A stretch of DNA of 64,000 nt from Sunxiuqinia indica (GTDB lineage Bacteria > Bacteroidota > Bacteroidia > Bacteroidales > Prolixibacteraceae), in contig NZ_WVEM01000014.1 of NCBI RefSeq assembly GCF_009847015.1, positions 1 to 64,000 on the forward strand, in the 5' to 3' direction. The notes beneath the pieces are model-generated. The model was given only the letters and a program-made list of their open reading frames with translations. It was not told the DNA's origin and searched no databases. Every line of letters begins with the position of its first letter. The first letter of the stretch is position 1. The position numbers and the translations under genes are program-made. Of this stretch, positions 1 to 64,000 are shown piece after piece.

Positions 1-1104
1 TTTGATTTTTGCAAGAGACTTTGTACTCACGTGGGTGTAAATCTCCGTTGTTTTACTCGATTCATGTCCCAATATAGTTTGTATGTAACGAATATCAACT
101 CCTTGTTCCAACATGTGAGTGGCAAATGAATGGCGAAGCATGTGAGGTGTTACTCGTTTGCGAATTCCTGCTTTCTCAGCAGCAGCGTGTAAAACGCGAG
201 CAATGCTGGTTGTACTGTATTTTGTCCTGCCGGGGCCTTCAAATAGCCAATAGTTTGGTTTTTCCTTTTGCATATAGCGTTGTAATACGATGCCGATTGA
301 ATCGGATAAAAGACTTGTTCTGTCTTTCTTTCCTTTTGCTCCTCGAATATATAAAATATGCTTATCAAACTGAACGTCTTGAATGCGTAAATTAATTAAT
401 TCACTTCTTCTTAATCCTGCCGAATAGATTGTCCCTAATATAGCTTTATGTTTGATATTTTGGGCAGCTCTTAATATCGCCAATACTTCATTTTCAGAAA
501 GCACTTTGGGTAACTCAAAGCTTTTACGAGGGCGCTCAATAGCGTAAAATTCTCCCGGCCTTCCCAAGACTTTCTCATAGTAAAATTTGACAGCATTGAT
601 GCGTTGATTCTGCTGGCTGGCCGAAATGCCTTTCTCGCGGATCAGCCACAAAATATACCGGTTAATCTGGTCTTTAGTCACGTCCCGCAAATCATACTTC
701 CTGAACATGGTCGCAAAATCGCGCATATAGCTGATGTAAATCTTTTGGGTATTCATGCTGTATCGCTTTTGTTCCAGCATCTCGCGGTAACCCCCAGGAA
801 CGTCAGTTTGCTCCTTCGGGTGGCTTTCGGCTTTTGCTTTTCGAGCTTCGGGCATTGCCGGGGCATCGGTGGTTTTCAATCCCTCATAATCCACCCAAGC
901 CTTTCCCCTGAGTGTCTCGAAAAATTGGTGCAGGTCAAATTGCGCTTTTGGCACATACCAACAACCCATCGTTTGGCTCCAACGGGTGCCTTTAAACTGT
1001 TTCACCTGGGCGGTCAGTTTGGCATCGTAAGCAAAATCAATCCGCACAACCGTTTGTTGCCGGTGATTGGCGTAGCTCAAGGTGATGGTTTTTTGTTTGG
1101 TCAT
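1..1104 (-). CDS. tyrosine-type site-specific recombinase, C-terminus cut by window edge
   Basis: The reading frame starts at an ATG at 1102-1104 and stays open to base 1, giving 368 codons with no stop. The C-terminal half shows tyrosine recombinase hallmarks: AGLRRSELINL (first Arg), GAKGKKDR (beta-strand Lys), HMLRHSFATH (His-x-x-Arg), ILGHESSKTT and the nucleophile Tyr in EIYTHV. A SAM-like core-binding domain (about residues 110-200) precedes it. The first ~90 residues are an additional domain with the pattern K-FKGTRW....CWYVP, which resembles a HARP-like module; that resemblance is inference. Integrases of this THVS-K-SLAKIK type are common in Bacteroidota. The gene is followed upstream by a repeat-rich, gene-free stretch, suggesting a mobile or recombination locus. 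Confidence 0.93.
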   Translation of the reverse strand, partial: MTKQKTITLSYANHRQQTVVRIDFAYDAKLTAQVKQFKGTRWSQTMGCWYVPKAQFDLHQFFETLRGKAWVDYEGLKTTDAPAMPEARKAKAESHPKEQTDVPGGYREMLEQKRYSMNTQKIYISYMRDFATMFRKYDLRDVTKDQINRYILWLIREKGISASQQNQRINAVKFYYEKVLGRPGEFYAIERPRKSFELPKVLSENEVLAILRAAQNIKHKAILGTIYSAGLRRSELINLRIQDVQFDKHILYIRGAKGKKDRTSLLSDSIGIVLQRYMQKEKPNYWLFEGPGRTKYSTTSIARVLHAAAEKAGIRKRVTPHMLRHSFATHMLEQGVDIRYIQTILGHESSKTTEIYTHVSTKSLAKIK

Positions 1105-1144
1105 TGAAGTGGGTTGATTTCGCTCCTCAATATACAAAACATAA

Positions 1145-1152
1145 CAAAGTTA
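1145..1152 (-). promoter_or_regulatory. candidate -7 element for the integrase
   Basis: On the minus strand the octamer reads TAACTTTG, matching the Bacteroidota -7 consensus TAnnTTTG, about 41 bases before the integrase ATG. A GAGGAG purine stretch lies between it and the start. No clear -33 TTTG element was seen, so this is tentative. Confidence 0.4.
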
Positions 1153-1222
1153 ACGGCTTGATTAACTTAATTTATTCGCATTCTAAACAAGGTCTATTTA
1201 ACAGGCCATGGGGGTACTTCCC

Positions 1223-1240
1223 AAGTGGGGTACCCCACTT
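1223..1240. repeat. 18-bp perfect palindrome upstream of the integrase
   Basis: The sequence AAGTGGGGTACCCCACTT is its own reverse complement. It lies about 70 bases upstream of the candidate integrase promoter and next to the 21-bp repeat array, so an operator or recombinase-binding role is possible. It is flanked by further CTTCC/GAAGTCC half-sites. Confidence 0.6.
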
Positions 1241-1261
1241 CCGAAGTCCCCCCCCCACTTC

Positions 1262-1545
1262 AAAACCGAACTCGCGGAGTTCAATATAGCATTCACTCAG
1301 CCCGGAGATGCGCGAGTTCGGTAAAAAGGTGAATTAGAGCAGTTCCAAACCGAACTGGTTCACCTTTGAAGTGAATTCATTCGGTAAAAAGATAAACGAA
1401 AGCGGTTTTATGCAGCACTCATTCTATTCAAAACCGACTCGAGTCGGTAAAAAGGTAACTGCAGTCGGGTAAACGCTAAGTCGAGTCAGGAAAATGGTGA
1501 CTGCAGTTGAGTAAATGATAACTTGAGTCGGTAAAAAGTAAACTT
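1262..1545. repeat. degenerate 21-bp tandem repeat array
   Basis: A degenerate unit close to GAGTCGGTAAAAAGGTAACT recurs with a 21-bp phase. The T that closes the CGGT core falls at 1322, 1385, 1406, 1448, 1470, 1491, 1512 and 1532, all within one base of multiples of 21. Intervening units are weaker. Inverted repeats are superimposed. ACCGAACTCGCG (1265-1276) pairs with CGCGAGTTCGGT (1311-1322). An interrupted pairing spans 1349-1385, and ACCGACTCGAGTCGGT at 1433-1448 is a perfect palindrome. A minus-strand frame through it reads as seven-residue repeats (FLPT-V-), but that frame looks like a by-product. The position upstream of the integrase suggests a protein-binding array. Confidence 0.75.
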
Positions 1546-1656
1546 CGCCCGGGCCAGCGGTGGAGGGAAGGATTTTTGGCGGGTATCCCGGGTAGTGCGC
1601 CGGAAAGAAAAAATCCAGACGCGCGTGGAAGGATAACTTTGACTTGATTTTTTTTG

Positions 1657-1688
1657 AATACTTTTTGGTATCAAGACAAAAAAGTATT
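1657..1688. repeat. hairpin module copy 1
   Basis: Arms AATACTTTTT and AAAAAGTATT enclose a GGTATCAAGACA loop. The following ggggtttggggcaacgcccca tail forms a second small hairpin. The same organisation recurs at 2138-2169, where both arms are altered together so that pairing is kept. Confidence 0.65.
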
Positions 1689-1734
1689 TGGGGTTTGGGG
1701 CAACGCCCCAACACAGGTAATGCGAACAAGACGT

Positions 1735-1880
1735 TAGATATCAGACATTAGATCCAAGAATAAAGAACCAAGAGCCAGGAGGGTGAAGATAGCAGCAATC
1801 TGTTTCGGTCAATATTGGAGCAACTGGCCAACCGATCCTGAAACGAGTTCCCGATGAAGAACATTCAATTGGGATATTTA
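1735..1880. repeat. 146-bp direct repeat, copy 1
   Basis: This stretch, from tagatatcagacattagatc to caattgggatattta, recurs at 2413-2558 in the same orientation with four mismatches counted by eye. No coding frame is shared convincingly. Confidence 0.85.
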
Positions 1881-2069
1881 AGTCCCCCGCTTCGCCGGCA
1901 GGCGAAAAGCCCGGCCTACGAGGGTTTTGAACTGGAAAACAAGGAAAGGAAACAGCAATGGCACTCGCTAAGAAAACCCTGTTTGACGACTGAAAGGAGG
2001 AGTTTGGTTTTCGGGCAGTGACTGACCCGTAGTTTTTGTTCAAAAGCATCGTCAGCCTTGACTTTTTTT

Positions 2070-2099
2070 CCTGGTTTTTGTGTCAAGACAAAAATCAGG
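2070..2099. repeat. hairpin module copy 3 (variant arms)
   Basis: Arms CCTGGTTTTTGT and ACAAAAATCAGG pair along 12 positions with one G-T wobble, around a loop containing GTCAAG. The loop is shared with the copies at 1657 and 2138, whereas the arm bases differ. Confidence 0.55.
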
Positions 2100-2137
2100 T
2101 TCCGTTCGAAAAGACAACTTTGACTTGATCTTTTTTG

Positions 2138-2169
2138 ATTACTTTTTGGTATCAAGACAAAAAAGTAAT
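2138..2169. repeat. hairpin module copy 2
   Basis: Arms ATTACTTTTT and AAAAAGTAAT enclose the same loop as copy 1. Relative to copy 1 the second arm base and its partner are exchanged together (A-T to T-A), a compensatory change. ggggtttgggg follows. Confidence 0.65.
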
Positions 2170-2334
2170 TGGGGTTTGGGGAAAAGAAAACAAGACATTA
2201 GATACTAGAACCAAGATTTTCAGATATTCGGATTTTCAGATCGACACCAAGTCCCCCATTTCGCCGAAAGGCGAAAAGCGCGAAGGCCGTCAAAACGCCC
2301 GGCTGAGGGTTCGGTTTGACAAGATTTTTCTTTG

Positions 2335-2366
2335 TTTCGTTTCTTTTCATCGGAAAAGAAATGAAA
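2335..2366. repeat. hairpin module copy 4
   Basis: Arms TTTCGTTTCTTTTC and GAAAAGAAATGAAA pair with one wobble around the loop ATCG. It is followed by the same ggggtttggggcaacgcccca tail as copy 1, immediately before the second 146-bp repeat. Confidence 0.6.
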
Positions 2367-2412
2367 TGGGGTTTGGGGCAACGCCCCAGCGCATGCAATG
2401 ACACCAAGACAA

Positions 2413-2558
2413 TAGATATCAGACATTAGATCCAAGAATAAAGAACCAAGAGCCAGGAGGGTGAAGATAGCAGCAATCTGTTTCGGTCAATATTAGAGCA
2501 ACTGGCCAACCGATTCTGAAACGAGTTCCCGATGACGAACCTTCAATTGGGATATTTA
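2413..2558. repeat. 146-bp direct repeat, copy 2
   Basis: This is the second copy of the repeat at 1735-1880, 678 bases downstream, with four mismatches. Like copy 1 it is preceded by a hairpin with a ggggtttgggg tail, so the repeated unit is larger than the 146 bp of near-identity. Confidence 0.85.
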
Positions 2559-2675
2559 CATCCACTACTTTACTAGCAGAAGAAAAAGAACCGGGGTTTG
2601 GGCTGAACCCCCAACTACAGCAAACCAGACATCAAGTAAAACTCAGTTTTCAGAATGACTTCCTAAATAAAATCT

Positions 2676-2684
2676 TAATTTTGC
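2676..2684 (+). promoter_or_regulatory. candidate -7 element for the acyltransferase pair
   Basis: TAATTTTGC matches the Bacteroidota -7 consensus TAnnTTTG and sits about 20 bases before the ATG at 2705. It overlaps a possible TTG start at 2681, which argues for the ATG as the true start. Confidence 0.45.
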
Positions 2685-2704
2685 CTGTCTCGAAAATAAA
2701 AAAC

Positions 2705-3619
2705 ATGGGCAAAATTTTCAACAATCTGATCGTTTGGCTTCTGAAAGCCTTATCGCATATACCTTTTCCTATTCTGTATTTAAAATCAGACTTCTTCTAT
2801 CTGCTTGTGTTTTATGTTTTTCGTTACCGCCGGAAAGTGGTATATACTAACCTTCGCAACTCGTTCCCTGAGAAAACAGAACAGGAAATTGATACCATCG
2901 CCCGCAAATTTTACCGCCACCTGTGCGACTTGGGACTGGAAGCTATCAAGCTGCATAGTATTTCAGATCGGGAGCTGAACAAACGGGTAACAGTAAAGGG
3001 AATTGAAAAAGTAGAAGAATACTTCAAGCAGCAAAAAAGCATTATCCTATTGGGGATGCACTACAATAACTGGGAATGGAGTGCCAGCCTGCAACGTTTG
3101 GCCAGCCATCAGCTGCTAATGATTTACAACCCGGTACGCGATAATTTTGAGATGGAGCGATTCATTCTTGACATGCGCGGGCGGTTTGGAGGAATCTCGG
3201 TTCCGGTGCACAAGTCCGCTCGTTTTGCGATTCAGTTTGATAAAACCGAACGCCCGGGTTGCCTGTGGTTAGCCGCCGACCAAACACCTTTTCAAACCAC
3301 GAAGTTCTGGACGACCTTTTTAAATCAGGAAACGCCTTTTTTCAGCGGGCCCGAGAAAATAGCCTACAAAACCAATCAGCCGGTCTTTTTTCATCACACA
3401 AAAAAAATTGGTCGCGGAAAATACGAAGTTAATTTTATCGAACTGTTTGCCGAGCCGAGCAAACAAAAGCCGGAGGACATTTTGCTGACCTACATCGATA
3501 AAATGGAAGAGGTGATCAGCGAAACACCCGAGTATTGGCTGTGGTCGCACCGCCGCTGGAAGCACAAACGTCCCGACGATGTTGAAATGATTGATCGCCT
3601 GCCGAAAAATACCCCATGA
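2705..3619 (+). CDS. LpxL/HtrB-like lipid A acyltransferase family protein
   Basis: About 304 residues from ATG 2705; a TTG eight codons earlier is possible but overlaps a promoter-like sequence. The family transfers a fatty acyl chain from acyl-ACP to a lipid A precursor at the inner membrane. The N-terminal membrane segment (ILYLKSDFFYLLVFYVF) is followed by the family's NLRNSFPEKT region. The catalytic motif is GMHYNNWEW, an HX4E form of the usual HX4D/E. The C-terminus ends ETPEYWLWSHRRWKHKRP, typical of the family. The gene overlaps the next one by four bases and the two products are clear paralogs, so they are co-translated. Which acyl position each uses cannot be told. Confidence 0.9.
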   Translation: MGKIFNNLIVWLLKALSHIPFPILYLKSDFFYLLVFYVFRYRRKVVYTNLRNSFPEKTEQEIDTIARKFYRHLCDLGLEAIKLHSISDRELNKRVTVKGIEKVEEYFKQQKSIILLGMHYNNWEWSASLQRLASHQLLMIYNPVRDNFEMERFILDMRGRFGGISVPVHKSARFAIQFDKTERPGCLWLAADQTPFQTTKFWTTFLNQETPFFSGPEKIAYKTNQPVFFHHTKKIGRGKYEVNFIELFAEPSKQKPEDILLTYIDKMEEVISETPEYWLWSHRRWKHKRPDDVEMIDRLPKNTP

Positions 3620-4509
3620 GCAAACTAGCCAGCTATATTGGATTTGTGTTGCTGACCTTGTTGTCGCTACTCCCTTTTTGGCTGCTCTATGCCTTGTCTG
3701 ATTTGTTGTTTTTTCTGGTATACCGAATCTTCAAATATCGGGAAATGGTGGTCTTGGAAAATCTGCATCACGCATTCCCCGAAAAATCATCGGAAGAGCT
3801 AAACACCATCGCCCGTAAATTTTACCATCATTTTTGTGACTTGCTGGTGGAGTCGTTTAAGCTGAAAACCATTTCGGAGAAAGAGCTTGCAAAACGCATG
3901 GTGGTGCGCAACCCCGAATTGGTGAATCAATATTTTACTGACGGGCAAAGTGTGCTCGTGCTAACCATGCACTACAATAACTGGGAATGGAACTCCTTTT
4001 TGCCCTACTACCTGAAACATCGTTGCCTGTTGGTATACAATCCGGCTCGAAATCTTACCTGGGATGGGTTCATTAACCGGATGCGGAGCCGCTTTGGCGG
4101 GGAGTTGGTATCAACCAAAAAGATCGTAAAAACTGTTTTGAACTACAAAAAGAAAGAGCAAGCAACTTTCACCTGGTTATGTTCGGACCAACGCCCCAAG
4201 GCTAACACCCGTTTCTGGACAACTTTTTTGAATCAGGATGCCGGTTTTTTCCCCGGAGCCGAAGCTTTGGCAAAGCATACCAATTTTACGGTGCTATACC
4301 AGCATATCGAGAAGGTGAAACGCGGCTACTACCAAACTTATTTTGAAGTGCTGGCTGAACGCCCCGCAGAACTTCCTGCAGATGAAGTGCTACATCGGTA
4401 CGTAAGCAAGATTGAAAGGATCATTCAGGAGCGCCCCGAATTCTATCTCTGGTCGCATAAACGCTGGAAACACAAACGCCCAACGAAAAACCAACAAACA
4501 CGAAGCTGA
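3616..4509 (+). CDS. second LpxL/HtrB-like acyltransferase, tandem paralog
   Basis: A 297-residue paralog of the preceding gene; its ATG overlaps the upstream TGA (ATGA). It has a hydrophobic N-terminus (LLTLLSLLPFWLLYALSDLL), VVLENLHHAFPEKSSEE, the HX4E motif in TMHYNNWEW and the C-terminal RPEFYLWSHKRWKHKRP. Tandem acyltransferases would fit successive secondary acylations of lipid A, or acylation of other polar lipids such as the aminolipids of Bacteroidota. The substrate is inference. The stop codon shares one base with the next start, so a third gene is coupled. Confidence 0.9.
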   Translation: MSKLASYIGFVLLTLLSLLPFWLLYALSDLLFFLVYRIFKYREMVVLENLHHAFPEKSSEELNTIARKFYHHFCDLLVESFKLKTISEKELAKRMVVRNPELVNQYFTDGQSVLVLTMHYNNWEWNSFLPYYLKHRCLLVYNPARNLTWDGFINRMRSRFGGELVSTKKIVKTVLNYKKKEQATFTWLCSDQRPKANTRFWTTFLNQDAGFFPGAEALAKHTNFTVLYQHIEKVKRGYYQTYFEVLAERPAELPADEVLHRYVSKIERIIQERPEFYLWSHKRWKHKRPTKNQQTRS

Positions 4510-5033
4510 TGAGAGTCCAAATTTACATTCTTCTGCTGCTGACATTTCCGCTTGTTACTCTTGCTCAGCAAAATGCCGAGACGGAACTATCAAAAGCATG
4601 CGTATTCAGTAAAAAAGCATTGGAGGCAGCAGAAAGATCGGCCGATCACCTGCGTTTTTTTGAAGGAGCTTTTGACAATACCGAAATCAAGGAGTATTTC
4701 CTTTATGCCCGGGAGGATTTGGATAGCACTTATTTTTATGTGAAAAATTCATCGTACAAATGTGCTGACGCAGCTTACTACGCACAAAAGAATTCAAACG
4801 AAAGAATAGCAAAAAGAGCCTTGCAAGAGCAAAAGCAATTCAAAAGCGTGGCTGCAAAACTGGATCAAATCATAAAAAAAATTGACGAGTACATTGTTCA
4901 CGGCATTTATAACCGCGATGCCTATATCATACAGTTCATTCAGGATTTTAACGAAACACACAAACAACTTGAACAAGCAGATCACCACCTGCAACAAACC
5001 CAGATGATGCTTGAAAATAAGCCCTTTAACTAG
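4509..5033 (+). CDS. small secreted/periplasmic helical protein of unknown function
   Basis: A 174-residue protein whose ATG shares a base with the preceding stop, making it the third gene of the acyltransferase operon. A signal peptide is clear: MRVQIYILLLLTFPLVTLAQ, with likely cleavage after LAQ. The mature part is charged and predicted helical. It includes KACVFSKKALEAAERSADHLRFF and a C-terminal coiled-coil-like stretch (ETHKQLEQADHHLQQTQ). Two cysteines (KACVF and YKCADA) could form a disulfide. I recognise no family with certainty; coupling to the acyltransferases suggests an envelope role. Confidence 0.75.
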   Translation: MRVQIYILLLLTFPLVTLAQQNAETELSKACVFSKKALEAAERSADHLRFFEGAFDNTEIKEYFLYAREDLDSTYFYVKNSSYKCADAAYYAQKNSNERIAKRALQEQKQFKSVAAKLDQIIKKIDEYIVHGIYNRDAYIIQFIQDFNETHKQLEQADHHLQQTQMMLENKPFN

Positions 5034-5326
5034 GCCGCCAGGTCCAGATCGGATCACCACATTTTATCGAGAAATCGATATTAAACCGCATTTAAAACAA
5101 ACTATCGCCCTGCTCCTTTCTGTCTGTTTTGATGATCTTGAATGTACATAATAAGTGGGAAAATCATCATCAGAAAAACAATCCTCGCATAATTCAAAGA
5201 AATGTTTAAATTAGCTGTATCAAAATTCGTCGGAAACGAACGGACAACATGTGGAGGCTAGAAACCACAATAAAAACAGGGCGCCCCCGAAAAGCCTGAT
5301 GAGTAGGGAAAAATAAAACTTATGAA

Positions 5327-6040
5327 ATGAATTGGTATTTAAAAGTCTTAAAGCAATATGCTGATTTTAAAGGTCGCGCCAGTAGAACCGAATACTGGAT
5401 GTTTATTTTATTCAACCTAATTTTTGCGACGGTCGCTTTAATTCTGGACAATGTTCTGGGCCTTGCATTTGGCAAATCAGGAATTGGAATACTTTACAGC
5501 ATTTTTGTTCTGGCCCTTCTGGTTCCCAGTGTTGCTCTTTCGGTAAGACGAATGCACGACATTAACAAAACAGGATTGATGGTTCTTGTTGGCCTGATTC
5601 CGGTTGTTGGAACACTTTACTTGATATATCTGCTGGCGAAATCCAGTTTTCCGGGCGAAAATAAATATGGCGAGAATCCTACAATCAGCTACAACTACGA
5701 TGAAGAAACAGATTCGATGCAAACAGTTGAACTATCGTCTGATGATTCCTCCATCGAAGATTCTGTCATTCTGATTATTGTTATCTGGATGGCCTTTTCC
5801 CGATTGTTTTGGGCGCTTGTTCCCATATTCACCGAGAATCACTATTCGCCAGTTTGGTACGAACTTGTCAATATGCTGATGGGAATCGTTTGGGCATTTG
5901 TTCCGTTTGGATTGGCATTCGCCGTAAAAAACAGAGTCAAACAAACTACCTTATTTGTCATTGGTGGATTATACCTGATGTACAGCCTAATAGAAGTTCT
6001 TCAATCTTTCGCCGCTTCAGGACAATCCGGAATGATGTAA
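5327..6040 (+). CDS. DUF805 family membrane protein with C-terminal extension
   Basis: 237 residues. The N-terminal half is a typical DUF805 domain: MNWYLKVLKQYADFKGRASR, then EYWMF and two or three transmembrane helices, the conserved VRRMHDINKTG motif, and SFPGENKYGENP at the end of the domain. After an acidic linker (YDEETDSMQTVELSSDDSS) come three more hydrophobic helices (IILIIVIWMAFSRLFWALV, MLMGIVWAFVPFGLAFAV, TTLFVIGGLYLMYSLIEVL), which most DUF805 proteins lack. Function is unknown for the family; an inner-membrane location is expected. A terminator follows at 6065. Confidence 0.88.
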   Translation: MNWYLKVLKQYADFKGRASRTEYWMFILFNLIFATVALILDNVLGLAFGKSGIGILYSIFVLALLVPSVALSVRRMHDINKTGLMVLVGLIPVVGTLYLIYLLAKSSFPGENKYGENPTISYNYDEETDSMQTVELSSDDSSIEDSVILIIVIWMAFSRLFWALVPIFTENHYSPVWYELVNMLMGIVWAFVPFGLAFAVKNRVKQTTLFVIGGLYLMYSLIEVLQSFAASGQSGMM

Positions 6041-6064
6041 TTCATACACTATATTTTCAAAAAG

Positions 6065-6093
6065 AAATCCGATCCTGCAAATCGGATTTTTTT
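6065..6093 (+). terminator. rho-independent terminator after the DUF805 gene
   Basis: AAATCCGAT and ATCGGATTT form a nine-base stem with a seven-base loop, followed by a run of T. Confidence 0.85.
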
Positions 6094-6293
6094 GCTTTCT
6101 ATTGCGCAATCGGTTGCACTTTTCTGCAACTTTCTTTATCAGAAATAGCTTATTTACTATATTTGTAAAGAAACGACATTGATAAAGTGTCTTTATCCAT
6201 ACCAGTTATTCCCAGAAAATTCTATTGAATAATAGCTTTAAAGTAGATGATTGAGAAAGATAAATACTGTCGAAAATTTTAAATTAGATTGAG

Positions 6294-7151
6294 ATGAAAA
6301 ACCTGATCACGTTAGCATTAATCGCATTAATCGGGCTTCCGGTACTAGCCCAAAATAAAACCGATAAAAGTTTATACTGGAAAGATAAACACGAACAAGT
6401 TGATTGTATTTCGTCTGAAACCGGAGACTTGTATCAAAAAGTTGGTCACCACGGACCGGCGGTTGAAAACGAATGGATGGGTCTTCGTCTTTACTTCGAC
6501 CACAAAGTAGCCATCGATGTGTACAACAAAACAAAACCTCAGCTGGAACTGGCAGAAGCCAAATGGTATCCAACTCCTGAGCAGCAAGAAGAAGGCTGGG
6601 GAGCCGATCAATACAAAGTTGGTCAAACAGTCGGTCTGGGTGGTGTTCGTTTATGGGACGGAGAACAAGTCGTTTTCCTTGATCCCGTTACAATGCGTAC
6701 CGCCTGTGTAAAAAAAGAGGCTAATACATCGTACATGGAAATGCTGTCGGAAAATGTACCCTATAAAGGCGATAGCATTGATGTGTTGGTTCGGGTAACT
6801 GTTTACTCAGGCATGCGCGAAGCCAAGGTGGAAGCTTTTGCTTTTAGCTCGGAGCCTGTTCAGTTTGTAACCGGTGTTAACTACCACGCCGGAACCGAAA
6901 CAAAAGAAGGTGAAGGCTTTATCGCCACCTGGGGCTTGCACCCCGAAGATGTAGCAGCTTTCCAATTGAATATTGGCGCGGCAATTATGTACGATCCTGC
7001 GGACTTTGTAAAAGAGGAAAAGTTAGAAAAAGAATATCAGTTAATTTCGAAACCAACCAATTACATTTCGACCTGGGTTACTTCGGCCTGCCAAAAAGAA
7101 GAAGGTTTTGACAATATGACTGACTTTATTGAGTACGTCGAGAAACTCTAA
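6294..7151 (+). CDS. DUF4861-type secreted protein
   Basis: 285 residues with a signal peptide (MKNLITLALIALIGLPVLAQ). The mature part carries GHHGPAVENEWMGLRLYFD, VAIDVYNKTKPQLELAEAKW, an AGTET region and a C-terminal STWVTSACQKEE. This pattern agrees with DUF4861, a domain often found in polysaccharide-utilisation loci of Bacteroidota near pectin or alginate enzymes. The molecular activity is not established here. No other polysaccharide gene is adjacent (the nearest is the GH28 at 14.5 kb), so it appears as a single gene. Shared terminator with folA downstream. Confidence 0.65.
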   Translation: MKNLITLALIALIGLPVLAQNKTDKSLYWKDKHEQVDCISSETGDLYQKVGHHGPAVENEWMGLRLYFDHKVAIDVYNKTKPQLELAEAKWYPTPEQQEEGWGADQYKVGQTVGLGGVRLWDGEQVVFLDPVTMRTACVKKEANTSYMEMLSENVPYKGDSIDVLVRVTVYSGMREAKVEAFAFSSEPVQFVTGVNYHAGTETKEGEGFIATWGLHPEDVAAFQLNIGAAIMYDPADFVKEEKLEKEYQLISKPTNYISTWVTSACQKEEGFDNMTDFIEYVEKL

Positions 7152-7160
7152 CATACATTA

Positions 7161-7191
7161 AAAAATCCTGCCTCGAGCAGGATTTTTTTTT
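7161..7191. terminator. bidirectional terminator between DUF4861 gene and folA
   Basis: AATCCTGC and GCAGGATT enclose the loop CTCGA, with A-rich and T-rich flanks that serve the converging genes on both strands. Confidence 0.88.
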
Positions 7192-7195
7192 CAAT

Positions 7196-7690
7196 CTATT
7201 CTCGAATAAGATTGAGATACGAATAGTCGAAGCCATTCTTTTCGTCATGAAAATCCTCACGACTTTCGACATCCCAATCCTTATAATCTATCGTCGGAAA
7301 ATAAACATCGGCATCAAAATCTTTATGGACCAAGGTTAGATACAGTTTGCCGGCCATCGGGTAAAACTGCTTATAAATCATGCCACCGCCAATCACAAAA
7401 GCTTCCTTCTCATCCTTCACTTTCTCAATCGCTTCGTCAATAGAAGAGACCACTTCACATCCATCAAAACAATCGTCCAACTTATCGCTAATCACAATAT
7501 GACGGCGATTGGGCAAGGGCCATTTAGGCAGCGAAAGCAAAGTATTACGCCCCATAATAATCGTGTGTCCCGAGGTAATTTCCTTGAAATGCTTTAAATC
7601 GTTGGGTAAATGAAACAGCAAATCGTTGTTTTTACCGATGGCAAAGTTTTGTGCAATGGCAACAATGATCGAGATATTTTGATGAATCAT
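7196..7690 (-). CDS. folA: dihydrofolate reductase
   Basis: 164 residues, the usual size. It reduces dihydrofolate to tetrahydrofolate with NADPH. Visible signatures are the N-terminal ISIIVAIAQNFAIGKNNDLL with HLPNDLKHFKEIT (the substrate-binding acidic residue in NDL), TIIMGRNTLLSLP for the NADPH side, and FVIGGGMIYKQFYP. It lies directly downstream of thyA in the same orientation, 75 bases apart. Thymidylate synthase produces dihydrofolate, which FolA recycles, so the two genes form a functional pair. Confidence 0.97.
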   Translation of the reverse strand: MIHQNISIIVAIAQNFAIGKNNDLLFHLPNDLKHFKEITSGHTIIMGRNTLLSLPKWPLPNRRHIVISDKLDDCFDGCEVVSSIDEAIEKVKDEKEAFVIGGGMIYKQFYPMAGKLYLTLVHKDFDADVYFPTIDYKDWDVESREDFHDEKNGFDYSYLNLIRE

Positions 7691-7765
7691 AAGCGGTGTA
7701 TATTTGGTATTATTAAGAAGCTTACTTCAGCTGAGTCTCCTAATAATTTTAATTCAATATTGTAT

Positions 7766-8560
7766 TTAAACAGCAACTTTCCCGGGAATATGCGGATGAG
7801 CTTCGTAATTTTCCAATTCAAAATCTTCAAATTTAAAATCGAAAATTGACTTCACATCCGGATTGATTTTCATCGTGGGTAATTTCTTCGGAAGACGTGT
7901 TAATTGCAATTCAACCTGTTCCAGGTGATTGGAATAAATATGCACATCACCACCGGTCCAAACAAATTCGCCGGGCTCCAATCCGGTTACTTGTGCCATC
8001 ATCATGGTGAGCAGCGCATACGAAGCCACATTAAAAGGCACGCCCAGAAAAACGTCGCAACTACGCTGATAAAGCTGGCAACTTAACTTACCATCAGCCA
8101 CATAAAACTGAAATAACAGATGGCAAGGCGGCAAATTCATTTTATCCAGCTCGCCAACATTCCAGGCACTCACAATAAGCCGCCGTGAGTTGGGATTATT
8201 TTTAATTGAATCAACAACTTCTGAAATCTGATCGATCTGCTTGCCATCGGGAGTAGGCCACGAACGCCATTGGTAACCATAGATATGTCCCAGGTCACCG
8301 TCTTCATTCGCCCACTCGTTCCAAATACGAACACCTTTTTCTTTTAACGTATTGTTATTGGTGTCGCCATCCAGAAACCATAAAAGCTCATGAATAATTG
8401 ATTTTAAGTGAAGCTTCTTGGTGGTTAGTACTGGAAATCCTTCAGCAAGATTAAAGCGCATTTGGTGTCCAAAAACACTGATTGTCCCCGTTCCTGTACG
8501 GTCATCTTTTTTTACACCATTTTTGGTGACATGCTCCAGTAAGTCAAGATATTGCCTCAT
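7766..8560 (-). CDS. thyA: thymidylate synthase
   Basis: 264 residues, exactly the family length. It converts dUMP to dTMP using methylene-tetrahydrofolate. It opens [11 protein letters not shown]. Motifs include [18 protein letters not shown], the phosphate-binding region around [10 protein letters not shown], the catalytic Cys in [27 protein letters not shown] and [14 protein letters not shown]. Upstream of folA on the same strand, as in many bacteria. The protein ends in [11 protein letters not shown], close to the classic C-terminal closure residues. Confidence 0.98.
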
Positions 8561-8672
8561 GATTTCTCCTTCAACGATTAATGTTCAATTTCCTCTTTTT
8601 TTCAATGCGGGAAGTTAAGCTTTTTGATTGAATAGGGAAAGGCAATTTTATAAACAATTAGAGGTCGAAACG

Positions 8673-8703
8673 AAAAGAGCGTGGACAAAACGGCCCACGC
8701 TCT
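8673..8703 (-). terminator. terminator after the sugar-binding lipoprotein gene
   Basis: On the minus strand AGAGCGTGG pairs with CCACGCTCT across a nine-base loop and is followed by TTTTC. Confidence 0.75.
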
Positions 8704-8729
8704 CATCAAGAAAATGACCGGTATTGGTA

Positions 8730-9725
8730 TCATTCAAATACTTCCTGTTCGGCAATAAAACCTTCCGAAATGACGGTCATTTTAATATTTTGTTTGTTAA
8801 CAATTTGCCCTTCCAAAAGAATAGCCGGCACCAAATGATGACCATTATTTACCGTAAAGCTCATGTTATCAGTAGGATTTTTGCCTTTCGCCATTTTAAC
8901 AGCTGCAATCGCCGCGTTAAATGCCATTGACTCTAAAGGCTTGTAAACTGTAATCGTCTGGTTTCCAAAAACAATATTCCGAATGGCGTTTATGTCGGCA
9001 TCCTGTCCGGCTACCAAAACTTCACCTTCAAGGTCATTTTCGTGAAGAGCCTGAATAGCACCGCTTGCCAATGCGTCGTTCCCTGCAATAATTGCATCTA
9101 GTTGAACATCATTGTCAAGTAAGTCTTTAACAACCGTGTATCCATTCTCTACATTCCACTCGTTTGCAAACGTATTTGAGACAATGTTGATATCACCTTT
9201 ATCAACCAAGGGTTGAAGCACATTCATCCAACCAAGATATAGTTGAACTGAGTTGTTGTCAATAGTTGGTCCTCCAATAAGCACATAGTTTCCCTCTGGT
9301 TTCGAGCTTGTAAGGAAGTTAGCTTGCTTTTCTCCAATCTGAATATTGTCGGTTGAAATGTAGAAATCCAGATCGCAATCCCAAATGAGTCGGTCATATG
9401 CCACTACCGAGACGTGTGATTTTTTCGCAGTTGTTACAATACCGGCAGCCACGGTCTTATCAACCGGAACAATAACCAATACATCAATCCCCTCATTAAT
9501 CAAATCAAGCGCTTGCTGAAACTGAACCGATGGGTCAGATTCGGCAACTTTTACGATCACAGAGCCTCCAAGTTCTTCCACTTTGTTTACAAACAGGTCT
9601 CTGTCTTTTGTCCATCTTTCGCGTTCAACGGTGTCCAGAAGCAACCCGACCTTAGGATTGGTATTGCAGCCGGAAAACAGAAAGGTTAACAAGAAAAATC
9701 CGAGAATTACGTTGATGTGTTTCAT
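8730..9725 (-). CDS. xylose-type periplasmic sugar-binding lipoprotein
   Basis: 331 residues with a lipoprotein signal (FLLTFLFSGC, Cys lipidated). The rest is a type I periplasmic binding fold of the XylF/RbsB class: KVGLLLDTVERERWTKDRD, EGIDVLVIVPVD, VVAYDRLIWD, YVLIGGPTIDNNS, AIIAGNDALASGAIQAL, VAGQDADINAIRNI and QTITVYKPLESMA. The AGQDAD and VAYDR motifs closely fit D-xylose-binding proteins. No ABC ATPase or permease gene is nearby; the upstream neighbour on the same strand is a nucleoside transporter. It may serve a remote transporter or act as a ligand sensor; both are inference. Confidence 0.85.
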   Translation of the reverse strand: MKHINVILGFFLLTFLFSGCNTNPKVGLLLDTVERERWTKDRDLFVNKVEELGGSVIVKVAESDPSVQFQQALDLINEGIDVLVIVPVDKTVAAGIVTTAKKSHVSVVAYDRLIWDCDLDFYISTDNIQIGEKQANFLTSSKPEGNYVLIGGPTIDNNSVQLYLGWMNVLQPLVDKGDINIVSNTFANEWNVENGYTVVKDLLDNDVQLDAIIAGNDALASGAIQALHENDLEGEVLVAGQDADINAIRNIVFGNQTITVYKPLESMAFNAAIAAVKMAKGKNPTDNMSFTVNNGHHLVPAILLEGQIVNKQNIKMTVISEGFIAEQEVFE

Positions 9726-9831
9726 AACGGAAAGTTTTTGAATGATTCATATATATGATCATACGTTAACTATCCACGAATGTTAAGTATTCAACAGCAT
9801 GAAGTAAGTGGTAACCTTTTGAATGTCACGA

Positions 9832-11295
9832 TCACGATCCCAAAATCATACCGATAATTGTTGCCGACATCAGAGAGGCCAACGTTCCGGCAATCAAAGC
9901 CGGCATTCCGTATTTCGATAAAGTAACTCGTTTGTTGGGAGCTAATGCTCCAATTCCACCAATCTGAATCCCGATGGATGCAAAATTGGCAAACCCACAT
10001 AGAATATAGGTGGCCATTATGATGGATTTTTGATCAGCAAAAGCGCCGGCTGCTTTCAGATCTGAGAGACTAATGTAGCCAATAAACTCTGTCAAAATAA
10101 GTTTCTCACCTAACAGACGGCCAACTAATAAAATGTCTTGCGGATTTACTCCGATAAGCCACATGACAGGCGCAAAAATATACCCTAATAAAAATTGTAA
10201 TGACAGCTCATGAAATCTTCCGTCGGTAGCCTGAATAATAACATCGTTAAGGCCGGTCCAATAGCCAACTTTTCCGAAAATAAAGTTGAACATGGCAATC
10301 AGAGCTAAAAAGGCCAGAAGCATGGCTCCAACATTTACGGCCAGTTTTAAGCCTTCGGAAGTTCCGTTGGTGATGGCATCCAGCACGTTGCTACCAATAC
10401 GGTCTTTACTCACCTCAATATCTTTATTGACTTCGTCGGGATTGGGGACCATAATCTTCGAAAAAATAACAGCTCCGGGAGCAGCCATTACTGAAGCGGT
10501 TAGTAAGTGTTTAGCAAATTCCAACCGCAGTACAGGATCACTTCCTCCCAGCATGCCGATATAAGCTGCCAAAACTGCTCCAGCAAGCGTTGCCATTCCT
10601 CCGGTCATGACCAACATGATTTCAGAGTCATTCATCTTTGGCAAGTAAGCCTTAATCATCAATGGTGACTCTGTCTGTCCAAGAAAAATATTCCCGGCAA
10701 CTGAAAGAGACTCAGCACCTGACAATTTCATTAACTTGGAAAACACCCAGGCGAGTGCCCAAACAACCTTTTGAATAATGCCCCAGTAAAATAACAAGCT
10801 GGTTAATGCCGAGAAAAAGATGATTGTTGGTAAAATCTGGAAAGCGAAAATCATTCCGAATTGACTTGTATCGACCAGTGTTCCAAATAAGAAATCAGTC
10901 CCAGCCTTTGTAAAGTCGAGAATCTTCACGAAAATATGGCCAAAAAAATCGAAGCCTCCCCGGATAAATGGAACATACAACACCCCCAATGCCAGCACAA
11001 TCTGGAAGGCTAAGCCAATCGCCACTGTTTTCCAGGGTATATTCTTTCGGTCGCGAGATAGCAAAGCACCAAGTCCAACCAGAACCAACATACCAAGTAA
11101 GCCACGCAACACGGTCGCGAAATTAAAATTCCGCTCTTCGGCATGCTCGATTAAAATATTGGATGTTGAGGACGACTGTTCAGAGACCACGGTTGTGCTA
11201 TCGTCAGCCGTCGATTGTGTACTGGAATAAGATGAAGCAGGAAGCGAAAACACCAAAAAACATGTTGCCAGTAGCAGGATCAGCAATCTATTCAT
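9832..11295 (-). CDS. concentrative nucleoside transporter (CNT/NupC family)
   Basis: 487 residues. Family members import nucleosides with H+ or Na+. An N-terminal signal-like segment and a Ser/Thr-rich stretch precede about ten membrane helices. Characteristic motifs are FGMIFAFQILPTIIFFSAL, LGQTESPLMIKAYLPKMN (the Q-T-E-S substrate-binding loop), VMTGGMATLAGAVLAAYI, ASVMAAPGAVIFSKIMVP, the family's second signature around LNVPQDILLVGRLLGEKL-type residues (GVNPQDILLVGRLLGEKLI), and CGFANFASIGIQIGGIGALA. Its stop lies 106 bases before the sugar-binding protein start, so co-transcription is possible. Confidence 0.93.
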   Translation of the reverse strand: MNRLLILLLATCFLVFSLPASSYSSTQSTADDSTTVVSEQSSSTSNILIEHAEERNFNFATVLRGLLGMLVLVGLGALLSRDRKNIPWKTVAIGLAFQIVLALGVLYVPFIRGGFDFFGHIFVKILDFTKAGTDFLFGTLVDTSQFGMIFAFQILPTIIFFSALTSLLFYWGIIQKVVWALAWVFSKLMKLSGAESLSVAGNIFLGQTESPLMIKAYLPKMNDSEIMLVMTGGMATLAGAVLAAYIGMLGGSDPVLRLEFAKHLLTASVMAAPGAVIFSKIMVPNPDEVNKDIEVSKDRIGSNVLDAITNGTSEGLKLAVNVGAMLLAFLALIAMFNFIFGKVGYWTGLNDVIIQATDGRFHELSLQFLLGYIFAPVMWLIGVNPQDILLVGRLLGEKLILTEFIGYISLSDLKAAGAFADQKSIIMATYILCGFANFASIGIQIGGIGALAPNKRVTLSKYGMPALIAGTLASLMSATIIGMILGS

Positions 11296-11397
11296 TGTCG
11301 TATTTTAAAGTTCTTTTTGCTCAGCAACGCCCAACCTCTCTAATCCTGAAAGCTATGTTTCCGTCGATATGGGATGGTCTGAAATGTTTACTGAAAA

Positions 11398-11982
11398 TTA
11401 TTTTTTGCGTCGGTTGAGTTCATCTCTGATTCTCGAAGCACGCTCGTAGTCTTCATTACTAACAGCCTCATTCTGCATATCATTGAGTTCACTCTCTGTG
11501 TAACTTTCAAACTCGTTCTTGCTACCCGGCTCACCAGATCTACTTTGAAACTCCACCGGATCTTCTTCTTCGTTTTCCATAACGATACCGGCTTTATCCA
11601 AAATATCTCCATTCGTGTAAATCGGGCACTTAAAACGTAAAGCAAGCGCTACGGCATCCGAGGTGCGTGAATCAATCCGAACTTCGTCTTCTCCCATCAC
11701 ACACACCAATTCAGAGTAAAAAATCCCTTCTTCTAACTTATAAATAATTACTTCCGACACATTAACATCGAAAGCAAAAGCCAGGTTTTTAAATAAATCG
11801 TGCGTTAATGGCCGTGGTGGCTTCAAACCTTCCAACTGAATTGCAATTGCCTGAGCCTCAACCGGCCCTATAATAATTGGAATTCGTCGATCACCATTTT
11901 CTTCGGCTAAGACTAAGGCGTAAGCGCCTGATTGTGTTTGACTAACTGAGAGTCCGAGAATATTTAGCTTTTTTTTCTGCAT
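11398..11982 (-). CDS. bifunctional nuclease domain protein with UVR motif
   Basis: 194 residues from the ATG at 11982 (MQKKKLNILGLSVSQTQSG); an in-frame start 14 codons upstream adds residues outside the family. The BFN/DUF151 domain occupies about residues 1-135 (GDRRIPIIIGPVEAQAIAIQ, PLTHDLFKNLAFAF, RTSDAVALALRFKCPIY). After an acidic linker the C-terminus has a UvrB/UvrC-type motif (NEAVSNEDYERASRIRDEL). This BFN-UVR architecture is widespread in Bacteroidota. Nuclease activity is known for plant relatives; the bacterial role is uncertain. Confidence 0.88.
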   Translation of the reverse strand: MQKKKLNILGLSVSQTQSGAYALVLAEENGDRRIPIIIGPVEAQAIAIQLEGLKPPRPLTHDLFKNLAFAFDVNVSEVIIYKLEEGIFYSELVCVMGEDEVRIDSRTSDAVALALRFKCPIYTNGDILDKAGIVMENEEEDPVEFQSRSGEPGSKNEFESYTESELNDMQNEAVSNEDYERASRIRDELNRRKK

Positions 11983-12130
11983 AGGATATAGAACATCACC
12001 AATGTATTCAAACAAATATAACAATACTTTTAGTGTTTCATTAAAAACAGGAGGTGTTTCTTAGTTTCTAAAATGACCATCATTTCACCTCCCATTTCTA
12101 ATCCAATCAGGCTCAGCTAAAAAAGGACTC

Positions 12131-12168
12131 TATTTTTTTGCTTCTGAGTAAAAAATATCTACTTTTGC
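12131..12168 (+). promoter_or_regulatory. Bacteroidota-type promoter for rplU-rpmA
   Basis: TACTTTTGC at 12160-12168 matches the -7 consensus TAnnTTTG, and TTTG ending at 12140 matches the -33 element, with about 19 bases between. It precedes the rplU ATG by about 85 bases, leaving an untranslated leader. Confidence 0.65.
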
Positions 12169-12251
12169 AGACCGAAGTTTTCGAGTAGGCTCAAGAAGTG
12201 GACGATCATTTGATTTTCCCGCCTGCCGGAGGAAATTATAAAAGATAGAAA

Positions 12252-12563
12252 ATGTACGCTATTGTAGAAATTGCCGGACAGCAATTCAAAGTAGAAAAGG
12301 ACAAAAAGATTTTTGTTCACCGTCTTCAGGAAGATGAAGGATCAAGCATTGAGTTTGATAACGTTCTTTTAGTAGAAGATGAAACAGGTGTGAAAGTAGG
12401 AACACCAAAAGTTGAAGGAGTTAAAGTAAGTGCCAAAGTATTGGAACACTTGAAAGGTGACAAAGTAATCGTCTTCAAAAAGAAAAGAAGAAAAGGTTAC
12501 AAAAAGAAAAACGGTCACCGTCAGTACATGACTCAGATTCAAATTGAAGATATTATTGGATAA
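12252..12563 (+). CDS. rplU: 50S ribosomal protein L21
   Basis: 103 residues, normal for L21. It binds 23S rRNA in the large subunit. The sequence has MYAIVEIAGQQFKVEKDKKI, VLLVEDETGVKVGTPKV and the basic rRNA-binding segment KVIVFKKKRRKGYKKKNGHR. It is followed 19 bases later by rpmA, the usual pairing. Strong promoter upstream, terminator after rpmA. Confidence 0.98.
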   Translation: MYAIVEIAGQQFKVEKDKKIFVHRLQEDEGSSIEFDNVLLVEDETGVKVGTPKVEGVKVSAKVLEHLKGDKVIVFKKKRRKGYKKKNGHRQYMTQIQIEDIIG

Positions 12564-12582
12564 CCCTTAAAAACATTAGACC

Positions 12583-12849
12583 ATGGCTCATAAGAAAGGT
12601 GTCGGTAGTTCGAAAAACGGACGCGAATCGGAAAGTAAACGACTTGGTGTAAAAATATACGGAGGTCAAATTTGCAAAGCTGGGAATATTATTATTCGTC
12701 AGCGTGGAACGTCTCATCATCCTGGAGAAAATGTTGGTATGGGAAAAGATCATACATTATTCGCCCTTATTGATGGTACTGTTGTTTTCAGAAAGAAAAG
12801 AGACAACAGATCGTATGTTTCTGTAGAACCTGTTACTGCAGTAAACTAA
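12583..12849 (+). CDS. rpmA: 50S ribosomal protein L27
   Basis: 88 residues. L27 reaches the peptidyl transferase centre with its N-terminus. [29 protein letters not shown] and [26 protein letters not shown]-type residues are diagnostic. The N-terminus starts directly with AHKKG and has no Firmicutes-type cleavable extension. Co-transcribed with rplU. Confidence 0.98.
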
Positions 12850-12873
12850 GCGATTTTAACGATATGTTATAAG

Positions 12874-12908
12874 AATCTCCTGTCTTTACTGAGGCAGGAG
12901 ATTTTTTA
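12874..12908 (+). terminator. terminator after rpmA
   Basis: AATCTCCTGTCT pairs with AGGCAGGAGATT (one wobble) and is followed by TTTTTATTTTTT. Confidence 0.85.
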
Positions 12909-12913
12909 TTTTT

Positions 12914-12921
12914 TAACTTTG
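12914..12921 (+). promoter_or_regulatory. candidate -7 element for serS
   Basis: TAACTTTG matches TAnnTTTG, 28 bases before the serS ATG and overlapping the T-rich tail of the rpmA terminator. Confidence 0.5.
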
Positions 12922-12949
12922 CCCGACCAAATTAAAAACCCGTTCAAAA

Positions 12950-14224
12950 ATGCTCAATTTAAGATTCATCCAGGAAAACCCGGAGTTGGTTATTGAAAAG
13001 CTTAAAAAGAAGAATTTTGATGCTTCTGCCATCGTTGAACAGATCAACGATTTGTATAAAAAGAAAAACGAAACGCAGGTTCAGGCCGACCAATATAAGT
13101 CGGAAATGAATACGCTTTCGAAAGAAATTGGACAATTGTTTCGCGAAGGCAAACAAGAAGAGGCCAATCACACAAAAGCCAGAACTTCGGAACTGAAAGA
13201 AAATATCAAGAATCTGGATGAAGAATTCGCCAAAATTGACGAGCAGGTTTTTGACTTGCAGGTGCAACTTCCTAATTTACCAGCCGATATTGTTCCGGCA
13301 GGAAAAACTCCCGAAGATAATAAAGAGGTAAAAGCTGCCGGCGAAATGCCAGTATTGGGTGACAACAAGTTACCTCACTGGGAATTGGCTGAAAAATACG
13401 ATCTTATAGATTTTGAGTTGGGTGTAAAATTAACAGGAGCAGGGTTCCCGGTATACAAAGGGAAAGGCGCTCGATTGCAACGTGCTTTAATCAACTTCTT
13501 TTTAGACGAAGCTCGCGATGCTGGCTATCTGGAGATTCAACCGCCGTTGGTGGTAAATGAAGACAGTGGTTTTGGCACTGGTCAATTGCCCGACAAAGAA
13601 GGACAAATGTACCATGTGACCGAAGACAACCTCTACCTGATTCCAACAGCAGAGGTTCCGGTAACCAATTTGTACCGCGATGTGATTTTGGATGCCAAAC
13701 AACTGCCCGTAAAAAATACAGCTTACAGTGCATGCTTCCGTCGCGAAGCCGGATCGTATGGCAAAGATGTTCGTGGATTAAACCGCTTGCACCAATTCGA
13801 CAAAGTTGAAGTCGTGCAAGTTGCCCACCCCGATAAAAGCTATGACATTCTGGATCAGATGGTGGCACACGTAGAGAGCTTGGTTACTAAACTTGGCCTT
13901 CCTTATCGCATCCTTCGGCTTTGTGGCGGCGACATGAGTTTTACTGCGGCATTGACCTACGATTTTGAAGTATTCTCGGCTGCCCAGGAAAAATGGTTAG
14001 AAGTAAGTTCTGTTTCCAATTTCGAATCATTTCAGGCCAATCGTCTGAAACTTCGTTTCCGTGAGGAAGGACAAAAGAAACCGCAGATTGCACACACTCT
14101 GAATGGCAGTGCTTTGGCTTTACCCCGAATTGTTGCCGCACTGCTCGAAAACTACCAAACAGCAGACGGAATTAAAGTGCCAGATGTATTAGTTCCTTAT
14201 TGCGGGTTTGACATGATTGACTAA
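12950..14224 (+). CDS. serS: seryl-tRNA synthetase
   Basis: 424 residues, the normal length. It charges tRNA-Ser and tRNA-Sec. The N-terminal ~110 residues form the tRNA-binding coiled coil (VEQINDLYKKKNETQVQ). The class II catalytic core has motif 2 near YSACFRREAGSYGKDVRGL, with TAEVPVTNLYRD before it, and motif 3 in HTLNGSALALPRIVAALLEN. The gene has its own promoter and a terminator at 14249. Confidence 0.98.
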   Translation: MLNLRFIQENPELVIEKLKKKNFDASAIVEQINDLYKKKNETQVQADQYKSEMNTLSKEIGQLFREGKQEEANHTKARTSELKENIKNLDEEFAKIDEQVFDLQVQLPNLPADIVPAGKTPEDNKEVKAAGEMPVLGDNKLPHWELAEKYDLIDFELGVKLTGAGFPVYKGKGARLQRALINFFLDEARDAGYLEIQPPLVVNEDSGFGTGQLPDKEGQMYHVTEDNLYLIPTAEVPVTNLYRDVILDAKQLPVKNTAYSACFRREAGSYGKDVRGLNRLHQFDKVEVVQVAHPDKSYDILDQMVAHVESLVTKLGLPYRILRLCGGDMSFTAALTYDFEVFSAAQEKWLEVSSVSNFESFQANRLKLRFREEGQKKPQIAHTLNGSALALPRIVAALLENYQTADGIKVPDVLVPYCGFDMID

Positions 14225-14248
14225 CACATTATAAAAAATATATGATTG

Positions 14249-14279
14249 AAGGTCATTCCGTTTGGGATGACCTTTTTTT
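14249..14279 (+). terminator. terminator after serS
   Basis: AAGGTCAT and ATGACCTT form the stem, extended by TCC/GGG, and T7 follows. Confidence 0.85.
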
Positions 14280-14515
14280 GCACCTAAAAAGCAGACATTC
14301 AATTACGTTAATTTTTTATTTTACAAGAACTTTACGAAGTAATCTCATCCAAAAACTCCCCCAATGAATAGATTTCCCTATATTCAGGTTTTGATTGTTT
14401 TGGCATTAAAGCAAATTGAGAGCCGAAACGAGCATGTAACAGTTTTTTACGTTAGGAACAAATCATTGCAACTCAGTTCCGTGAAATACTGTTGAAAATA
14501 AAAAACGATAACAAA

Positions 14516-15958
14516 ATGAAAAGTAGAATGAACCTGATTGTAATGTCCCTATTTCTTTTGCTGACTTTTAATCTTCGAGCCAAAGATGTCGAAGTGATTG
14601 AGTTTGGAGCAACTGCTGATGGCAAAACCTTAAATACTGTCATCATTCAAAAAGCCATCGACCAATGTTCCGAAACCGGAGGTGGTGAAGTAATTTTTCC
14701 TGCAGGTAAATACCTGACCGGTTCAATTATCTTAAAAAGCGGTGTCCATCTTCATCTCAAACATGGAGCCACATTGCTTGGAAGCACCAATATTGAAGAC
14801 TACCTCAGCATACAACCTGACTATGTTGCGCTGAGAACCTTGAAGGAAACCAAACAACTTATTTTTGCCGAGGGACAGCATGATATTGGCATTGTTGGTA
14901 ACGGAACAATTGACGGACAAGGGGAAGTATTTATTCGAATAGGAAACGATGAAGGAATCAGGCGACCTCATGGAATTCAGCTAATCAATTGCAAAAATGT
15001 AAAAATAGAAGGTGTGTTCATGACCAATTCAGGAGCATGGATGCAGCATTATCTGGCGTGCGACAATTTGCAAATTCGTGGGATCAGGATATACAATCAT
15101 TGCAATTACAATAACGATGGTATTGATATTGACGGCTGCCATGATGTTGTGATTTCAGACTGCATTGTAGATTCAGACGACGATGGAATTTGCCTGAAAA
15201 GTACGAGCCCACGTTCCTGCAAAAATGTGACTGTTAATAACTGTGTGATTCACTCACACTGCAACTCGCTAAAATTAGGAACTGAAACAACCGGCGGATT
15301 TCAAAACATACAAATCACGAACTGTGTTGTTAGTCCGAGTGAGAAAAAAACAACCTACTATGGCACGGCAATCGGTCAATCGGCCATCTCTGTAGAAATG
15401 GTCGACGGTGGTGTTTTAGATCAGGTGAGTATTGATCGTATTTCGATTATGGAAACAGGATGTCCCATATTTGTTCGATTGGGAAACCGCGCCAGAAAGC
15501 ATGCTCCTGATGCTCCTCAACCTCAAATTGGTGAGCTGAAAAATGTCTCCATTACCAATATCACGGCAACGACGACTTCTAAAACGACATCCAACATTAC
15601 CGGAATTGAAGGTACTTACGCTGAGCGTATTTTCCTGGGGAATATTCTGATCACCAACTTAAGTAACGGAACCGTGGCGGACGAAGCAACGATAGTCCCT
15701 GAAAACGACGCAGGCTATCCAACTGCTGCTATGTTTGGCGATATTTTGCCTGCCTCAGGCTTTTATGTCAGACACGTTAAAAATATCGTTTTTGAGAATG
15801 TCCGCTTGAAAACAGGTCCCCGCGAAGTTCGCCCGGCGTTTGTCCTTGACGACGTTCAGCAGGCAACAATTGAAGATGCAGAAATACGATCTGATTTAAA
15901 GATTGACCTGCTATCAAAGCATAAATCTCAGAATATAAAAGTGGAATGTGGAGAATAA
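14516..15958 (+). CDS. glycoside hydrolase family 28 (polygalacturonase-like), secreted
   Basis: 480 residues from ATG 14516; a TTG eight codons upstream is less likely because it would precede the signal peptide (RMNLIVMSLFLLLTFNLRAK). The body is a right-handed parallel beta-helix opening VIEFGATADGKTLNT. Catalytic motifs follow the GH28 pattern: NNDGIDIDGCHDV, DSDDDGICLKS (the paired Asp) and SHCNSLKLGTETTGG. Members hydrolyse pectin galacturonan or rhamnogalacturonan. No SusC/SusD pair or further PUL gene is adjacent, so this looks like an isolated gene. Confidence 0.93.
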   Translation: MKSRMNLIVMSLFLLLTFNLRAKDVEVIEFGATADGKTLNTVIIQKAIDQCSETGGGEVIFPAGKYLTGSIILKSGVHLHLKHGATLLGSTNIEDYLSIQPDYVALRTLKETKQLIFAEGQHDIGIVGNGTIDGQGEVFIRIGNDEGIRRPHGIQLINCKNVKIEGVFMTNSGAWMQHYLACDNLQIRGIRIYNHCNYNNDGIDIDGCHDVVISDCIVDSDDDGICLKSTSPRSCKNVTVNNCVIHSHCNSLKLGTETTGGFQNIQITNCVVSPSEKKTTYYGTAIGQSAISVEMVDGGVLDQVSIDRISIMETGCPIFVRLGNRARKHAPDAPQPQIGELKNVSITNITATTTSKTTSNITGIEGTYAERIFLGNILITNLSNGTVADEATIVPENDAGYPTAAMFGDILPASGFYVRHVKNIVFENVRLKTGPREVRPAFVLDDVQQATIEDAEIRSDLKIDLLSKHKSQNIKVECGE

Positions 15959-15974
15959 AAGAATAAAGATCTAG

Positions 15975-17945
15975 CTACTTTGTTGATATTGGCAAGCTAA
16001 AAGAAACCGTCGTACCTTTTCCTTCTTCGCTTTCGATCCAAATGCGGGCACCTTGCTTTTCAGTCAGCTCCTGACACAGAATTAAGCCGAGGCCACTTCC
16101 TTTCTCCTGACTTGTCCCAACAGTAGATGATTGAACACCGACATTGAAAATATTGGACAGGCGCTCCTTCGAAATACCGATTCCTTTGTCAACCACTTGA
16201 ACCACCTGGTAATCTTCACCATCAATAGATCTCTCTTTGGCTAAAATGGTTATCACTCCGTTGGTCCGACTGAACTTTAAGGCATTCGAAATCAGATTAC
16301 GTAGAATCGTATGGGTCGCGTTTTTATCTGCAAAAACAGTCGCCTCCTCCTGTATGCTGCTTTCAACAACAACCTGCTTTTTATTAGCAATATGCTCAAC
16401 ACCACCGATCGCCTCTTTTACAAGTGGTTGAAGAAGGATTTTGGCTGGTTTCAACAAGAGCTCGTTACGATGCGACAAAGACCATTTTAATAAATTCTCC
16501 AACAATTCATTCAAACTAATTGATGAAGACAGCATCGATTGGATCAGTTGCTTCTTTTGCTCGTCATTATAATGATCATATTCCTGATGCAACAATTCGG
16601 AGATACTTTGAAAATTAGATAGTGGATTACGGAGATCGTGAGCAATGATGGAGAAAAATTTGTCTTTTGTGGCATTCAGCTCTTTGAGTTTCTTTTCTGA
16701 TTGTCGAATGTTTTCTTCGTCGTTCTTTTTTTCAGTAACATCGTAAGCATTGAAAATCACGGAATCTTCTGACTTATACGAAAGGCGGGCTGTAAACCAA
16801 CGGGGCTCACCACCGACTTCCAACGGATAATCGATAACAACTAAAGATTTTGAACGAATGCATTCTTGAATAGCATGAAGGATGAGATTTGCACGGTCAG
16901 CGTCAAACACATCGTGAACAGATTGTCCGATGAGTTCTTCCTCTGGTTTAAAAAGTAAACTTTTATTTGTGGGAGCAATTTTCACATATTCGCCTTTCCG
17001 GTTGTATTCAACAATCAGGTTGTGCATCGATTTAAAAATTGCACTTAACTCCCGAGCATTTCTCCTTATTTTTTGATGTGCCCGAACAACCAACCAAAAT
17101 AAGAAGCTGATGATGATCGAACTCACAATGAGTAAAATACTGAGCGTCTTATCCTGATCAAGATAGTGACTCCATCCGTTTACCGGGGTGGCCCCCAAAA
17201 TCCAACTTCCATCAGGCAAGTCGACAATTATTTTTACTGGCTCTTCTTGAAAAACTGAAGCGTCCCCCCAAAAGATAGTTCCATTTTCACCCTTACCGTC
17301 TGTACCCTTCAACGAATATCGAAACCCGTTATCAACCGCCGCTAATTCCGCCTCATCTAAAAGTTTATCTTTGTATATAACAATATCGGTTATTCCCCAA
17401 AAATCGCCATCACGTGTTGACAATCGATTAAAAACCGGCGTGTAGCTGATAAACGCGACACCACCCTCAACGAGTTCAACAGGTCCGGCAACAAAAGTTT
17501 TATGTGTTTCAATCGTCTTTTCAACGATTTCTTTTCGGGCAGGGTGCTCCAGCAAGTTCAGGCCAATGGCTGCCATATGCCCTTCCTGAGGATAAATAGC
17601 ACTTAGTATGCAATCCGGAGAAATTGAAATGGTACTGATCACCGAATCTTCTTTTATCAGCTCTTTCGCCAACTGGTAAAAGTCTTCGTTGGTGAGGTTA
17701 GGGTTGACCGACACAAACGCAGCAACTCCCTTGGTATAATAAATTCGAGAAGACAGTGCTTTTTCCAGCTTCGATTTTTTTCCAATCAGGATTTCCAGCA
17801 AATTGGCTCGTATATCTTTCTCCCACTGTCCTCTTTTGTACGAAATATAGTAATAGGAGATTGACAACAACAGCAGAAAAAAAAGAATTGCAAATATCGA
17901 AGATATCCTGGATCGAATAAAATGAGCTATTCTGTTTAATTTCAT
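15975..17945 (-). CDS. CHASE-domain sensor histidine kinase
   Basis: About 656 residues from the ATG at 17945 (a GTG two codons earlier is possible). Layout: a transmembrane helix (about 15-35), a periplasmic CHASE ligand-binding domain (about 75-215; ISTISISPDCILSAIYPQEG, VEGGVAFISYTPVF), a second helix, a PAS domain (about 300-410), a HisKA domain with phospho-acceptor His in FFSIIAHDLRNPLSN, and an ATPase domain (DKGIGISKERLSNIF, GLGLILCQELT). No receiver is fused or adjacent, so its partner is elsewhere. CHASE domains bind small molecules; the ligand is unknown. Confidence 0.9.
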   Translation of the reverse strand: MKLNRIAHFIRSRISSIFAILFFLLLLSISYYYISYKRGQWEKDIRANLLEILIGKKSKLEKALSSRIYYTKGVAAFVSVNPNLTNEDFYQLAKELIKEDSVISTISISPDCILSAIYPQEGHMAAIGLNLLEHPARKEIVEKTIETHKTFVAGPVELVEGGVAFISYTPVFNRLSTRDGDFWGITDIVIYKDKLLDEAELAAVDNGFRYSLKGTDGKGENGTIFWGDASVFQEEPVKIIVDLPDGSWILGATPVNGWSHYLDQDKTLSILLIVSSIIISFLFWLVVRAHQKIRRNARELSAIFKSMHNLIVEYNRKGEYVKIAPTNKSLLFKPEEELIGQSVHDVFDADRANLILHAIQECIRSKSLVVIDYPLEVGGEPRWFTARLSYKSEDSVIFNAYDVTEKKNDEENIRQSEKKLKELNATKDKFFSIIAHDLRNPLSNFQSISELLHQEYDHYNDEQKKQLIQSMLSSSISLNELLENLLKWSLSHRNELLLKPAKILLQPLVKEAIGGVEHIANKKQVVVESSIQEEATVFADKNATHTILRNLISNALKFSRTNGVITILAKERSIDGEDYQVVQVVDKGIGISKERLSNIFNVGVQSSTVGTSQEKGSGLGLILCQELTEKQGARIWIESEEGKGTTVSFSLPISTK

Positions 17946-18049
17946 CAGCACTGATTTCTGGGTCGTTTAAAATTAGCCTAGTTTTTCGGATTTATATCAT
18001 GAAACGGATACTATTTCTTTAAAAAATGAAAGAAACAAAATGAAAATAG

Positions 18050-18078
18050 AAAAGGAGTAGTCGGCCTACTCCTTTTTA
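18050..18078 (-). terminator. terminator after the isochorismatase gene
   Basis: AAAAGGAGTAG and CTACTCCTTTT form an 11-base stem around TCGGC, just beyond the stop of the minus-strand gene. Confidence 0.8.
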
Positions 18079-18084
18079 TATCTA

Positions 18085-18627
18085 CTATTTAACCAATTTG
18101 GAAATTGATTTGAATTCAGATGCTGCAGCCGAACGGGTAAGTTCGAACAAAATAGATTCGTAGGAAGTCATCATAATTCCTTCAAAGCGGAATCGGTCGG
18201 CAGCCAACTCAACGCTTTTCAACGTGCGCGATGAAACACAATCCATCACGACAATCGGGTTATAGCCTGACTCTTTTAAATCAATGGCCGTTTGCATGAC
18301 GCAAACATGGCTTTCAATTCCACAAATGATAACATTGTGAGCCCCATTCATTTTTAATTCATCTGCAACCACCGCTTCATCACAACAACTAAAATCGCGC
18401 TTTTCAATCGGACGAAAGTCTTTAATTAATGAACTGATTTCTGGAATTGTATCTCCCAAACCTTTGGTATATTGCTGGGTAACCAACAAATTAAGGTTTA
18501 AGGTTTGTAATCCTTCAATGAGGATTTTTGTGTTATTCACAAAGGTTTCCTTTTCTGCCATTGCCGGAACCAAGCGTTCCTGAATATCAACGACCAATCC
18601 TACAGTGTTTTCTCTGGTAATACGCAT
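18085..18627 (-). CDS. isochorismatase-family cysteine hydrolase
   Basis: 180 residues. The catalytic triad of the family is visible: Asp in LVVDIQERL, Lys in IEKRDFSCCD, and the nucleophilic Cys in CGIESHVCVMQTAIDL. The short length and overall pattern resemble the YcaC-like hydrolase branch rather than nicotinamidase, which carries extra metal-binding His residues not seen here. Substrate unknown. It starts four bases after the SIS gene stop on the same strand, so the two form an operon. Confidence 0.9.
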   Translation of the reverse strand: MRITRENTVGLVVDIQERLVPAMAEKETFVNNTKILIEGLQTLNLNLLVTQQYTKGLGDTIPEISSLIKDFRPIEKRDFSCCDEAVVADELKMNGAHNVIICGIESHVCVMQTAIDLKESGYNPIVVMDCVSSRTLKSVELAADRFRFEGIMMTSYESILFELTRSAAASEFKSISKLVK

Positions 18628-18630
18628 AAC

Positions 18631-19251
18631 TTATTTATTAATTTGAAGAAGAAGTGCCTGTGTGCGTGATTTGTCACCCAAATAACCTCCGTGGTGACGT
18701 TTGGCATATTCCTCATTTGTAAATCCAATTTCTTTCATCATCAGCACAACCAGCACATCGCCAATTACAGTCATTGTCGTTGTCGAGGTACTTGGCGTTA
18801 AGCCCAAGGTACACACTTCGGCCGGGTTTCCGGTAAAAAGAACAGCGTCTGCAATTTTGGCTAAATCGCTATCCGGATTTCCTGTAATCACCAAAATTGG
18901 TATTCCTTTATACAGATTATCCACCAGATTAACAAGCTCCAAAATTTCCCTTGTTTTTCCTGAATTCGAGATTAACAACAAGACATCATTGGGCTGAATT
19001 ACCCCAAGGTCTCCATGCTGTGCATCGCTCGGGTGTATAAAAACCGCAGGAGTGCCTGTCGAACTAAACGTTGTTGCAATATTTAGCGCTATTTGTCCGG
19101 CCTTGCCCATACCACTGGCAACCAATTTGCCGTTCAGTTTATGCACCTTGTTCTTAATAATCTTAACCGCTTTTTCATATTCATCAGTAACCGGTATCGC
19201 TGATATCGCTTCCGCTTCCTGCCTGATAAGCTTAATAACTTCTTCTTTCAT
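18631..19251 (-). CDS. KdsD-like SIS-domain sugar-phosphate isomerase, no CBS domains
   Basis: 206 residues. The SIS domain matches arabinose-5-phosphate isomerase: LVASGMGKAGQIALNIATTF, SSTGTPAVFIHPSDAQHGDLG, LLISNSGKTREILELV, and ALGLTPSTSTT-type residues (CTLGLTPSTSTTTMTVIGD), then AKRHHGGYLGDKS. Full KdsD proteins are about 320 residues with two C-terminal CBS domains; these are missing. SIS-only relatives exist in Bacteroidota. A role in Kdo synthesis for LPS is likely but not certain. Confidence 0.88.
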   Translation of the reverse strand: MKEEVIKLIRQEAEAISAIPVTDEYEKAVKIIKNKVHKLNGKLVASGMGKAGQIALNIATTFSSTGTPAVFIHPSDAQHGDLGVIQPNDVLLLISNSGKTREILELVNLVDNLYKGIPILVITGNPDSDLAKIADAVLFTGNPAEVCTLGLTPSTSTTTMTVIGDVLVVLMMKEIGFTNEEYAKRHHGGYLGDKSRTQALLLQINK

Positions 19252-19693
19252 AACTAAAGTGTAGTGTCACTATTTTCCAAAAATAATTCATCCGGACAAT
19301 AGGTTTTGATGATGAAATTTAAAGGATACAAAAATACTTAATTTTTAGCTCGAACCAATCCACTCAGATTTTTTAGTAAAAATAGTTAAGCGAATTTATG
19401 GAAGACTCAACGATGGACACTTATTCTTTATTGCATGCGACATTTTTTCTGAGAATTACTAAAAATCAAAATCCCCCCAAAAAGCTTCTTCCATGCAACT
19501 TCAAAACTCAATCATCACATAATGCAATCGATTGTATTTTTTTGACTTTTCAACCAAACAATTCAGGAAACCTGCTGTTAATATGTTTTAAAATAGCGAA
19601 GTGAGTACCAGAATTTCTTCTTGCCCATTCGATATTTTGATACTTTTATGAGGAATAAGAATTCTCTAACCTTTTAATAAAATATGTAAATTT
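19252..19693. other. intergenic region without a recognised gene
   Basis: AT-rich stretch between the divergent KdsD-like gene and sucC. A 68-residue frame at 19398-19604 has no family signature. It probably holds the promoters of both flanking genes; TTGATACTTTTATG near 19636-19650 is a weak promoter-like match for sucC. Confidence 0.5.
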
Positions 19694-20836
19694 ATGAAGA
19701 TACACGAATTTCATTCCAGAAACATCTTCAGGAAATACGGCCTTCCGGTACCGAACGATGTACTTTGCCATTCGGTTGAGGAAGTAGAAAAAGCAATGGC
19801 AAAGTTTGACGACATGGTCGTTGTAAAAGCCCAGGTACTTGTTGGAGGGAGAGGCAAGGCAGGCGGTGTTAAACTTGCGAAAAACAAAGAAGAAGCAGTA
19901 AGTGCAGCCCGTAAAATATTGGGCATGGACATTAAAGGCCTCACCGTTGAAAAGGTATTGGTCACCGAAGCTGTCGACATCGAAAAGGAGTTTTATGTTG
20001 GTCTGATTAACGACCGAAATACCAAAACTGTTACGCTGATGGCAAGTGCCGAAGGGGGAGTTGAAATTGAAGAAGTAGCGAAAGAAACACCTGAGCTAAT
20101 TCACAAACTTCCGATCGATCCGCTGATCGGCTTGCTGGATTTTCAAGCCCGCGAGGTTGCCATGAAATTATTTGGCAATGTAAAATTAGCCCGAAAAGCA
20201 GCTGTCATCATGCAAAAGCTATATCAGCTTTTTGTTGAAACTGATTCTACAATTGCTGAAATCAATCCATTAGTTTTAACCCCCGATCACAAGATTTGGG
20301 CTATCGATGGGAAGATGAATTTTGATGACAATGCACTTTATCGTCAGGCTGAAATAGAAGCGATGCGAGAAGCAGACGAAGATGAGTTAAAGGAAATTGA
20401 TGCTCACGAAAAAGGTCTTTCGTATGTGAAACTTGACGGAAACATTGGCTGTATGGTGAATGGTGCAGGCTTGGCAATGGCTACAATGGACATGATAAAA
20501 TTGTATGGTGGAGAACCGGCGAACTTTCTGGATATCGGGGGAAGCTCGAACCCTCAGAAGGTAGTTGATGCCATGAATATTCTCATTTCAGATAAGAATG
20601 TAAACGCCGTAATGATTAATATTTTTGGTGGTATCACACGTTGTGATGATGTTGCCCGCGGACTGATTAAAGCTCTGGATATTATCAAATCGGACATTCC
20701 TATTGTAGTTCGACTATCAGGAACGAATGCTGAAGAAGGTTTAGCATTGCTGAAAGAGACAGGACTACCCACTGTAGAAACCATGAGTGAAGCCGCAAAA
20801 AAAGCAATCGAGTTAAGCCAAGGTCAGAAATCATAA
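19694..20836 (+). CDS. sucC: succinyl-CoA synthetase beta subunit (ADP/GDP-forming)
   Basis: 380 residues. With SucD it interconverts succinyl-CoA and succinate with substrate-level phosphorylation in the TCA cycle. The N-terminus [20 protein letters not shown], the ATP-grasp segment [46 protein letters not shown] and [15 protein letters not shown] identify it. sucD follows after 11 bases. Confidence 0.97.
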
Positions 20837-20847
20837 AAACCAAACGA

Positions 20848-21729
20848 ATGAGCATTTTAGTAAATAAAGATACAAAACTGCTGGTGCAGGGAATCACTGG
20901 CCGAGATGGACAATTTCATGCCGGACGCATGAAAGAATACGGTACGAACATTGTAGCCGGAACCTCGCCTGGAAAAGGAGGGCAAGAAGTGAATGGAATT
21001 CCCGTTTTCGATACGGTATCAGATGCCGTAAAAAAGACAGGAGCTAACACCTCTATTATTTTTGTGCCGGCTGCCTTTGCGGCGGATGCAATTCTTGAAG
21101 CTTCTTATGCCGGAATTGATTTGGTCATTGCAATTTCGGAAGGCGTTCCTATTCAGGATATGATCCGGGTGAATTCAATAATCAAACAAAATGGCACCAA
21201 GTTAATTGGCCCCAACTGCCCGGGATTAATTACTCCGGATGAAGCACTGGTTGGTATTTTACCAGGCATGATCTTCAAAAAAGGAAATATTGGGCTGATG
21301 TCGCGTAGTGGAACACTCACCTACGAGGTTGTCAACATGCTCACCATGAACGGACTGGGACAAAGCACTGTTGTCGGAATTGGGGGTGACCCGGTTGCCG
21401 GACTATACTACCAGGAAATATTGGAAATGTACGAAAACGACCCCGAAACGGAAGCAGTTGTTTTAATTGGTGAAATTGGTGGCGATGCAGAAGAGCAGGC
21501 TGCCGAATACATTGCCCAACATATGACCAAGCCAGTCGTTTCGTTTATTGCCGGACAAACGGCACCTCCCGGAAAACGAATGGGACATGCCGGAGCAATC
21601 ATCTCTAGTGGTGCAGGTACTGCCGAAGAAAAGATTAAAGCCTTTGCCAAAGCTAACGTACCGGTCGCTAAAGAACCATCCGAAATTCCTGGTTTGTTAA
21701 AAGAAAAGCTAGCGAAAGCCACTTCATAA
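20848..21729 (+). CDS. sucD: succinyl-CoA synthetase alpha subunit
   Basis: 293 residues. It binds CoA through a Rossmann fold ([29 protein letters not shown]), and carries the phosphorylated His in [24 protein letters not shown] and [15 protein letters not shown] are further family motifs. Co-transcribed with sucC; terminator directly after the stop. Confidence 0.97.
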
Positions 21730-21737
21730 ATGAAAAG

Positions 21738-21770
21738 AAAAATCCTGCTTAACAGCGGGATTTTCTTTTT
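21738..21770 (+). terminator. terminator after sucD
   Basis: AAAATCCTGC pairs with GCGGGATTTT (one wobble) around TTAACA, followed by CTTTTT. Confidence 0.82.
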
Positions 21771-21972
21771 AGCCTATTCTTCTTTCTACTTGTTGTGGGA
21801 GAACTACTACTTTCGTTTTGCTTTTCTAAAAATAGTTGGCAGTTGACCTCTTTTACAAACCTCAAAATGAGCTGTTTTCAAGTTCTACACAAAGAATAAA
21901 CAACTCGCTCAGATGAGTTATAGATAAAGTAATCAAACAAGTTTAGCTTTCGAATACACAAGAAAGAACAAC

Positions 21973-21994
21973 AAAAATCCGGTGAAAAACCGGA
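21973..21994 (-). terminator. terminator after ppa
   Basis: On the minus strand TCCGGT and ACCGGA form the stem, followed by TTTTTG, nine bases beyond the ppa stop. Confidence 0.75.
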
Positions 21995-22002
21995 CTTTCA
22001 TT

Positions 22003-22668
22003 TTAATAGAGCAACTTCCCCAAGTTGTCAAATCGTTTTTGATAGTCTGTTATCGATCGCTGAATCACCTCATACGCTTCCTCAACCTCGTACGTATGCG
22101 TAATTTCCGTGTCATTGTCTTTCCCCGGCATATCTTTGTAAGTCAGGAAGTAGTGTTTTAAACGTTCTATTACAATGGGAGGTAGGTCTGAAACATTTTT
22201 ATATCCTTCGTAAACAACATCGTTGTTCAATACTGCAATGATCTTGTCGTCAGCTTCGTTACCATCGATCATCCGAAAACCGCCAATGGGTCGGGCATGG
22301 ACCAAAATATCACCGTGTGTAATATCTTTCTCGGTCAAGACACAAATATCGATAGGGTCGCCATCTCCTTTTATGTTTTCCCGCCCTGTTTTTTCCATGC
22401 AATATTTACCAACTTCATCACCACAAAACGTTTGTGGTATAAACCCATACAATGCCGGCACGACGTTTGAATACTTTTGCGGACGATCAATTCTCAAGTA
22501 GCCGCTATCTTTATCGATTTCGTACTTTACCGTGTCCGTAGGAACAACTTCAATAAAAGCAGTTACTTTTTCAGGAGCGTTTTTACCAATATAAATTCCG
22601 TGCCAAGGGTGTGATTTATAACGAAGTCCCATCAGTCGGCCGATGGGATCAGACAATTTATCTACCAT
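22003..22668 (-). CDS. ppa: soluble inorganic pyrophosphatase (family I)
   Basis: 221 residues, slightly longer than the ~175-residue bacterial minimum because of an N-terminal extension (MVDKLSDPIGRLMGLRYKSH). It hydrolyses PPi to phosphate. The Mg-binding signature GDGDPIDICVLTE is present, as are VEVVPTDTVKYEIDKDSG-type residues, PALYGFIPQTFCGDE and RPIGGFRMIDGNEADDKIIA. Cytoplasmic housekeeping enzyme with its own terminator. Confidence 0.96.
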   Translation of the reverse strand: MVDKLSDPIGRLMGLRYKSHPWHGIYIGKNAPEKVTAFIEVVPTDTVKYEIDKDSGYLRIDRPQKYSNVVPALYGFIPQTFCGDEVGKYCMEKTGRENIKGDGDPIDICVLTEKDITHGDILVHARPIGGFRMIDGNEADDKIIAVLNNDVVYEGYKNVSDLPPIVIERLKHYFLTYKDMPGKDNDTEITHTYEVEEAYEVIQRSITDYQKRFDNLGKLLY

Positions 22669-23030
22669 ATTTTATCTATTTATCAAGAATCAATAATAAT
22701 TAACCTAAGTTTTTGAAAAAAGTTTTTGAAAACCGAACATTTTGCACAAAAATAGGAAAGTAAAATTGTTACAAAATGAAAAGACGCAAATTTGACTTAA
22801 CTTTAATTGAAATCAACTACCAAACAATCAATACTAATGCCTTTTAACTGTGTTCTACGTTACTAGTAAATTGATCTCTTTGACTTAGAAATACAAAAAT
22901 CGACGTTCATCGGAACAGTCATAACACAAGACCATTAAGCCCACCCAGGATATTATTTAAAAGTTATCAGATCCGGCTACTGTTATTCAACATTTTGTAG
23001 AATTTATCTATTTTATTAGCTTCAACCTCT
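22669..23030. other. intergenic region without a recognised gene
   Basis: AT-rich spacer between the divergently transcribed ppa and the putative metalloprotease gene. No conserved frame or clear hairpin was seen. Confidence 0.5.
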
Positions 23031-23696
23031 ATGAAGTATGTGATTTGTGTGGTATTGAGTTTAATCGTTTTTAATTCAGAGGCAATCCTCCCCGACCCTG
23101 TTCAACAATTCTATAGTGACTCGGCCAGTATTCACCGAGCGGAATTACAGACGGACAGCTATGTCCATAAACAACTGGACGATAGTTATCAGAATCAGGC
23201 TCAGATTGCGATGAGTTATTACCCTGAGCTGAAAGGAACAGAAATTGAGTTTGTGCGAAAAGACCTGAAAACTACGATGGCATCCCGACCAACTCTTGGA
23301 TCTATTTTCAAGAAAAAGGGAAAACGGAAATACCGAATTTATATTGACACGAGTGTGAAAGGTGAAAAAGGTTTGTTATTGAGTGATGTTCCTTTTAACG
23401 CCCAGATTGGTATCATTGGCCATGAGTTGGGCCATATCGTTGATTACAAAGAAAAAACAGGAATGGGTATTGTTCTGACTGGCTTGGGTTATTTATTCCA
23501 TCCATTTCGTAAAAAATTGGAACACAAAGTTGACGAAATTACCGTTGCCCACGGACTAGGACACCAAGTGCGGGAATTTTCAGAATATGTACTGAGAGAA
23601 CCCAGAGTTTCTGAGAAGTACAAAAAGTATAAGCGGAAGATCTATTACAAACCCAAACAACTTTCGACGCTGATGTCGGGGTATTCGATTTATTAG
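23031..23696 (+). CDS. putative secreted zinc metalloprotease (HELGH)
   Basis: 221 residues with a signal peptide (MKYVICVVLSLIVFNSEA). The central GIIGHELGHIVDYKEKTG contains the zincin HExxH motif, with the His residues as zinc ligands and Glu as general base. A third ligand may be E in HKVDEITVAHGLG, about 40 residues downstream. The C-terminus is strongly basic (KYKKYKRKIYYKPKQL). It resembles small uncharacterised Bacteroidota proteins; family assignment beyond zincin-like is uncertain. No operon partner: the next gene is convergent. Confidence 0.75.
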   Translation: MKYVICVVLSLIVFNSEAILPDPVQQFYSDSASIHRAELQTDSYVHKQLDDSYQNQAQIAMSYYPELKGTEIEFVRKDLKTTMASRPTLGSIFKKKGKRKYRIYIDTSVKGEKGLLLSDVPFNAQIGIIGHELGHIVDYKEKTGMGIVLTGLGYLFHPFRKKLEHKVDEITVAHGLGHQVREFSEYVLREPRVSEKYKKYKRKIYYKPKQLSTLMSGYSIY

Positions 23697-23705
23697 TTTA
23701 ACGAT

Positions 23706-25244
23706 TTACGCTCCCCAGTTTTCCCGATCTAAACTTCGGTACTGAATCGCCTCAGAAATATGGGCTGCCTCAACTTTTGCAGACACTTCCAGATCGGCAA
23801 TTGTGCGCGCAACCCGTAGAATTCGATCGTACGCTCTGGCTGAAAGTCCAAGTTTTTCCATGGCATTTTTAAGCAGATTATTGCTGGCATCATCCAACTC
23901 AACATAGTCACGAATTTGGCGTGATGACATTTGCGCATTGCAAAAAACTCCTTCAACCTCGCGATAACGGACAGATTGAATTTCACGAGCTTTAATTACG
24001 CGTTCGCGAATGGTTAAACTTCCTTCCGTTTCTTTCAACTCCGAGAGTTTTTTGAACGGAACCGGAACAACCTCTAAATGAATATCAATGCGGTCGAGCA
24101 GTGGACCCGAAATTTTATTTAAATATTTAGGAACCATTCCCGGCGCACAAACACACTCTTTGGTAGGATGGTTATAATAGCCGCATGGGCATGGATTCAT
24201 GGATGCAACCAACATCAAACTAGCCGGATAATCTACTGAAAATTTTGCACGCGAAATTGTGATTTTCCGATCTTCCAAAGGTTGGCGCATCACTTCCAAA
24301 ACCGTGCGTTTAAATTCGGGGAGTTCATCCAAAAACAATACGCCGTTGTGTGCCAATGAAATTTCTCCCGGCTGCGGATAAGTTCCTCCTCCAACAAGTG
24401 CCACATCAGAAATCGTATGATGTGGGCTGCGAAACGGGCGCTCAGTCATCAAGGAAGTATCTTTATCAATCCTTCCAACCACCGAATGAATTTTAGTGGT
24501 TTCCAAAGCTTCGTACAAAGTAAACGGGGGCAAAATAGTTGGTATTCGTTTGGCAAGCATGGTTTTGCCTGCTCCGGGAGGCCCAATCATAATTACATTA
24601 TGACCACCAGCAGCCGAAATTTCCAATGCCCGTTTGACATTCTCCTGACCTTTTACATCAGAAAAATCCAGATCTGTTGCGTTCAATTTTTTATAAAATT
24701 CTTCTCTTGTATTCACAACGGTTTGTTCCAGCTCCTCCCGGTCGTTAAAGAAATCTACCACTTGATTCAGATTATCAACCCCATAAACTTTTAGTTGGTC
24801 AACAACAGCAGCTTCTTTGGCATTTTCGCTAGGCAGGATAAATCCCTCAAAACCTTCTTCCCGAGCTTTGATGGCAATGGGTAATGCCCCTTTTATTGGC
24901 TGCAAGGTTCCATCCAACGAAAGTTCACCCATCATTAAAAAGTGCTCAAGTTTCTCTGGAGCAACCTGCTCCGAGGCTGCTAAAACAGCGATCGCCAATG
25001 GCAGATCGTAGGCAGAACCTTCTTTGCGAATATCTGCCGGAGCCATATTGATGACAATCTTTTTGCGAGGCCATTTAAAATCATTTAGACGCAAAGCCGA
25101 CTCAATCCGCTGCTGGCTCTCTTTTACTGCACTGTCCGGTAGTCCGACAAGAAAAAACTTTATTCCCTGTGATACGTCCGTTTCAATGGTAATGGTTGTC
25201 GCATCGATGCCATGAACAGCGGATGCAAAGGTTTTAATCATCAT
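23706..25244 (-). CDS. YifB/ComM-family Mg-chelatase-like AAA+ ATPase
   Basis: 512 residues. The N-terminal Lon-like substrate domain (TFASAVHGIDATTITIETDV, GLPDSAVKESQQRIESAL) precedes an AAA+ domain with Walker A in IGPPGAGKTMLAKRIP and Walker B in GVLFLDELPEF. A cysteine cluster follows (NPCPCGYYNHPTKECVC). ComM homologs are helicases that extend branch migration during natural transformation; the same role here is inference. Confidence 0.95.
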   Translation of the reverse strand: MMIKTFASAVHGIDATTITIETDVSQGIKFFLVGLPDSAVKESQQRIESALRLNDFKWPRKKIVINMAPADIRKEGSAYDLPLAIAVLAASEQVAPEKLEHFLMMGELSLDGTLQPIKGALPIAIKAREEGFEGFILPSENAKEAAVVDQLKVYGVDNLNQVVDFFNDREELEQTVVNTREEFYKKLNATDLDFSDVKGQENVKRALEISAAGGHNVIMIGPPGAGKTMLAKRIPTILPPFTLYEALETTKIHSVVGRIDKDTSLMTERPFRSPHHTISDVALVGGGTYPQPGEISLAHNGVLFLDELPEFKRTVLEVMRQPLEDRKITISRAKFSVDYPASLMLVASMNPCPCGYYNHPTKECVCAPGMVPKYLNKISGPLLDRIDIHLEVVPVPFKKLSELKETEGSLTIRERVIKAREIQSVRYREVEGVFCNAQMSSRQIRDYVELDDASNNLLKNAMEKLGLSARAYDRILRVARTIADLEVSAKVEAAHISEAIQYRSLDRENWGA

Positions 25245-25396
25245 GGAGGTTGAATGTTTTTAGTTTACACAACTAAATTTAACGAAAAGTTGTGAATTGT
25301 AAAACATTTACGCGAAGTAGTTTCTGGCTAATCAAAAAATTGCAAAGGTAGAAAATACAATATTGTCCAAGCTGGCCATTTATTGAGGATTAAGTA

Positions 25397-28300
25397 TTAG
25401 AAGAGTTGATGAATTAAATCAACCAGCACATCTCTTTTAATGGGCTTAGAAATGTAATCATTACATCCTGCAGCAAGAGCTTTTTCTCGATCTCCCTCCA
25501 TCGCAAATGCTGTTTGCGCAACAATGACTACGTCTTTATTGAATTCTCTTATTTCCTTTGTGGCTTCATATCCGTTTTTTTCAGGCATCTGAATATCCAT
25601 CATAATCAGATCAATATCGGGGTTATTATTAACGAGCTCAATCGTTTGAACACCAGTAGTGGCATGGATAATTTCCGTTGAAAAACTTTTTAATAAAATG
25701 CTCAGATATTGATAGCTCGCAAGATCATCTTCAGCAATTAGAATTTTCAAGTTTTTGTTATCCGTTCCTGACATTGCTGCCAACGTATTGTCTTTTGTTT
25801 GATTATCTTTTATTTTAGAATTTTTTAGTGGGATGGAAAAATAAAAAGTTGAGCCTTTATCTTCCTCCGACTTTACTCCAATTTCTCCATTCAACATCTG
25901 TACATATGCCTTAGCGATAGCCAAGCCTAAACCAGATCCCTCATATGCTCTTTTGGTTGCAATATCGCCTTGGATAAAACGCTCAAAAATAGCTTGTTGT
26001 TTTTCACATGGAATACCAATACCCGTATCTATCACCTGGCAAATTAGCTTTCCATCCTTCTTTTCAATTTTAATTTCGATGGATCCCGCTTTCGTATATT
26101 TAATGGCATTCTTTATTAGGTTGGTAGTTATTGAAATAAACTTTTTGATGTCCGTTTCGATAATTTCTTCATCGCTGCTCAGCAGACAAGTACACATCAG
26201 CTTTAATCCTTTTCGGTTTGCTTCCTCGGTAAAGAAATCATATAATTGATTGATTTCCTTTTTCACGTTCATTTCCTCAAGCGACACGTCCATCAGCCCG
26301 GTTTCAATTTTCGCAATATCCATCAAATCATTAACTGTTTCAAGTAGCCTATTTCCACTTTGCATGATAATATCCAGGAATTGCTTTTGGTCTTCACCCG
26401 ACAACTCCGGATCCTGAAGTAAGCTTGTGAAACCCAAAATACCATTCATCGGTGTTCGGATTTCGTGGCTCATATTAGCCAAAAATGCAGATTTTAACCG
26501 ATCCGATTCTTCGGCTTTCTCTTTAGCTCTTCTTAGTTCTTCCACAACCGCCAGTCTTTCAGTCACATTGCGCATCATTCCGAGGTTCCCGATCCATTCT
26601 CCTTCTGTATTAAATAGTTTTCTTCCAAAAGTCTCCCCCGGAAAGACAAGGTTATTTTTGTCTTTAAAGTCGGTGACAAAAAATTGATCCTGACTTTTCG
26701 CATTTTTTCCAAAAACCATTGTTCCGGCTTCTTTATATTTTTGCTCATCGGCATAAAGTATCTTGGTGGTTTTCCCAATTATTTCTTCCGGGCTATAGCC
26801 AAAGGTTGTTTTTATTCCTTTATTTGCAAGTATAATTTTTCGCGATGTATCGGAGACAATGATGCCATCTTCAATAGCATTAAACATGGTTTCAAAAAGC
26901 AACTTTTGATCGACTAGCTGTTTTTCCACCTTTTTGTAATCTGTGATATCCTGAACAACCCCGTACAATTCATTAACTTCTCCACGCTCATCTTTTCTAC
27001 AAAATCCTTTTATCCTGATCCATACTATTTTATTATCACGATGCACTAACCTGATTTGGATATCATAAGGGACTTCCTCTTCTATTAACTTTTGTACTGC
27101 ATTGTCAAAATACGCCCAGTCATCAGGGTGGACAAATTTCTTTTGTTCAAAGTAGTTTGGCTCTCCGTTTTCTTTAGGTACAGCATACATCTCAAAAACC
27201 TCATCGGTCCAACTGGGTATCTGACTTTTAACATCAAAACTCCAGTAGCCCAACTTAGCGATATTTTGTGCCAGCGAAAGTTGACCGTTCAATTTAACCA
27301 ATTTCTTTTCATGTTCCTTTCGTTCGGTAATGTCTTGAAACGATCCATAAAGTCCAATTACCTTTCCAGATATATCTTTTTTTGCATATCCTTTAACTGC
27401 ACAATTTAGACTCTCCCCACTGCTCCGAATAAGAATAAGATCCAGATGATAAGATATTCCTTCGGCAACAGCTTTTTCAACTGCCCTGGTAAGCAGTTTT
27501 AAGCTTTCTTCCGAATACATTTTGGAGTGTTCTGCAAACGATGGTGCACCGTCTTTGGGATCGAGTTGAAAAATACGGAACAATTCATCAGACCAAGTCA
27601 CGGTATCGGTCGCAACATCCCAGTCCCAACTGCCAATTTTCGCAAGTTCCTCGGTTCTCTTCAGCCTTGACTCGCTCTTTTTAATCTCTTCTTCGGCAAT
27701 TTTTCGCGCTGTTATATCTTGAAAGGTACCCCGTAACCGAACACATTTTCCATCTTTCATCAATGGCTTCCCGATTGAATGGGTCCATATTTGTCTTCCT
27801 TTGGCAGTGATCAAAGGAATTTCGAGATCGAAATCTATCCCTTTATCGATCGCATCACGAATAGCCTTTTCAACAATACTGCGAGATTCTTTGGGGTAAA
27901 AATCAAGTGCTTCTTCCAGTATTGGTGTAAAGTCCTTCGGGACTTCATGAATTTCTTTTGTTATCTCGGTCCAAGAAACCCTGTTTGAAAACAAATCCAG
28001 TTCCCATGCCCCAATCTGAGCCATTCTTCCAATTTCGGTTAAAAGTTCTCGGCTCCGTTCTAATTCTTCTTCTGTTTCGGCAAGTTTCCTGTGCTTTTCA
28101 ATATCAACACAAATACGTTTGACTTTTTCGGGTAGAATAGTCGTAAAATCTGCTTCCTTTATTAGGTACTCACGGGCTCCTAATTTCATCATGTCAACAG
28201 CAATCCGCTCATCGCCATAACCGGTCATGACAATAAAATCTGGGATTTGCGGCAACTTTTGTTTTAAACGTTCAGCAAGCTGCATTCCGTTCATGTCCGG

Positions 28301-28516
28301 CAGCTTATAGTCAATAAGCAACAATTCGTTACCGGCTCCGGTTATTTTATCAATAGCTTCCTTTCCACTAAGAGCAAAACCTGTTTGAAAACCTTCTCGT
28401 TTGAGTCTTTTTTGTATTAAATGATTCAACCCTTCATCGTCTTCAATAACAATGATTTTGAATAATCTCCAACCGTCACTATCTACAACTCCCCCATCGT
28501 TCCCCGCGTTACTCAT
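25397..28516 (-). CDS. hybrid sensor kinase: receiver, PAS repeats, HisKA/ATPase, receiver
   Basis: 1039 residues, no membrane helix seen, so probably cytoplasmic. Approximate order: receiver 1 (20-135, Asp in LLLIDYKLPDMNG), three PAS/PAC units of the GAWELDLFSNRVSWT type (about 155-530), a fourth PAS (about 545-665, DGIIVSDTSRKIILAN), HisKA (about 690, FLANMSHEIRTPMNG), ATPase (about 790-905, DTGIGIPCEKQQAIFERF) and receiver 2 (about 925-1039, LIMMDIQMPEKNGYEATKEI). It is the last gene of the cheD-kinase-receiver operon, 80 bases after the preceding gene. The double receivers suggest a phosphorelay hub. Confidence 0.93.
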   Translation of the reverse strand: MSNAGNDGGVVDSDGWRLFKIIVIEDDEGLNHLIQKRLKREGFQTGFALSGKEAIDKITGAGNELLLIDYKLPDMNGMQLAERLKQKLPQIPDFIVMTGYGDERIAVDMMKLGAREYLIKEADFTTILPEKVKRICVDIEKHRKLAETEEELERSRELLTEIGRMAQIGAWELDLFSNRVSWTEITKEIHEVPKDFTPILEEALDFYPKESRSIVEKAIRDAIDKGIDFDLEIPLITAKGRQIWTHSIGKPLMKDGKCVRLRGTFQDITARKIAEEEIKKSESRLKRTEELAKIGSWDWDVATDTVTWSDELFRIFQLDPKDGAPSFAEHSKMYSEESLKLLTRAVEKAVAEGISYHLDLILIRSSGESLNCAVKGYAKKDISGKVIGLYGSFQDITERKEHEKKLVKLNGQLSLAQNIAKLGYWSFDVKSQIPSWTDEVFEMYAVPKENGEPNYFEQKKFVHPDDWAYFDNAVQKLIEEEVPYDIQIRLVHRDNKIVWIRIKGFCRKDERGEVNELYGVVQDITDYKKVEKQLVDQKLLFETMFNAIEDGIIVSDTSRKIILANKGIKTTFGYSPEEIIGKTTKILYADEQKYKEAGTMVFGKNAKSQDQFFVTDFKDKNNLVFPGETFGRKLFNTEGEWIGNLGMMRNVTERLAVVEELRRAKEKAEESDRLKSAFLANMSHEIRTPMNGILGFTSLLQDPELSGEDQKQFLDIIMQSGNRLLETVNDLMDIAKIETGLMDVSLEEMNVKKEINQLYDFFTEEANRKGLKLMCTCLLSSDEEIIETDIKKFISITTNLIKNAIKYTKAGSIEIKIEKKDGKLICQVIDTGIGIPCEKQQAIFERFIQGDIATKRAYEGSGLGLAIAKAYVQMLNGEIGVKSEEDKGSTFYFSIPLKNSKIKDNQTKDNTLAAMSGTDNKNLKILIAEDDLASYQYLSILLKSFSTEIIHATTGVQTIELVNNNPDIDLIMMDIQMPEKNGYEATKEIREFNKDVVIVAQTAFAMEGDREKALAAGCNDYISKPIKRDVLVDLIHQLF

Positions 28517-28596
28517 GTTCGCATATTTTATATGTTTTGATTCTCCTTTTTCATATTCTACATTACATTGAAGAACCGATAATAGCTGAATTCAAA

Positions 28597-29037
28597 TTAA
28601 TCCATCGGCTTATTAACATCGGGTATTTCAACAATTAGCAAAAACAACCCCAGCTTTCTAATGGCGTCAACAAATTTGTCATAATCGATTGGTTTACTAA
28701 TATAATTGCTGCACCCCAGCTCATGGCATTTAGTAATTTCTCTCGGGTCATCAGTAGTTGTGATCATGATTACCGGCATCCTTTTTAAGTCCGGGTCCTC
28801 TTTAACTCGGCGCAACACTTCGACACCATCAATTTTAGGCATGTTGATATCTAATAATAATAGCGAGGGAATTCCATCCTTTTTTTCTTTGGTTTGAAAC
28901 AGGTAGTCTAGCGTTTCCTCTCCATCTTTAAAATGAATAATTTTGTTCATTAAACCTGACCGCTTCAGATTTCGTCGAATTAGCGTAGCATGGCCTTCGT
29001 CATCCTCGGCAAGAATAATTGTTAGTTCCTTTTTCAT
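28597..29037 (-). CDS. single-domain response regulator (Rcp1/CheY-like)
   Basis: 146 residues, a lone receiver domain. Acidic pocket in IILAEDDEGHATL, phospho-acceptor Asp in LLLLDINMPKIDGVEVL, switch Thr in VIMITTTDD and the conserved Lys in YISKPIDYD. No output domain. Placed between two kinase genes in one operon, it probably shuttles phosphate between them or to an unlinked target. Confidence 0.93.
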   Translation of the reverse strand: MKKELTIILAEDDEGHATLIRRNLKRSGLMNKIIHFKDGEETLDYLFQTKEKKDGIPSLLLLDINMPKIDGVEVLRRVKEDPDLKRMPVIMITTTDDPREITKCHELGCSNYISKPIDYDKFVDAIRKLGLFLLIVEIPDVNKPMD

Positions 29038-29079
29038 CGTGTTATATAAGGTGAGTTTTACTTAATGCATTTGGCTTAT

Positions 29080-30447
29080 CTATACTTTTGGTAACAAGAT
29101 AATAAATTTTGTTCCAATACCGACTGTCGATTCAAGTATAATTTTGCCTTTATGTTTTTCAACAATCTGTTTCACAATACTCATTCCCAGACCAATACCT
29201 GACGTTTGCGGGTTGAGTTTATGAAATAATTCGAAAACCTTTTCCTGGTGATCCGGATGAATTCCTATTCCATTGTCTTCAACGGTGTATTTAATAAATC
29301 CATTTTCCTTTTCTCCAGAAATGTTGATTTTACCAGGTCTTTTCGAATCAAAAAATTTCATCGCATTATCAATCAGATTGGAGAATAACTGATTAATTTG
29401 AAGTTCATCTCCTTGGCATTGGGGTAAATCAGAAACATCAATCTCAATCTGACTTTCTCTTATTTTATATTTATAATTCTCAACAACCTCCTCCATTAAC
29501 TTATTCATATCCAACAAACTAAGAGCGATCTTTTGCCGCCCCAAACGCGAAAGGGAGAGAAGCCCTGTTAGCAAGGCATCCATTTTGCCAGCGCTGGTAG
29601 TAATAAAATGCATAGCCTCTGGTATCTCTTCATCTAAAATTTGGTTACTAATTAGCTTTGTTGAGTCTTGCAAATTTTCATTCTTAATGAGTTCTGAAAG
29701 TTCTTTCAACGACGCTTCCAGCTCTCTATTGAAGCCTTGTATATTGACAAGTGGTGAACGTAAATCGTGCGTTGTAATGTAAAGGATTTGTTGCAATTCC
29801 TTCGTTTTAGCCTCTAATTCCGAATTCAATCTCTGTAAGTCCCGTTCTGCCTTTCTTCTCTCGGTGACATCTTGAATGGATAACAAAATCAACCTGTCTT
29901 TCGCCCGTTCCTGCAATAACTCTCTGGCATTAATCAACATAATTTTTCTGCCAATTCTTTCAAAGTCGTGTTCCACCTCATAATTGTCCATCGTTGATTT
30001 TTCAGGAAGCACGTCATTCAACAGCATCTTGAGAGCAGGAACATTCCACTGGCCGTAATCAAGCTCATAAAAAAGCTTGCCTTCCGTCTTTTGGGGAACA
30101 GTTTTAAATGTGTCGTAAAAAGAGCGACTTGCAGACACAACACGAAGACTCCCATCCAGAACGATTAAAGGTTCGCGTACCGTCGCAATAATATTCTCAG
30201 CATAATTGCGGGCGAACCGGGCAATCTCTTCTTTCTCAATTAAATCCCGTTCACTTGCAGTTAATTGCTCCGTTAGTGCTTTTAGCTGCTGCTCAGAGGC
30301 CTGAAGTTGCTGGTTGGCAGCATCTAACTGTTGATTGACCGCCCTAAGCTCTCGCTCAATATTCTGCTGCTTTCCCAGTTCATTCTCAAGTGCAGTAATT
30401 TTCTGCTGTTTTTCTTTCATTTTAGCGGATGCTTTGTTTCTTTTCAA
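29080..30447 (-). CDS. cytoplasmic PAS sensor histidine kinase with coiled coil
   Basis: 455 residues. It opens with a long coiled coil (QQLDAANQQLQASEQQLKAL region, about 10-75), then a PAS domain (about 85-200; EPLIVLDGSLRVVSASRSF), HisKA with the phospho-His in ILYITTHDLRSPLVN, and an ATPase domain ending GIGLGMSIVKQIVEKHKGKI. The start could also be the Met ten codons in. It begins 14 bases after the cheD stop. The architecture, including the coiled-coil plus CheR-like PAS segment, recalls kinases fused to CheB/CheR in other bacteria. Confidence 0.92.
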   Translation of the reverse strand: MKRNKASAKMKEKQQKITALENELGKQQNIERELRAVNQQLDAANQQLQASEQQLKALTEQLTASERDLIEKEEIARFARNYAENIIATVREPLIVLDGSLRVVSASRSFYDTFKTVPQKTEGKLFYELDYGQWNVPALKMLLNDVLPEKSTMDNYEVEHDFERIGRKIMLINARELLQERAKDRLILLSIQDVTERRKAERDLQRLNSELEAKTKELQQILYITTHDLRSPLVNIQGFNRELEASLKELSELIKNENLQDSTKLISNQILDEEIPEAMHFITTSAGKMDALLTGLLSLSRLGRQKIALSLLDMNKLMEEVVENYKYKIRESQIEIDVSDLPQCQGDELQINQLFSNLIDNAMKFFDSKRPGKINISGEKENGFIKYTVEDNGIGIHPDHQEKVFELFHKLNPQTSGIGLGMSIVKQIVEKHKGKIILESTVGIGTKFIILLPKV

Positions 30448-30461
30448 TTAAAGATACAATC

Positions 30462-30959
30462 TTACGTTGAGAGTTTGGTAGTATTTGAAAGTAATCTCTC
30501 ATCCGAATCTCCTTCGGTATAATAAACAAAGCCACTGGAAACATTCATAAAAGCAGATCTTCTCAAGGTGCCGCCCACCGACAGTGCTTTGATCGAAAAT
30601 CCTTTATGACCAAGAATTTCTTGTACCGACCTTACATTATTCTCACAGATCGTGTCATTTTCTCTTTTCAGCACATTGCCTCCGCCAATTATGCATACTT
30701 CCAGATTTTCCTTTTTCGCCCCTAGCTGTGATAGCTGACCAAATAGATTATCAAGTGCGTTTGCCGCATATCTGGTTGCATACTCCTCTTTACTTTGGGG
30801 AGCAACTCCCGGCAACATCACGTGAGCCATTCCTCCTATTTTCTGAAATGAATCCCACGCAGTTACCACGACGCATGAGCCAATCGCTGTTGACTTTAAA
30901 TGGTGATTGACGTCACACACTTTTACTTCTCCAGTAGATACGAAGATCACATTCCCCAT
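30462..30959 (-). CDS. cheD: CheD chemoreceptor glutamine deamidase
   Basis: 165 residues, normal for CheD, which deamidates glutamines on chemoreceptors. The catalytic Cys is in AIGSCVVV and the His 17 residues later in GMAHVMLPG. At the position of the third catalytic residue (Thr in the characterised Thermotoga enzyme) a Ser is found by my alignment. GGGNVLKREND and SVGGTLRRSAFMNVSSG are family motifs. It heads an operon of sensor kinases, and no CheA, CheW, CheR, CheB or receptor gene is in view. It may act on an unlinked protein or have been recruited to two-component signalling. Confidence 0.9.
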   Translation of the reverse strand: MGNVIFVSTGEVKVCDVNHHLKSTAIGSCVVVTAWDSFQKIGGMAHVMLPGVAPQSKEEYATRYAANALDNLFGQLSQLGAKKENLEVCIIGGGNVLKRENDTICENNVRSVQEILGHKGFSIKALSVGGTLRRSAFMNVSSGFVYYTEGDSDERLLSNTTKLST

Positions 30960-31161
30960 TTCTAGTCATTTAGGTTATAACAAATTCGCAGAGTTTAAAT
31001 TTCGATGCAGACAGAATTTCAAAACGCTGACAAACAAACAATATACTAAGATTCAAAGATATCTGTAAATTAACAAGCTGATGATTGAAAAAAGCTCTGT
31101 CATTTTGCAGCTATCAAATATTTCGCAAAATCTCTATCTTTAGAATTCATTCAGGAAACCT

Positions 31162-31965
31162 ATGAAAAACAGTATCAGAAATAAAATTTACGAAATTATC
31201 TTTGAAGCCGACACTCCCAAAGGAAAGGTTTTTGATGTGGCTTTACTGTTTACCATTTTAATCAGCATTGCACTGGTTATCATTGAAAGTGTTCCATCAA
31301 TCAATAGTCAGCACCGAAGTTTGCTCCGCATTATGGAGTGGGTCATTACAATTATCTTTTCAATTGAATATGTCCTGCGAATACTCGTGGTTAAGAAACC
31401 GTTCAGATACATTTTCAGTTTCTATGGCATCATCGATTTACTGTCGGTGATACCAACCTATTTGAGTTTAGTTTTTGTTGGAAGCCAAAGTTTAGTGGTT
31501 ATTCGTGCATTGCGGTTGCTTCGCGTTTTTCGTATCCTGAAGCTGAACCGATACACCATCGCGGGAAATAATTTATCAAAAGCACTCTGGGCAAGCCGCG
31601 AGAAAATATTCGTCTTTCTTTTCTTTGTCATTAATCTTGTGGTGATCGTCGGCACATTAATGTACCTGATTGAAGGTCCGGAACATGGCTATGTAAGCAT
31701 TCCTTCGAGTATTTACTGGGCCATTGTTACCATGACCACTGTTGGTTATGGCGACATTTCACCTCAAACGCCACTTGGCCAATTACTGGCAAGCGCTGTG
31801 ATGATTGCCGGCTATGCCATTATCGCAGTACCAACCGGCATTGTTACGGCTGAAATGATGAAGCCGGCCAAGAGTACCAACACTCAGGTTTGTCCGCATT
31901 GCCTGCAAGACAAGCATGATAACGACGCCGCGTTTTGCAAAAAATGCGGTGGTAAACTAAACTAA
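31162..31965 (+). CDS. voltage-gated potassium channel-like ion transporter with zinc-ribbon tail
   Basis: 267 residues. Six-helix channel: S1-S3 around FDVALLFTILISIALVIIES, an S4 voltage sensor with spaced Arg (VVIRALRLLRVFRILKLNRY), the pore helix and selectivity filter TMTTVGYGDISP, then S6 (SAVMIAGYAIIAVPTGIVTA). The C-terminal ~30 residues form a zinc ribbon with CPHC...CKKCGGKL, unusual for bacterial Kv channels. It probably sits in the inner membrane as a tetramer and passes K+; gating by the ribbon is speculation. Monocistronic. Confidence 0.92.
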   Translation: MKNSIRNKIYEIIFEADTPKGKVFDVALLFTILISIALVIIESVPSINSQHRSLLRIMEWVITIIFSIEYVLRILVVKKPFRYIFSFYGIIDLLSVIPTYLSLVFVGSQSLVVIRALRLLRVFRILKLNRYTIAGNNLSKALWASREKIFVFLFFVINLVVIVGTLMYLIEGPEHGYVSIPSSIYWAIVTMTTVGYGDISPQTPLGQLLASAVMIAGYAIIAVPTGIVTAEMMKPAKSTNTQVCPHCLQDKHDNDAAFCKKCGGKLN

Positions 31966-32075
31966 ACACAAACCCAAAAAGTGAGTTTAGCATCATTTAG
32001 GACTTTTAACGAATTCCCTTTCACCATCTGGCTTGGTTTTTGTATTTTTGTAGATCAATCAATATTTGACAAGCC

Positions 32076-32372
32076 ATGATCGGGAAATTTTTTCATATGC
32101 CCAGCCACCGCCGTTTCAGCATACCATATCGGTATTACGATCCGGAAAAGGAAGAGATGCGAGAACGTGAAGACAGAATCAAGAAAGAAATGGGGATTCA
32201 TGAGAAAAAAGAATTTGACCCGAACTACCGGGCAAACATTCGCGGACAATTCAGAAGAGCAATGGGTGAATCATCAAAAACGTCATCAGATGCTCGCCGC
32301 AATTACAATACCCGTTTAATTACGTTTGTTATTGTTTTATCGATTGCCGTATACCTGTTTTTTAAATTTTAA
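32076..32372 (+). CDS. small conserved membrane protein upstream of mutL
   Basis: 98 residues. A charged N-terminal part (YRYYDPEKEEMREREDRIKK, DPNYRANIRGQFRRAM) is followed by one C-terminal helix (LITFVIVLSIAVYLFFKF), giving a tail-anchored layout. Homologous small proteins are commonly placed directly before mutL in Bacteroidota (from memory). Only nine bases separate it from mutL. Function unknown. Confidence 0.75.
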   Translation: MIGKFFHMPSHRRFSIPYRYYDPEKEEMREREDRIKKEMGIHEKKEFDPNYRANIRGQFRRAMGESSKTSSDARRNYNTRLITFVIVLSIAVYLFFKF

Positions 32373-32381
32373 TAATTTTCT

Positions 32382-34250
32382 GTGTCAGATATCATTCAAC
32401 TACTCCCCGATTCAGTTGCCAACCAAATCGCTGCAGGAGAGGTTATTCAACGTCCTGCGTCAGTAGTCAAAGAGTTAGTCGAAAACGCGATTGATGCCGG
32501 GGCATCGCAAATCAAAATCAACTTAAAAGATGCCGGCCGCACCTTAATTCAGGTAAGCGATAATGGCTGTGGAATGTCGGACACTGATGCCCGTATGGCG
32601 TTTGAGCGTCACGCCACATCTAAAATTAAAGAAGCCAACGATTTGTTTGCCATCCGTACGATGGGTTTTCGTGGTGAAGCACTGGCCTCCATTGCAGCAA
32701 TTGCGGATGTTGAACTGCACACACAACAGCACGATCAGGAAATTGGCACCTTGATTCACATCAACGGGTCAAAAGTAATTAAGCAAGAAGCCACGCGTTG
32801 CAGCTGCGGAACAAATTTCATGGTGAAAAACTTATTTTTCAATGTTCCTGCACGACGCAAATTCCTGAAATCGAACGCCACAGAGCTCAAGCACATTATC
32901 AATGAAATTCAACGGGTGGCCTTAGCCAGCCCCGAAATATCTTTTTCGTTGATTCACAATCAGCAAACGGTTTACGAGTTGGGACAAGGCAACATCAAAA
33001 AACGCATTGTTGCTTTATTTGGAAAAAACAGTGCTCAAAACCTAATTCCGGTAAACACCGACACCAGTTTGGTGAAAATTTCCGGCTACATTGGACAACC
33101 CAAGCACGCCCGAAAAACCTTTGGAGAACAGTTCTTCTTTGTCAACAAGCGTTACATGCGCCATCCGTTTTTTCACCGGGCGGTAATGCAGGCTTACGAA
33201 AAAATATTACCACCAGACGGAATTCCTTCTTACTTTTTATTTTTTGAAGTAAAGCCGGAAGATATTGACATCAACATTCATCCAACGAAAACGGAAATAA
33301 AATTTGAAAGTGAATCTGCAATTTGGCAGATGATTAAAGCAACGGTTCGTGAATCACTAGGAAAATATAATGTGGTGCCATCTATCGATTTTGATCAGGC
33401 CGGAAGCATTGATATTCCAATTGCACGAAAAAGCTCCGAGTCAGTTGAACCACCTAAGATTGAGATCGATCCTACTTATAATCCGTTTGAAGAGGAAAAG
33501 AAATTTTCCGGAGGGTCTTCGTTTTCGTCAGGCTCAACCAATCAGAAAAGCCAGTCGCAGCATTGGGAAAAATTATACCGTGATTTTAATACGGATGAGC
33601 AAGAGGAAGAGTCATTCAATTTTCCGATCACTCAGCCAGAAGAACAAGCAAGCAGAACACTGGAAATCAAACATGAAGAACAGTACAGTGGAAAAACGTT
33701 CATCCAGTTTAAAAATAAATACATTCTAACTCCTGTCAAATCAGGATTAATGGTTATTGACCAAAAGCGTGCTCACGAACGGATTCTTTTTGAGAACTTC
33801 ATGGCGATTCTTGAAAGTGAAGAAACCGTTAGTCAGCAACAACTTTTTCCCCATACGTTTGATTTGAATGCCGCCGATGCTGAAACGCTTCGCTCGGTGT
33901 TAGATGACCTGAAAGCGCTGGGCTTCGATATCCGTGACTTTGGCAATAACAGTTTCATTATCAATGGAACACCTGGCATGCTTGATAATTCGTCGCCTTT
34001 GGAGATTATTGAGAGCCTGTTGGAAGATATAAAAAGTTCGGCGACCAACTTTAAAGAAAAAGCCCGGGAAAAAGTTGCAGCATCTTTAGCTGGCGCTTCT
34101 GCGGTTTCGTATGGCTACACCATGAAACAGGAAGAAATCAATCAATTAATCGACCAATTATTCGCCTGCTCAACACCAAATTTTTCGCCAACAGGCAAAC
34201 AAGTGTTAACAATTATGCCGTTGGAACATTTTGAAAAACTTTTGAAGTGA
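32382..34250 (+). CDS. mutL: DNA mismatch repair protein MutL
   Basis: 622 residues from a GTG start; no ATG lies near the conserved N-terminus DIIQLLPDSVANQIAAGEV. The GHKL ATPase domain has ELVENAIDAGA, DNGCGMS and MGFRGEALASIA. The linker is Ser/Gln-rich (about 375-430). The C-terminal dimerisation domain follows (FIQFKNKYILTPV, IDQKRAHERILFENF). I did not see the DQHA-x2-E-x4-E endonuclease motif in exact form (here IDQKRAHERI), so nicking activity is uncertain. It couples MutS recognition to downstream repair. Confidence 0.95.
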   Translation: MSDIIQLLPDSVANQIAAGEVIQRPASVVKELVENAIDAGASQIKINLKDAGRTLIQVSDNGCGMSDTDARMAFERHATSKIKEANDLFAIRTMGFRGEALASIAAIADVELHTQQHDQEIGTLIHINGSKVIKQEATRCSCGTNFMVKNLFFNVPARRKFLKSNATELKHIINEIQRVALASPEISFSLIHNQQTVYELGQGNIKKRIVALFGKNSAQNLIPVNTDTSLVKISGYIGQPKHARKTFGEQFFFVNKRYMRHPFFHRAVMQAYEKILPPDGIPSYFLFFEVKPEDIDINIHPTKTEIKFESESAIWQMIKATVRESLGKYNVVPSIDFDQAGSIDIPIARKSSESVEPPKIEIDPTYNPFEEEKKFSGGSSFSSGSTNQKSQSQHWEKLYRDFNTDEQEEESFNFPITQPEEQASRTLEIKHEEQYSGKTFIQFKNKYILTPVKSGLMVIDQKRAHERILFENFMAILESEETVSQQQLFPHTFDLNAADAETLRSVLDDLKALGFDIRDFGNNSFIINGTPGMLDNSSPLEIIESLLEDIKSSATNFKEKAREKVAASLAGASAVSYGYTMKQEEINQLIDQLFACSTPNFSPTGKQVLTIMPLEHFEKLLK

Positions 34251-34332
34251 CAATTTGTCCTTTGTATTGTTACTTTGTATTGAAAACAATGTTTGGCGTG
34301 GCTCTTGCAGTCACCATCTAAATTTTTCAGAT

Positions 34333-35073
34333 ATGCAGAATTTCAGACCCAATTTAAGCTCCATACCTCCGGTTGTTAAAAACCTGATCATCATCAATGT
34401 GCTAATGCTTTTGGCAACTTACATCTTGAGCATGCGAGGCATTAATTTTTCAGGCATACTCGGCCTGCACTACATTGCTTCACCCAAATTTGAGCCGTAC
34501 CAGATTGTTACCCACATGTTTATGCATGGAGGTTTTACACACCTCTTGTTTAATATGTTTGCACTTTGGATGTTTGGGCGAATTTTGGAAAGTGTTTGGG
34601 GGCCGAAACGATTTTTCATTTACTATTTTGCGACCGGATTGGGTGCCGCTGTTTTGCACACTTTTGTCAATTGGATTGAATATCAGTCAGTGGTTTCACA
34701 AATGACTCCGGAAAAGATTGACCTTGTCATGCAGAACGGGGGCGATATTTGGATGCAAGGGAAAAACTATACTGATCCACTGATGGGCAAACTCAATCTA
34801 CTGCTGAACGTTCCGACTGTTGGTGCATCCGGTGCAGTATTTGGTGTCCTGCTTGGCTTTGGAATGCTATTCCCCAATACCCAGTTGATGTTACTTTTTC
34901 CTCCCATCCCGATTAAAGCAAAGTATTTTGTGATTGGCTACGGTTTGATTGAGCTGTATCTTGGACTGTCTCGCCCGGGAAGCAATGTTGCTCACTTTGC
35001 CCACTTGGGAGGTATGCTTTTTGGGTATCTGCTTATTCGCTATTGGAATAAAAACAGTAATAACTTCTATTAG
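34333..35073 (+). CDS. rhomboid-family intramembrane serine protease
   Basis: 246 residues from ATG 34333 (MQNFRPNLSSIPPVVKN); an upstream in-frame start adds residues with no resemblance to the family. Six or seven helices. Family motifs: HMFMHGGFTHLLFNMFALWM in L1, the catalytic Ser in GASGAVFGVLLG, and His in HFAHLGGMLFGYL. An insertion between the first motifs and the Ser (EKIDLVMQNGGDIWMQGKNY) is typical of Bacteroidota members. It cleaves membrane-protein substrates within the bilayer; substrates unknown. Followed eight bases later by a paralog. Confidence 0.93.
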   Translation: MQNFRPNLSSIPPVVKNLIIINVLMLLATYILSMRGINFSGILGLHYIASPKFEPYQIVTHMFMHGGFTHLLFNMFALWMFGRILESVWGPKRFFIYYFATGLGAAVLHTFVNWIEYQSVVSQMTPEKIDLVMQNGGDIWMQGKNYTDPLMGKLNLLLNVPTVGASGAVFGVLLGFGMLFPNTQLMLLFPPIPIKAKYFVIGYGLIELYLGLSRPGSNVAHFAHLGGMLFGYLLIRYWNKNSNNFY

Positions 35074-35081
35074 TCCGAGCC

Positions 35082-35954
35082 ATGAGTATTGTAGATGAAA
35101 TAAAAGAATCATTTAAAAAAGGGTCGATACTAACGCGCCTGATCTATGTGAATATTGCCGTTTTCTTGTTCATTCGGATCATTAACGTGTTTTTCTTTTT
35201 ACTGAACCAGGATCTTTCGTTGGTTAGCTGGCTGGCTTTACCGGCCGACATCCATCAATTGGCGTACAAACCCTGGACCTTGGTTACCTACATGTTCCTT
35301 CACTTCGATTTCTTCCATATTCTATTTAATATTCTCTGGCTGTATTGGCTTGGCAAACTTTTTCTATTTTATTTTACCGAAAAGCAATTATTAGGAGTCT
35401 ATATTTTGGGTGGTTTAGCCGGGGGGCTCTTTTTTCTGGCTGCTTACAACTTGTTCCCGGCTTTTTCGGATATGGTTGTATTTTCTCGATTGCTTGGCGC
35501 ATCAGCTTCGGTTATTGCTATTGTTATTGCAGTGGCCATGTGGGCTCCAAATCACACCATCAACCTGATGTTTATTGGTCCGGTTAAAATGAAATATGTG
35601 GCACTGGTTTCTATTGCTATGTATGTGATCGGAATAGCCTCATCAAACTCAGGTGGAAATATTGCTCACATCGGAGGTGCTTTGCTGGGTGTGATTTTTG
35701 TTTTGCAATATCGAAAAAACAAAGACCTGACAAACATCGTCTCCACAGTTATCGACAAAGGAGCCAAAATTTTCACCCCAAAACAAAAGATAAAAGTAAC
35801 CTACAAAGGTAAACCCACCGACGATATTGAATACAATCGCCAGCGAAACCTGAAGCAGGAAGAAATCAACCACGTATTGGAAAAAATAAGTAAATCAGGT
35901 TACGATTCGCTAACAAAAGAAGAAAAAGAGCTACTGTTTAAAATGGGGAAATAA
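35082..35954 (+). CDS. second rhomboid-family protein with C-terminal cytoplasmic extension
   Basis: 290 residues. The core has FLHFDFFHILFNILWLYWLG, the Ser motif as LLGASASVIAIVIAV (GASA in place of the usual GxSG) and His in NIAHIGGALLGVIF. A ~75-residue basic C-terminal tail follows the last helix and ends in a conserved DYDSLTKEEKELLF-like element (SGYDSLTKEEKELLFKMGK). Activity is likely because Ser and His are kept. Tandem with the first rhomboid. Confidence 0.9.
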   Translation: MSIVDEIKESFKKGSILTRLIYVNIAVFLFIRIINVFFFLLNQDLSLVSWLALPADIHQLAYKPWTLVTYMFLHFDFFHILFNILWLYWLGKLFLFYFTEKQLLGVYILGGLAGGLFFLAAYNLFPAFSDMVVFSRLLGASASVIAIVIAVAMWAPNHTINLMFIGPVKMKYVALVSIAMYVIGIASSNSGGNIAHIGGALLGVIFVLQYRKNKDLTNIVSTVIDKGAKIFTPKQKIKVTYKGKPTDDIEYNRQRNLKQEEINHVLEKISKSGYDSLTKEEKELLFKMGK

Positions 35955-35996
35955 GCTTCGTTTTCAACACCAGCTTTTCGGCCAACTTATGCTTTT

Positions 35997-36413
35997 ATGA
36001 CCAGTTACTCCACATATATTCCTGACTTGAGTAGCGAGCTATCGTTTCGCACCTCCAGAAGCAGTGGCCCCGGAGGACAGCATGTTAACAAGGTCGATAC
36101 TCGTGTTGAATTACGGTTCAATATTAGCAACTCGCAACTGTTACGTGAAAGTCAAAAAGAAATTTTGCTTAAGAAATTAAGCAAAAAACTCACCAATGAT
36201 GGCGACCTAATCATCGTCAGCCAGCAAGATCGTTCACAACTTCGAAACAAGGAAATTGCAACTGAAAAATTTTATTCAACCTTACAAAAAGCACTGCGCC
36301 CGGTTAAAAAACGGAAAGCCACCAAGCCTACCCGATCATCGATTGAAAAACGCATCAATAAGAAAAAACAAACTGGTGAGAAGAAAAAATGGCGTGGAAA
36401 AATTGAACCTTAA
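35997..36413 (+). CDS. arfB: ArfB/YaeJ-like peptidyl-tRNA hydrolase (ribosome rescue)
   Basis: 138 residues. The release-factor catalytic motif GGQ lies in SRSSGPGGQHVNKVDTRVEL near the N-terminus, and the protein ends in a basic tail (KRKATKPTRSSIEKRINKKK) that in ArfB enters the empty mRNA channel. It releases nascent chains from ribosomes stalled without a stop codon. Thirteen bases separate its stop from the next start. Confidence 0.93.
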   Translation: MTSYSTYIPDLSSELSFRTSRSSGPGGQHVNKVDTRVELRFNISNSQLLRESQKEILLKKLSKKLTNDGDLIIVSQQDRSQLRNKEIATEKFYSTLQKALRPVKKRKATKPTRSSIEKRINKKKQTGEKKKWRGKIEP

Positions 36414-36426
36414 ATATCCGTTCAAC

Positions 36427-37074
36427 ATGTTCTTAAAATCGATCAAAACACAATTAATAGCAATGCTAATCCTAACCACAGGAGCAACATCCAAAGCCCA
36501 GAATTATTCCTCGGAAATTATCAGAACCGGAGACTTGCTATTTCGTGAAACAATGTCGAACGGTCTGTCGAAAGCCATTGACAAAGTAACGCAAACCGAA
36601 AAACATACGCACTTTTCGCATATTGGCTTGGCAGTTGTTGAGAAAGACTCGGTTTACGTGCTTCACGCCAGTCCTATTGGGGGCACCTGTAAAGTGAGTC
36701 TGAATGAGTTCTCCCACCCTGAAGGTGATTCAACGCAAGTAACCGTTTATCGGTTAAAAACAGCGTATCAAGAAGCGATTCCGGCAGCGATAGACAAAGC
36801 CAGCAGCTTGCTTGGAAAACCATACAACTTTAGTTATTTACTGTCTGACACCAGCCACTATTGCTCCGAATTTATCTACCTGGCTTTTGCTCAGGATTCT
36901 ATTTTCCAGCTCAACCCCATGACTTTTAAAAATCCTGAAACCGGAAGATTTGCACCAACCTGGGTATCCTATTATCAACAGTTGGGAATTGATATTCCGG
37001 AAGGAAACCCCGGGTGCAACCCCAATGGGTTAGCAGCTTCTGAAAAAATCGAACGCATTGTAGTGCTAGAATAA
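36427..37074 (+). CDS. YiiX/YebB-like NlpC/P60-superfamily hydrolase, secreted
   Basis: 215 residues from ATG 36427, chosen because it gives a signal peptide (LIAMLILTTGATSKAQ); the longer frame upstream overlaps arfB. The fold is the permuted papain-like type: IIRTGDLLFRE, the His in HFSHIGLAVVEKD, and the Cys nucleophile in DTSHYCSEFIYLAF. Related proteins are putative amidases or peptidases acting on the envelope. The gene follows arfB closely and may be co-transcribed with it. Confidence 0.85.
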   Translation: MFLKSIKTQLIAMLILTTGATSKAQNYSSEIIRTGDLLFRETMSNGLSKAIDKVTQTEKHTHFSHIGLAVVEKDSVYVLHASPIGGTCKVSLNEFSHPEGDSTQVTVYRLKTAYQEAIPAAIDKASSLLGKPYNFSYLLSDTSHYCSEFIYLAFAQDSIFQLNPMTFKNPETGRFAPTWVSYYQQLGIDIPEGNPGCNPNGLAASEKIERIVVLE

Positions 37075-37200
37075 GTTGATTCGGTAAATAATTATGCAAC
37101 ACCAAAGGCAATTGAATTCAAAAGCTGCCATTTTTTAAACCAGCTTTCTATCGAATTATTGCGGAATGGCAGCACATGGTAAGATCAGGCTTCCAAATCA

Positions 37201-40200
37201 TTAATCTTCTTCAAAAAGTGGCAGTTCAATATAAAAAGTGGTGCCTTCATCCAATTCGGTTTCGAACCAAATTGTTCCTTTCGCATTTTCAATAATTTTT
37301 TTGACAATTGCCAACCCTAAACCCATCCCGCTGCTTTTAGTTGTAAAATTGGGCTGAAACATTTGTTGGCGAATATTTTCAGGAATACCACACCCATTGT
37401 CCTCTACGGCAACTACAGCGTTCTTTTTTCGTTTGGTAAGTACCACTTTTACCTGCCCCCGACGTTTAGCTGGAATTGACTGAATGGCATTTTTTATCAG
37501 GTTGACCACCGCTCTGGAAATTTGCTCATGGTCGGCATAAACAAGAAACTGTCCTTTTTCCTCAAACTCCATTGAGAAATCGATCTCCGTATTCGATTGA
37601 AACAACTCGGTAACATTAATTAACTGATTGGCTAAATCGAACGCTTCATTCCTGGCCTTTGGCATTTTGGCAAAGTTTGAGAACTCGGTGGCAATATCTG
37701 ACAACGTATCAATTTGCTCGATCAGCGTGCGTGTTACCCGGTCAAAATAGTCGTCAAAGTGCTCACCCTTACTGTCTTTAGCTCGCTGTAAATATTGAAT
37801 ATTCAGCTTCATTGGTGTTAGCGGATTTTTTATTTCATGTGCAATTTGCTTCGCCATTTCACGCCAAGCCAACTCACGCTCACTCCGAGCCAGTAAATCC
37901 GCACTCTCGGCCAATTCTTCCACTTTACGATTGTATTCCTTAATCAGGGCTCCAATTTCATCATCACGATTATAGCTGATTTGTTCGTTCTTTTTAACCA
38001 GTTGAATTCCTTTGAGTTTTTCGCGAACCAGACTCAACGGACGAGTAATTTGGTTGGCCAGCAATACGGCAACAATCACACTTGCCAAAAACAGTAAAAC
38101 ATACAGGTTAATGAATGCCACAATAAAAGTAGAAATCTCCTGCTTCAACTCATCGCCCCTCGAAAAATAGGGCAAGTTGATAAAACCGAGGTAGTCGCCA
38201 CGATTGTTTATTATTGGCTCATAAACTGACAAATAAGACAACTTGCCAATCTTTTCAGGCTGCGAATAGTTGACCTGGTAATTCTCAATCAATTCATAAA
38301 AAGCTTCTGTATTAATCCGGTTCGAAATAATGCCTCGCAAATAAATCTCGGGTCGCGAAGAAGCAATTAATTCTCCATTCATTCCGAAGATATTGATGTC
38401 GGTTCGAAAAACAATGGACAGTTTATTCAGTTCCCGCCATAGCCAATCGACCAGCTCCGGCGATATCTCATCCACATTATTCAATCGCATATCAATCTCT
38501 TCAGCAATTGATTTCATCTTTTCATTCAGATCATCCTGATGCTTTTCTTCATATTGTTGAATATTATAAAAAATTGTTCCCCCGGCAACGACCATCAACG
38601 AAACTAACACAACAGTAATGATGGATGCCTGTATTTTAAACTTCAGGTCGTAGATCATCGCCTTTTTCCGGTAGGCCGGATTGCCACCAAACACCACCAC
38701 CAAAATGAACAGAAAGTAAAAAACAAAAAGGTAAGGGAAGGAAATTAAGTAATCCAGCAATTCAAATGATTTACCGCTGACAATGATGTAGTTGTTATGT
38801 CCCAATTTATGAATCAGATGATCGTAACCATCCCATTTCTTGAGAGTAAACTCACCACTATCGCTCTCAATATCGTAACTGTCGATGTAATAATTGTACT
38901 GGTAGTCGCCACTTAAATGCACCAACTCTTTGTCGAAATATTTTGAATATGAAAAATGTCGATAGCGGTCTGGTTTGGTCATCGATTGATCCAGCAAAAG
39001 CTCAGGAAAACCCGCTCCCTCGGGTAGCAAACGCGAATTAAGCTCAAAGAAGATAGACGTACCCAACGAATCGGCAGATAGTGGATAGAAAATTTTTCCC
39101 ATATAGGAAATCCGACCATTCAGATTATCCATAAAGTAAAAATCGGTACCCGGAATCTGAATACCCGATTCATCAATCATATTTTCAAAAAACGGGAAAC
39201 AGGGAACCCATTGATTATCGGGTTCAACCAGTAAGCTATCCGAGCCACGACATAGAATGATATCCACGTCATATTTTCGAAAATAACCACCAAAATACTG
39301 GCGTTCAATATAACTCTCCAGCTCTTGATAGGTCGTCGACAATAGATACGGAATTACCGAATCAACACTCAACTCTTCGTAAATCTCTGTTAAAAAGATC
39401 TCTGCAGCAGGATCATGCTCCGAGTTCAGAGTTATACTCATCAACTTCTGGCTTTCAATCCGCCGAATCTCGCTGTAATGCTGGATAGTAATCAGGGTGA
39501 AAAATGCAAAAAGCGAAACAAAATAAATCAGATAAGAAAGTGAATACCGCTCAAACTGGGTATTCTGCAAGGCAAAGACCGAAAAATTGGTCAGCAAAAA
39601 CAAACTAACCATGTACACGTAACCATTTCCTGCAACAATAGCCGAGCTAACACTAATGATAATTAGCAGCAGATGAATCTGTAAAAAACGTTTTTTAGAA
39701 ATATATCGACCACTTAGTTCTACGATCTTTAAATTGATTAAAAAAGCAGAAAAGAAAAGTAGCGCTACAATGAAATATCCGATAACGCTATCCAGGTTAA
39801 TATCGTCAATTTGGTTCAGCTGAAACGAAATACTACTATTTTCAATCAGGTTTTTAATCAGGTAATTGGCAAGAAGGTAAACAAACAAACTAAAGGAATA
39901 TACAGTAAGAAGTTCAGTCCATTTGGCATTTTTGGAGTACGAAAAATCTTTCACAAAATTCATGCTCCAAAAGAAAAACAGGATGGCAAAAATGAGTAAA
40001 TCGCCCAAAGACGGAAGCCAAAAAGAATAAGCGTACAGCGATGGCCCAAATAAATCGAACGCATATAAAAACTCGGGAATACGAAACAAAATATGAATCC
40101 AATAGAACCCGATAAGCGATAAGCCCAAAACAATAACACGGGCTACAAAATTCTCGTGCCGAAATAGTTTGAAAAACCTTCGGACAAAGACCAGTAGAAA

Positions 40201-40860
40201 CATAAAAGCCAGCACGAATACGAATGCCGGAAAATAAAGCTGATCAACGCTACATTTTATTTTCCCTGTCGGCATAACCGAAAACAGGTAATTCCCATTC
40301 TCATCGCGAACAGGCAGGTTATAATCTGACTTTTCACGCTGAATAACAAATCCATCCGGCAAATCAAATGGTTTGACAAATTGATTGTTTATAAATTGAT
40401 TTTCAATGCTGAACACATCCTTGATTTGAATTAGTCCAACGACATTCAAAGAATCCACTTTACGGTTGAGTCCCAAGTAGGTGCCATTTGGCAGAGCCAG
40501 CAACTGCTGGTCTTTCATTTTGCTTGAATAGCGGCTGGTAAATGCAAAATGATTATGTGACCAATACAGCAACTGGTCGCCTTTCAAAATAACAAACCCA
40601 AGTCCTTGATCATGGAAAATGGTTGAATAATCGATAAATGCATTCTGAAAATGGCCATCAAAATCAGGGTTGTTCAGCGTTTGCTCAATTTCATCCAACT
40701 GAGCATTTAAAATATCTTTTTGATCATGCAGTTTCTTTTCAAAAGTCTGCACCAACTTAACTTCCGGATTATGATACAACACATGGTGTTCCAAGAAAAA
40801 GGCCCCGACAAATAACAAAAGCGAAAAAAACAGGTAATTATATTTTGTGTTGTATCTCAT
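37201..40860 (-). CDS. very large NtrY-like sensor histidine kinase
   Basis: 1219 residues. The first ~750 residues carry a dozen or so membrane helices in groups, alternating with extracytoplasmic stretches. A further helix pair brackets a sensing domain (about 770-880) before a HAMP linker (NQITRPLSLVREKLKGIQ). HisKA follows, with the phospho-His in MAKQIAHEIKNPLTPMKLN, then an ATPase domain with VEDNGCGIPENIRQQMF and SGMGLGLAIVKKIIENAKG. The HEIKNPLTP box is the NtrY type. No partner receiver is adjacent. Similar giant kinases are common in Bacteroidota; signal unknown. Confidence 0.92.
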   Translation of the reverse strand: MRYNTKYNYLFFSLLLFVGAFFLEHHVLYHNPEVKLVQTFEKKLHDQKDILNAQLDEIEQTLNNPDFDGHFQNAFIDYSTIFHDQGLGFVILKGDQLLYWSHNHFAFTSRYSSKMKDQQLLALPNGTYLGLNRKVDSLNVVGLIQIKDVFSIENQFINNQFVKPFDLPDGFVIQREKSDYNLPVRDENGNYLFSVMPTGKIKCSVDQLYFPAFVFVLAFMFLLVFVRRFFKLFRHENFVARVIVLGLSLIGFYWIHILFRIPEFLYAFDLFGPSLYAYSFWLPSLGDLLIFAILFFFWSMNFVKDFSYSKNAKWTELLTVYSFSLFVYLLANYLIKNLIENSSISFQLNQIDDINLDSVIGYFIVALLFFSAFLINLKIVELSGRYISKKRFLQIHLLLIIISVSSAIVAGNGYVYMVSLFLLTNFSVFALQNTQFERYSLSYLIYFVSLFAFFTLITIQHYSEIRRIESQKLMSITLNSEHDPAAEIFLTEIYEELSVDSVIPYLLSTTYQELESYIERQYFGGYFRKYDVDIILCRGSDSLLVEPDNQWVPCFPFFENMIDESGIQIPGTDFYFMDNLNGRISYMGKIFYPLSADSLGTSIFFELNSRLLPEGAGFPELLLDQSMTKPDRYRHFSYSKYFDKELVHLSGDYQYNYYIDSYDIESDSGEFTLKKWDGYDHLIHKLGHNNYIIVSGKSFELLDYLISFPYLFVFYFLFILVVVFGGNPAYRKKAMIYDLKFKIQASIITVVLVSLMVVAGGTIFYNIQQYEEKHQDDLNEKMKSIAEEIDMRLNNVDEISPELVDWLWRELNKLSIVFRTDINIFGMNGELIASSRPEIYLRGIISNRINTEAFYELIENYQVNYSQPEKIGKLSYLSVYEPIINNRGDYLGFINLPYFSRGDELKQEISTFIVAFINLYVLLFLASVIVAVLLANQITRPLSLVREKLKGIQLVKKNEQISYNRDDEIGALIKEYNRKVEELAESADLLARSERELAWREMAKQIAHEIKNPLTPMKLNIQYLQRAKDSKGEHFDDYFDRVTRTLIEQIDTLSDIATEFSNFAKMPKARNEAFDLANQLINVTELFQSNTEIDFSMEFEEKGQFLVYADHEQISRAVVNLIKNAIQSIPAKRRGQVKVVLTKRKKNAVVAVEDNGCGIPENIRQQMFQPNFTTKSSGMGLGLAIVKKIIENAKGTIWFETELDEGTTFYIELPLFEED

Positions 40861-40878
40861 AAATCAGTTTCAATGCAA

Positions 40879-41352
40879 CTATTCGTGATGGTATGGCTCG
40901 CCTTTCAAAATCGTCAACCCTCGGTACAGTTGCTCGCTAAAAATCAATCGAATCAGCTGATGAGAAAAGGTCATTTTTGACAAGCTTACTTTACCAGTGG
41001 CTTTTTGATATACTGTATCCGAGAATCCATAAGGTCCTCCGATGACAAAAACAAGGTTCTTAACTCCACCAAGCATCTTCTTCTCCAAAAATCGTGCAAA
41101 TTCAGTTGATCGAAAAGTTTTCCCCTTTTCATCGAGCAAAATCAACTCATCGCCAGCCTTCAACTGATCGAGAATCAGGCCCCCCTCCTTTTCTTTTTGC
41201 TGATCTTCCGACAACTTTCTTGTATTTTTTATATCCGGAATCACCAAATAATCGAACGGAAGGTAATGAGGGATTCGCTGATGATAAATTTCAATTCCCT
41301 TTTGCAAATAAGGCTGGTCAGTTTTTCCAATTACAATCAATTTAATCTTCAC
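40879..41352 (-). CDS. rlmH: 23S rRNA pseudouridine(1915) N3-methyltransferase
   Basis: 157 residues, the family length. A SPOUT-class methyltransferase: MKIKLIVIGKTDQPYLQKGI, FVIGGPYGFSDTVYQKATGK (the SAM-binding knot) and the C-terminal HQLIRLIFSEQLYRGLTILK with GEPYHHE at the end. It modifies helix 69 of 23S rRNA after subunit joining. It lies 18 bases upstream of the NtrY-like kinase start, so both may share a transcript. Confidence 0.97.
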   Translation of the reverse strand: MKIKLIVIGKTDQPYLQKGIEIYHQRIPHYLPFDYLVIPDIKNTRKLSEDQQKEKEGGLILDQLKAGDELILLDEKGKTFRSTEFARFLEKKMLGGVKNLVFVIGGPYGFSDTVYQKATGKVSLSKMTFSHQLIRLIFSEQLYRGLTILKGEPYHHE

Positions 41353-41588
41353 TCTATTCTCTTTTAAAACAACGTTCTGTTTTTTTTCACTCTAAAAATG
41401 TAATCTATAAATATCAGCATTCTTACTGAAAAGTTTGTATCATTACGACAACAAAAAATCAAGCCGACCATTACTTGATAGATACAATCTTAAATTTGTT
41501 AACTTTACAAAGTTATATAGCGTGTTATATGCATAATCTTATTTGGTACAATTTATGCATACAAACAACGCATTAAAATTGATAAACA

Positions 41589-41981
41589 ATGGAAAATCAA
41601 AGCATTAAAACAATCACACTGGGACTTTTTTTTACAATTGCGACTGTTGTTAGCTTTGCTCAAGTTCCTGACGAAGTGATATTAAGCCTGAAAACAGGAA
41701 ATGCCTCAACCTTGTCAAACTATTTTAACGATAATATTGAGTTAGTCGTTCTCGAAAAAGATGATGTTTACAGCAAAGATCAGGCAAAACAAATTGTTGC
41801 CAACTTCTTTTCATCCAACACAGCACAGCGTTTTGCAATTATTCACCAAGGAGGAAAAGAAGGTGCGCGTTACGCCATTGGAAACCTGACAACCCAATCC
41901 GGCGTTTACAGAGTGTATTTTTTATTGAAAGAAAAAGGATCACAAGTATATATTCACCAGTTACGAATTGAAAAACAGTAA
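41589..41981 (+). CDS. DUF4783 family secreted protein
   Basis: 130 residues with a signal peptide (ITLGLFFTIATVVSFAQ). The mature domain (LKTGNASTLSNYFNDNIELVV, KDQAKQIVANFFSSN, YAIGNLTTQSGVYRVYFLLK) fits DUF4783, a small NTF2-like domain restricted to Bacteroidota. Function unknown. The YihY gene starts five bases after its stop. Confidence 0.85.
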   Translation: MENQSIKTITLGLFFTIATVVSFAQVPDEVILSLKTGNASTLSNYFNDNIELVVLEKDDVYSKDQAKQIVANFFSSNTAQRFAIIHQGGKEGARYAIGNLTTQSGVYRVYFLLKEKGSQVYIHQLRIEKQ

Positions 41982-41986
41982 GCTGA

Positions 41987-42916
41987 ATGAACATCAGCAA
42001 ACGGAGGCATAAAATTAAGCGCTTCTTTCAACGGCTTTTAATTTGGGCCCGAAAGGCGAGTTTGCCTGGTTTTGATGATATTGCGCTTTATGATGTTGGG
42101 CTCTTTTTTTGGCACAGTATTGTCAACGGATCCATCACCACCAGAGCTTCGGCAATTGCTTTTAGTTTTTTTCTGGCACTTTTCCCGGCCATTATTTTCC
42201 TGTTTACCCTAATTCCATACATCCCAATCAAGAATTTTCAGCAGGAATTATTTTTCCTGATTCAGGAATTTCTTCCTCCCGATGCCTTTTCGACCGTGGA
42301 AGAAACCATTCAGGATATTTTAACCCGTCAGCGGGGAGACCTATTGTCACTTGGTTTTTTTATGGCTCTTATTTTTTCAACCAATGGTCTGGCTAGCATG
42401 ATGAGCGCCTTTGACGGCTCGCTACACACCTTTAAAAGGCGGAGTTGGCTAAGTCAACGGATAACAGCAGTGGTGCTTTTATTTATTCTCTCCATTTTAA
42501 TTACGCTTTCCATTGCCTTAATTACGGGAGGTCAATTTGCAATTGATTACATGCTAAAAGTGGGTTTTTTGAATGACAAGTTCACCTACTATCTGCTCAC
42601 TTTCGGAAAATGGATTATCACCGTCACCTTATTTTTCTTTGCCTTTGCTTTTCTGTACTATTTTGCTCCGGCCAAGAAAACCAAGTGGCGTTTCATTTCT
42701 CCAGGAGGAACACTAGCCACTTTTTTAAGTATTTTTGTGATGATCGGTTTCAGTTATTACATCACCAACTTCGGGCAGTACAACAAACTTTATGGTTCCA
42801 TCGGAACTCTGCTGGTTATTCTGCTTCTTTTTTATTTAATGTCCTTGATCCTGTTGGTTGGATTTGAGCTTAACGCCAGTATCAATGAGGCACACCAACA
42901 AGCACAGGAAGTCTGA
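41987..42916 (+). CDS. YihY/BrkB-family inner-membrane protein
   Basis: 309 residues with six predicted helices. FWHSIVNGSITTRASAIAFS and FFLALFPAIIFLFTLIPYIP form the diagnostic N-terminal region; GSIGTLLVILLLFYLMSLIL and VGFELNASINEA close the domain. Older annotations as ribonuclease BN are incorrect for this family. Role unknown. Translationally close to the DUF4783 gene. Confidence 0.93.
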   Translation: MNISKRRHKIKRFFQRLLIWARKASLPGFDDIALYDVGLFFWHSIVNGSITTRASAIAFSFFLALFPAIIFLFTLIPYIPIKNFQQELFFLIQEFLPPDAFSTVEETIQDILTRQRGDLLSLGFFMALIFSTNGLASMMSAFDGSLHTFKRRSWLSQRITAVVLLFILSILITLSIALITGGQFAIDYMLKVGFLNDKFTYYLLTFGKWIITVTLFFFAFAFLYYFAPAKKTKWRFISPGGTLATFLSIFVMIGFSYYITNFGQYNKLYGSIGTLLVILLLFYLMSLILLVGFELNASINEAHQQAQEV

Positions 42917-43014
42917 GTTTACCTTAAAAAAACATCTTTTCGTCGAAAATCTAACTCATCAAGCAAAACGATTTGTAAATTTAGGTTCAGAAATAAATTC
43001 AAAAATGAACAGAT

Positions 43015-43782
43015 ATGCAGTCACACGAAATTGATTACAAAATTATCGGGCACGATGTCCAATTGGTGGAAGTGGAGCTTGACCCGGGAGAAACTGTCAT
43101 TGCGGAAGCCGGTGCCATGATTTACATGGAAGACGGAATTAGCTTTGAAGCTAAGTTAGGCGATGGTTCCAATCCGAGAGCAGGCTTTTTCGACAAAATT
43201 TTATCGGCCGGGTCCCGCATTATTACTGGCGAATCGCTTTTCCTGACACACTTTGCTAATCAAGGCTGGGGTAAAAAGCATGTTGCATTCTCTGCCCCTT
43301 ATCCCGGTACAATCATTCCGCTTAATTTAGCGTCCATCGGTGGCCGAATCATTGTTCAAAAAGATGCATTCCTTTGTGCAGCATTGGGGACCAAAATCTC
43401 GATCACGTTTAACAAACGACTGGGAGCCGGTTTTTTTGGCGGCGAAGGTTTTATTATGCAAGAACTTATTGGTGATGGAAACGCATTCGTTCATGCCGGC
43501 GGAACAGTCATCGAGCGCCAGTTGAATAACGAAGTTTTACGCGTTGACACCGGCTGCATTGTGGCTTACGAACCTACTGTTGATTTTAGTGTAGAACAAT
43601 CGGGTGGTTTGCGTTCCATGGTATTTGGTGGTGAAGGAATATTCCTGGCCTCCCTCCGCGGAACCGGGAAAGTTTGGTTGCAATCCATGCCAATCCGAAA
43701 ACTGATTGCTCAACTCTCACCGAGAGGTGGAAACCAACGGAAAGAATCCGGTGGTTTCCTGAATCAATTTTTGCAAGACTAA
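43015..43782 (+). CDS. AIM24/TIGR00266-family protein
   Basis: 255 residues. The beta-rich domain has [20 protein letters not shown], an Ala/Gly-rich central part, [32 protein letters not shown] and [20 protein letters not shown]. The fold is related to mitochondrial AIM24; bacterial function is not established. Monocistronic, sharing a bidirectional terminator with the convergent SulP gene. Confidence 0.92.
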
Positions 43783-43796
43783 CCAATACAGAAAAC

Positions 43797-43825
43797 AAAA
43801 AAGCCGGGTTACCGGCTTTTTTGTT
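43797..43825. terminator. bidirectional terminator between AIM24-like and SulP genes
   Basis: AAAAAAGCCGG and CCGGCTTTTTT form a strong symmetric stem around GTTA, serving both converging genes. Confidence 0.88.
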
Positions 43826-43839
43826 TTCTGTTATTTTGT

Positions 43840-45438
43840 TTATGAAGTTGTTTCTAAATGTTTTCGATAGTTATCAATCGCTACGCGATAGTTCGGATCT
43901 TCAACAATATTCACATCGCAAATCTTTTCGGCTCTTTTAATCAACTTGATACAGTCTTTGCTCAAGTGGCGTAAGTGAATGGTTTTTCCTTCTTTCTGAT
44001 ACCGTTCATCCAGCTTGTTGATTGCTTCAATAGCCGATTGATCCATAATTCGGGATTCTCTAAAGTCAATAACTACTTCTTGAGGATCATTTTGCACATC
44101 AAATCTGCCGTTGAAAAAGGTGGTTGACCCAAAGAAAAGAGGACCAACAATCTGGTAATGTTTGATTCCGTGATCATCTACTTTTGTATTCGCACGAATT
44201 CGAACAGCATTCTCCCAGGCAAATACCAAAGCCGAAACAATAACACCTGCCAATACCGCAATGGCTAAATCGAAAATAACGGTCAAGGCTGTTACTAAAC
44301 CAATAACAATCAAGTCTGCCACCGGAATTTTATTAATGACGTTGAACGTACTCCAGGCAAATGTTCCGATTACCACCATAAACATCACCCCAACCAAAGC
44401 GGCAATTGGCACCATTTCAATATAATCAGAAGCAAACAGAATAAACGCCAGCAATGACAAGGCTGCCACAATACCGGATAATCGGTTTCTTCCACCTGAT
44501 TTTATATTGATAATACTTTGACCAATCATGGCACATCCCCCCATACCACCAAAGAAACCATTAACCAAATTGGCAGCACCCTGTGCGGCACACTCCCGGT
44601 TTCCGCTCCCCCGTGTTTCGGTCAGCTCATCAACCAAGCTCAAGGTCATCAGCGATTCAATCAAGCCAACAGCAGCCAAAATTATCGCATATGGGAAAAT
44701 AAATTTCAAGGTTTCAAAATTCAGAGGGATCATTGGAATATTGAAGCTTGGCAACCCCGCCTTTATACCTGTTCCACCTCGAGCCTGAATAAAGCTTTTC
44801 ACGGTTTCCGTTTCAATTCCTCCAAATATTACAATTGCCGAAATCACCAGAATACCAACTAGTGCCGCAGGTATCGCTTTGCTAATTTTAGGTAGAAAAG
44901 TCATAATAAGCATGGTACCCCCCACCAAACCGAGCATCGTAAAAAGTGGTTCGCCACTCATCCATTCTCCGCCTACTTTAAACATACTGAGTTGAGAAAG
45001 AAAAATAACAATAGCCAATCCGTTTACAAAGCCCATCATTACAGAATGAGGCACCAATCGAATAAACTTACCCAGTCGCAAAAATCCGACCGTCATTTGT
45101 ATTATCCCGACTAAAACAAGGGTGGCGAACAAATACTGTAAGCCCATCATCTCACCGGCTCCTCCCATGGCAGTTCCTTCTTTCACCAGACTGACCATTA
45201 CAACGGCCATTGCACCTGTTGCTCCGGAAATCATTCCCGGACGACCTCCTAATATGGAAGTTACCAGCCCCATCATAAAAGCTCCATACAAACCAATAAC
45301 CGGCGAAACTCCTGCCACAAAGGCAAATGCTACGGCCTCTGGCACCAAGGCCAATGAAACGGTTAATCCTGAGAGAATATCGTCTTTAACAGTTCCCTGC
45401 TTCTTGTCAATAAACTTAAAATCATACTTCAACTTCAT
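43840..45438 (-). CDS. SulP-family anion transporter with STAS domain
   Basis: 532 residues. The membrane core (ILSGLTVSLALVPEAVAFAF, SPVIGLYGAFMMGLVTSILG, GAAQGAANLVNGFFGGMGGC) is of the SulP/SLC26 type. The cytoplasmic STAS domain occupies about residues 415-525 (EVVIDFRESRIMDQSAIEAI). Substrates in the family are sulfate, bicarbonate or other small anions; GETRGSGNRE-type residues do not decide between them. Its distance from the sulfur cluster at 48-54 kb gives no operon link. Confidence 0.93.
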   Translation of the reverse strand: MKLKYDFKFIDKKQGTVKDDILSGLTVSLALVPEAVAFAFVAGVSPVIGLYGAFMMGLVTSILGGRPGMISGATGAMAVVMVSLVKEGTAMGGAGEMMGLQYLFATLVLVGIIQMTVGFLRLGKFIRLVPHSVMMGFVNGLAIVIFLSQLSMFKVGGEWMSGEPLFTMLGLVGGTMLIMTFLPKISKAIPAALVGILVISAIVIFGGIETETVKSFIQARGGTGIKAGLPSFNIPMIPLNFETLKFIFPYAIILAAVGLIESLMTLSLVDELTETRGSGNRECAAQGAANLVNGFFGGMGGCAMIGQSIINIKSGGRNRLSGIVAALSLLAFILFASDYIEMVPIAALVGVMFMVVIGTFAWSTFNVINKIPVADLIVIGLVTALTVIFDLAIAVLAGVIVSALVFAWENAVRIRANTKVDDHGIKHYQIVGPLFFGSTTFFNGRFDVQNDPQEVVIDFRESRIMDQSAIEAINKLDERYQKEGKTIHLRHLSKDCIKLIKRAEKICDVNIVEDPNYRVAIDNYRKHLETTS

Positions 45439-45560
45439 ATGCGTATACTTTGTCAGCGCGCAAAAATAGACTTTAAATCTTGAACGATGCTCTACAGCAT
45501 ATCTTTTGACAATCTGTTAATGATGCCTTAATGTAAAATGAAGCGTTCGGTTTACAGACT

Positions 45561-46868
45561 CTATTTCTTCCTGAAAAAGATTTGCAGAGGCACACCACTA
45601 AAGTTAAAGCTATCGCGAATCTTATTTTCAATATACCGGCGATACGGATCTTTAATGTATTGTGGCAAGTTGGCGAACAAGGCAAACGAAGGCGTTGGAC
45701 TCGGCAGCTGAGTTACATACTTAATTTTAATGTACTTCCCTTTAACTGATGGAGGTGGGTATTTCTCAACAGCTTCTAAAAGGATTTCATTCAGTTTCGA
45801 AGTTTTGAGCTTTTGTTGGCGATTCTCATACACTTCAATCGCCAATTCCAGTGCTTTAAAAATACGCTGTTTGGTTAACGCCGACATAAAAACGATTGGC
45901 ACATCGACAAATGGGGCAATGCGTTCGTGGATTTGCTCGGTAAACTTTTTCACCGAAGCATTGTCCTTTTCAACCAAATCCCATTTGTTTACCAAGATGA
46001 CTACTCCTTTTCGGTTTTTAATCATCAGGTTGAAAATGCTTAAATCCTGACCTTCCACGCCGCGGGTGGCATCAATTAACAACATACAAACATCTGAATC
46101 TTCGATAGAACGAACCGACCGAAGCACCGAATAAAACTCCAAATCCTCGTGAACTTTGGCTTTCTTTCGAAGCCCAGCAGTATCTACCAGGTAAAAATCG
46201 TGTCCATATTTTGTGTAGCGGGTGTTAATGGCATCTCGTGTTGTTCCGGCAACATCGGTTACAATATTCCGGTCAACGCCTGTCAATGCATTAATGAATG
46301 ACGATTTTCCCACATTAGGACGGCCAACAACAGCAAAACGCGGAACGCCTTCCTCATCGGGCAAGGGTTCTTTTTTGACAAAGCTATTAACCACGGCATC
46401 CAACAGCTCGCCGGTTCCGCTACCAGTCATGGCCGAAATACAATACAGTTCGCCCAAGCCCAGGCCGTAAAATTCGTGCGAATCGATAATACGTTCGTGG
46501 TTATCAACTTTGTTGACAGCAAGGAAAACCGGCTTTTTAGAACGACGCAATATATGAGCCACATTCTGATCCAGATCGGTAATTCCGCCTTCAACATCAA
46601 CAGCAAACAATATTACATCAGCCTCATCGATTGCCAGGTGTACTTGCTTGCGAATTTCTTCTTCAAAAACATCTTCTGAGTTAATTACGTAACCGCCTGT
46701 GTCAATCACCGAAAACTCTTTACCATTCCATACTGCCTTACCGTAGTTGCGGTCGCGGGTAACACCCGAAATTCCATCAACAATGGCTTTTCTACTTTCA
46801 ACCAACCGATTAAACAAGGTTGATTTACCGACATTCGGTCTTCCTACTATAGCGACTATATTGCTCAT
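45561..46868 (-). CDS. der: ribosome biogenesis GTPase Der (EngA)
   Basis: 435 residues from the Met of [16 protein letters not shown] (46868); a start ten codons earlier is possible. Two tandem GTPase domains are clear: the first with [21 protein letters not shown] and NKVD, the second with [23 protein letters not shown] and NKWD. A C-terminal KH-like domain ends [17 protein letters not shown]. Der acts in 50S subunit maturation. Directly downstream of era on the same strand. Confidence 0.97.
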
Positions 46869-46952
46869 TCTTCCTTTTGTTCCATTTATAAATTTCAAAT
46901 TCCAAGTTCCCTGCCCTGGTGAGTTTCCACGTTCAGCTTCACTCTTTCTACT

Positions 46953-47837
46953 TTACTGAAAATCATATCCAAAGTTACCCAACATACGATCTTTATCCCG
47001 CCAGTCTTTAGCTACTTTAACATACAATTCCATAAATACTTTTTTCTGGAAAAACTCTTCCATGTCTTTCCGAGCCTGCGTACCTACTTTCTTCAAGGCA
47101 GCCCCCTTGTGCCCAATAAGAATACCTTTTTGGCTGTCGCGTGCAACATTAATCACACACCGCAAGCGCAGTAATTCCTCTTCTTCCTTAAACTCTTCCA
47201 CCTCAATTTCAACCGAATAGGGAACTTCCTTTTGATAGTACAACAGTATTTTCTCCCGAATAATTTCGGAGACAAAAAACCGATCATTCCGATCCGTTAA
47301 CTCATCTTTTGGGAAATACGGAGGTGCTTCGGGCAGCAACTCAATAATGCGGTCAAAAATAGGTCCGATGTTGAAACGCTCGGTAGCCGAAACAGCAAAC
47401 ACATCAGCAGCCGGCAAAAGATCTTTCCAGTATTCATACAACTTCATTACATCACCTTGGTTCGACAAATCAATTTTGTTGACCAAAACAATTACCGGGG
47501 CGTTCGACTTGCGAACTTTTTCCAGATACTCCGCATTTTTATCTGGTTTCTCAACTACATCTGTCACGTATATGATCACGTCAGCGTCAGACAATGCCGT
47601 GTTTACAAACTTCATCATCGATTCCTGAAGCTTGTAATTGGGTTTCAAAATGCCTGGAGTGTCTGAATATACAATTTGAAAATCCTCCCCACTCACAATC
47701 CCTTTTATTCGGTGACGAGTCGTTTGCATCTTTTTAGTAATGATCGATAACCGCTCGCCAACCAACGAATTCATGATGGTTGACTTCCCGACATTCGGGT
47801 TTCCAATGATGTTTACAAATCCTGATTTATGTGCCAT
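46953..47837 (-). CDS. era: ribosome-associated GTPase Era
   Basis: 294 residues. The N-terminal GTPase domain has IGNPNVGKSTIMNSLVGE, TTRHRIKGIV, SDTPGI and LVNKIDLS. The C-terminal KH domain carries the GILIGHKGAALKKVG motif that binds the 3' end of 16S rRNA. Era functions in 30S assembly. der follows about 85 bases downstream, so the two 50S/30S maturation GTPases are likely co-transcribed. Confidence 0.97.
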   Translation of the reverse strand: MAHKSGFVNIIGNPNVGKSTIMNSLVGERLSIITKKMQTTRHRIKGIVSGEDFQIVYSDTPGILKPNYKLQESMMKFVNTALSDADVIIYVTDVVEKPDKNAEYLEKVRKSNAPVIVLVNKIDLSNQGDVMKLYEYWKDLLPAADVFAVSATERFNIGPIFDRIIELLPEAPPYFPKDELTDRNDRFFVSEIIREKILLYYQKEVPYSVEIEVEEFKEEEELLRLRCVINVARDSQKGILIGHKGAALKKVGTQARKDMEEFFQKKVFMELYVKVAKDWRDKDRMLGNFGYDFQ

Positions 47838-48298
47838 TTGCCTGATTTCCTTTTAAAAAGCTCGGCAAAGATAACAATATCCTTTTAGCAGTTAAAAATC
47901 AAGTTCTTAATTTTTAGGAAATACGCTATTCGCTGCTGTTTTACTTTTTGAGAAATGCAATTGCACTCTTATTGTACGATTGACTCAAAGCTATCTGAAC
48001 ATGAGAAAGATAAAAAAGCCCGACCAGCGTGGTCAGGTCGCCAAGCCGCCAAAAACCTTACAAGTACTTGCCTTTCGTACACAGGGGATCATGTCTCGCC
48101 CCTTGGGGAAAACAATAAGTACCTTGGGAATCGGGCCTTGCCCCTGGGGGATAAAGACAATCCCCAACATCAAAAACTGCTTATCTGGAGAAAAGCCGGG
48201 GCGTCTGTCGCGGCGGCACTCAGAAATAACAAACACAAAAAAAAGACCATCCTTTCCGGACAGTCTTTCTGATTTTTGGTTTTCTTCCCAGTCATGCG
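47838..48298. other. intergenic region with short G/C-rich inverted repeats
   Basis: No gene family was recognised in frames on either strand. It contains small stems: GACCA/TGGTC around GCG at 48022-48034, CCCC-TT-GGGG near 48099-48108 and CCCCTGGGGG near 48141-48150, plus two CCTTGGGRA words about 21 bases apart. The composition is more GC-rich than the neighbouring spacers. A decayed gene, a small RNA or a dispersed repeat are all possible. Confidence 0.4.
48237..48268 (-). terminator. terminator after the rhodanese-like gene (end of sulfur operon)
   Basis: On the minus strand AAGAC-TG-TCC pairs with GGA-TG-GTCTT around GGAAA, followed by T8. Confidence 0.72.
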
Positions 48299-48928
48299 TT
48301 AGCATCCGCCTTGCACGCGCTTTTTCTTTTTATTTTTAATTACCGGAGGTGCTGCTGCCGGTGCATCCAGTTCGGTGGCAGCTGGTTCAATGTCGCCACC
48401 ACCTCCGCCAAGAGCAGAGCCTGCAGCTTTCCGAAAGTCGTATTTTGCGATCTCTTCATTCGGGCTGGTTGAAGCGGGTTTTTCAGGATTCATAATCGTT
48501 TCAACCCAGTAGTTTAAGCCTCCCTGCAGCACATAGTTATTTTTGTACCCCAACTGGCGGGTAATCATCCAGGCTTCGTTGGCGTCAGTCGATCCGTTGG
48601 AATAAAACACGTTCAACTTCACATCCTGGTTAATGTCATATTCGTAATCTTCGGAGAGCAAGTTTTCCAACGGAACATTGATCGCTCCCGGCAGGCTAAA
48701 CTTCTCGAATTCAGCTTTACTTCTTACATCAATCAGCTGTAACGAAGGATCTTTCTGAATCAACATATCGGCCACCTGGTCGGGATGAATAAATTGTAAA
48801 TTTTCCCGAACTTCGTTGAGAAGTTGCTCGGCGGTTAATTTATAGGCTTTGGTGGTATTGGGCGGAACTGCCGCGATGATCAGTCCCAACGGTAAAATAA
48901 CACTTGCTAATATTAGTCTTGGTTTCAT
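48299..48928 (-). CDS. secreted rhodanese-fold protein lacking the active-site cysteine
   Basis: 209 residues with a hydrophobic N-terminus (LILASVILPLGLIIAAVPPN). The rhodanese domain (about 45-140) has DPSLQLIDVRSKAEFEKFSL and PGAINVPLENLL. At the active-site loop, however, the sequence reads FYSNGSTDANEAW, where sulfurtransferases have a Cys. The C-terminal ~60 residues are low complexity (GGGGGDIEPAATELDAPAAA, then KNKKKKRVQGGC), ending in the protein's only obvious Cys. It is the last gene of the sulfur operon, so a sulfane-sulfur or partner-binding role is plausible, but ordinary rhodanese catalysis is not. Confidence 0.85.
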   Translation of the reverse strand: MKPRLILASVILPLGLIIAAVPPNTTKAYKLTAEQLLNEVRENLQFIHPDQVADMLIQKDPSLQLIDVRSKAEFEKFSLPGAINVPLENLLSEDYEYDINQDVKLNVFYSNGSTDANEAWMITRQLGYKNNYVLQGGLNYWVETIMNPEKPASTSPNEEIAKYDFRKAAGSALGGGGGDIEPAATELDAPAAAPPVIKNKKKKRVQGGC

Positions 48929-48973
48929 CTTTTAAGTTTTTTTTTAGACGTTCAACAATTGAATGATTGAAGC

Positions 48974-49579
48974 TTAGTGCTGATTGATTTCGTAATCATC
49001 ACGGGCAAATTTCTTCTCGGCCCATTCGCCCACCCAAAACATACCAATTGCCACAATAGCAATTAAAAATGCCAAGAGCCCGCGTGACATATTCAGCCAG
49101 TCGCTTAGCAACGGGCTTCCCATATATTTTGCTTTAAAGAAGCCTTCCCACAGTGGGTAACCTTCCATAAAAATGACAATACCAATCAGGATTCCTCCAA
49201 TAAAAGCTAATGCATCAAGTTTACCAATGGCAGCCGCACAGAAGGAAGTTCCCGGGCAATAACCACCCAAAATAAAGCCGGCCCCCATAATTACTCCTCC
49301 GCCAATAGCCGACCAAAGAAATGTTGGGTTAATATAGATGAAGCTGAGATCGATCCATCCAAAAAGGCTTAAAAACAAGAGGCCGATTCCGGCAGTAATA
49401 GCAGCGGTAAAAAACACTTTAAGCACAGTCGTGTCGTAGCCATAAAACATACCGGCCAAGCGGCGGCTGGATGAAAATCCATTGGCTTCGAGCACAAAGC
49501 CAAAGCCGATGCCAATAAAAAAGGCAATAAGTAAATTGGTATTGGATGATATTATTTCGTTTACAATTAATGGTCCCAT
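48974..49579 (-). CDS. YeeE/YedE half-transporter (second)
   Basis: 201 residues from the ATG at 49579 (MGPLIVNEIISSN); the longer frame upstream overlaps the intergenic sequence and lacks family resemblance. Membrane helices surround the conserved Cys motif LGGYCPGTSFCAAAIGKLDA. YeeE/YedE proteins such as TsuA take up thiosulfate or related sulfur species through cysteine relays. Two half-size genes here replace one fused protein (compare the gene at 49623). It ends 45 bases before the rhodanese gene. Confidence 0.88.
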   Translation of the reverse strand: MGPLIVNEIISSNTNLLIAFFIGIGFGFVLEANGFSSSRRLAGMFYGYDTTVLKVFFTAAITAGIGLLFLSLFGWIDLSFIYINPTFLWSAIGGGVIMGAGFILGGYCPGTSFCAAAIGKLDALAFIGGILIGIVIFMEGYPLWEGFFKAKYMGSPLLSDWLNMSRGLLAFLIAIVAIGMFWVGEWAEKKFARDDYEINQH

Positions 49580-49622
49580 AATAGATTGAATTATTGCGTA
49601 ATTGAATGAATGAATGGTTGAA

Positions 49623-50138
49623 TTAAAGCCAAAGTTTTCGAACAAAATAGGCCATGCCAAAAGCGGTTCCAAAAATCGCTGCCATGGTAATAAAACCTCC
49701 GGCCGAAAGCACTGCCATTCCGGTGAGCGCCGATCCACTGGTACAACCACGCCCCAGTTGCGAACCAAACCCAAACAGAATTCCGCCAAACACGGCGAAA
49801 ATGATCCTTACTTTACTGGTTACATTGGGGCCTTTTTCAACTTTAAATTTCAAACGGCCTGCCACAGCTCCCGAGAGGAACCCACCAACCAGTACACCCA
49901 GCATCTCAAACACCAACCACGACTTCAACGGATGCGCATGTCCGCCCAGGTACTCTTGGTAAAAAGCTGTATTGGCCGTATGCGAAGGAGCAATAGCATT
50001 GATCCCTGCAACCAACGCAGCTTTTGGTGCACCACTTGCGCCTAAACCACGCCCCGACACCCAAAAGGCAACAATCAAAACCAATCCCAGCAAAACTCCA
50101 CCGAGGTATGGATTCATGTATTTTTTAGCTTCTTTCAT
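49623..50138 (-). CDS. YeeE/YedE half-transporter (first)
   Basis: 171 residues. LGGVLLGLVLIVAFWVSGRG, a periplasmic loop (HTANTAFYQEYLGGHAHPLK), and the Cys-bearing signature FGSQLGRGCTSGSALTGMAV. It pairs with the next gene to make a two-part YeeE/YedE transporter. The location between the Psr-type reductase and the rhodanese-like gene suggests import of thiosulfate or polysulfide sulfur, or export of the reduced product; direction is inference. Confidence 0.9.
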   Translation of the reverse strand: MKEAKKYMNPYLGGVLLGLVLIVAFWVSGRGLGASGAPKAALVAGINAIAPSHTANTAFYQEYLGGHAHPLKSWLVFEMLGVLVGGFLSGAVAGRLKFKVEKGPNVTSKVRIIFAVFGGILFGFGSQLGRGCTSGSALTGMAVLSAGGFITMAAIFGTAFGMAYFVRKLWL

Positions 50139-50245
50139 ATCTGTATACGTTTTATAGTTTTTCTTTAATTGTCATTTCTGAACTTGTTTCAAAATCTGTT
50201 TGCAAAGAGATCCTGAAACCAGTTCAGGATGGCCCCCACGTTATA

Positions 50246-51187
50246 CTAGTAAAGCCAGCGGCTCATTTGTCCGGCATAGGAAATAATAAAACGAAGCATT
50301 AAACTTCCGAATAAAACCAGGACTACCGGAATATAAACCGGAATTTTCTTGTGACGCAGCTCCATCAGCTCCAAAATTGCGGGAACAATCATCCCCAATA
50401 CCACCACAAAAATCCAGAACGGTGCAGTGTAAGCTCCTCCCAAAAACATATCTGCAGCGTCAATCTGCACCTGCGTACTAGCTCTGAATCCCATAAACAT
50501 ATGGATGATCAGAAACAATTCAATAACGATAAGCATGATATCTATTTTGGCAAAAACCACTTTCTCTTTCTTGCTTTGGGCAAACAAAATAATGGCAGCC
50601 GCACCTGCCGACAAACCGGAGGTCAGAAATAATGGCCCCAGAATAGAAGTATTCCAGAGTGGCCGGGCATTAAACGCAGAAAACAAAATACCGGTGTAAA
50701 TTCCAAGGATAACGGAAAGAACAATGGTCACCCAGGCCAGCCCAACTTTATTCTTTAAAAAGAATGCATTCAGGTCTCTCAGAATGACATTTTTCCATTC
50801 CCACCCGGGGAAGTATTCCTGAATATGAATGGCGACCCAAATAATTGAAATCGGAGTAATAGCCATCAACGTCCATGCTCCCCACGACATCGGAGATTCT
50901 AATTTTATGGTTGTGTATAGTTGCCAGAAAAACAGTTTGTGACGTAAATCGAGAAACAATGCACCCAGTCCAATCGCTAAAATAAACGGAACAATAATGG
51001 GGGCACGACGAACAGCTCCACGATATTCGTTTTCTTTACCAAGAATAACATAAAGGGAAGCAAAAAACAGAATTCCTGCAGCTAATCCTCCCAGAAAAAG
51101 ATAAAGCGGAATTTGCCAGTGCCATATTTCCAAATATGGATCAACGTTCGGATTCAATCGTCCGCTGGTAATAAGTTCTTCTCTCAT
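50246..51187 (-). CDS. NrfD/PsrC-type membrane anchor subunit
   Basis: 313 residues with eight or nine helices. WHWQIPLYLFLGGLAAGILF and the later FLTSGLSAGAAAIILFAQS are typical of NrfD. It anchors the catalytic and Fe-S subunits and passes electrons from menaquinol. It starts 13 bases after the Fe-S subunit stop. With the two upstream genes it forms a complete PsrABC-like complex. Confidence 0.93.
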   Translation of the reverse strand: MREELITSGRLNPNVDPYLEIWHWQIPLYLFLGGLAAGILFFASLYVILGKENEYRGAVRRAPIIVPFILAIGLGALFLDLRHKLFFWQLYTTIKLESPMSWGAWTLMAITPISIIWVAIHIQEYFPGWEWKNVILRDLNAFFLKNKVGLAWVTIVLSVILGIYTGILFSAFNARPLWNTSILGPLFLTSGLSAGAAAIILFAQSKKEKVVFAKIDIMLIVIELFLIIHMFMGFRASTQVQIDAADMFLGGAYTAPFWIFVVVLGMIVPAILELMELRHKKIPVYIPVVLVLFGSLMLRFIISYAGQMSRWLY

Positions 51188-51199
51188 CTTCTTACAATT

Positions 51200-51733
51200 T
51201 TAAATCAAATAATAAACCTGAGGTTTGGTTCCGGCCTGCGGTATCAGGGTTTTAAACTTTCTTTTCTTCAGCACTTTGGAGACTTCACTATTTGCGTCAT
51301 CCAGATCGCCAAAATACATACACTTGGTAGGACACACCGACACACAAGCAGGTTGCAATCCATCCTGAATCCGGTGATCACAAAACGTACATTTGTCGAC
51401 ATATCCATCGGGGTGTCCATATCGGGCATCGTAGGGGCAACTGGTAATACAGGCACCACATCCAATGCATTCGTGCGGAGTAACCTTTACGATTCCACCT
51501 TCGACATAATGACTCGCTCCGGTTGGGCAACAACGCACACAAGGCGAATTGTCGCAGTGATTGCAGCGCTCAGATCGGATTTCGATCTCCAACTGCGGAT
51601 AGGTTCCATCTGTCACCTCCACAATCCAATCGCGGCAATAACCAATCGGAACATTATTTTCCGTTTGACAGGCTACCACGCAATCGGCACATCCTACACA
51701 CTTCTTTGTATCAACTGCCATCGCATATCTCAT
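51200..51733 (-). CDS. 4Fe-4S electron-transfer subunit (PsrB/NrfC-like)
   Basis: 177 residues. Cysteine clusters for four [4Fe-4S] centres: CVGCADCVVACQ, CNHCDNSPCVRCCP, CIGCGACITSCP and CTFCDHR with CVSVCPTKC. MRYAMAVDTKKCVGC is the start, overlapping the catalytic subunit stop by four bases (ATGA). It carries electrons between the membrane anchor and the molybdenum subunit. Confidence 0.95.
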   Translation of the reverse strand: MRYAMAVDTKKCVGCADCVVACQTENNVPIGYCRDWIVEVTDGTYPQLEIEIRSERCNHCDNSPCVRCCPTGASHYVEGGIVKVTPHECIGCGACITSCPYDARYGHPDGYVDKCTFCDHRIQDGLQPACVSVCPTKCMYFGDLDDANSEVSKVLKKRKFKTLIPQAGTKPQVYYLI

Positions 51734-53976
51734 GATGTCACCTCACTTTCTTTTTCAAAACGGAAGGTTACAAAATTGCCGCGCATACCGGTTCCCCCCA
51801 TTACCGGATCAACCAGCACCCGGGTAATCAACTGCGAGTCGCTTGCTCCCTTACCAAAAGCCCGACTTAATTTTTTATTGTTATGACCAAAACCATGTAC
51901 CATGTAAACCGAATCAAAGCGAATACGCTCGGTAACTCGAATTTTGATCGGAAAATCAGTAACCACTCCATCCTGATTTTCAAGATAAATGGGTTGTCCA
52001 TTAGTCAGTCCCCATTGTTTTGCTACTTTCGGATTAACCCAAACGGCATTCTCATCTTTTAAATCCGTCAAGTTTGGATTATTGGCAGTACGACTAAACG
52101 TATGTTGTGGGGTACGACCATAATTCAAATGATAATAACCCTCAGGTGGCTCCATGTGGGGCGTATATTTTGGAAGTGGATCGAAACCAGCTGCAGCCAA
52201 CGAAGTTGAGTATAGCTCTATTTTTCCGGTATTGGTGAAAAACTCCGGTTCGGAATGTTCGCTGAAATAAGGCTCGCCAAACGCACGAGGTAGTTGCTTT
52301 ACACCAATGCGTTTCATTTCCTCTAATGAAGAACCAACTTGCTTCAACTGCCAGTCCAGCATTTCCTCGGCTGTTTCCCACTGGAAATACTGATCCAAAC
52401 CTAGTTTTTTTGAAAGCTCTTTGGCAATCCAGCTATCCGGTTTCGAATTGTACTTTGGCTCAGTTGCCGGCATGCGTAAAGCAATCGTCGGGAAACGTCC
52501 CGGCAGAATCCTCAACGCATCATACCGTTCCAAATAAGTACATTCCGGCAACACAACATCAGCATAACCGGTAATTTCCATCGGCATGGTGTCAATAACC
52601 ACCAGAAACTCCAACGCCTTCATCGCCTCAACGGTTGTTTTTGTATCTGGCATGGTCATCGGCAGGTTGGTGCCATTTACCACCCATGCTCGAACACGCT
52701 TATCTTCTGGAGCAGTTGGCAACGATGCTTCAATAACCCCGTTCGACAAATCGCTACCGGAAAGCGGATACTTACCTTCTTCAATCGCGTCGCGCCAGGT
52801 CCACTCCGCCTTTGGGAAAGGTGCTGATGGAAATGACGGAACTGAAGTAAAGTCAGGAATATAGAAACCACCCCGGCGCCCCCATGAACCAAGCAGCGCA
52901 TTTAAAATGGCAACTGCACGGAGTCTCTGGGTATCATCACCATACCAGGTTGTATGTCGTCCGGGGTGAATAATAACTGCCGGCGAAGCATTGGCCATTT
53001 CCCGAGCAGTTTCGCGAATTACGTGCGGCTTGATGGTTGTAATTCCGTATGCCCATTCGGGCGTATAATTTTTAACATGAGCCTTTAACTGCTCAAATCC
53101 ATAAGTGTACTTTTCAACGTAATTTTTGTCGTACCATTCATTTTCAATAATCTCATGAATCCAGGTTAACAACAAAGCGATATCGGTTGAAGGTTTTATC
53201 GGTAACCAAAACTTCGATTTGCTGGCAGCTGTTGAAAACCGTGGATCGACGGTAATGATTGCTGCTCCTTTATCGATAGCATCCGACATTTCCTGAACCT
53301 GCCCATTATGCATATTTTCACCAATGTGTGAACCAATCAGAACCAAACAACGGGTGTCGCGAATGTCAGTTGGTTCGGGCGAGTGAAGTGCCTCTCCAAA
53401 AGTAGTACTGAAAGCCACTTCTCTTGGCCCTTTACATTGTGCATAACTCGGCGCCGGAAAGTTATTGCTTCCCATCCCTTTTAGTATTGGCTTTAAAAAT
53501 GAACCACCGGAACCGTGACTAAATAAAGCCAGACTCTCACCTCCATATTTCGACTGTACAGCCTTTAGCTTTTTAGCAATCAGGTCCAAAGCCTCGTCCC
53601 AGCTGGCTTCCCGGAATGTTTGCTTTCCATCTTTGCCCGTAACCCGGATTAATGGCGACTTTAAACGATCTTCATCATGATACATTCCAACACCGCCGGT
53701 CCCGCGAGGACATAAGCGACCATTGCAATTCGGATCGTCATCATTACCAACTACTTTTTTGATATTACCTTCTTTGTCTTTATAAACCCATCCGGCGCAC
53801 TTCCAAAAACAAACTTCGCAATAGGTTGGTGTCCGAAGAGTATCCAGCGGGCCAAAATCACCTAACTTGCTTTTTGAATTTATCTTTGTTGCCGAGCTTA
53901 ATTGCTGAGCCCCGAAGATTAATCCGGCAGCACTTAAAGAGGATATTTTTATAAAATCACGACGTTTTTGTGCCAT
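51730..53976 (-). CDS. molybdopterin oxidoreductase, PsrA/PhsA-like (polysulfide or thiosulfate reductase)
   Basis: 748 residues. A Tat-type signal (MAQKRRDFIKISSLSAAGLI) directs export. The N-terminal [4Fe-4S] ligands are in CEVCFWKCAGW and GRLCPRGTGG. The likely Mo-ligand Cys is in YAQCKGPREVAFS, and the cofactor-binding region continues with SHIGENMHNGQVQEM. The C-terminal dinucleotide-binding domain includes LNYGRTPQHTFSRTANN. The subfamily reduces polysulfide, thiosulfate or tetrathionate. The YeeE genes and rhodanese-fold protein downstream favour a sulfur substrate; which one is inference. Confidence 0.93.
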   Translation of the reverse strand: MAQKRRDFIKISSLSAAGLIFGAQQLSSATKINSKSKLGDFGPLDTLRTPTYCEVCFWKCAGWVYKDKEGNIKKVVGNDDDPNCNGRLCPRGTGGVGMYHDEDRLKSPLIRVTGKDGKQTFREASWDEALDLIAKKLKAVQSKYGGESLALFSHGSGGSFLKPILKGMGSNNFPAPSYAQCKGPREVAFSTTFGEALHSPEPTDIRDTRCLVLIGSHIGENMHNGQVQEMSDAIDKGAAIITVDPRFSTAASKSKFWLPIKPSTDIALLLTWIHEIIENEWYDKNYVEKYTYGFEQLKAHVKNYTPEWAYGITTIKPHVIRETAREMANASPAVIIHPGRHTTWYGDDTQRLRAVAILNALLGSWGRRGGFYIPDFTSVPSFPSAPFPKAEWTWRDAIEEGKYPLSGSDLSNGVIEASLPTAPEDKRVRAWVVNGTNLPMTMPDTKTTVEAMKALEFLVVIDTMPMEITGYADVVLPECTYLERYDALRILPGRFPTIALRMPATEPKYNSKPDSWIAKELSKKLGLDQYFQWETAEEMLDWQLKQVGSSLEEMKRIGVKQLPRAFGEPYFSEHSEPEFFTNTGKIELYSTSLAAAGFDPLPKYTPHMEPPEGYYHLNYGRTPQHTFSRTANNPNLTDLKDENAVWVNPKVAKQWGLTNGQPIYLENQDGVVTDFPIKIRVTERIRFDSVYMVHGFGHNNKKLSRAFGKGASDSQLITRVLVDPVMGGTGMRGNFVTFRFEKESEVTS

Positions 53977-54211
53977 GTGTTTTTAATTTTATTTCCACAA
54001 ACATACAAAACTCTCTATATCGAAATATATAGAAATATCAATATATTGACGAGCTTCGATATGTTGATTTCAAACTTGAAAAAACAACTCACACAAATTA
54101 CTGAATTCCAAACGAAAGCAGAGAGATTGCCGCCTATTTAGATTTACTATAAATAAAGTGGCAGCTCAATTTATATCCATTCCAAGCAAGCAGATAGGAC
54201 TTTTAAAAGCA

Positions 54212-54772
54212 TTATTTCTGATTCAAATCCTCAGGCCTGTTTAGATTTAAGAACAAATCGGGGAACTTTTGAAGCACAGACGAAACATCAACAAACCGAA
54301 CGGGTATTTCCCGAATAACCTTTTGCAATTTCAGATCTCCGTGCTTGATCTTTTCTTCTAAAAACCCGATGAGCTCTTTATTGTACAACGCAGCCATGGG
54401 TTCTACACCTTTATCGTGTTTAGGAATTATTGCCTGTGCATCCTCCTTTTTGGCAAGTAGAAACTGAAATAGCAGGCTGTTTAGGTTTGGAGTATCGCAG
54501 CTAACGACAATATTCCAATCAGTTTTCGATCCACTTAAAGCAGCGTGCAAACCTCCAATCGGCCCACAATCCGGATAAACATCATTCACGACTGTCAATC
54601 CAAATTGATCATAGCCTGATTGATTGGCACTAATGAGCATGTGTGAACAAAGTGGTCTCAACAAATCAATGGCATATTCAATTAACTTTTTGCCCTGGTA
54701 GTCAATCAAGGCCTTATCCTGTCCCATTCTCGAACTTTTCCCTCCTGCCAATATAATGCCCGTTAGTGCCAT
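54212..54772 (-). CDS. mobA: molybdenum cofactor guanylyltransferase
   Basis: 186 residues. The nucleotide-binding signature GIILAGGKSSRMGQDKALIDY is complete, followed by LISANQSGYDQFG, VNDVYPDCGPIGGLHAAL and VVSCDTPNL. It adds GMP to Mo-molybdopterin to form the bis-MGD cofactor needed by DMSO-reductase-family enzymes. It lies directly upstream of the Psr-like genes on the same strand (235-base gap), so it probably serves that enzyme. Confidence 0.95.
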   Translation of the reverse strand: MALTGIILAGGKSSRMGQDKALIDYQGKKLIEYAIDLLRPLCSHMLISANQSGYDQFGLTVVNDVYPDCGPIGGLHAALSGSKTDWNIVVSCDTPNLNSLLFQFLLAKKEDAQAIIPKHDKGVEPMAALYNKELIGFLEEKIKHGDLKLQKVIREIPVRFVDVSSVLQKFPDLFLNLNRPEDLNQK

Positions 54773-54871
54773 AAATTGTTTTGAAAAATATTACTCAAAA
54801 TTGTCGATTTTTTATTTGAGAAAAAATAAAAATGTTATATTTGCACCCGCTTTGGCAATCAAAGCAAACAT

Positions 54872-54946
54872 GGTGGTTGTAGTTCAGTTGGTTAGAACGC
54901 CGGATTGTGGTTCCGGAGGTCGTGGGTTCAAATCCCATCATCCACC
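54872..54946 (+). tRNA. tRNA-His (GUG)
   Basis: Cloverleaf with D arm GTTC/GAAC, anticodon stem CCGGA/TCCGG around TTGTGGT (anticodon GTG) and T arm GTGGG/CCCAT. The acceptor GTGGTTG pairs with CATCCAC with a T-T mismatch at the fifth pair. G-1 (54872) faces C73 (54946), the histidine identity pair. CCA is not encoded. Confidence 0.95.
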
Positions 54947-54951
54947 CAACA

Positions 54952-54985
54952 AAAAAACTCCGTTGGAAGCAGCGGAGTTTTTTTT
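54952..54985 (+). terminator. terminator after tRNA-His
   Basis: AAAAACTCCG pairs with CGGAGTTTTT and a run of eight T follows. Confidence 0.85.
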
Positions 54986-55505
54986 ACTCACATACTCCCC
55001 AACTCCAAAAAAAATGTCCGGTAAAATCTACCAGCCACGAATGATTGAAAACCTGTAAATTGATTGATTGTCAAGAAATGGGATTCCCCGATGATTGGAA
55101 GAATGAAGTTATTTGGCAATAATATATCTATCTTGAAAATCTCTGCTCCTCGAAATCTGTCGAAAGCTATTAGTGGCTGGATCGGATTTGCAAACCAAGT
55201 CGAAAAAAAATGTACTGTCACTAGCCGGTGCTGTTCGAAAACTCGAACATGATGTTATCAGATGTTGACGAAATGCCTGAAACACCCCACCTGATTGACT
55301 ATGCGAAAAGCCCACCAGCATTGATTACTAGAAAGACAAGCCCTTGCCAATATTATGGAATATCATCAATATGAAATGATTAACATAACCCCTTCCCGCA
55401 TTCTTAAACCGGGCATTTCAAGGTAGATTAAGATTATCAGGAAATAATATGTTTTGCATTTCTCTGAAAAAACGTCGGCAATGCGACAACGATGAATTAA
55501 AATGG
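54986..55505. other. gene-poor stretch beyond tRNA-His, possible decayed ORF
   Basis: No intact gene. A plus-strand frame ending at 55122 reads QEMGFPDDWKNEVIWQ before its stop, preceded by a stop at 55042-55044. This resembles the C-terminal end of Abi-type abortive infection proteins as I recall them, so it could be a remnant; this is weak. The remainder shows no family signal. Confidence 0.3.
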
Positions 55506-58500
55506 TTAATTTTTTTTAGATTCCTTCGATATTGTGAAAAGAAATTCGGAGCCCTCGCCGAGTTTCGATTTTACCCAAATTTCACCTCCAAACATTTCAA
55601 CGATACTTTGCGAAATACTTAATCCCAAACCTGTTCCTCTGTACATCACCTTTTTGTCCTCTATTTTAATAAAGCGGTTAAATATTTTCAACTGGTGCGC
55701 TTCAGGAATACCAATACCCGTATCTCTCACAAAGAACAGGATATGATCGTCATTGTCTGCAAAGCCAAACGAGATTTCTCCTTGTCTGCAAAATTTGATT
55801 GCATTGCTTATCAGGTTACTTAACACCTGTTTAATCCTGTACTGATCTGAAAAAAGAATCACTTCATCAGTATGTTCACTTAAATTTGAAAAGACCAGCT
55901 TAACCTCCATCCCGTGCTGCTGCTCAACCTCATTCTTAAAAGTACTGAACAAACCGGCCATCAGCTCATTAACACTAAAACTCTCATTTTTTACCGTGAG
56001 CTGTTTTGCTTCAATTTTCGAAAGATCAAGGATATCATCAATGAGTTTAAGCAACATGGTTGAATTAGAAATGATCATATCAATATACTGCCTTCTGGTT
56101 AACTGGTCCAGCTCATCCTCTTCCAGAAGTGAAGAAAACCCACAAATAGCATTTAAAGGGGTTCTGATTTCGTGTGACATGTTTGCCAGAAACGACGATT
56201 TCAGTTCTTCGGATTCTTCTGCCCTACGCATAGCAAGTTCCAATTCACGCGTCCGCTCACGGACATTATTTTCAAGTTCGGCATGATGCACCTCTATTTC
56301 CTTTTTCTGTCCGCCAATTATCCGGTTTTTTTTCGACAATTCTTCAACTGCATCTCTTAAGTCGCGGGTTCGCTCGCTCACCAATCGCTTTAATTCAGCC
56401 TGTCTCCTTTTTATTTTTGTTGACTGGTACTTATAGATAAAGAAAATCAACCCGATAATAACTATGCCCATCAAAAAGCGGAACCAGTTTTTTTGATAAA
56501 AAGGTGGTTGAATTAGGATACGAATTTTCGGTGTTACAGATGACCATATCCCATATTCATTAAGTGTTTTAACCTTAAAAGTATAATCACCTGGCTTGAG
56601 ACCACTGTAGGAAATAAAATTTCTGTTCCCCGAATTATTCCACTGCTGATCAGCACCTTCAAGCTTATAAAAGTAATTATGCCGGTAAGGGTTTTTGTAA
56701 TCCAGCTGGATAAAATCGAAGCTGATGTAATTCTGATCGTGCGAAAGTTTCAGCTCTTCCTGGTAAAGTACGTCCTGCAGCGTACTTTTCCCGTATATCA
56801 GTAAATTTGAAATCATAACCTTCGGTGCGATATTCACATGATTGATTTCGTCCGGATAAAAAATATTGAATCCGTCATTACCTCCAAACAACATTTCTCC
56901 TGTTGGGAAAAAACAAACAGCCCCCGGTTCAACAATATTGCTCTTTAAACCCACTTCGCTGTTAAAGTTCACGAAGTGTTCGGTTTCGGGATTAAACTTT
57001 GATATGCCGTTATGCGTACCGATCCATAGATTGTTTGATCGGTCTTCTCTGATGCTCATGATTAGCGGAGATGGCAACCCGCTTGCAACATCGTAATAAG
57101 AAAAGCGGCCGGTATTTGGGTCGTATTTATTTAAGCCGCCTACCTTGGTACCTATCCAGATATTCTTTTTCGAATCTTCATACACGCATCGTACCATACT
57201 GCTGTTAACACTGGCATACAATGGCTGATTTCCGGTGTAATGACAGAAATAATCCGATTTGGTGTCGAAAACAAACAAGCCATTGTTACGTGTTGAAACC
57301 CACATTCGCCCATCGGATGCCTGAATAATAGAATAAATATCGAGCAGGTCATTTTGAAACAGAATAGAATCGCCCTGATCATGGCCACGCACCAGCTTAT
57401 TTAACTGATTATCGATATAAAAAAGCCCTTTAACAGTACCAACCCAGATTGTACCTTCTTCATCCTGAAACATCGTATTGATTGACAATGTACTAATCCG
57501 ACGAAAAGAGTTATCAGTCTTGTTGATGAATTGCAGCCCACGATCGGTACCAACCCACAACACACCATTTCTGTCGCGAAATAATGCCTGCACCCTCATG
57601 GATAGCAACGAACTGCTGTTTGAAGGGTTGGTTGTATAATTGATTATCGTATCGTTGTTCAGGTCGCATTTAAACAACCCGTTTAATTTAGACCCTACCC
57701 AGCATACTTCACCATCGTCCAGAAACGAATACATATAAACTGAATTTATATTCTGAAGCAACTTGTATTTTTCCGGCCACTTTCTAAATAAGTTGATTCT
57801 TTCATTCATCTGGAACAATCCGCTAAACTTCGTTCCTACCCAAATAACACCATCACGGTCATTAAAAACATACTGAATGTGATTGCTTTGAAGAGCCCCG
57901 ATTTTTCCAGGTTCTGCTTTGATAAACTTATAGCTCTCATTATTGGTGTTAATAACCAATATCCCTTTCGTATAGGTGCTAACCCATAACAAAGAATCGT
58001 TAATACATTGAATGCTGTTAATACCTTCTTCCCTGTATTTTGATGAATCAGCCGTTTTGTAATGCCAATTGTCGAACCGCTGGTTTTTTAAATCGAAGCG
58101 CTGAAGTCCACGATGCGTTCCTATCCATAATCTCCCTTTCGAATCAATTTCGAAAGCCTGTACAAGTTTGTTGATCAGATTATTATTTTCCCCCCATCTG
58201 TTCAAGATACCCTCTTCAACAGAAAACTTAAACATGCCCTGATTAGTTCCCAGATAAAAAATGCCTTCGGGATATTCAATAATCTCATATACCGAAAATT
58301 GGCCTTCGAGAGCATCGCCACCGGTAACATTCAAAAAGTTTTGAAATGTTTCTTCATCTTCATTCAAGAAAGCGAGGCCATTTCCGGTGCCAATCCAGAT
58401 ACGTTGTTTTGAATCAATAAAAATGGTATTGCATTTATTATGTGGCAGGCTTGCTCTGTCTCCGGGGTGAACATGAAACTGTTTAAAAGATAATGTTTCC

Positions 58501-58877
58501 CTGTCGAACATGCTTAAACCATTATCGGTTGCAAACCACAAATTATTTGATTTGCTTTCGACAATATAGTTCACAAAATTATTTGAAATTGAAGTTGAAT
58601 CACCGGGAATATTTTTAAAAGTCGTAAATATTTGTCCGTCATAACGGCAAACACCTGAACCTTCAACTGATATCCACATGATACCTGAATGGTCTTGAAT
58701 CTGGCATATCATATTATTGCCGGGCAAACCGTCTTCATAATCGATTTGCCTGAAAAAAACTGAATCATTAGCTGATTGATTAGTACCCATGCATACTTGT
58801 TGTATGAAAAGCATTAATACCACCAATAACAGTTTCTGAAAAAAATCCCCTTCCTCGATCTTTGCTAAACGCCTCAT
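55506..58877 (-). CDS. Reg_prop/Y_Y_Y sensor histidine kinase without receiver or HTH output
   Basis: 1123 residues. After a membrane-targeting N-terminus comes a large extracytoplasmic two-bladed propeller region made of repeats such as GVIWVGTKFSGLFQM, GVLWVGTDRGLQFIN and NLWIGTHNGISKFNP (about 45-690). A Y_Y_Y domain follows (YFYKLEGADQQWNNSGNRNF), then a helix (FLMGIVIIGLIFFIYKYQ), a coiled coil, HisKA with His in FLANMSHEIRTPLNAI, and an ATPase domain (DTGIGIPEAHQLKIF, GTGLGLSISQSIV). Classical hybrid regulators of this class continue into a receiver and AraC-type HTH; here the protein stops after the ATPase. Glycan sensing is likely. Confidence 0.93.
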   Translation of the reverse strand: MRRLAKIEEGDFFQKLLLVVLMLFIQQVCMGTNQSANDSVFFRQIDYEDGLPGNNMICQIQDHSGIMWISVEGSGVCRYDGQIFTTFKNIPGDSTSISNNFVNYIVESKSNNLWFATDNGLSMFDRETLSFKQFHVHPGDRASLPHNKCNTIFIDSKQRIWIGTGNGLAFLNEDEETFQNFLNVTGGDALEGQFSVYEIIEYPEGIFYLGTNQGMFKFSVEEGILNRWGENNNLINKLVQAFEIDSKGRLWIGTHRGLQRFDLKNQRFDNWHYKTADSSKYREEGINSIQCINDSLLWVSTYTKGILVINTNNESYKFIKAEPGKIGALQSNHIQYVFNDRDGVIWVGTKFSGLFQMNERINLFRKWPEKYKLLQNINSVYMYSFLDDGEVCWVGSKLNGLFKCDLNNDTIINYTTNPSNSSSLLSMRVQALFRDRNGVLWVGTDRGLQFINKTDNSFRRISTLSINTMFQDEEGTIWVGTVKGLFYIDNQLNKLVRGHDQGDSILFQNDLLDIYSIIQASDGRMWVSTRNNGLFVFDTKSDYFCHYTGNQPLYASVNSSMVRCVYEDSKKNIWIGTKVGGLNKYDPNTGRFSYYDVASGLPSPLIMSIREDRSNNLWIGTHNGISKFNPETEHFVNFNSEVGLKSNIVEPGAVCFFPTGEMLFGGNDGFNIFYPDEINHVNIAPKVMISNLLIYGKSTLQDVLYQEELKLSHDQNYISFDFIQLDYKNPYRHNYFYKLEGADQQWNNSGNRNFISYSGLKPGDYTFKVKTLNEYGIWSSVTPKIRILIQPPFYQKNWFRFLMGIVIIGLIFFIYKYQSTKIKRRQAELKRLVSERTRDLRDAVEELSKKNRIIGGQKKEIEVHHAELENNVRERTRELELAMRRAEESEELKSSFLANMSHEIRTPLNAICGFSSLLEEDELDQLTRRQYIDMIISNSTMLLKLIDDILDLSKIEAKQLTVKNESFSVNELMAGLFSTFKNEVEQQHGMEVKLVFSNLSEHTDEVILFSDQYRIKQVLSNLISNAIKFCRQGEISFGFADNDDHILFFVRDTGIGIPEAHQLKIFNRFIKIEDKKVMYRGTGLGLSISQSIVEMFGGEIWVKSKLGEGSEFLFTISKESKKN

Positions 58878-58987
58878 AATGTGAACTAAAAAAAACCTGC
58901 GGTAAATATAAAGAATTATAGTGATAAGTCGTCATGATACCACTCTTCAATGCACCTGTAGTATTAAAAACCAGACAAATACACTGA

Positions 58988-59239
58988 ATGGTAGTGGATG
59001 GCAGGATAGGAATCAGAATGAGCAAAGAAAACTGTACACAAAGGTTGATCCGGCGTTTCCGCAAGCCATTTCTTTCCACCTCTGCCAACATCAGCAGCGA
59101 ACCATCAGCCGTCAATTTCAACGACATTTCAAACGACATCAAAGCGCAGGTTGATTACTTTATACAATACAGCCAAAATGAATTAACGCCCCCCAAACAA
59201 ACCATTGAGCATCATCAAACGAGGGCACTCAAACCTTGA
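58988..59239 (+). pseudogene. 3' remnant of L-threonylcarbamoyladenylate synthase gene (tsaC/sua5 family)
   Basis: The frame encodes about 83 residues. GRIGIRMSKENCTQRLIRRF and RKPFLSTSANISSEPSAVNF, followed by ISNDIKAQVDYFIQ, match the C-terminal half of the YrdC/TsaC domain, including the STSANIS motif. The N-terminal half, which binds ATP and threonine, is absent, and no upstream frame continues it. The fragment starts within about 110 bases of the divergent kinase gene start, suggesting that a rearrangement replaced its 5' part. A functional tsaC should exist elsewhere because t6A synthesis is usually essential. Confidence 0.75.
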
Positions 59240-59474
59240 TTAAAAATAAACGGAAATAAAAATGGAGTCCTCACTTCTCATTAATACCACCCTGCTGATC
59301 GGGTTATGGGCTATAATTGGCAAGGTGCCGGCAGGCTTCGAAATTTCGGGACGCAATTCCTACTTTATTGACAATAGATTGATAATTTGCAACAAATGGC
59401 TAATGTGTCAAACATTGGGCGATGGCAATCCAGTCCGCCTAAGTTTTCGTATTTTTACACTTAAAATAGATAAA

Positions 59475-60404
59475 ATGAAACCACTATTGCTCGCCTCACT
59501 GATCGTTATACTGTTTACAGGCTGTCAAACTTCAGAAAAAGAAGTCTATCTCTTTTCTTATTTTCAGGACAATGGACAAGATGGACTTCATCTGGCATAC
59601 AGTTACGATGGGTACAATTACACCGCGTTGAACGATAACAAATCATTTTTAACACCGACTGTTGCTGAAGACAAACTCATGCGCGACCCGTGCATTATTC
59701 AGGGGCCTGGCGGCAAATTTCATATGGTTTGGACCGTGAGTTGGAACGACCGGGGGATTGGCTATGCCTGGTCCGAAGATTTAATTCACTGGTCGGAGCA
59801 ACAATTTATTCCGGTAATGCAAGATGAGCCTGATGCGCTGAATTGCTGGGCTCCCGAACTTATTTATGATGAAAAAAGTGATCAATACATGATCTATTGG
59901 GCAACGACCATTCCCGGACGATTTGCAGAAGGCGAAGGATTGGGTGATTCGAAATACAACCACCGAATGTACTATACAACAACCAAGGATTTTGTCAACT
60001 TCAGCGACACCAAACTTCTTTATGACGAAGGATTTAATGTAATAGATGCTGTTATTAAGAATATTGATGGTGCTTATTACATGTTTCTCAAGGACGAAAC
60101 AAAAAAACCGGCAAAAAAACATATCCGGATTGCAAAAAGTGACAAACTAACCGAAGGCTATCAGTTAATTAGCGACCCCATCAGCCCCGACTGGGTTGAG
60201 GGGCCTACGGTTACCAGGATCGGTGACAGCTGGGTGCTTTTCTACGATGAATATACCCGCCATTACATGGGAGCTGTGCGCAGTACCGATTTAAAAAACT
60301 GGGGAGTTATTAATGATCAGATCAGTTTCCCTGAAGGAACACGGCATGGAACTGTTTTTAAGGCTTCGGAAAGCGTTCTGAATAAACTACTTGAAGTTCA
60401 TTAA
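59475..60404 (+). CDS. GH43-like five-bladed propeller glycosidase, lipoprotein
   Basis: 309 residues from ATG 59475, chosen because it gives a lipoprotein signal (MKPLLLASLIVILFTGC). The propeller motifs are KLMRDPCIIQGPGGKFHMVW, YAWSEDLIHWSEQQ, CWAPELIYDEKSDQYMIYWA, NVIDAVIKNIDGAYYMF and DWVEGPTV, where the Glu of EGP fits the GH43 acid. Enzymes of this type release arabinose or xylose residues; arabinosidase or xylosidase specificity cannot be told. Located beside the propeller-type kinase, possibly regulated by it. A terminator follows. Confidence 0.85.
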   Translation: MKPLLLASLIVILFTGCQTSEKEVYLFSYFQDNGQDGLHLAYSYDGYNYTALNDNKSFLTPTVAEDKLMRDPCIIQGPGGKFHMVWTVSWNDRGIGYAWSEDLIHWSEQQFIPVMQDEPDALNCWAPELIYDEKSDQYMIYWATTIPGRFAEGEGLGDSKYNHRMYYTTTKDFVNFSDTKLLYDEGFNVIDAVIKNIDGAYYMFLKDETKKPAKKHIRIAKSDKLTEGYQLISDPISPDWVEGPTVTRIGDSWVLFYDEYTRHYMGAVRSTDLKNWGVINDQISFPEGTRHGTVFKASESVLNKLLEVH

Positions 60405-60413
60405 CCTGAATTC

Positions 60414-60443
60414 AAAAAAGCAGGCTTCAAAAACCTGCTTTTT
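60414..60443 (+). terminator. terminator after the GH43-like gene
   Basis: AAGCAGG and CCTGCTT form the stem, extended by A/T pairs, followed by TTT. Confidence 0.8.
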
Positions 60444-60445
60444 CT

Positions 60446-60477
60446 TAAAAAAAAGCGAATTTGTTAAAATCCGCTTT
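60446..60477 (-). terminator. terminator after the yqeY gene
   Basis: On the minus strand AAAGCG-G-ATTT pairs with AAAT-T-CGCTTT, followed by a run of T. It is back-to-back with the plus-strand terminator at 60414. Confidence 0.65.
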
Positions 60478-60503
60478 CCATCCGAAAAGATTGATAATTT
60501 CGA

Positions 60504-60540
60504 ATTGATTGATTGATTGATTGATTGATTGTTTGTTTGA
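60504..60540. repeat. ATTG tetranucleotide microsatellite
   Basis: ATTG repeats six times in a row and then continues as GTTTGTTTGA, immediately downstream of the yqeY stop and upstream of its terminator. Such tracts can vary in length by slippage. Confidence 0.8.
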
Positions 60541-60541
60541 A

Positions 60542-60991
60542 CTAACTGAGTAAAGCCTTCACTTTATCAGCGATATCTTTTCCGTCGGCCTGTCCGGCCA
60601 ACTGCTTTGACGCCATTCCCATTACCTTTCCCATATCTTTCATGCTGGTTGCTCCTACCGAGTCGATGATGGTTTTAATGGTCGCTTCGAGCATCTCATC
60701 GCTCATTTTCTCGGGCAAGTATGTTTCCAGCACTTCCACTTGTTTCATCTCTTGCTGATACAAGTCGTCACGACCTTGCTCTTTATAAATAGTAGCTGAA
60801 TCACGACCTTGTTTGGCCAATTTCTGAATTGCCTTTACGACTTCCTGATCATCTAAATCGGCGGATGCTCCTTTTGCTGTTTTGGCTTCCAAAAGCACTT
60901 TTTTAATGGCTCGTAGTGCTTCTAGCTTTTCCTTTTCGCGTGCCTTCATGGCCGCTTTTATATCTTCATTAATCTGATCGAATAAACTCAT
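60542..60991 (-). CDS. GatB/YqeY domain protein
   Basis: 149 residues, the family length. MSLFDQINEDIKAAMKAREK, LEALRAIKKVLLEAK and VMGMASKQLAGQADGKDIAD fit the YqeY family, whose domain is also the C-terminal tRNA-binding part of GatB. Downstream of ftsZ on the same strand, a common order in Bacteroidota. Exact role unclear, possibly tRNA-related. Confidence 0.94.
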   Translation of the reverse strand: MSLFDQINEDIKAAMKAREKEKLEALRAIKKVLLEAKTAKGASADLDDQEVVKAIQKLAKQGRDSATIYKEQGRDDLYQQEMKQVEVLETYLPEKMSDEMLEATIKTIIDSVGATSMKDMGKVMGMASKQLAGQADGKDIADKVKALLS

Positions 60992-61135
60992 GATATTAAT
61001 TTCAAGTTTTAAATTTCAGGTTTTAAGTAGTACAAATAATTTGGTGTCATGTTTCGAGTCTTTAACAATTTGTGATAGAAGCGAAACCGAAAATATCAAA
61101 TAGGTCCGTGACCTTACGTTCAACTCCCTGAGCCA

Positions 61136-62560
61136 CTAATCTACTTTATCGTGCAGATAGGAATTGTTGTCGCGCAACTTTGTGTTGTCATCATCATCGG
61201 GTGATAACGAAAAACGCGACAATTTTTCTTCAAACTTCTTTTTCATACTCTGAATGTTAACCTTTTTGCGTCGGTAAGCCGGAATATTTTCCAGTTCATC
61301 AACTTCCTCATCACTCGAAATCGAATAATCCAGTTTTACCGAGTACTCTTTCTCCGGATCAGCCGATGAACTTGATTTTCCGTACAACTCATCAAATTCA
61401 TCACCCGGCTTGTTTACCTCAAACTCAATCGATTGTTGATTTTGACTTGTAACAGAACGACTCGAATCACCAGTGAATGGAACTCGCGCCTCCGGCTTCG
61501 GTCGAGGTGGTGCGGTTGGCTGAGGATCATCAACCAGTGTATGGTAGGTTTTCTCCACTTTTCGGGCAGCCATCATTTCCGGTATGCTGCTTACGCTAAA
61601 CCCTGTTGCAATTACAGTTACTGAAATTTCGTTGCCCAGCGCCTCATCAACACCATTACCCCAAATGAGATCGGCATCGTGCCCCGCCTTAGCCTGAATA
61701 TAGTCCGTAATCTCACCAATCTCATCCATGGTCACTTCTTCACTTCCGGAAGTAATATTCAGCAATATATTTCGTGCACCATTAATATCGTTATTATTTA
61801 GCAAGGGAGAATTCATGGCTTCTTCAACCGCTTTGAGCGCGCGGTTTTCACCTTCAGCTTTTGCCGATCCCATAATGGCCACGCCACTGCTACGCATAAC
61901 GGTTTCCACGTCGGCAAAGTCAACATTAATATACCCCGGAACCGTGATAATTTCGGCAATGCCTTTCGCTGCAGTGGTTAACACATTATCAGCCTTCGCA
62001 AATGCCTCCGAGATTTTAAAATCGCCATACATTTCGCGGATTCGTTCGTTGTTGATTACCAACAGCGAATCAACGTGAGTTTCCATCTCTGCAATACCAT
62101 CAATGGCCTGTTTAATGCGTCGGCGACCTTCATTACGGAACGGAAGCGTAACAATACCGACTGTTAAAATATCAAGCTCGCGGCATGCTTCCGCAATCAC
62201 GGGTGCAGCACCCGTTCCGGTTCCGCCACCCATTCCGGCAGTAATAAACACCATCTTGGTATTCGATTGCAATGTTCTTTTGACATCTTCAATATTTTCG
62301 ATGGCTGCTTCACGCCCAATCTGAGGTTTATTTCCGGCTCCCCGTCCTTCAGTGAGTGAAGCTCCGAGTTGTATTTTTAGAGGCACCGGGCTGTTTTTCA
62401 AAGCCTGCTCATCAGTATTGCAGAGCATAAACCCCACATCTTTTATTCCTTGCTCATACATGTGGTTGACCGCGTTTCCTCCACCGCCTCCAACTCCAAC
62501 CACTTTAATAATTGCATCGGAAGATTTATCTTGATCGAAATTCACCATATCACTTGACAT
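61136..62560 (-). CDS. ftsZ: cell division protein FtsZ, canonical copy
   Basis: 474 residues. The tubulin-like GTPase domain has VVGVGGGGGNAVNHMYEQGI, the tubulin signature GMGGGTGTGAAPVI and the T7 loop NVDFADVET whose Asp completes the GTPase site. A long acidic linker (about 320-430) leads to the conserved C-terminal peptide ENIPAYRRKKV, which binds FtsA in other bacteria. An additional ~40 residues follow the peptide (SMKKKFEEKLSRFSLSPDDD), as in other Bacteroidota. It lies 17 bases downstream of a second ftsZ gene. Confidence 0.97.
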   Translation of the reverse strand: MSSDMVNFDQDKSSDAIIKVVGVGGGGGNAVNHMYEQGIKDVGFMLCNTDEQALKNSPVPLKIQLGASLTEGRGAGNKPQIGREAAIENIEDVKRTLQSNTKMVFITAGMGGGTGTGAAPVIAEACRELDILTVGIVTLPFRNEGRRRIKQAIDGIAEMETHVDSLLVINNERIREMYGDFKISEAFAKADNVLTTAAKGIAEIITVPGYINVDFADVETVMRSSGVAIMGSAKAEGENRALKAVEEAMNSPLLNNNDINGARNILLNITSGSEEVTMDEIGEITDYIQAKAGHDADLIWGNGVDEALGNEISVTVIATGFSVSSIPEMMAARKVEKTYHTLVDDPQPTAPPRPKPEARVPFTGDSSRSVTSQNQQSIEFEVNKPGDEFDELYGKSSSSADPEKEYSVKLDYSISSDEEVDELENIPAYRRKKVNIQSMKKKFEEKLSRFSLSPDDDDNTKLRDNNSYLHDKVD

Positions 62561-62577
62561 ACTCTTTTCTCTTTTTA

Positions 62578-63843
62578 TTAATTATCCATTTCTTCATCCT
62601 GATCGTCGAAAAAACGATTAAACTGGCGTTGAAACCAGCTATCTGTGTTTCCATTTTCCCGAGCTTCTTCAGAGACCAACTCGCGCCTTTTTTGCTTTTT
62701 TGGATTACGCGACTGGTTTGTTTTCTTAGCCACTTGCTGTAGTTGCTTTTTCATTTCATCTTCAAAAATCCTGGAAAAATCATCTTCCTCATCTTCCAGG
62801 TTAATATCTACTGGTTGATCTTCAAGAATAACTTCCTCTTTGGGCTCTTCCTTTTGAAGCAGGCTATTGGGGTTTTTATCAAACCGGGTCGCAATCAAGG
62901 TTACGCTGACTTTCGTTCCAAGTCGCTTATCCAAACTGTTACCCCAAATAATATTGGCATCCTGACCTGCTTTCTCCTGCAAAAACTCAATGATATCCCC
63001 AATCTCGCCCATACGGATTTCCTCTTCACCCGACGTAATATTCAGCAGGATATCTTTTGTGCCTTTGATGTCGTTGCTATCCAACAAGGGCGACTCCAAT
63101 GCTTTGATCACAGCATCCATTGCTCGGCCGTCACCTTCAGAAACACCAGTTCCCATGATGAATACCTCACTCTTCGCCATCACAGTTTCAACGTCTGCGT
63201 AGTCAATATTGATATTTCCGTGCAGGGTAATAATTTCAGCAACACCTTTTACCGCGGTTCCCAAAATATTGTCAGCCTTTTTGAAGGCTTGTGAAGCAGG
63301 CAGATCGCCATAAATTTTGTGCAGTTTTTCATTACTGATCACGAGTAAACTATCTACGTGCTCCTTGAGCTTATCGACACCTTCCAGCGCTTGTTGAAAC
63401 CGGCGTTTCCCTTCGGCTGGCGACGGAATGGTGACAATCGCAATGGTCAAAATATCCAACTCTCGTGCTAATCCGGCAATAACCGGAGCAGCACCTGTTC
63501 CTGTTCCGCCACCCATTCCTGCTGTAATAAACAGCATCTTGGTGGTTCCATCCAGCACGGTTCGAATATCTTCGAGGTTTTCAATGGCAGCCTGCTCGCC
63601 CTGAGCTGGTAAATTACCTGCTCCGCGACCTTCGGTAAGGGTTACCCCCAATTGAATTTTTACGGGCACAGCACTACCCCTCAATGCCTGAGCATCGGTA
63701 TTGCAAATCATGAAATCAACACCTGTTATACCTTCTTCGAGCATGTGGTTAACTGCATTGCAACCACCACCGCCTACTCCAATCACCTTGATGATTGATG
63801 ATTTTGTTTCTTGAAAACCGAAGTTTAATATGTCCTCATTCAT
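62578..63843 (-). CDS. ftsZ: second FtsZ, divergent C-terminal tail
   Basis: 421 residues. The GTPase domain is intact: GVGGGGCNAVNHMLEEGITG, GMGGGTGTGAAPVI and the T7 loop NIDYADVET with its Asp. It differs from the downstream copy throughout (for example TIPSPAEGKRRFQQALEGVD versus TLPFRNEGRRRIKQAIDGIA). The linker is basic (NPKKQKRREL) rather than acidic at its end. The usual IPAYRR-type peptide is missing. The protein ends instead in DSWFQRQFNRFFDDQDEEM plus two residues, similar to the end of the upstream FtsA-like protein. It is the first of two ftsZ genes, 17 bases apart, so both are expressed together. Confidence 0.95.
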   Translation of the reverse strand: MNEDILNFGFQETKSSIIKVIGVGGGGCNAVNHMLEEGITGVDFMICNTDAQALRGSAVPVKIQLGVTLTEGRGAGNLPAQGEQAAIENLEDIRTVLDGTTKMLFITAGMGGGTGTGAAPVIAGLARELDILTIAIVTIPSPAEGKRRFQQALEGVDKLKEHVDSLLVISNEKLHKIYGDLPASQAFKKADNILGTAVKGVAEIITLHGNINIDYADVETVMAKSEVFIMGTGVSEGDGRAMDAVIKALESPLLDSNDIKGTKDILLNITSGEEEIRMGEIGDIIEFLQEKAGQDANIIWGNSLDKRLGTKVSVTLIATRFDKNPNSLLQKEEPKEEVILEDQPVDINLEDEEDDFSRIFEDEMKKQLQQVAKKTNQSRNPKKQKRRELVSEEARENGNTDSWFQRQFNRFFDDQDEEMDN

Positions 63844-63863
63844 ATTCGAGGATTAATTGTTTA

Positions 63864-64000
63864 CTAAAACATTTCCGTATCCTGATCTTCGTCGAAGAAC
63901 AGCGTAACCTGGCGAGCTACCTCATTTTTCATTTTTGATAAAAAGCCAGGTTGTGTTGAGCGCGTTTTCTTTCCCTTTTTATTTTTAAAAGAGTTCCTGG
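63864..64000 (-). CDS. ftsA: 3' end of a probable ftsA (partial)
   Basis: The frame enters from the right edge and stops at TAG (63864-63866), giving 45 residues. A basic stretch (KNKKGKKTRSTQPGFLSKMK) precedes VARQVTLFFDEDQDTEMF. Identification as FtsA is inference from position directly before ftsZ and from its C-terminal helix-plus-acid tail, which would serve membrane attachment. Another division protein or an FtsZ-like copy cannot be excluded. Confidence 0.55.
   Translation of the reverse strand, partial: RNSFKNKKGKKTRSTQPGFLSKMKNEVARQVTLFFDEDQDTEMF

Follow-up and report, generated by a model that had tools for sequence, protein, structure and literature searches.

In the bacterial family to which Sunxiuqinia indica belongs, short-unit repeat arrays held in phase with the DNA helix often lie beside genes for small proteins, and this pairing was shown across four protein families. 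The arrays are non-coding repeats of fixed length and variable sequence, with units that span whole turns of DNA. Their best explanation in this family is that they form the cis half of two-part loci, of which the other half is a fast-evolving small-protein gene. The array from which the analysis departs lies in a 64-kb stretch of S. indica DNA (the window), next to a truncated tyrosine recombinase gene, and had been taken in the initial annotation for a binding array that serves the recombinase or a regulator.

The array in the window and its copies in the genome

The elements at the beginning of the window are as follows (C numbers denote contigs of the same genome).

1 to 1104, minus strand: gene for a XerA/IntI-like tyrosine recombinase that carries roughly 100 additional N-terminal residues; the contig ends at base 1, within the gene
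1210 to 1253, no strand: 44-bp palindrome situated between array and integrase leader, with 22-bp arms of 86% complementarity; further copies at C9, C37 and C35
1259 to 1552, no strand: phased array of 14 units of 21 bp that share one register, 97.6% identical to the C35 array over 1427 to 1553
1265 to 1322, no strand: inverted repeat 1, with a span of 58 and perfect 12-bp arms, self-complementary at 34 of 58 positions
1349 to 1385, no strand: inverted repeat 2, imperfect, span 37, 24 of 37 positions self-complementary
1433 to 1448, no strand: inverted repeat 3, a perfect 16-bp palindrome, 16 of 16 positions self-complementary
1560 to 2613, no strand: dispersed intergenic repeats forming a mosaic, by which the far end of the array is interrupted; neither array nor attC-like

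The array consists of 14 consecutive 21-mers that keep a single register without net shift. Its best period was 21 with z = 17.8, against a maximum of 4.7 in 1000 dinucleotide-preserving shuffles, which confirms the claim that units ending in CGGT hold a 21-bp phase over about 280 bp. The extent first given, 1262–1545, does fall on the array, but its borders proved slightly wider. It is the only stretch of the 64 kb that reaches z ≥ 8. The identity between adjacent units is about 49%, and TRF called a period of 21 or 42 only for the better-conserved part at 1437–1538. Copies of a TCGGTAAAAAGG-like motif start at 1318, 1381, 1444 and 1528 and copies of a TTCAAAACCGA-like motif at 1259, 1343 and 1427, every spacing being a multiple of 21. 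The inverted repeats arise because one motif contains the rough inverse of the other and both sit in the 21-bp register. Their spans of 58, 37 and 16 bp and their ends at 1322, 1385 and 1448, exactly 63 bp apart, were reproduced, and their starts are 84 bp apart. Since one motif returns at intervals of 84 bp and its inverse at intervals of 63 bp, the shrinking spans need no explanation of their own. What had been described as nested palindromes is a by-product of the register, namely opposite-facing copies of two motifs. The unit of the window array is itself hardly dyad-symmetric (0.39 versus a permuted mean of 0.36).

The mosaic beyond the array contains internal repeats and has 64 matches in the S. 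indica genome. A reading of 1560–2680 as a cassette array was dropped, as the segment is made of dispersed intergenic repeats, many of which occur in C33. By eye, the repeats there (L090 and L091; C33:288000–318000) lie on one strand between sugar- and capsule-like genes. Further into the window, an ordinary DUF805 RNA (RF03081, 71.8 bits) was found at 5246–5313, just upstream of the frame at 5327–6040.

Arrays of the window type recur in the genome at C9, C37, C39 and C35, with a diverged copy at C22. Judged by eye, the genome holds three array sequence types: the window type (C5, C9, C37, C39 and C35), that of C2 and C22:215k, and that of C34 and C22:305k. The arrays at L098 (2701–3130) and L099 (6761–7190) belong to a second array family of this genome and have no integrase match; by eye, they end in a GGTACCCC palindrome and a TTAAATAGAC leader, as the window array does. 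The copies in the genome differ by blocks of register. A block of about 168 bp is present in the window array and absent from the C35 array, and C37 carries tandem copies 168 bp (8 × 21) apart. A 168-bp block of the window array is tandemly amplified beside an integrase remnant at L092 4727–5469 (C37:7726–8468). In the paralogues at C35 and C39, the 21-bp register seems by eye to run several units further.

The C35 copy is the most informative for the history of the window array. The 97.6% identity extends over 127 bp, by which close kinship of the two arrays is shown at the level of sequence. The C35 array lies 3' of a gene for a 158-residue protein ('MENK'), which stands on the far side of the array from an integrase remnant; the 3' end of the integrase gene survives next to the array at both C35 and C37. 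No MENK-type gene lies beside the window array. On the best reading, the window copy would derive from a MENK-type locus with the order gene, array, integrase, as is still seen at C35, and would have lost its protein gene. Solo arrays are known from the window, C9, C37, L098 and L229, and the gene is therefore unnecessary for the persistence of an array.

Small-protein genes beside the arrays

When the reading frames around arrays were inspected, a small-protein gene was found to recur. Three such proteins and DUF6261 (PF19775), the family of the neighbour at L114, were searched for, by protein alone, in 140 genomes from the taxonomic family of S. indica, after which the loci, at most the best 30 per search, were scanned for arrays with z ≥ 8 and a period of 20–22 or 41–43 bp, N being excluded. 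Arrays were present at 104 of 122 loci of the four families (MNKTQ 27/30, MENK 27/32, SRPKL 26/30 and DUF6261 24/30). Nine of these loci had been seen previously, all with arrays (L221, L222, L244, L245, L247, L267, L278, L279 and L366), and when they are subtracted the count is 95 of 113. The same scan gave arrays at 0/30 thymidylate-synthase loci, in 1/20 arbitrary 20-kb stretches of the S. indica genome and in 0/18 downstream flanks of integrases (13 kb each); the sampled loci come nearly all from one taxonomic family and are not independent of each other, and the control comprises one gene family and the S. indica genome. In S. indica itself, all three MENK genes that were found have an array just 3', with periods of 21, 21 and 42. 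Across the phylum, DUF6261 occurs in only 6 of 296 genomes, and in a wider sample 3 of 12 DUF6261 loci had an array (1/4 in the S. indica genome and 2/8 outside the family). No mention of DUF6261 was found in a small open-licence sample of PMC.

The period of the array was also shown to depend on the partner protein family. Among the arrays of MNKTQ, MENK and SRPKL, 76 have period 21, the others having 42 (one), 41 (two) and 20 (one). The 24 DUF6261 arrays (24 of 30 loci, L303–L332) have period 42 in 19 cases and 41 in five. The position relative to the gene also differs between families. SRPKL arrays lie 5' of the gene in 22/22 cases, MENK arrays 3' in 16/24 and 5' in 8/24, and MNKTQ arrays 3' in 14/26 and 5' in 12/26. 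The mixed placement in the latter two families is a poor fit to simple autoregulation.

Homology among the four protein families was looked for by hhalign profile comparison, and none was detected (probabilities 0.1–14.7%). AlphaFold models were obtained for two of the four and are confident and all-helical, with a pLDDT of 89 for MENK and 87.5 for MNKTQ. Both proteins are acidic (median net charge −6), which weakens the idea of direct DNA contact without excluding it. Neither is explained by any Pfam, NCBIfam or PADLOC family, and neither model had a Foldseek match in the PDB at E ≤ 0.001; the same threshold gave no match of the MENK model to viral models. The best VIA-align results, Z 6.0 for MENK (rmsd 7.3, 85 aligned) and Z 9.5 for MNKTQ (rmsd 5.7, 182 aligned), fall in a range that is uninformative for helical proteins. 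PHROGs gave a single weak virion-structural match to MNKTQ (E = 0.0018).

Seventy arrays were usable for statistics, L253 and L277 being left out because of N or length. They have a median of 9.4 units, and their median adjacent-unit identity is 0.58. The arrays count as non-coding, open frames being in no clear excess: 100 of 420 frames were open versus 90.8 ± 7.3 in column-permuted arrays, and 22 of the 70 arrays had none. A dyad bias was shown over the whole set, with a unit symmetry of 0.48 versus 0.36 after column permutation (sd 0.09 per array). When RNA folding was compared with 15 shuffles for each array, z fell below −2 in 36% of arrays on the gene strand and in 33% on the other; the medians were weak and alike on the two strands (−0.68 and −1.05). 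The likeness between arrays rises with the identity of the partner proteins. The share of array pairs above the between-family 95% level is 15% at less than 30% protein identity, 45% at 60–70% and 97% above 80%, which could reflect shared descent as well as co-evolution. The DNA helix has 10.5 bp per turn; 21 and 42 bp are thus two and four turns, and 31 bp, found in a single array, comes near three.

The integrase and its cassette arrays

The integrase of the window matches Pfam families PF13495 and PF00589, the former from residue 118 of the frame that starts at 1137. It scores 234.5 bits against NF040815, above the cut-off of 220, and 196.6 bits against TIGR02249, below the cut-off of 265. 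The nearest solved structures are the XerA-like 4a8e and 5hxy, followed by IntI4 (2a3v). An extra insertion is the hallmark of IntI-type integrases. This insertion is absent here, IntI4 residues 174–242 being aligned to only 26 residues of the window protein. Of the 140 genomes of the taxonomic family, 84 have a relative at E ≤ 1e-50, some of the matches covering the catalytic part only. Among the other 99 matches listed, at least 12 are on the minus strand with their 3' end within 300 bases of a contig start, like that of the window (for example, G016:C39, G073:C142 and G139:C85); such positions are what breaks of the assembly at repeated cassette sites would produce.

Elements of about 125 bp that resemble attC sites lie 3' of the integrases, on the side away from the array and outside the window. 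There are 85 of them in 18 of 18 regions (L201–L218, 16 genomes, picked on long contigs), 26 of which are the seeds, from eight of the 18 regions, and four regions hold only one or two sites. All are on the strand of the integrase and none on the other. Complementarity of R' and R'' (the bases after GTT versus those before the next AAC, at least 4 bases) was found in 43 of 61 consecutive pairs, as compared with 5.9% of 3660 mixed pairs, the 85 sites having given 61 pairs after those without a placeable AAC or GTT were dropped. Two-sided changes occur in nine of 12 stem pairs across 20 sites. In the S. indica genome, the attC model gave 44 matches at E ≤ 0.01, of which 35 exceed 50 bits, and cassette arrays of this kind were seen on C21, C23, C26, C34, C37, C38 and C39. 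The integrase remnant on C37 is followed by three such sites (C37:6349 to 2953) on its own strand, so that even this decayed copy still shows the array, the integrase and the cassettes in that order. Judged from these sites, the integrase heads cassette arrays that follow the logic of integrons, though it is without the IntI insertion. An attI or attC reading of the 21-bp array itself was dropped, since the attC-like sites are found on the 3' side of the integrase and nothing in the 64-kb window matches the attC model. In the parts available, PMC8618304 and PMC2426708 already list integrons for Bacteroidota, and the IntegronFinder 2.0 paper (PMC9024848) gives Salinibacter as the one case of a complete integron in Bacteroidetes proper, earlier finds having been In0 elements only. 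With the platforms described here, the range of integrons known from Bacteroidota may become wider.

As had been proposed in the initial annotation, arrays were sought next to this integrase in related genomes, and the outcome is divided. They are enriched 5' of those integrases that have the N-terminal region, with an array of period 21, 41 or 42 in 18 of 89 regions (209 kb, at least one locus being counted twice, L041 = L149) versus 0 of 30 thymidylate-synthase loci (111 kb). On the other hand, 71 of the 89 have no such array in the flank that was read, which was 1.5–3 kb, in some cases shorter and in three under 1 kb. Arrays with z ≥ 8 of any period were found in 25 of the 89 regions, with period 21 in 16, 14 in four and 42, 41, 31, 15 and 8 in one each. 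Relatives without the N-terminal match have a period-21 array 5' in 3 of 20 cases. Arrays of other periods 5' of the same integrase family were seen at L138 (41 bp), L162 (31 bp) and L154, L168 and L041 (14 bp). An integrase is present at only nine of the 122 partner loci (4, 3, 2 and 0 by family), and the array is accordingly not a constant companion of the recombinase gene. Upstream of integrases, the period is much better conserved than the sequence of the unit. The units differ at most integrase loci, close relatives such as L134 and L136 being alike, and two Prolixibacter integrase copies (L083 and L084) have near-identical starts and, by eye, unrelated arrays. Of the 21 integrase-linked arrays, 11 are adjoined by a gene from one of the four families of small proteins, which lies beyond the array in eight cases and between array and integrase in three; DUF6261 labels for L169 and for the window (an acyltransferase) were discarded, as the reference set had included neighbouring frames.

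Possible roles of the arrays and comparison with known systems

The spacing by whole turns, the dyad bias, the non-coding sequence and the pairing with a gene together argue that the array is a platform on double-stranded DNA whose sites present one face. That it is a helically phased binding platform paired with the neighbouring protein is a reading in which we place middling confidence. Each unit would be a weakly dyad-symmetric site on double-stranded DNA, and the constant spacing would put all sites on the same face. Copies of a protein would then assemble side by side along the array, and this protein would most simply be the product of the neighbouring gene, alone or with a host factor. 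We infer from the arrays and their neighbours that DNA rather than RNA is the working form, that a protein binds it and that the neighbour is the binder, and any cellular purpose of such loci is inferred in the same way. A general array of bends at A-tracts was dropped as an explanation, as the unit consensuses of L156 and L198 have, by eye, no A-tracts.

The reading that started the analysis takes the array for sites of the arm type or like attI to which the integrase binds, or for a set of operators that control its gene. It draws on the frequency of arrays within 3 kb 5' of integrases of both kinds, which is far over the background of 0/30 and 1/20, and on C35 and C37, where array and integrase remnant are still together. 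It is nevertheless quite improbable. Most integrases have no array in their flank, the great majority of array-partner loci have no integrase, about half of the integrase-linked arrays are adjoined by a small-protein gene, and the attC-like sites lie on the opposite side of the integrase. Together with the unrelated arrays of the Prolixibacter pair, these observations leave the claim that the array serves the recombinase unsupported. The initial annotation had named unphased arrays of the same unit away from integrases as evidence against that claim. Arrays away from integrases do exist, but the phase is retained there. That the array is transcribed, its units working at the RNA level as hairpins or small RNAs, either by themselves or as a scaffold on which the small protein sits, is unlikely. 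About a third of the 70 arrays do fold more stably than their 15 shuffles each, and transcription was also proposed by Subirana and Messeguer in the available text of PMC8161180. However, the modest folding is equal on the two strands, as palindromic DNA predicts and as disfavours a strand-specific RNA; hairpins do not need a fixed spacing of 21 or 41/42 bp; and the side of the gene on which the array lies, 5' or 3', differs from family to family. The sole match at gathering score to Rfam in 1–8000 of the window is the DUF805 RNA, away from the array.

Some weight, short of making it likely, goes to a neutral or selfish satellite, which would expand through slippage or unequal exchange, the generating machinery fixing its length, and would gather without function beside fast-evolving accessory genes. 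The varying copy number (the tandem copies of C37 and the block missing from C35) and the solo arrays are in its favour. It is hard, however, to obtain neutrally a pairing with four mutually non-homologous families at 80–90% of loci, or a period that depends on the family, and the register is held at unit identities of about 49% in the window and a median of 58% in the 70 arrays, although the detector favours gapless arrays. The view that this is not a simple satellite is borne out to the extent that the array is phased, non-coding and made of multiple sites. That 21 bp stands for seven codons, the array encoding a repetitive protein of heptads, is extremely improbable: the arrays at L156, L198 and L048 are open in long frames, but open frames over the set are near the permuted expectation, many arrays have none, and periods of 41 and 31 are indivisible by 3.

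The double-stranded platform beside a small-protein gene can be compared with several known systems. Accessory sites of the arm type or at attI are alike in that an array lies close to a tyrosine recombinase gene; the arrays here differ in being 5' of a minority of integrases and in having no integrase at most partner loci. Plasmid iterons are tandem sites of about two helical turns beside the gene of their cognate protein, and their sequence differs between replicons. The tandem two-turn units beside a small-protein gene resemble them. Differences from iterons are that MENK and MNKTQ are acidic, that several loci are on multi-megabase contigs (such as G068:C1 and G069:C1) and that an origin function is not indicated for the arrays; nine neighbour proteins had no match to a Rep or initiator family in Pfam. 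Partition centromeres such as parC combine a small-protein gene with phased repeats on one face of the DNA, and in this combination they are like the loci described here; by eye, no gene for a partition ATPase or filament was recognised among the listed frames.

The closest description in the literature is that of bacterial satellites by Subirana and Messeguer. According to the available text of PMC8161180 and PMC6749651, these satellites keep a constant repeat size of 20–21 or 52 nt while their sequence varies; they are non-coding, fall into several sequence families per genome and are without known function. In PMC8161180, it is pointed out that the unit corresponds to about two helical turns, and a polymerising protein or transcription is suggested. 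As far as the available text goes, a partner gene is not named in either account, and the main text of PMC8161180 does not contain 'bacteroid', 'integrase', 'neighboring gene', 'flanking' or 'adjacent'. The arrays described here agree with these satellites in keeping a unit of about 20–21 nt while the sequence varies between loci, in being non-coding and in occurring as several sequence types of the same length in one genome. They differ in that they are tied to gene families, and in the 41/42-bp arrays of DUF6261. It is tentatively suggested that satellites of constant length supply the DNA component of two-part nucleoprotein loci, which would form a large and so far undescribed class; in these loci, fast-diversifying small helical proteins would assemble on private, fast-changing arrays. 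Each family would have its own whole-turn spacing (about two, three or four turns, and perhaps five for the 52-nt repeats of Bacillus), with many unrelated pairs per genome and some at the 5' edge of integron platforms. If binding holds, the loci would be a set of private protein-DNA systems; failing that, a cause for the pairing would still have to be found. Compared with what has been described for this known but unexplained class of repeats, the new elements are named gene partners and a spacing that depends on the family of the partner, and with these the function of fixed-length repeats is open to direct experiment.
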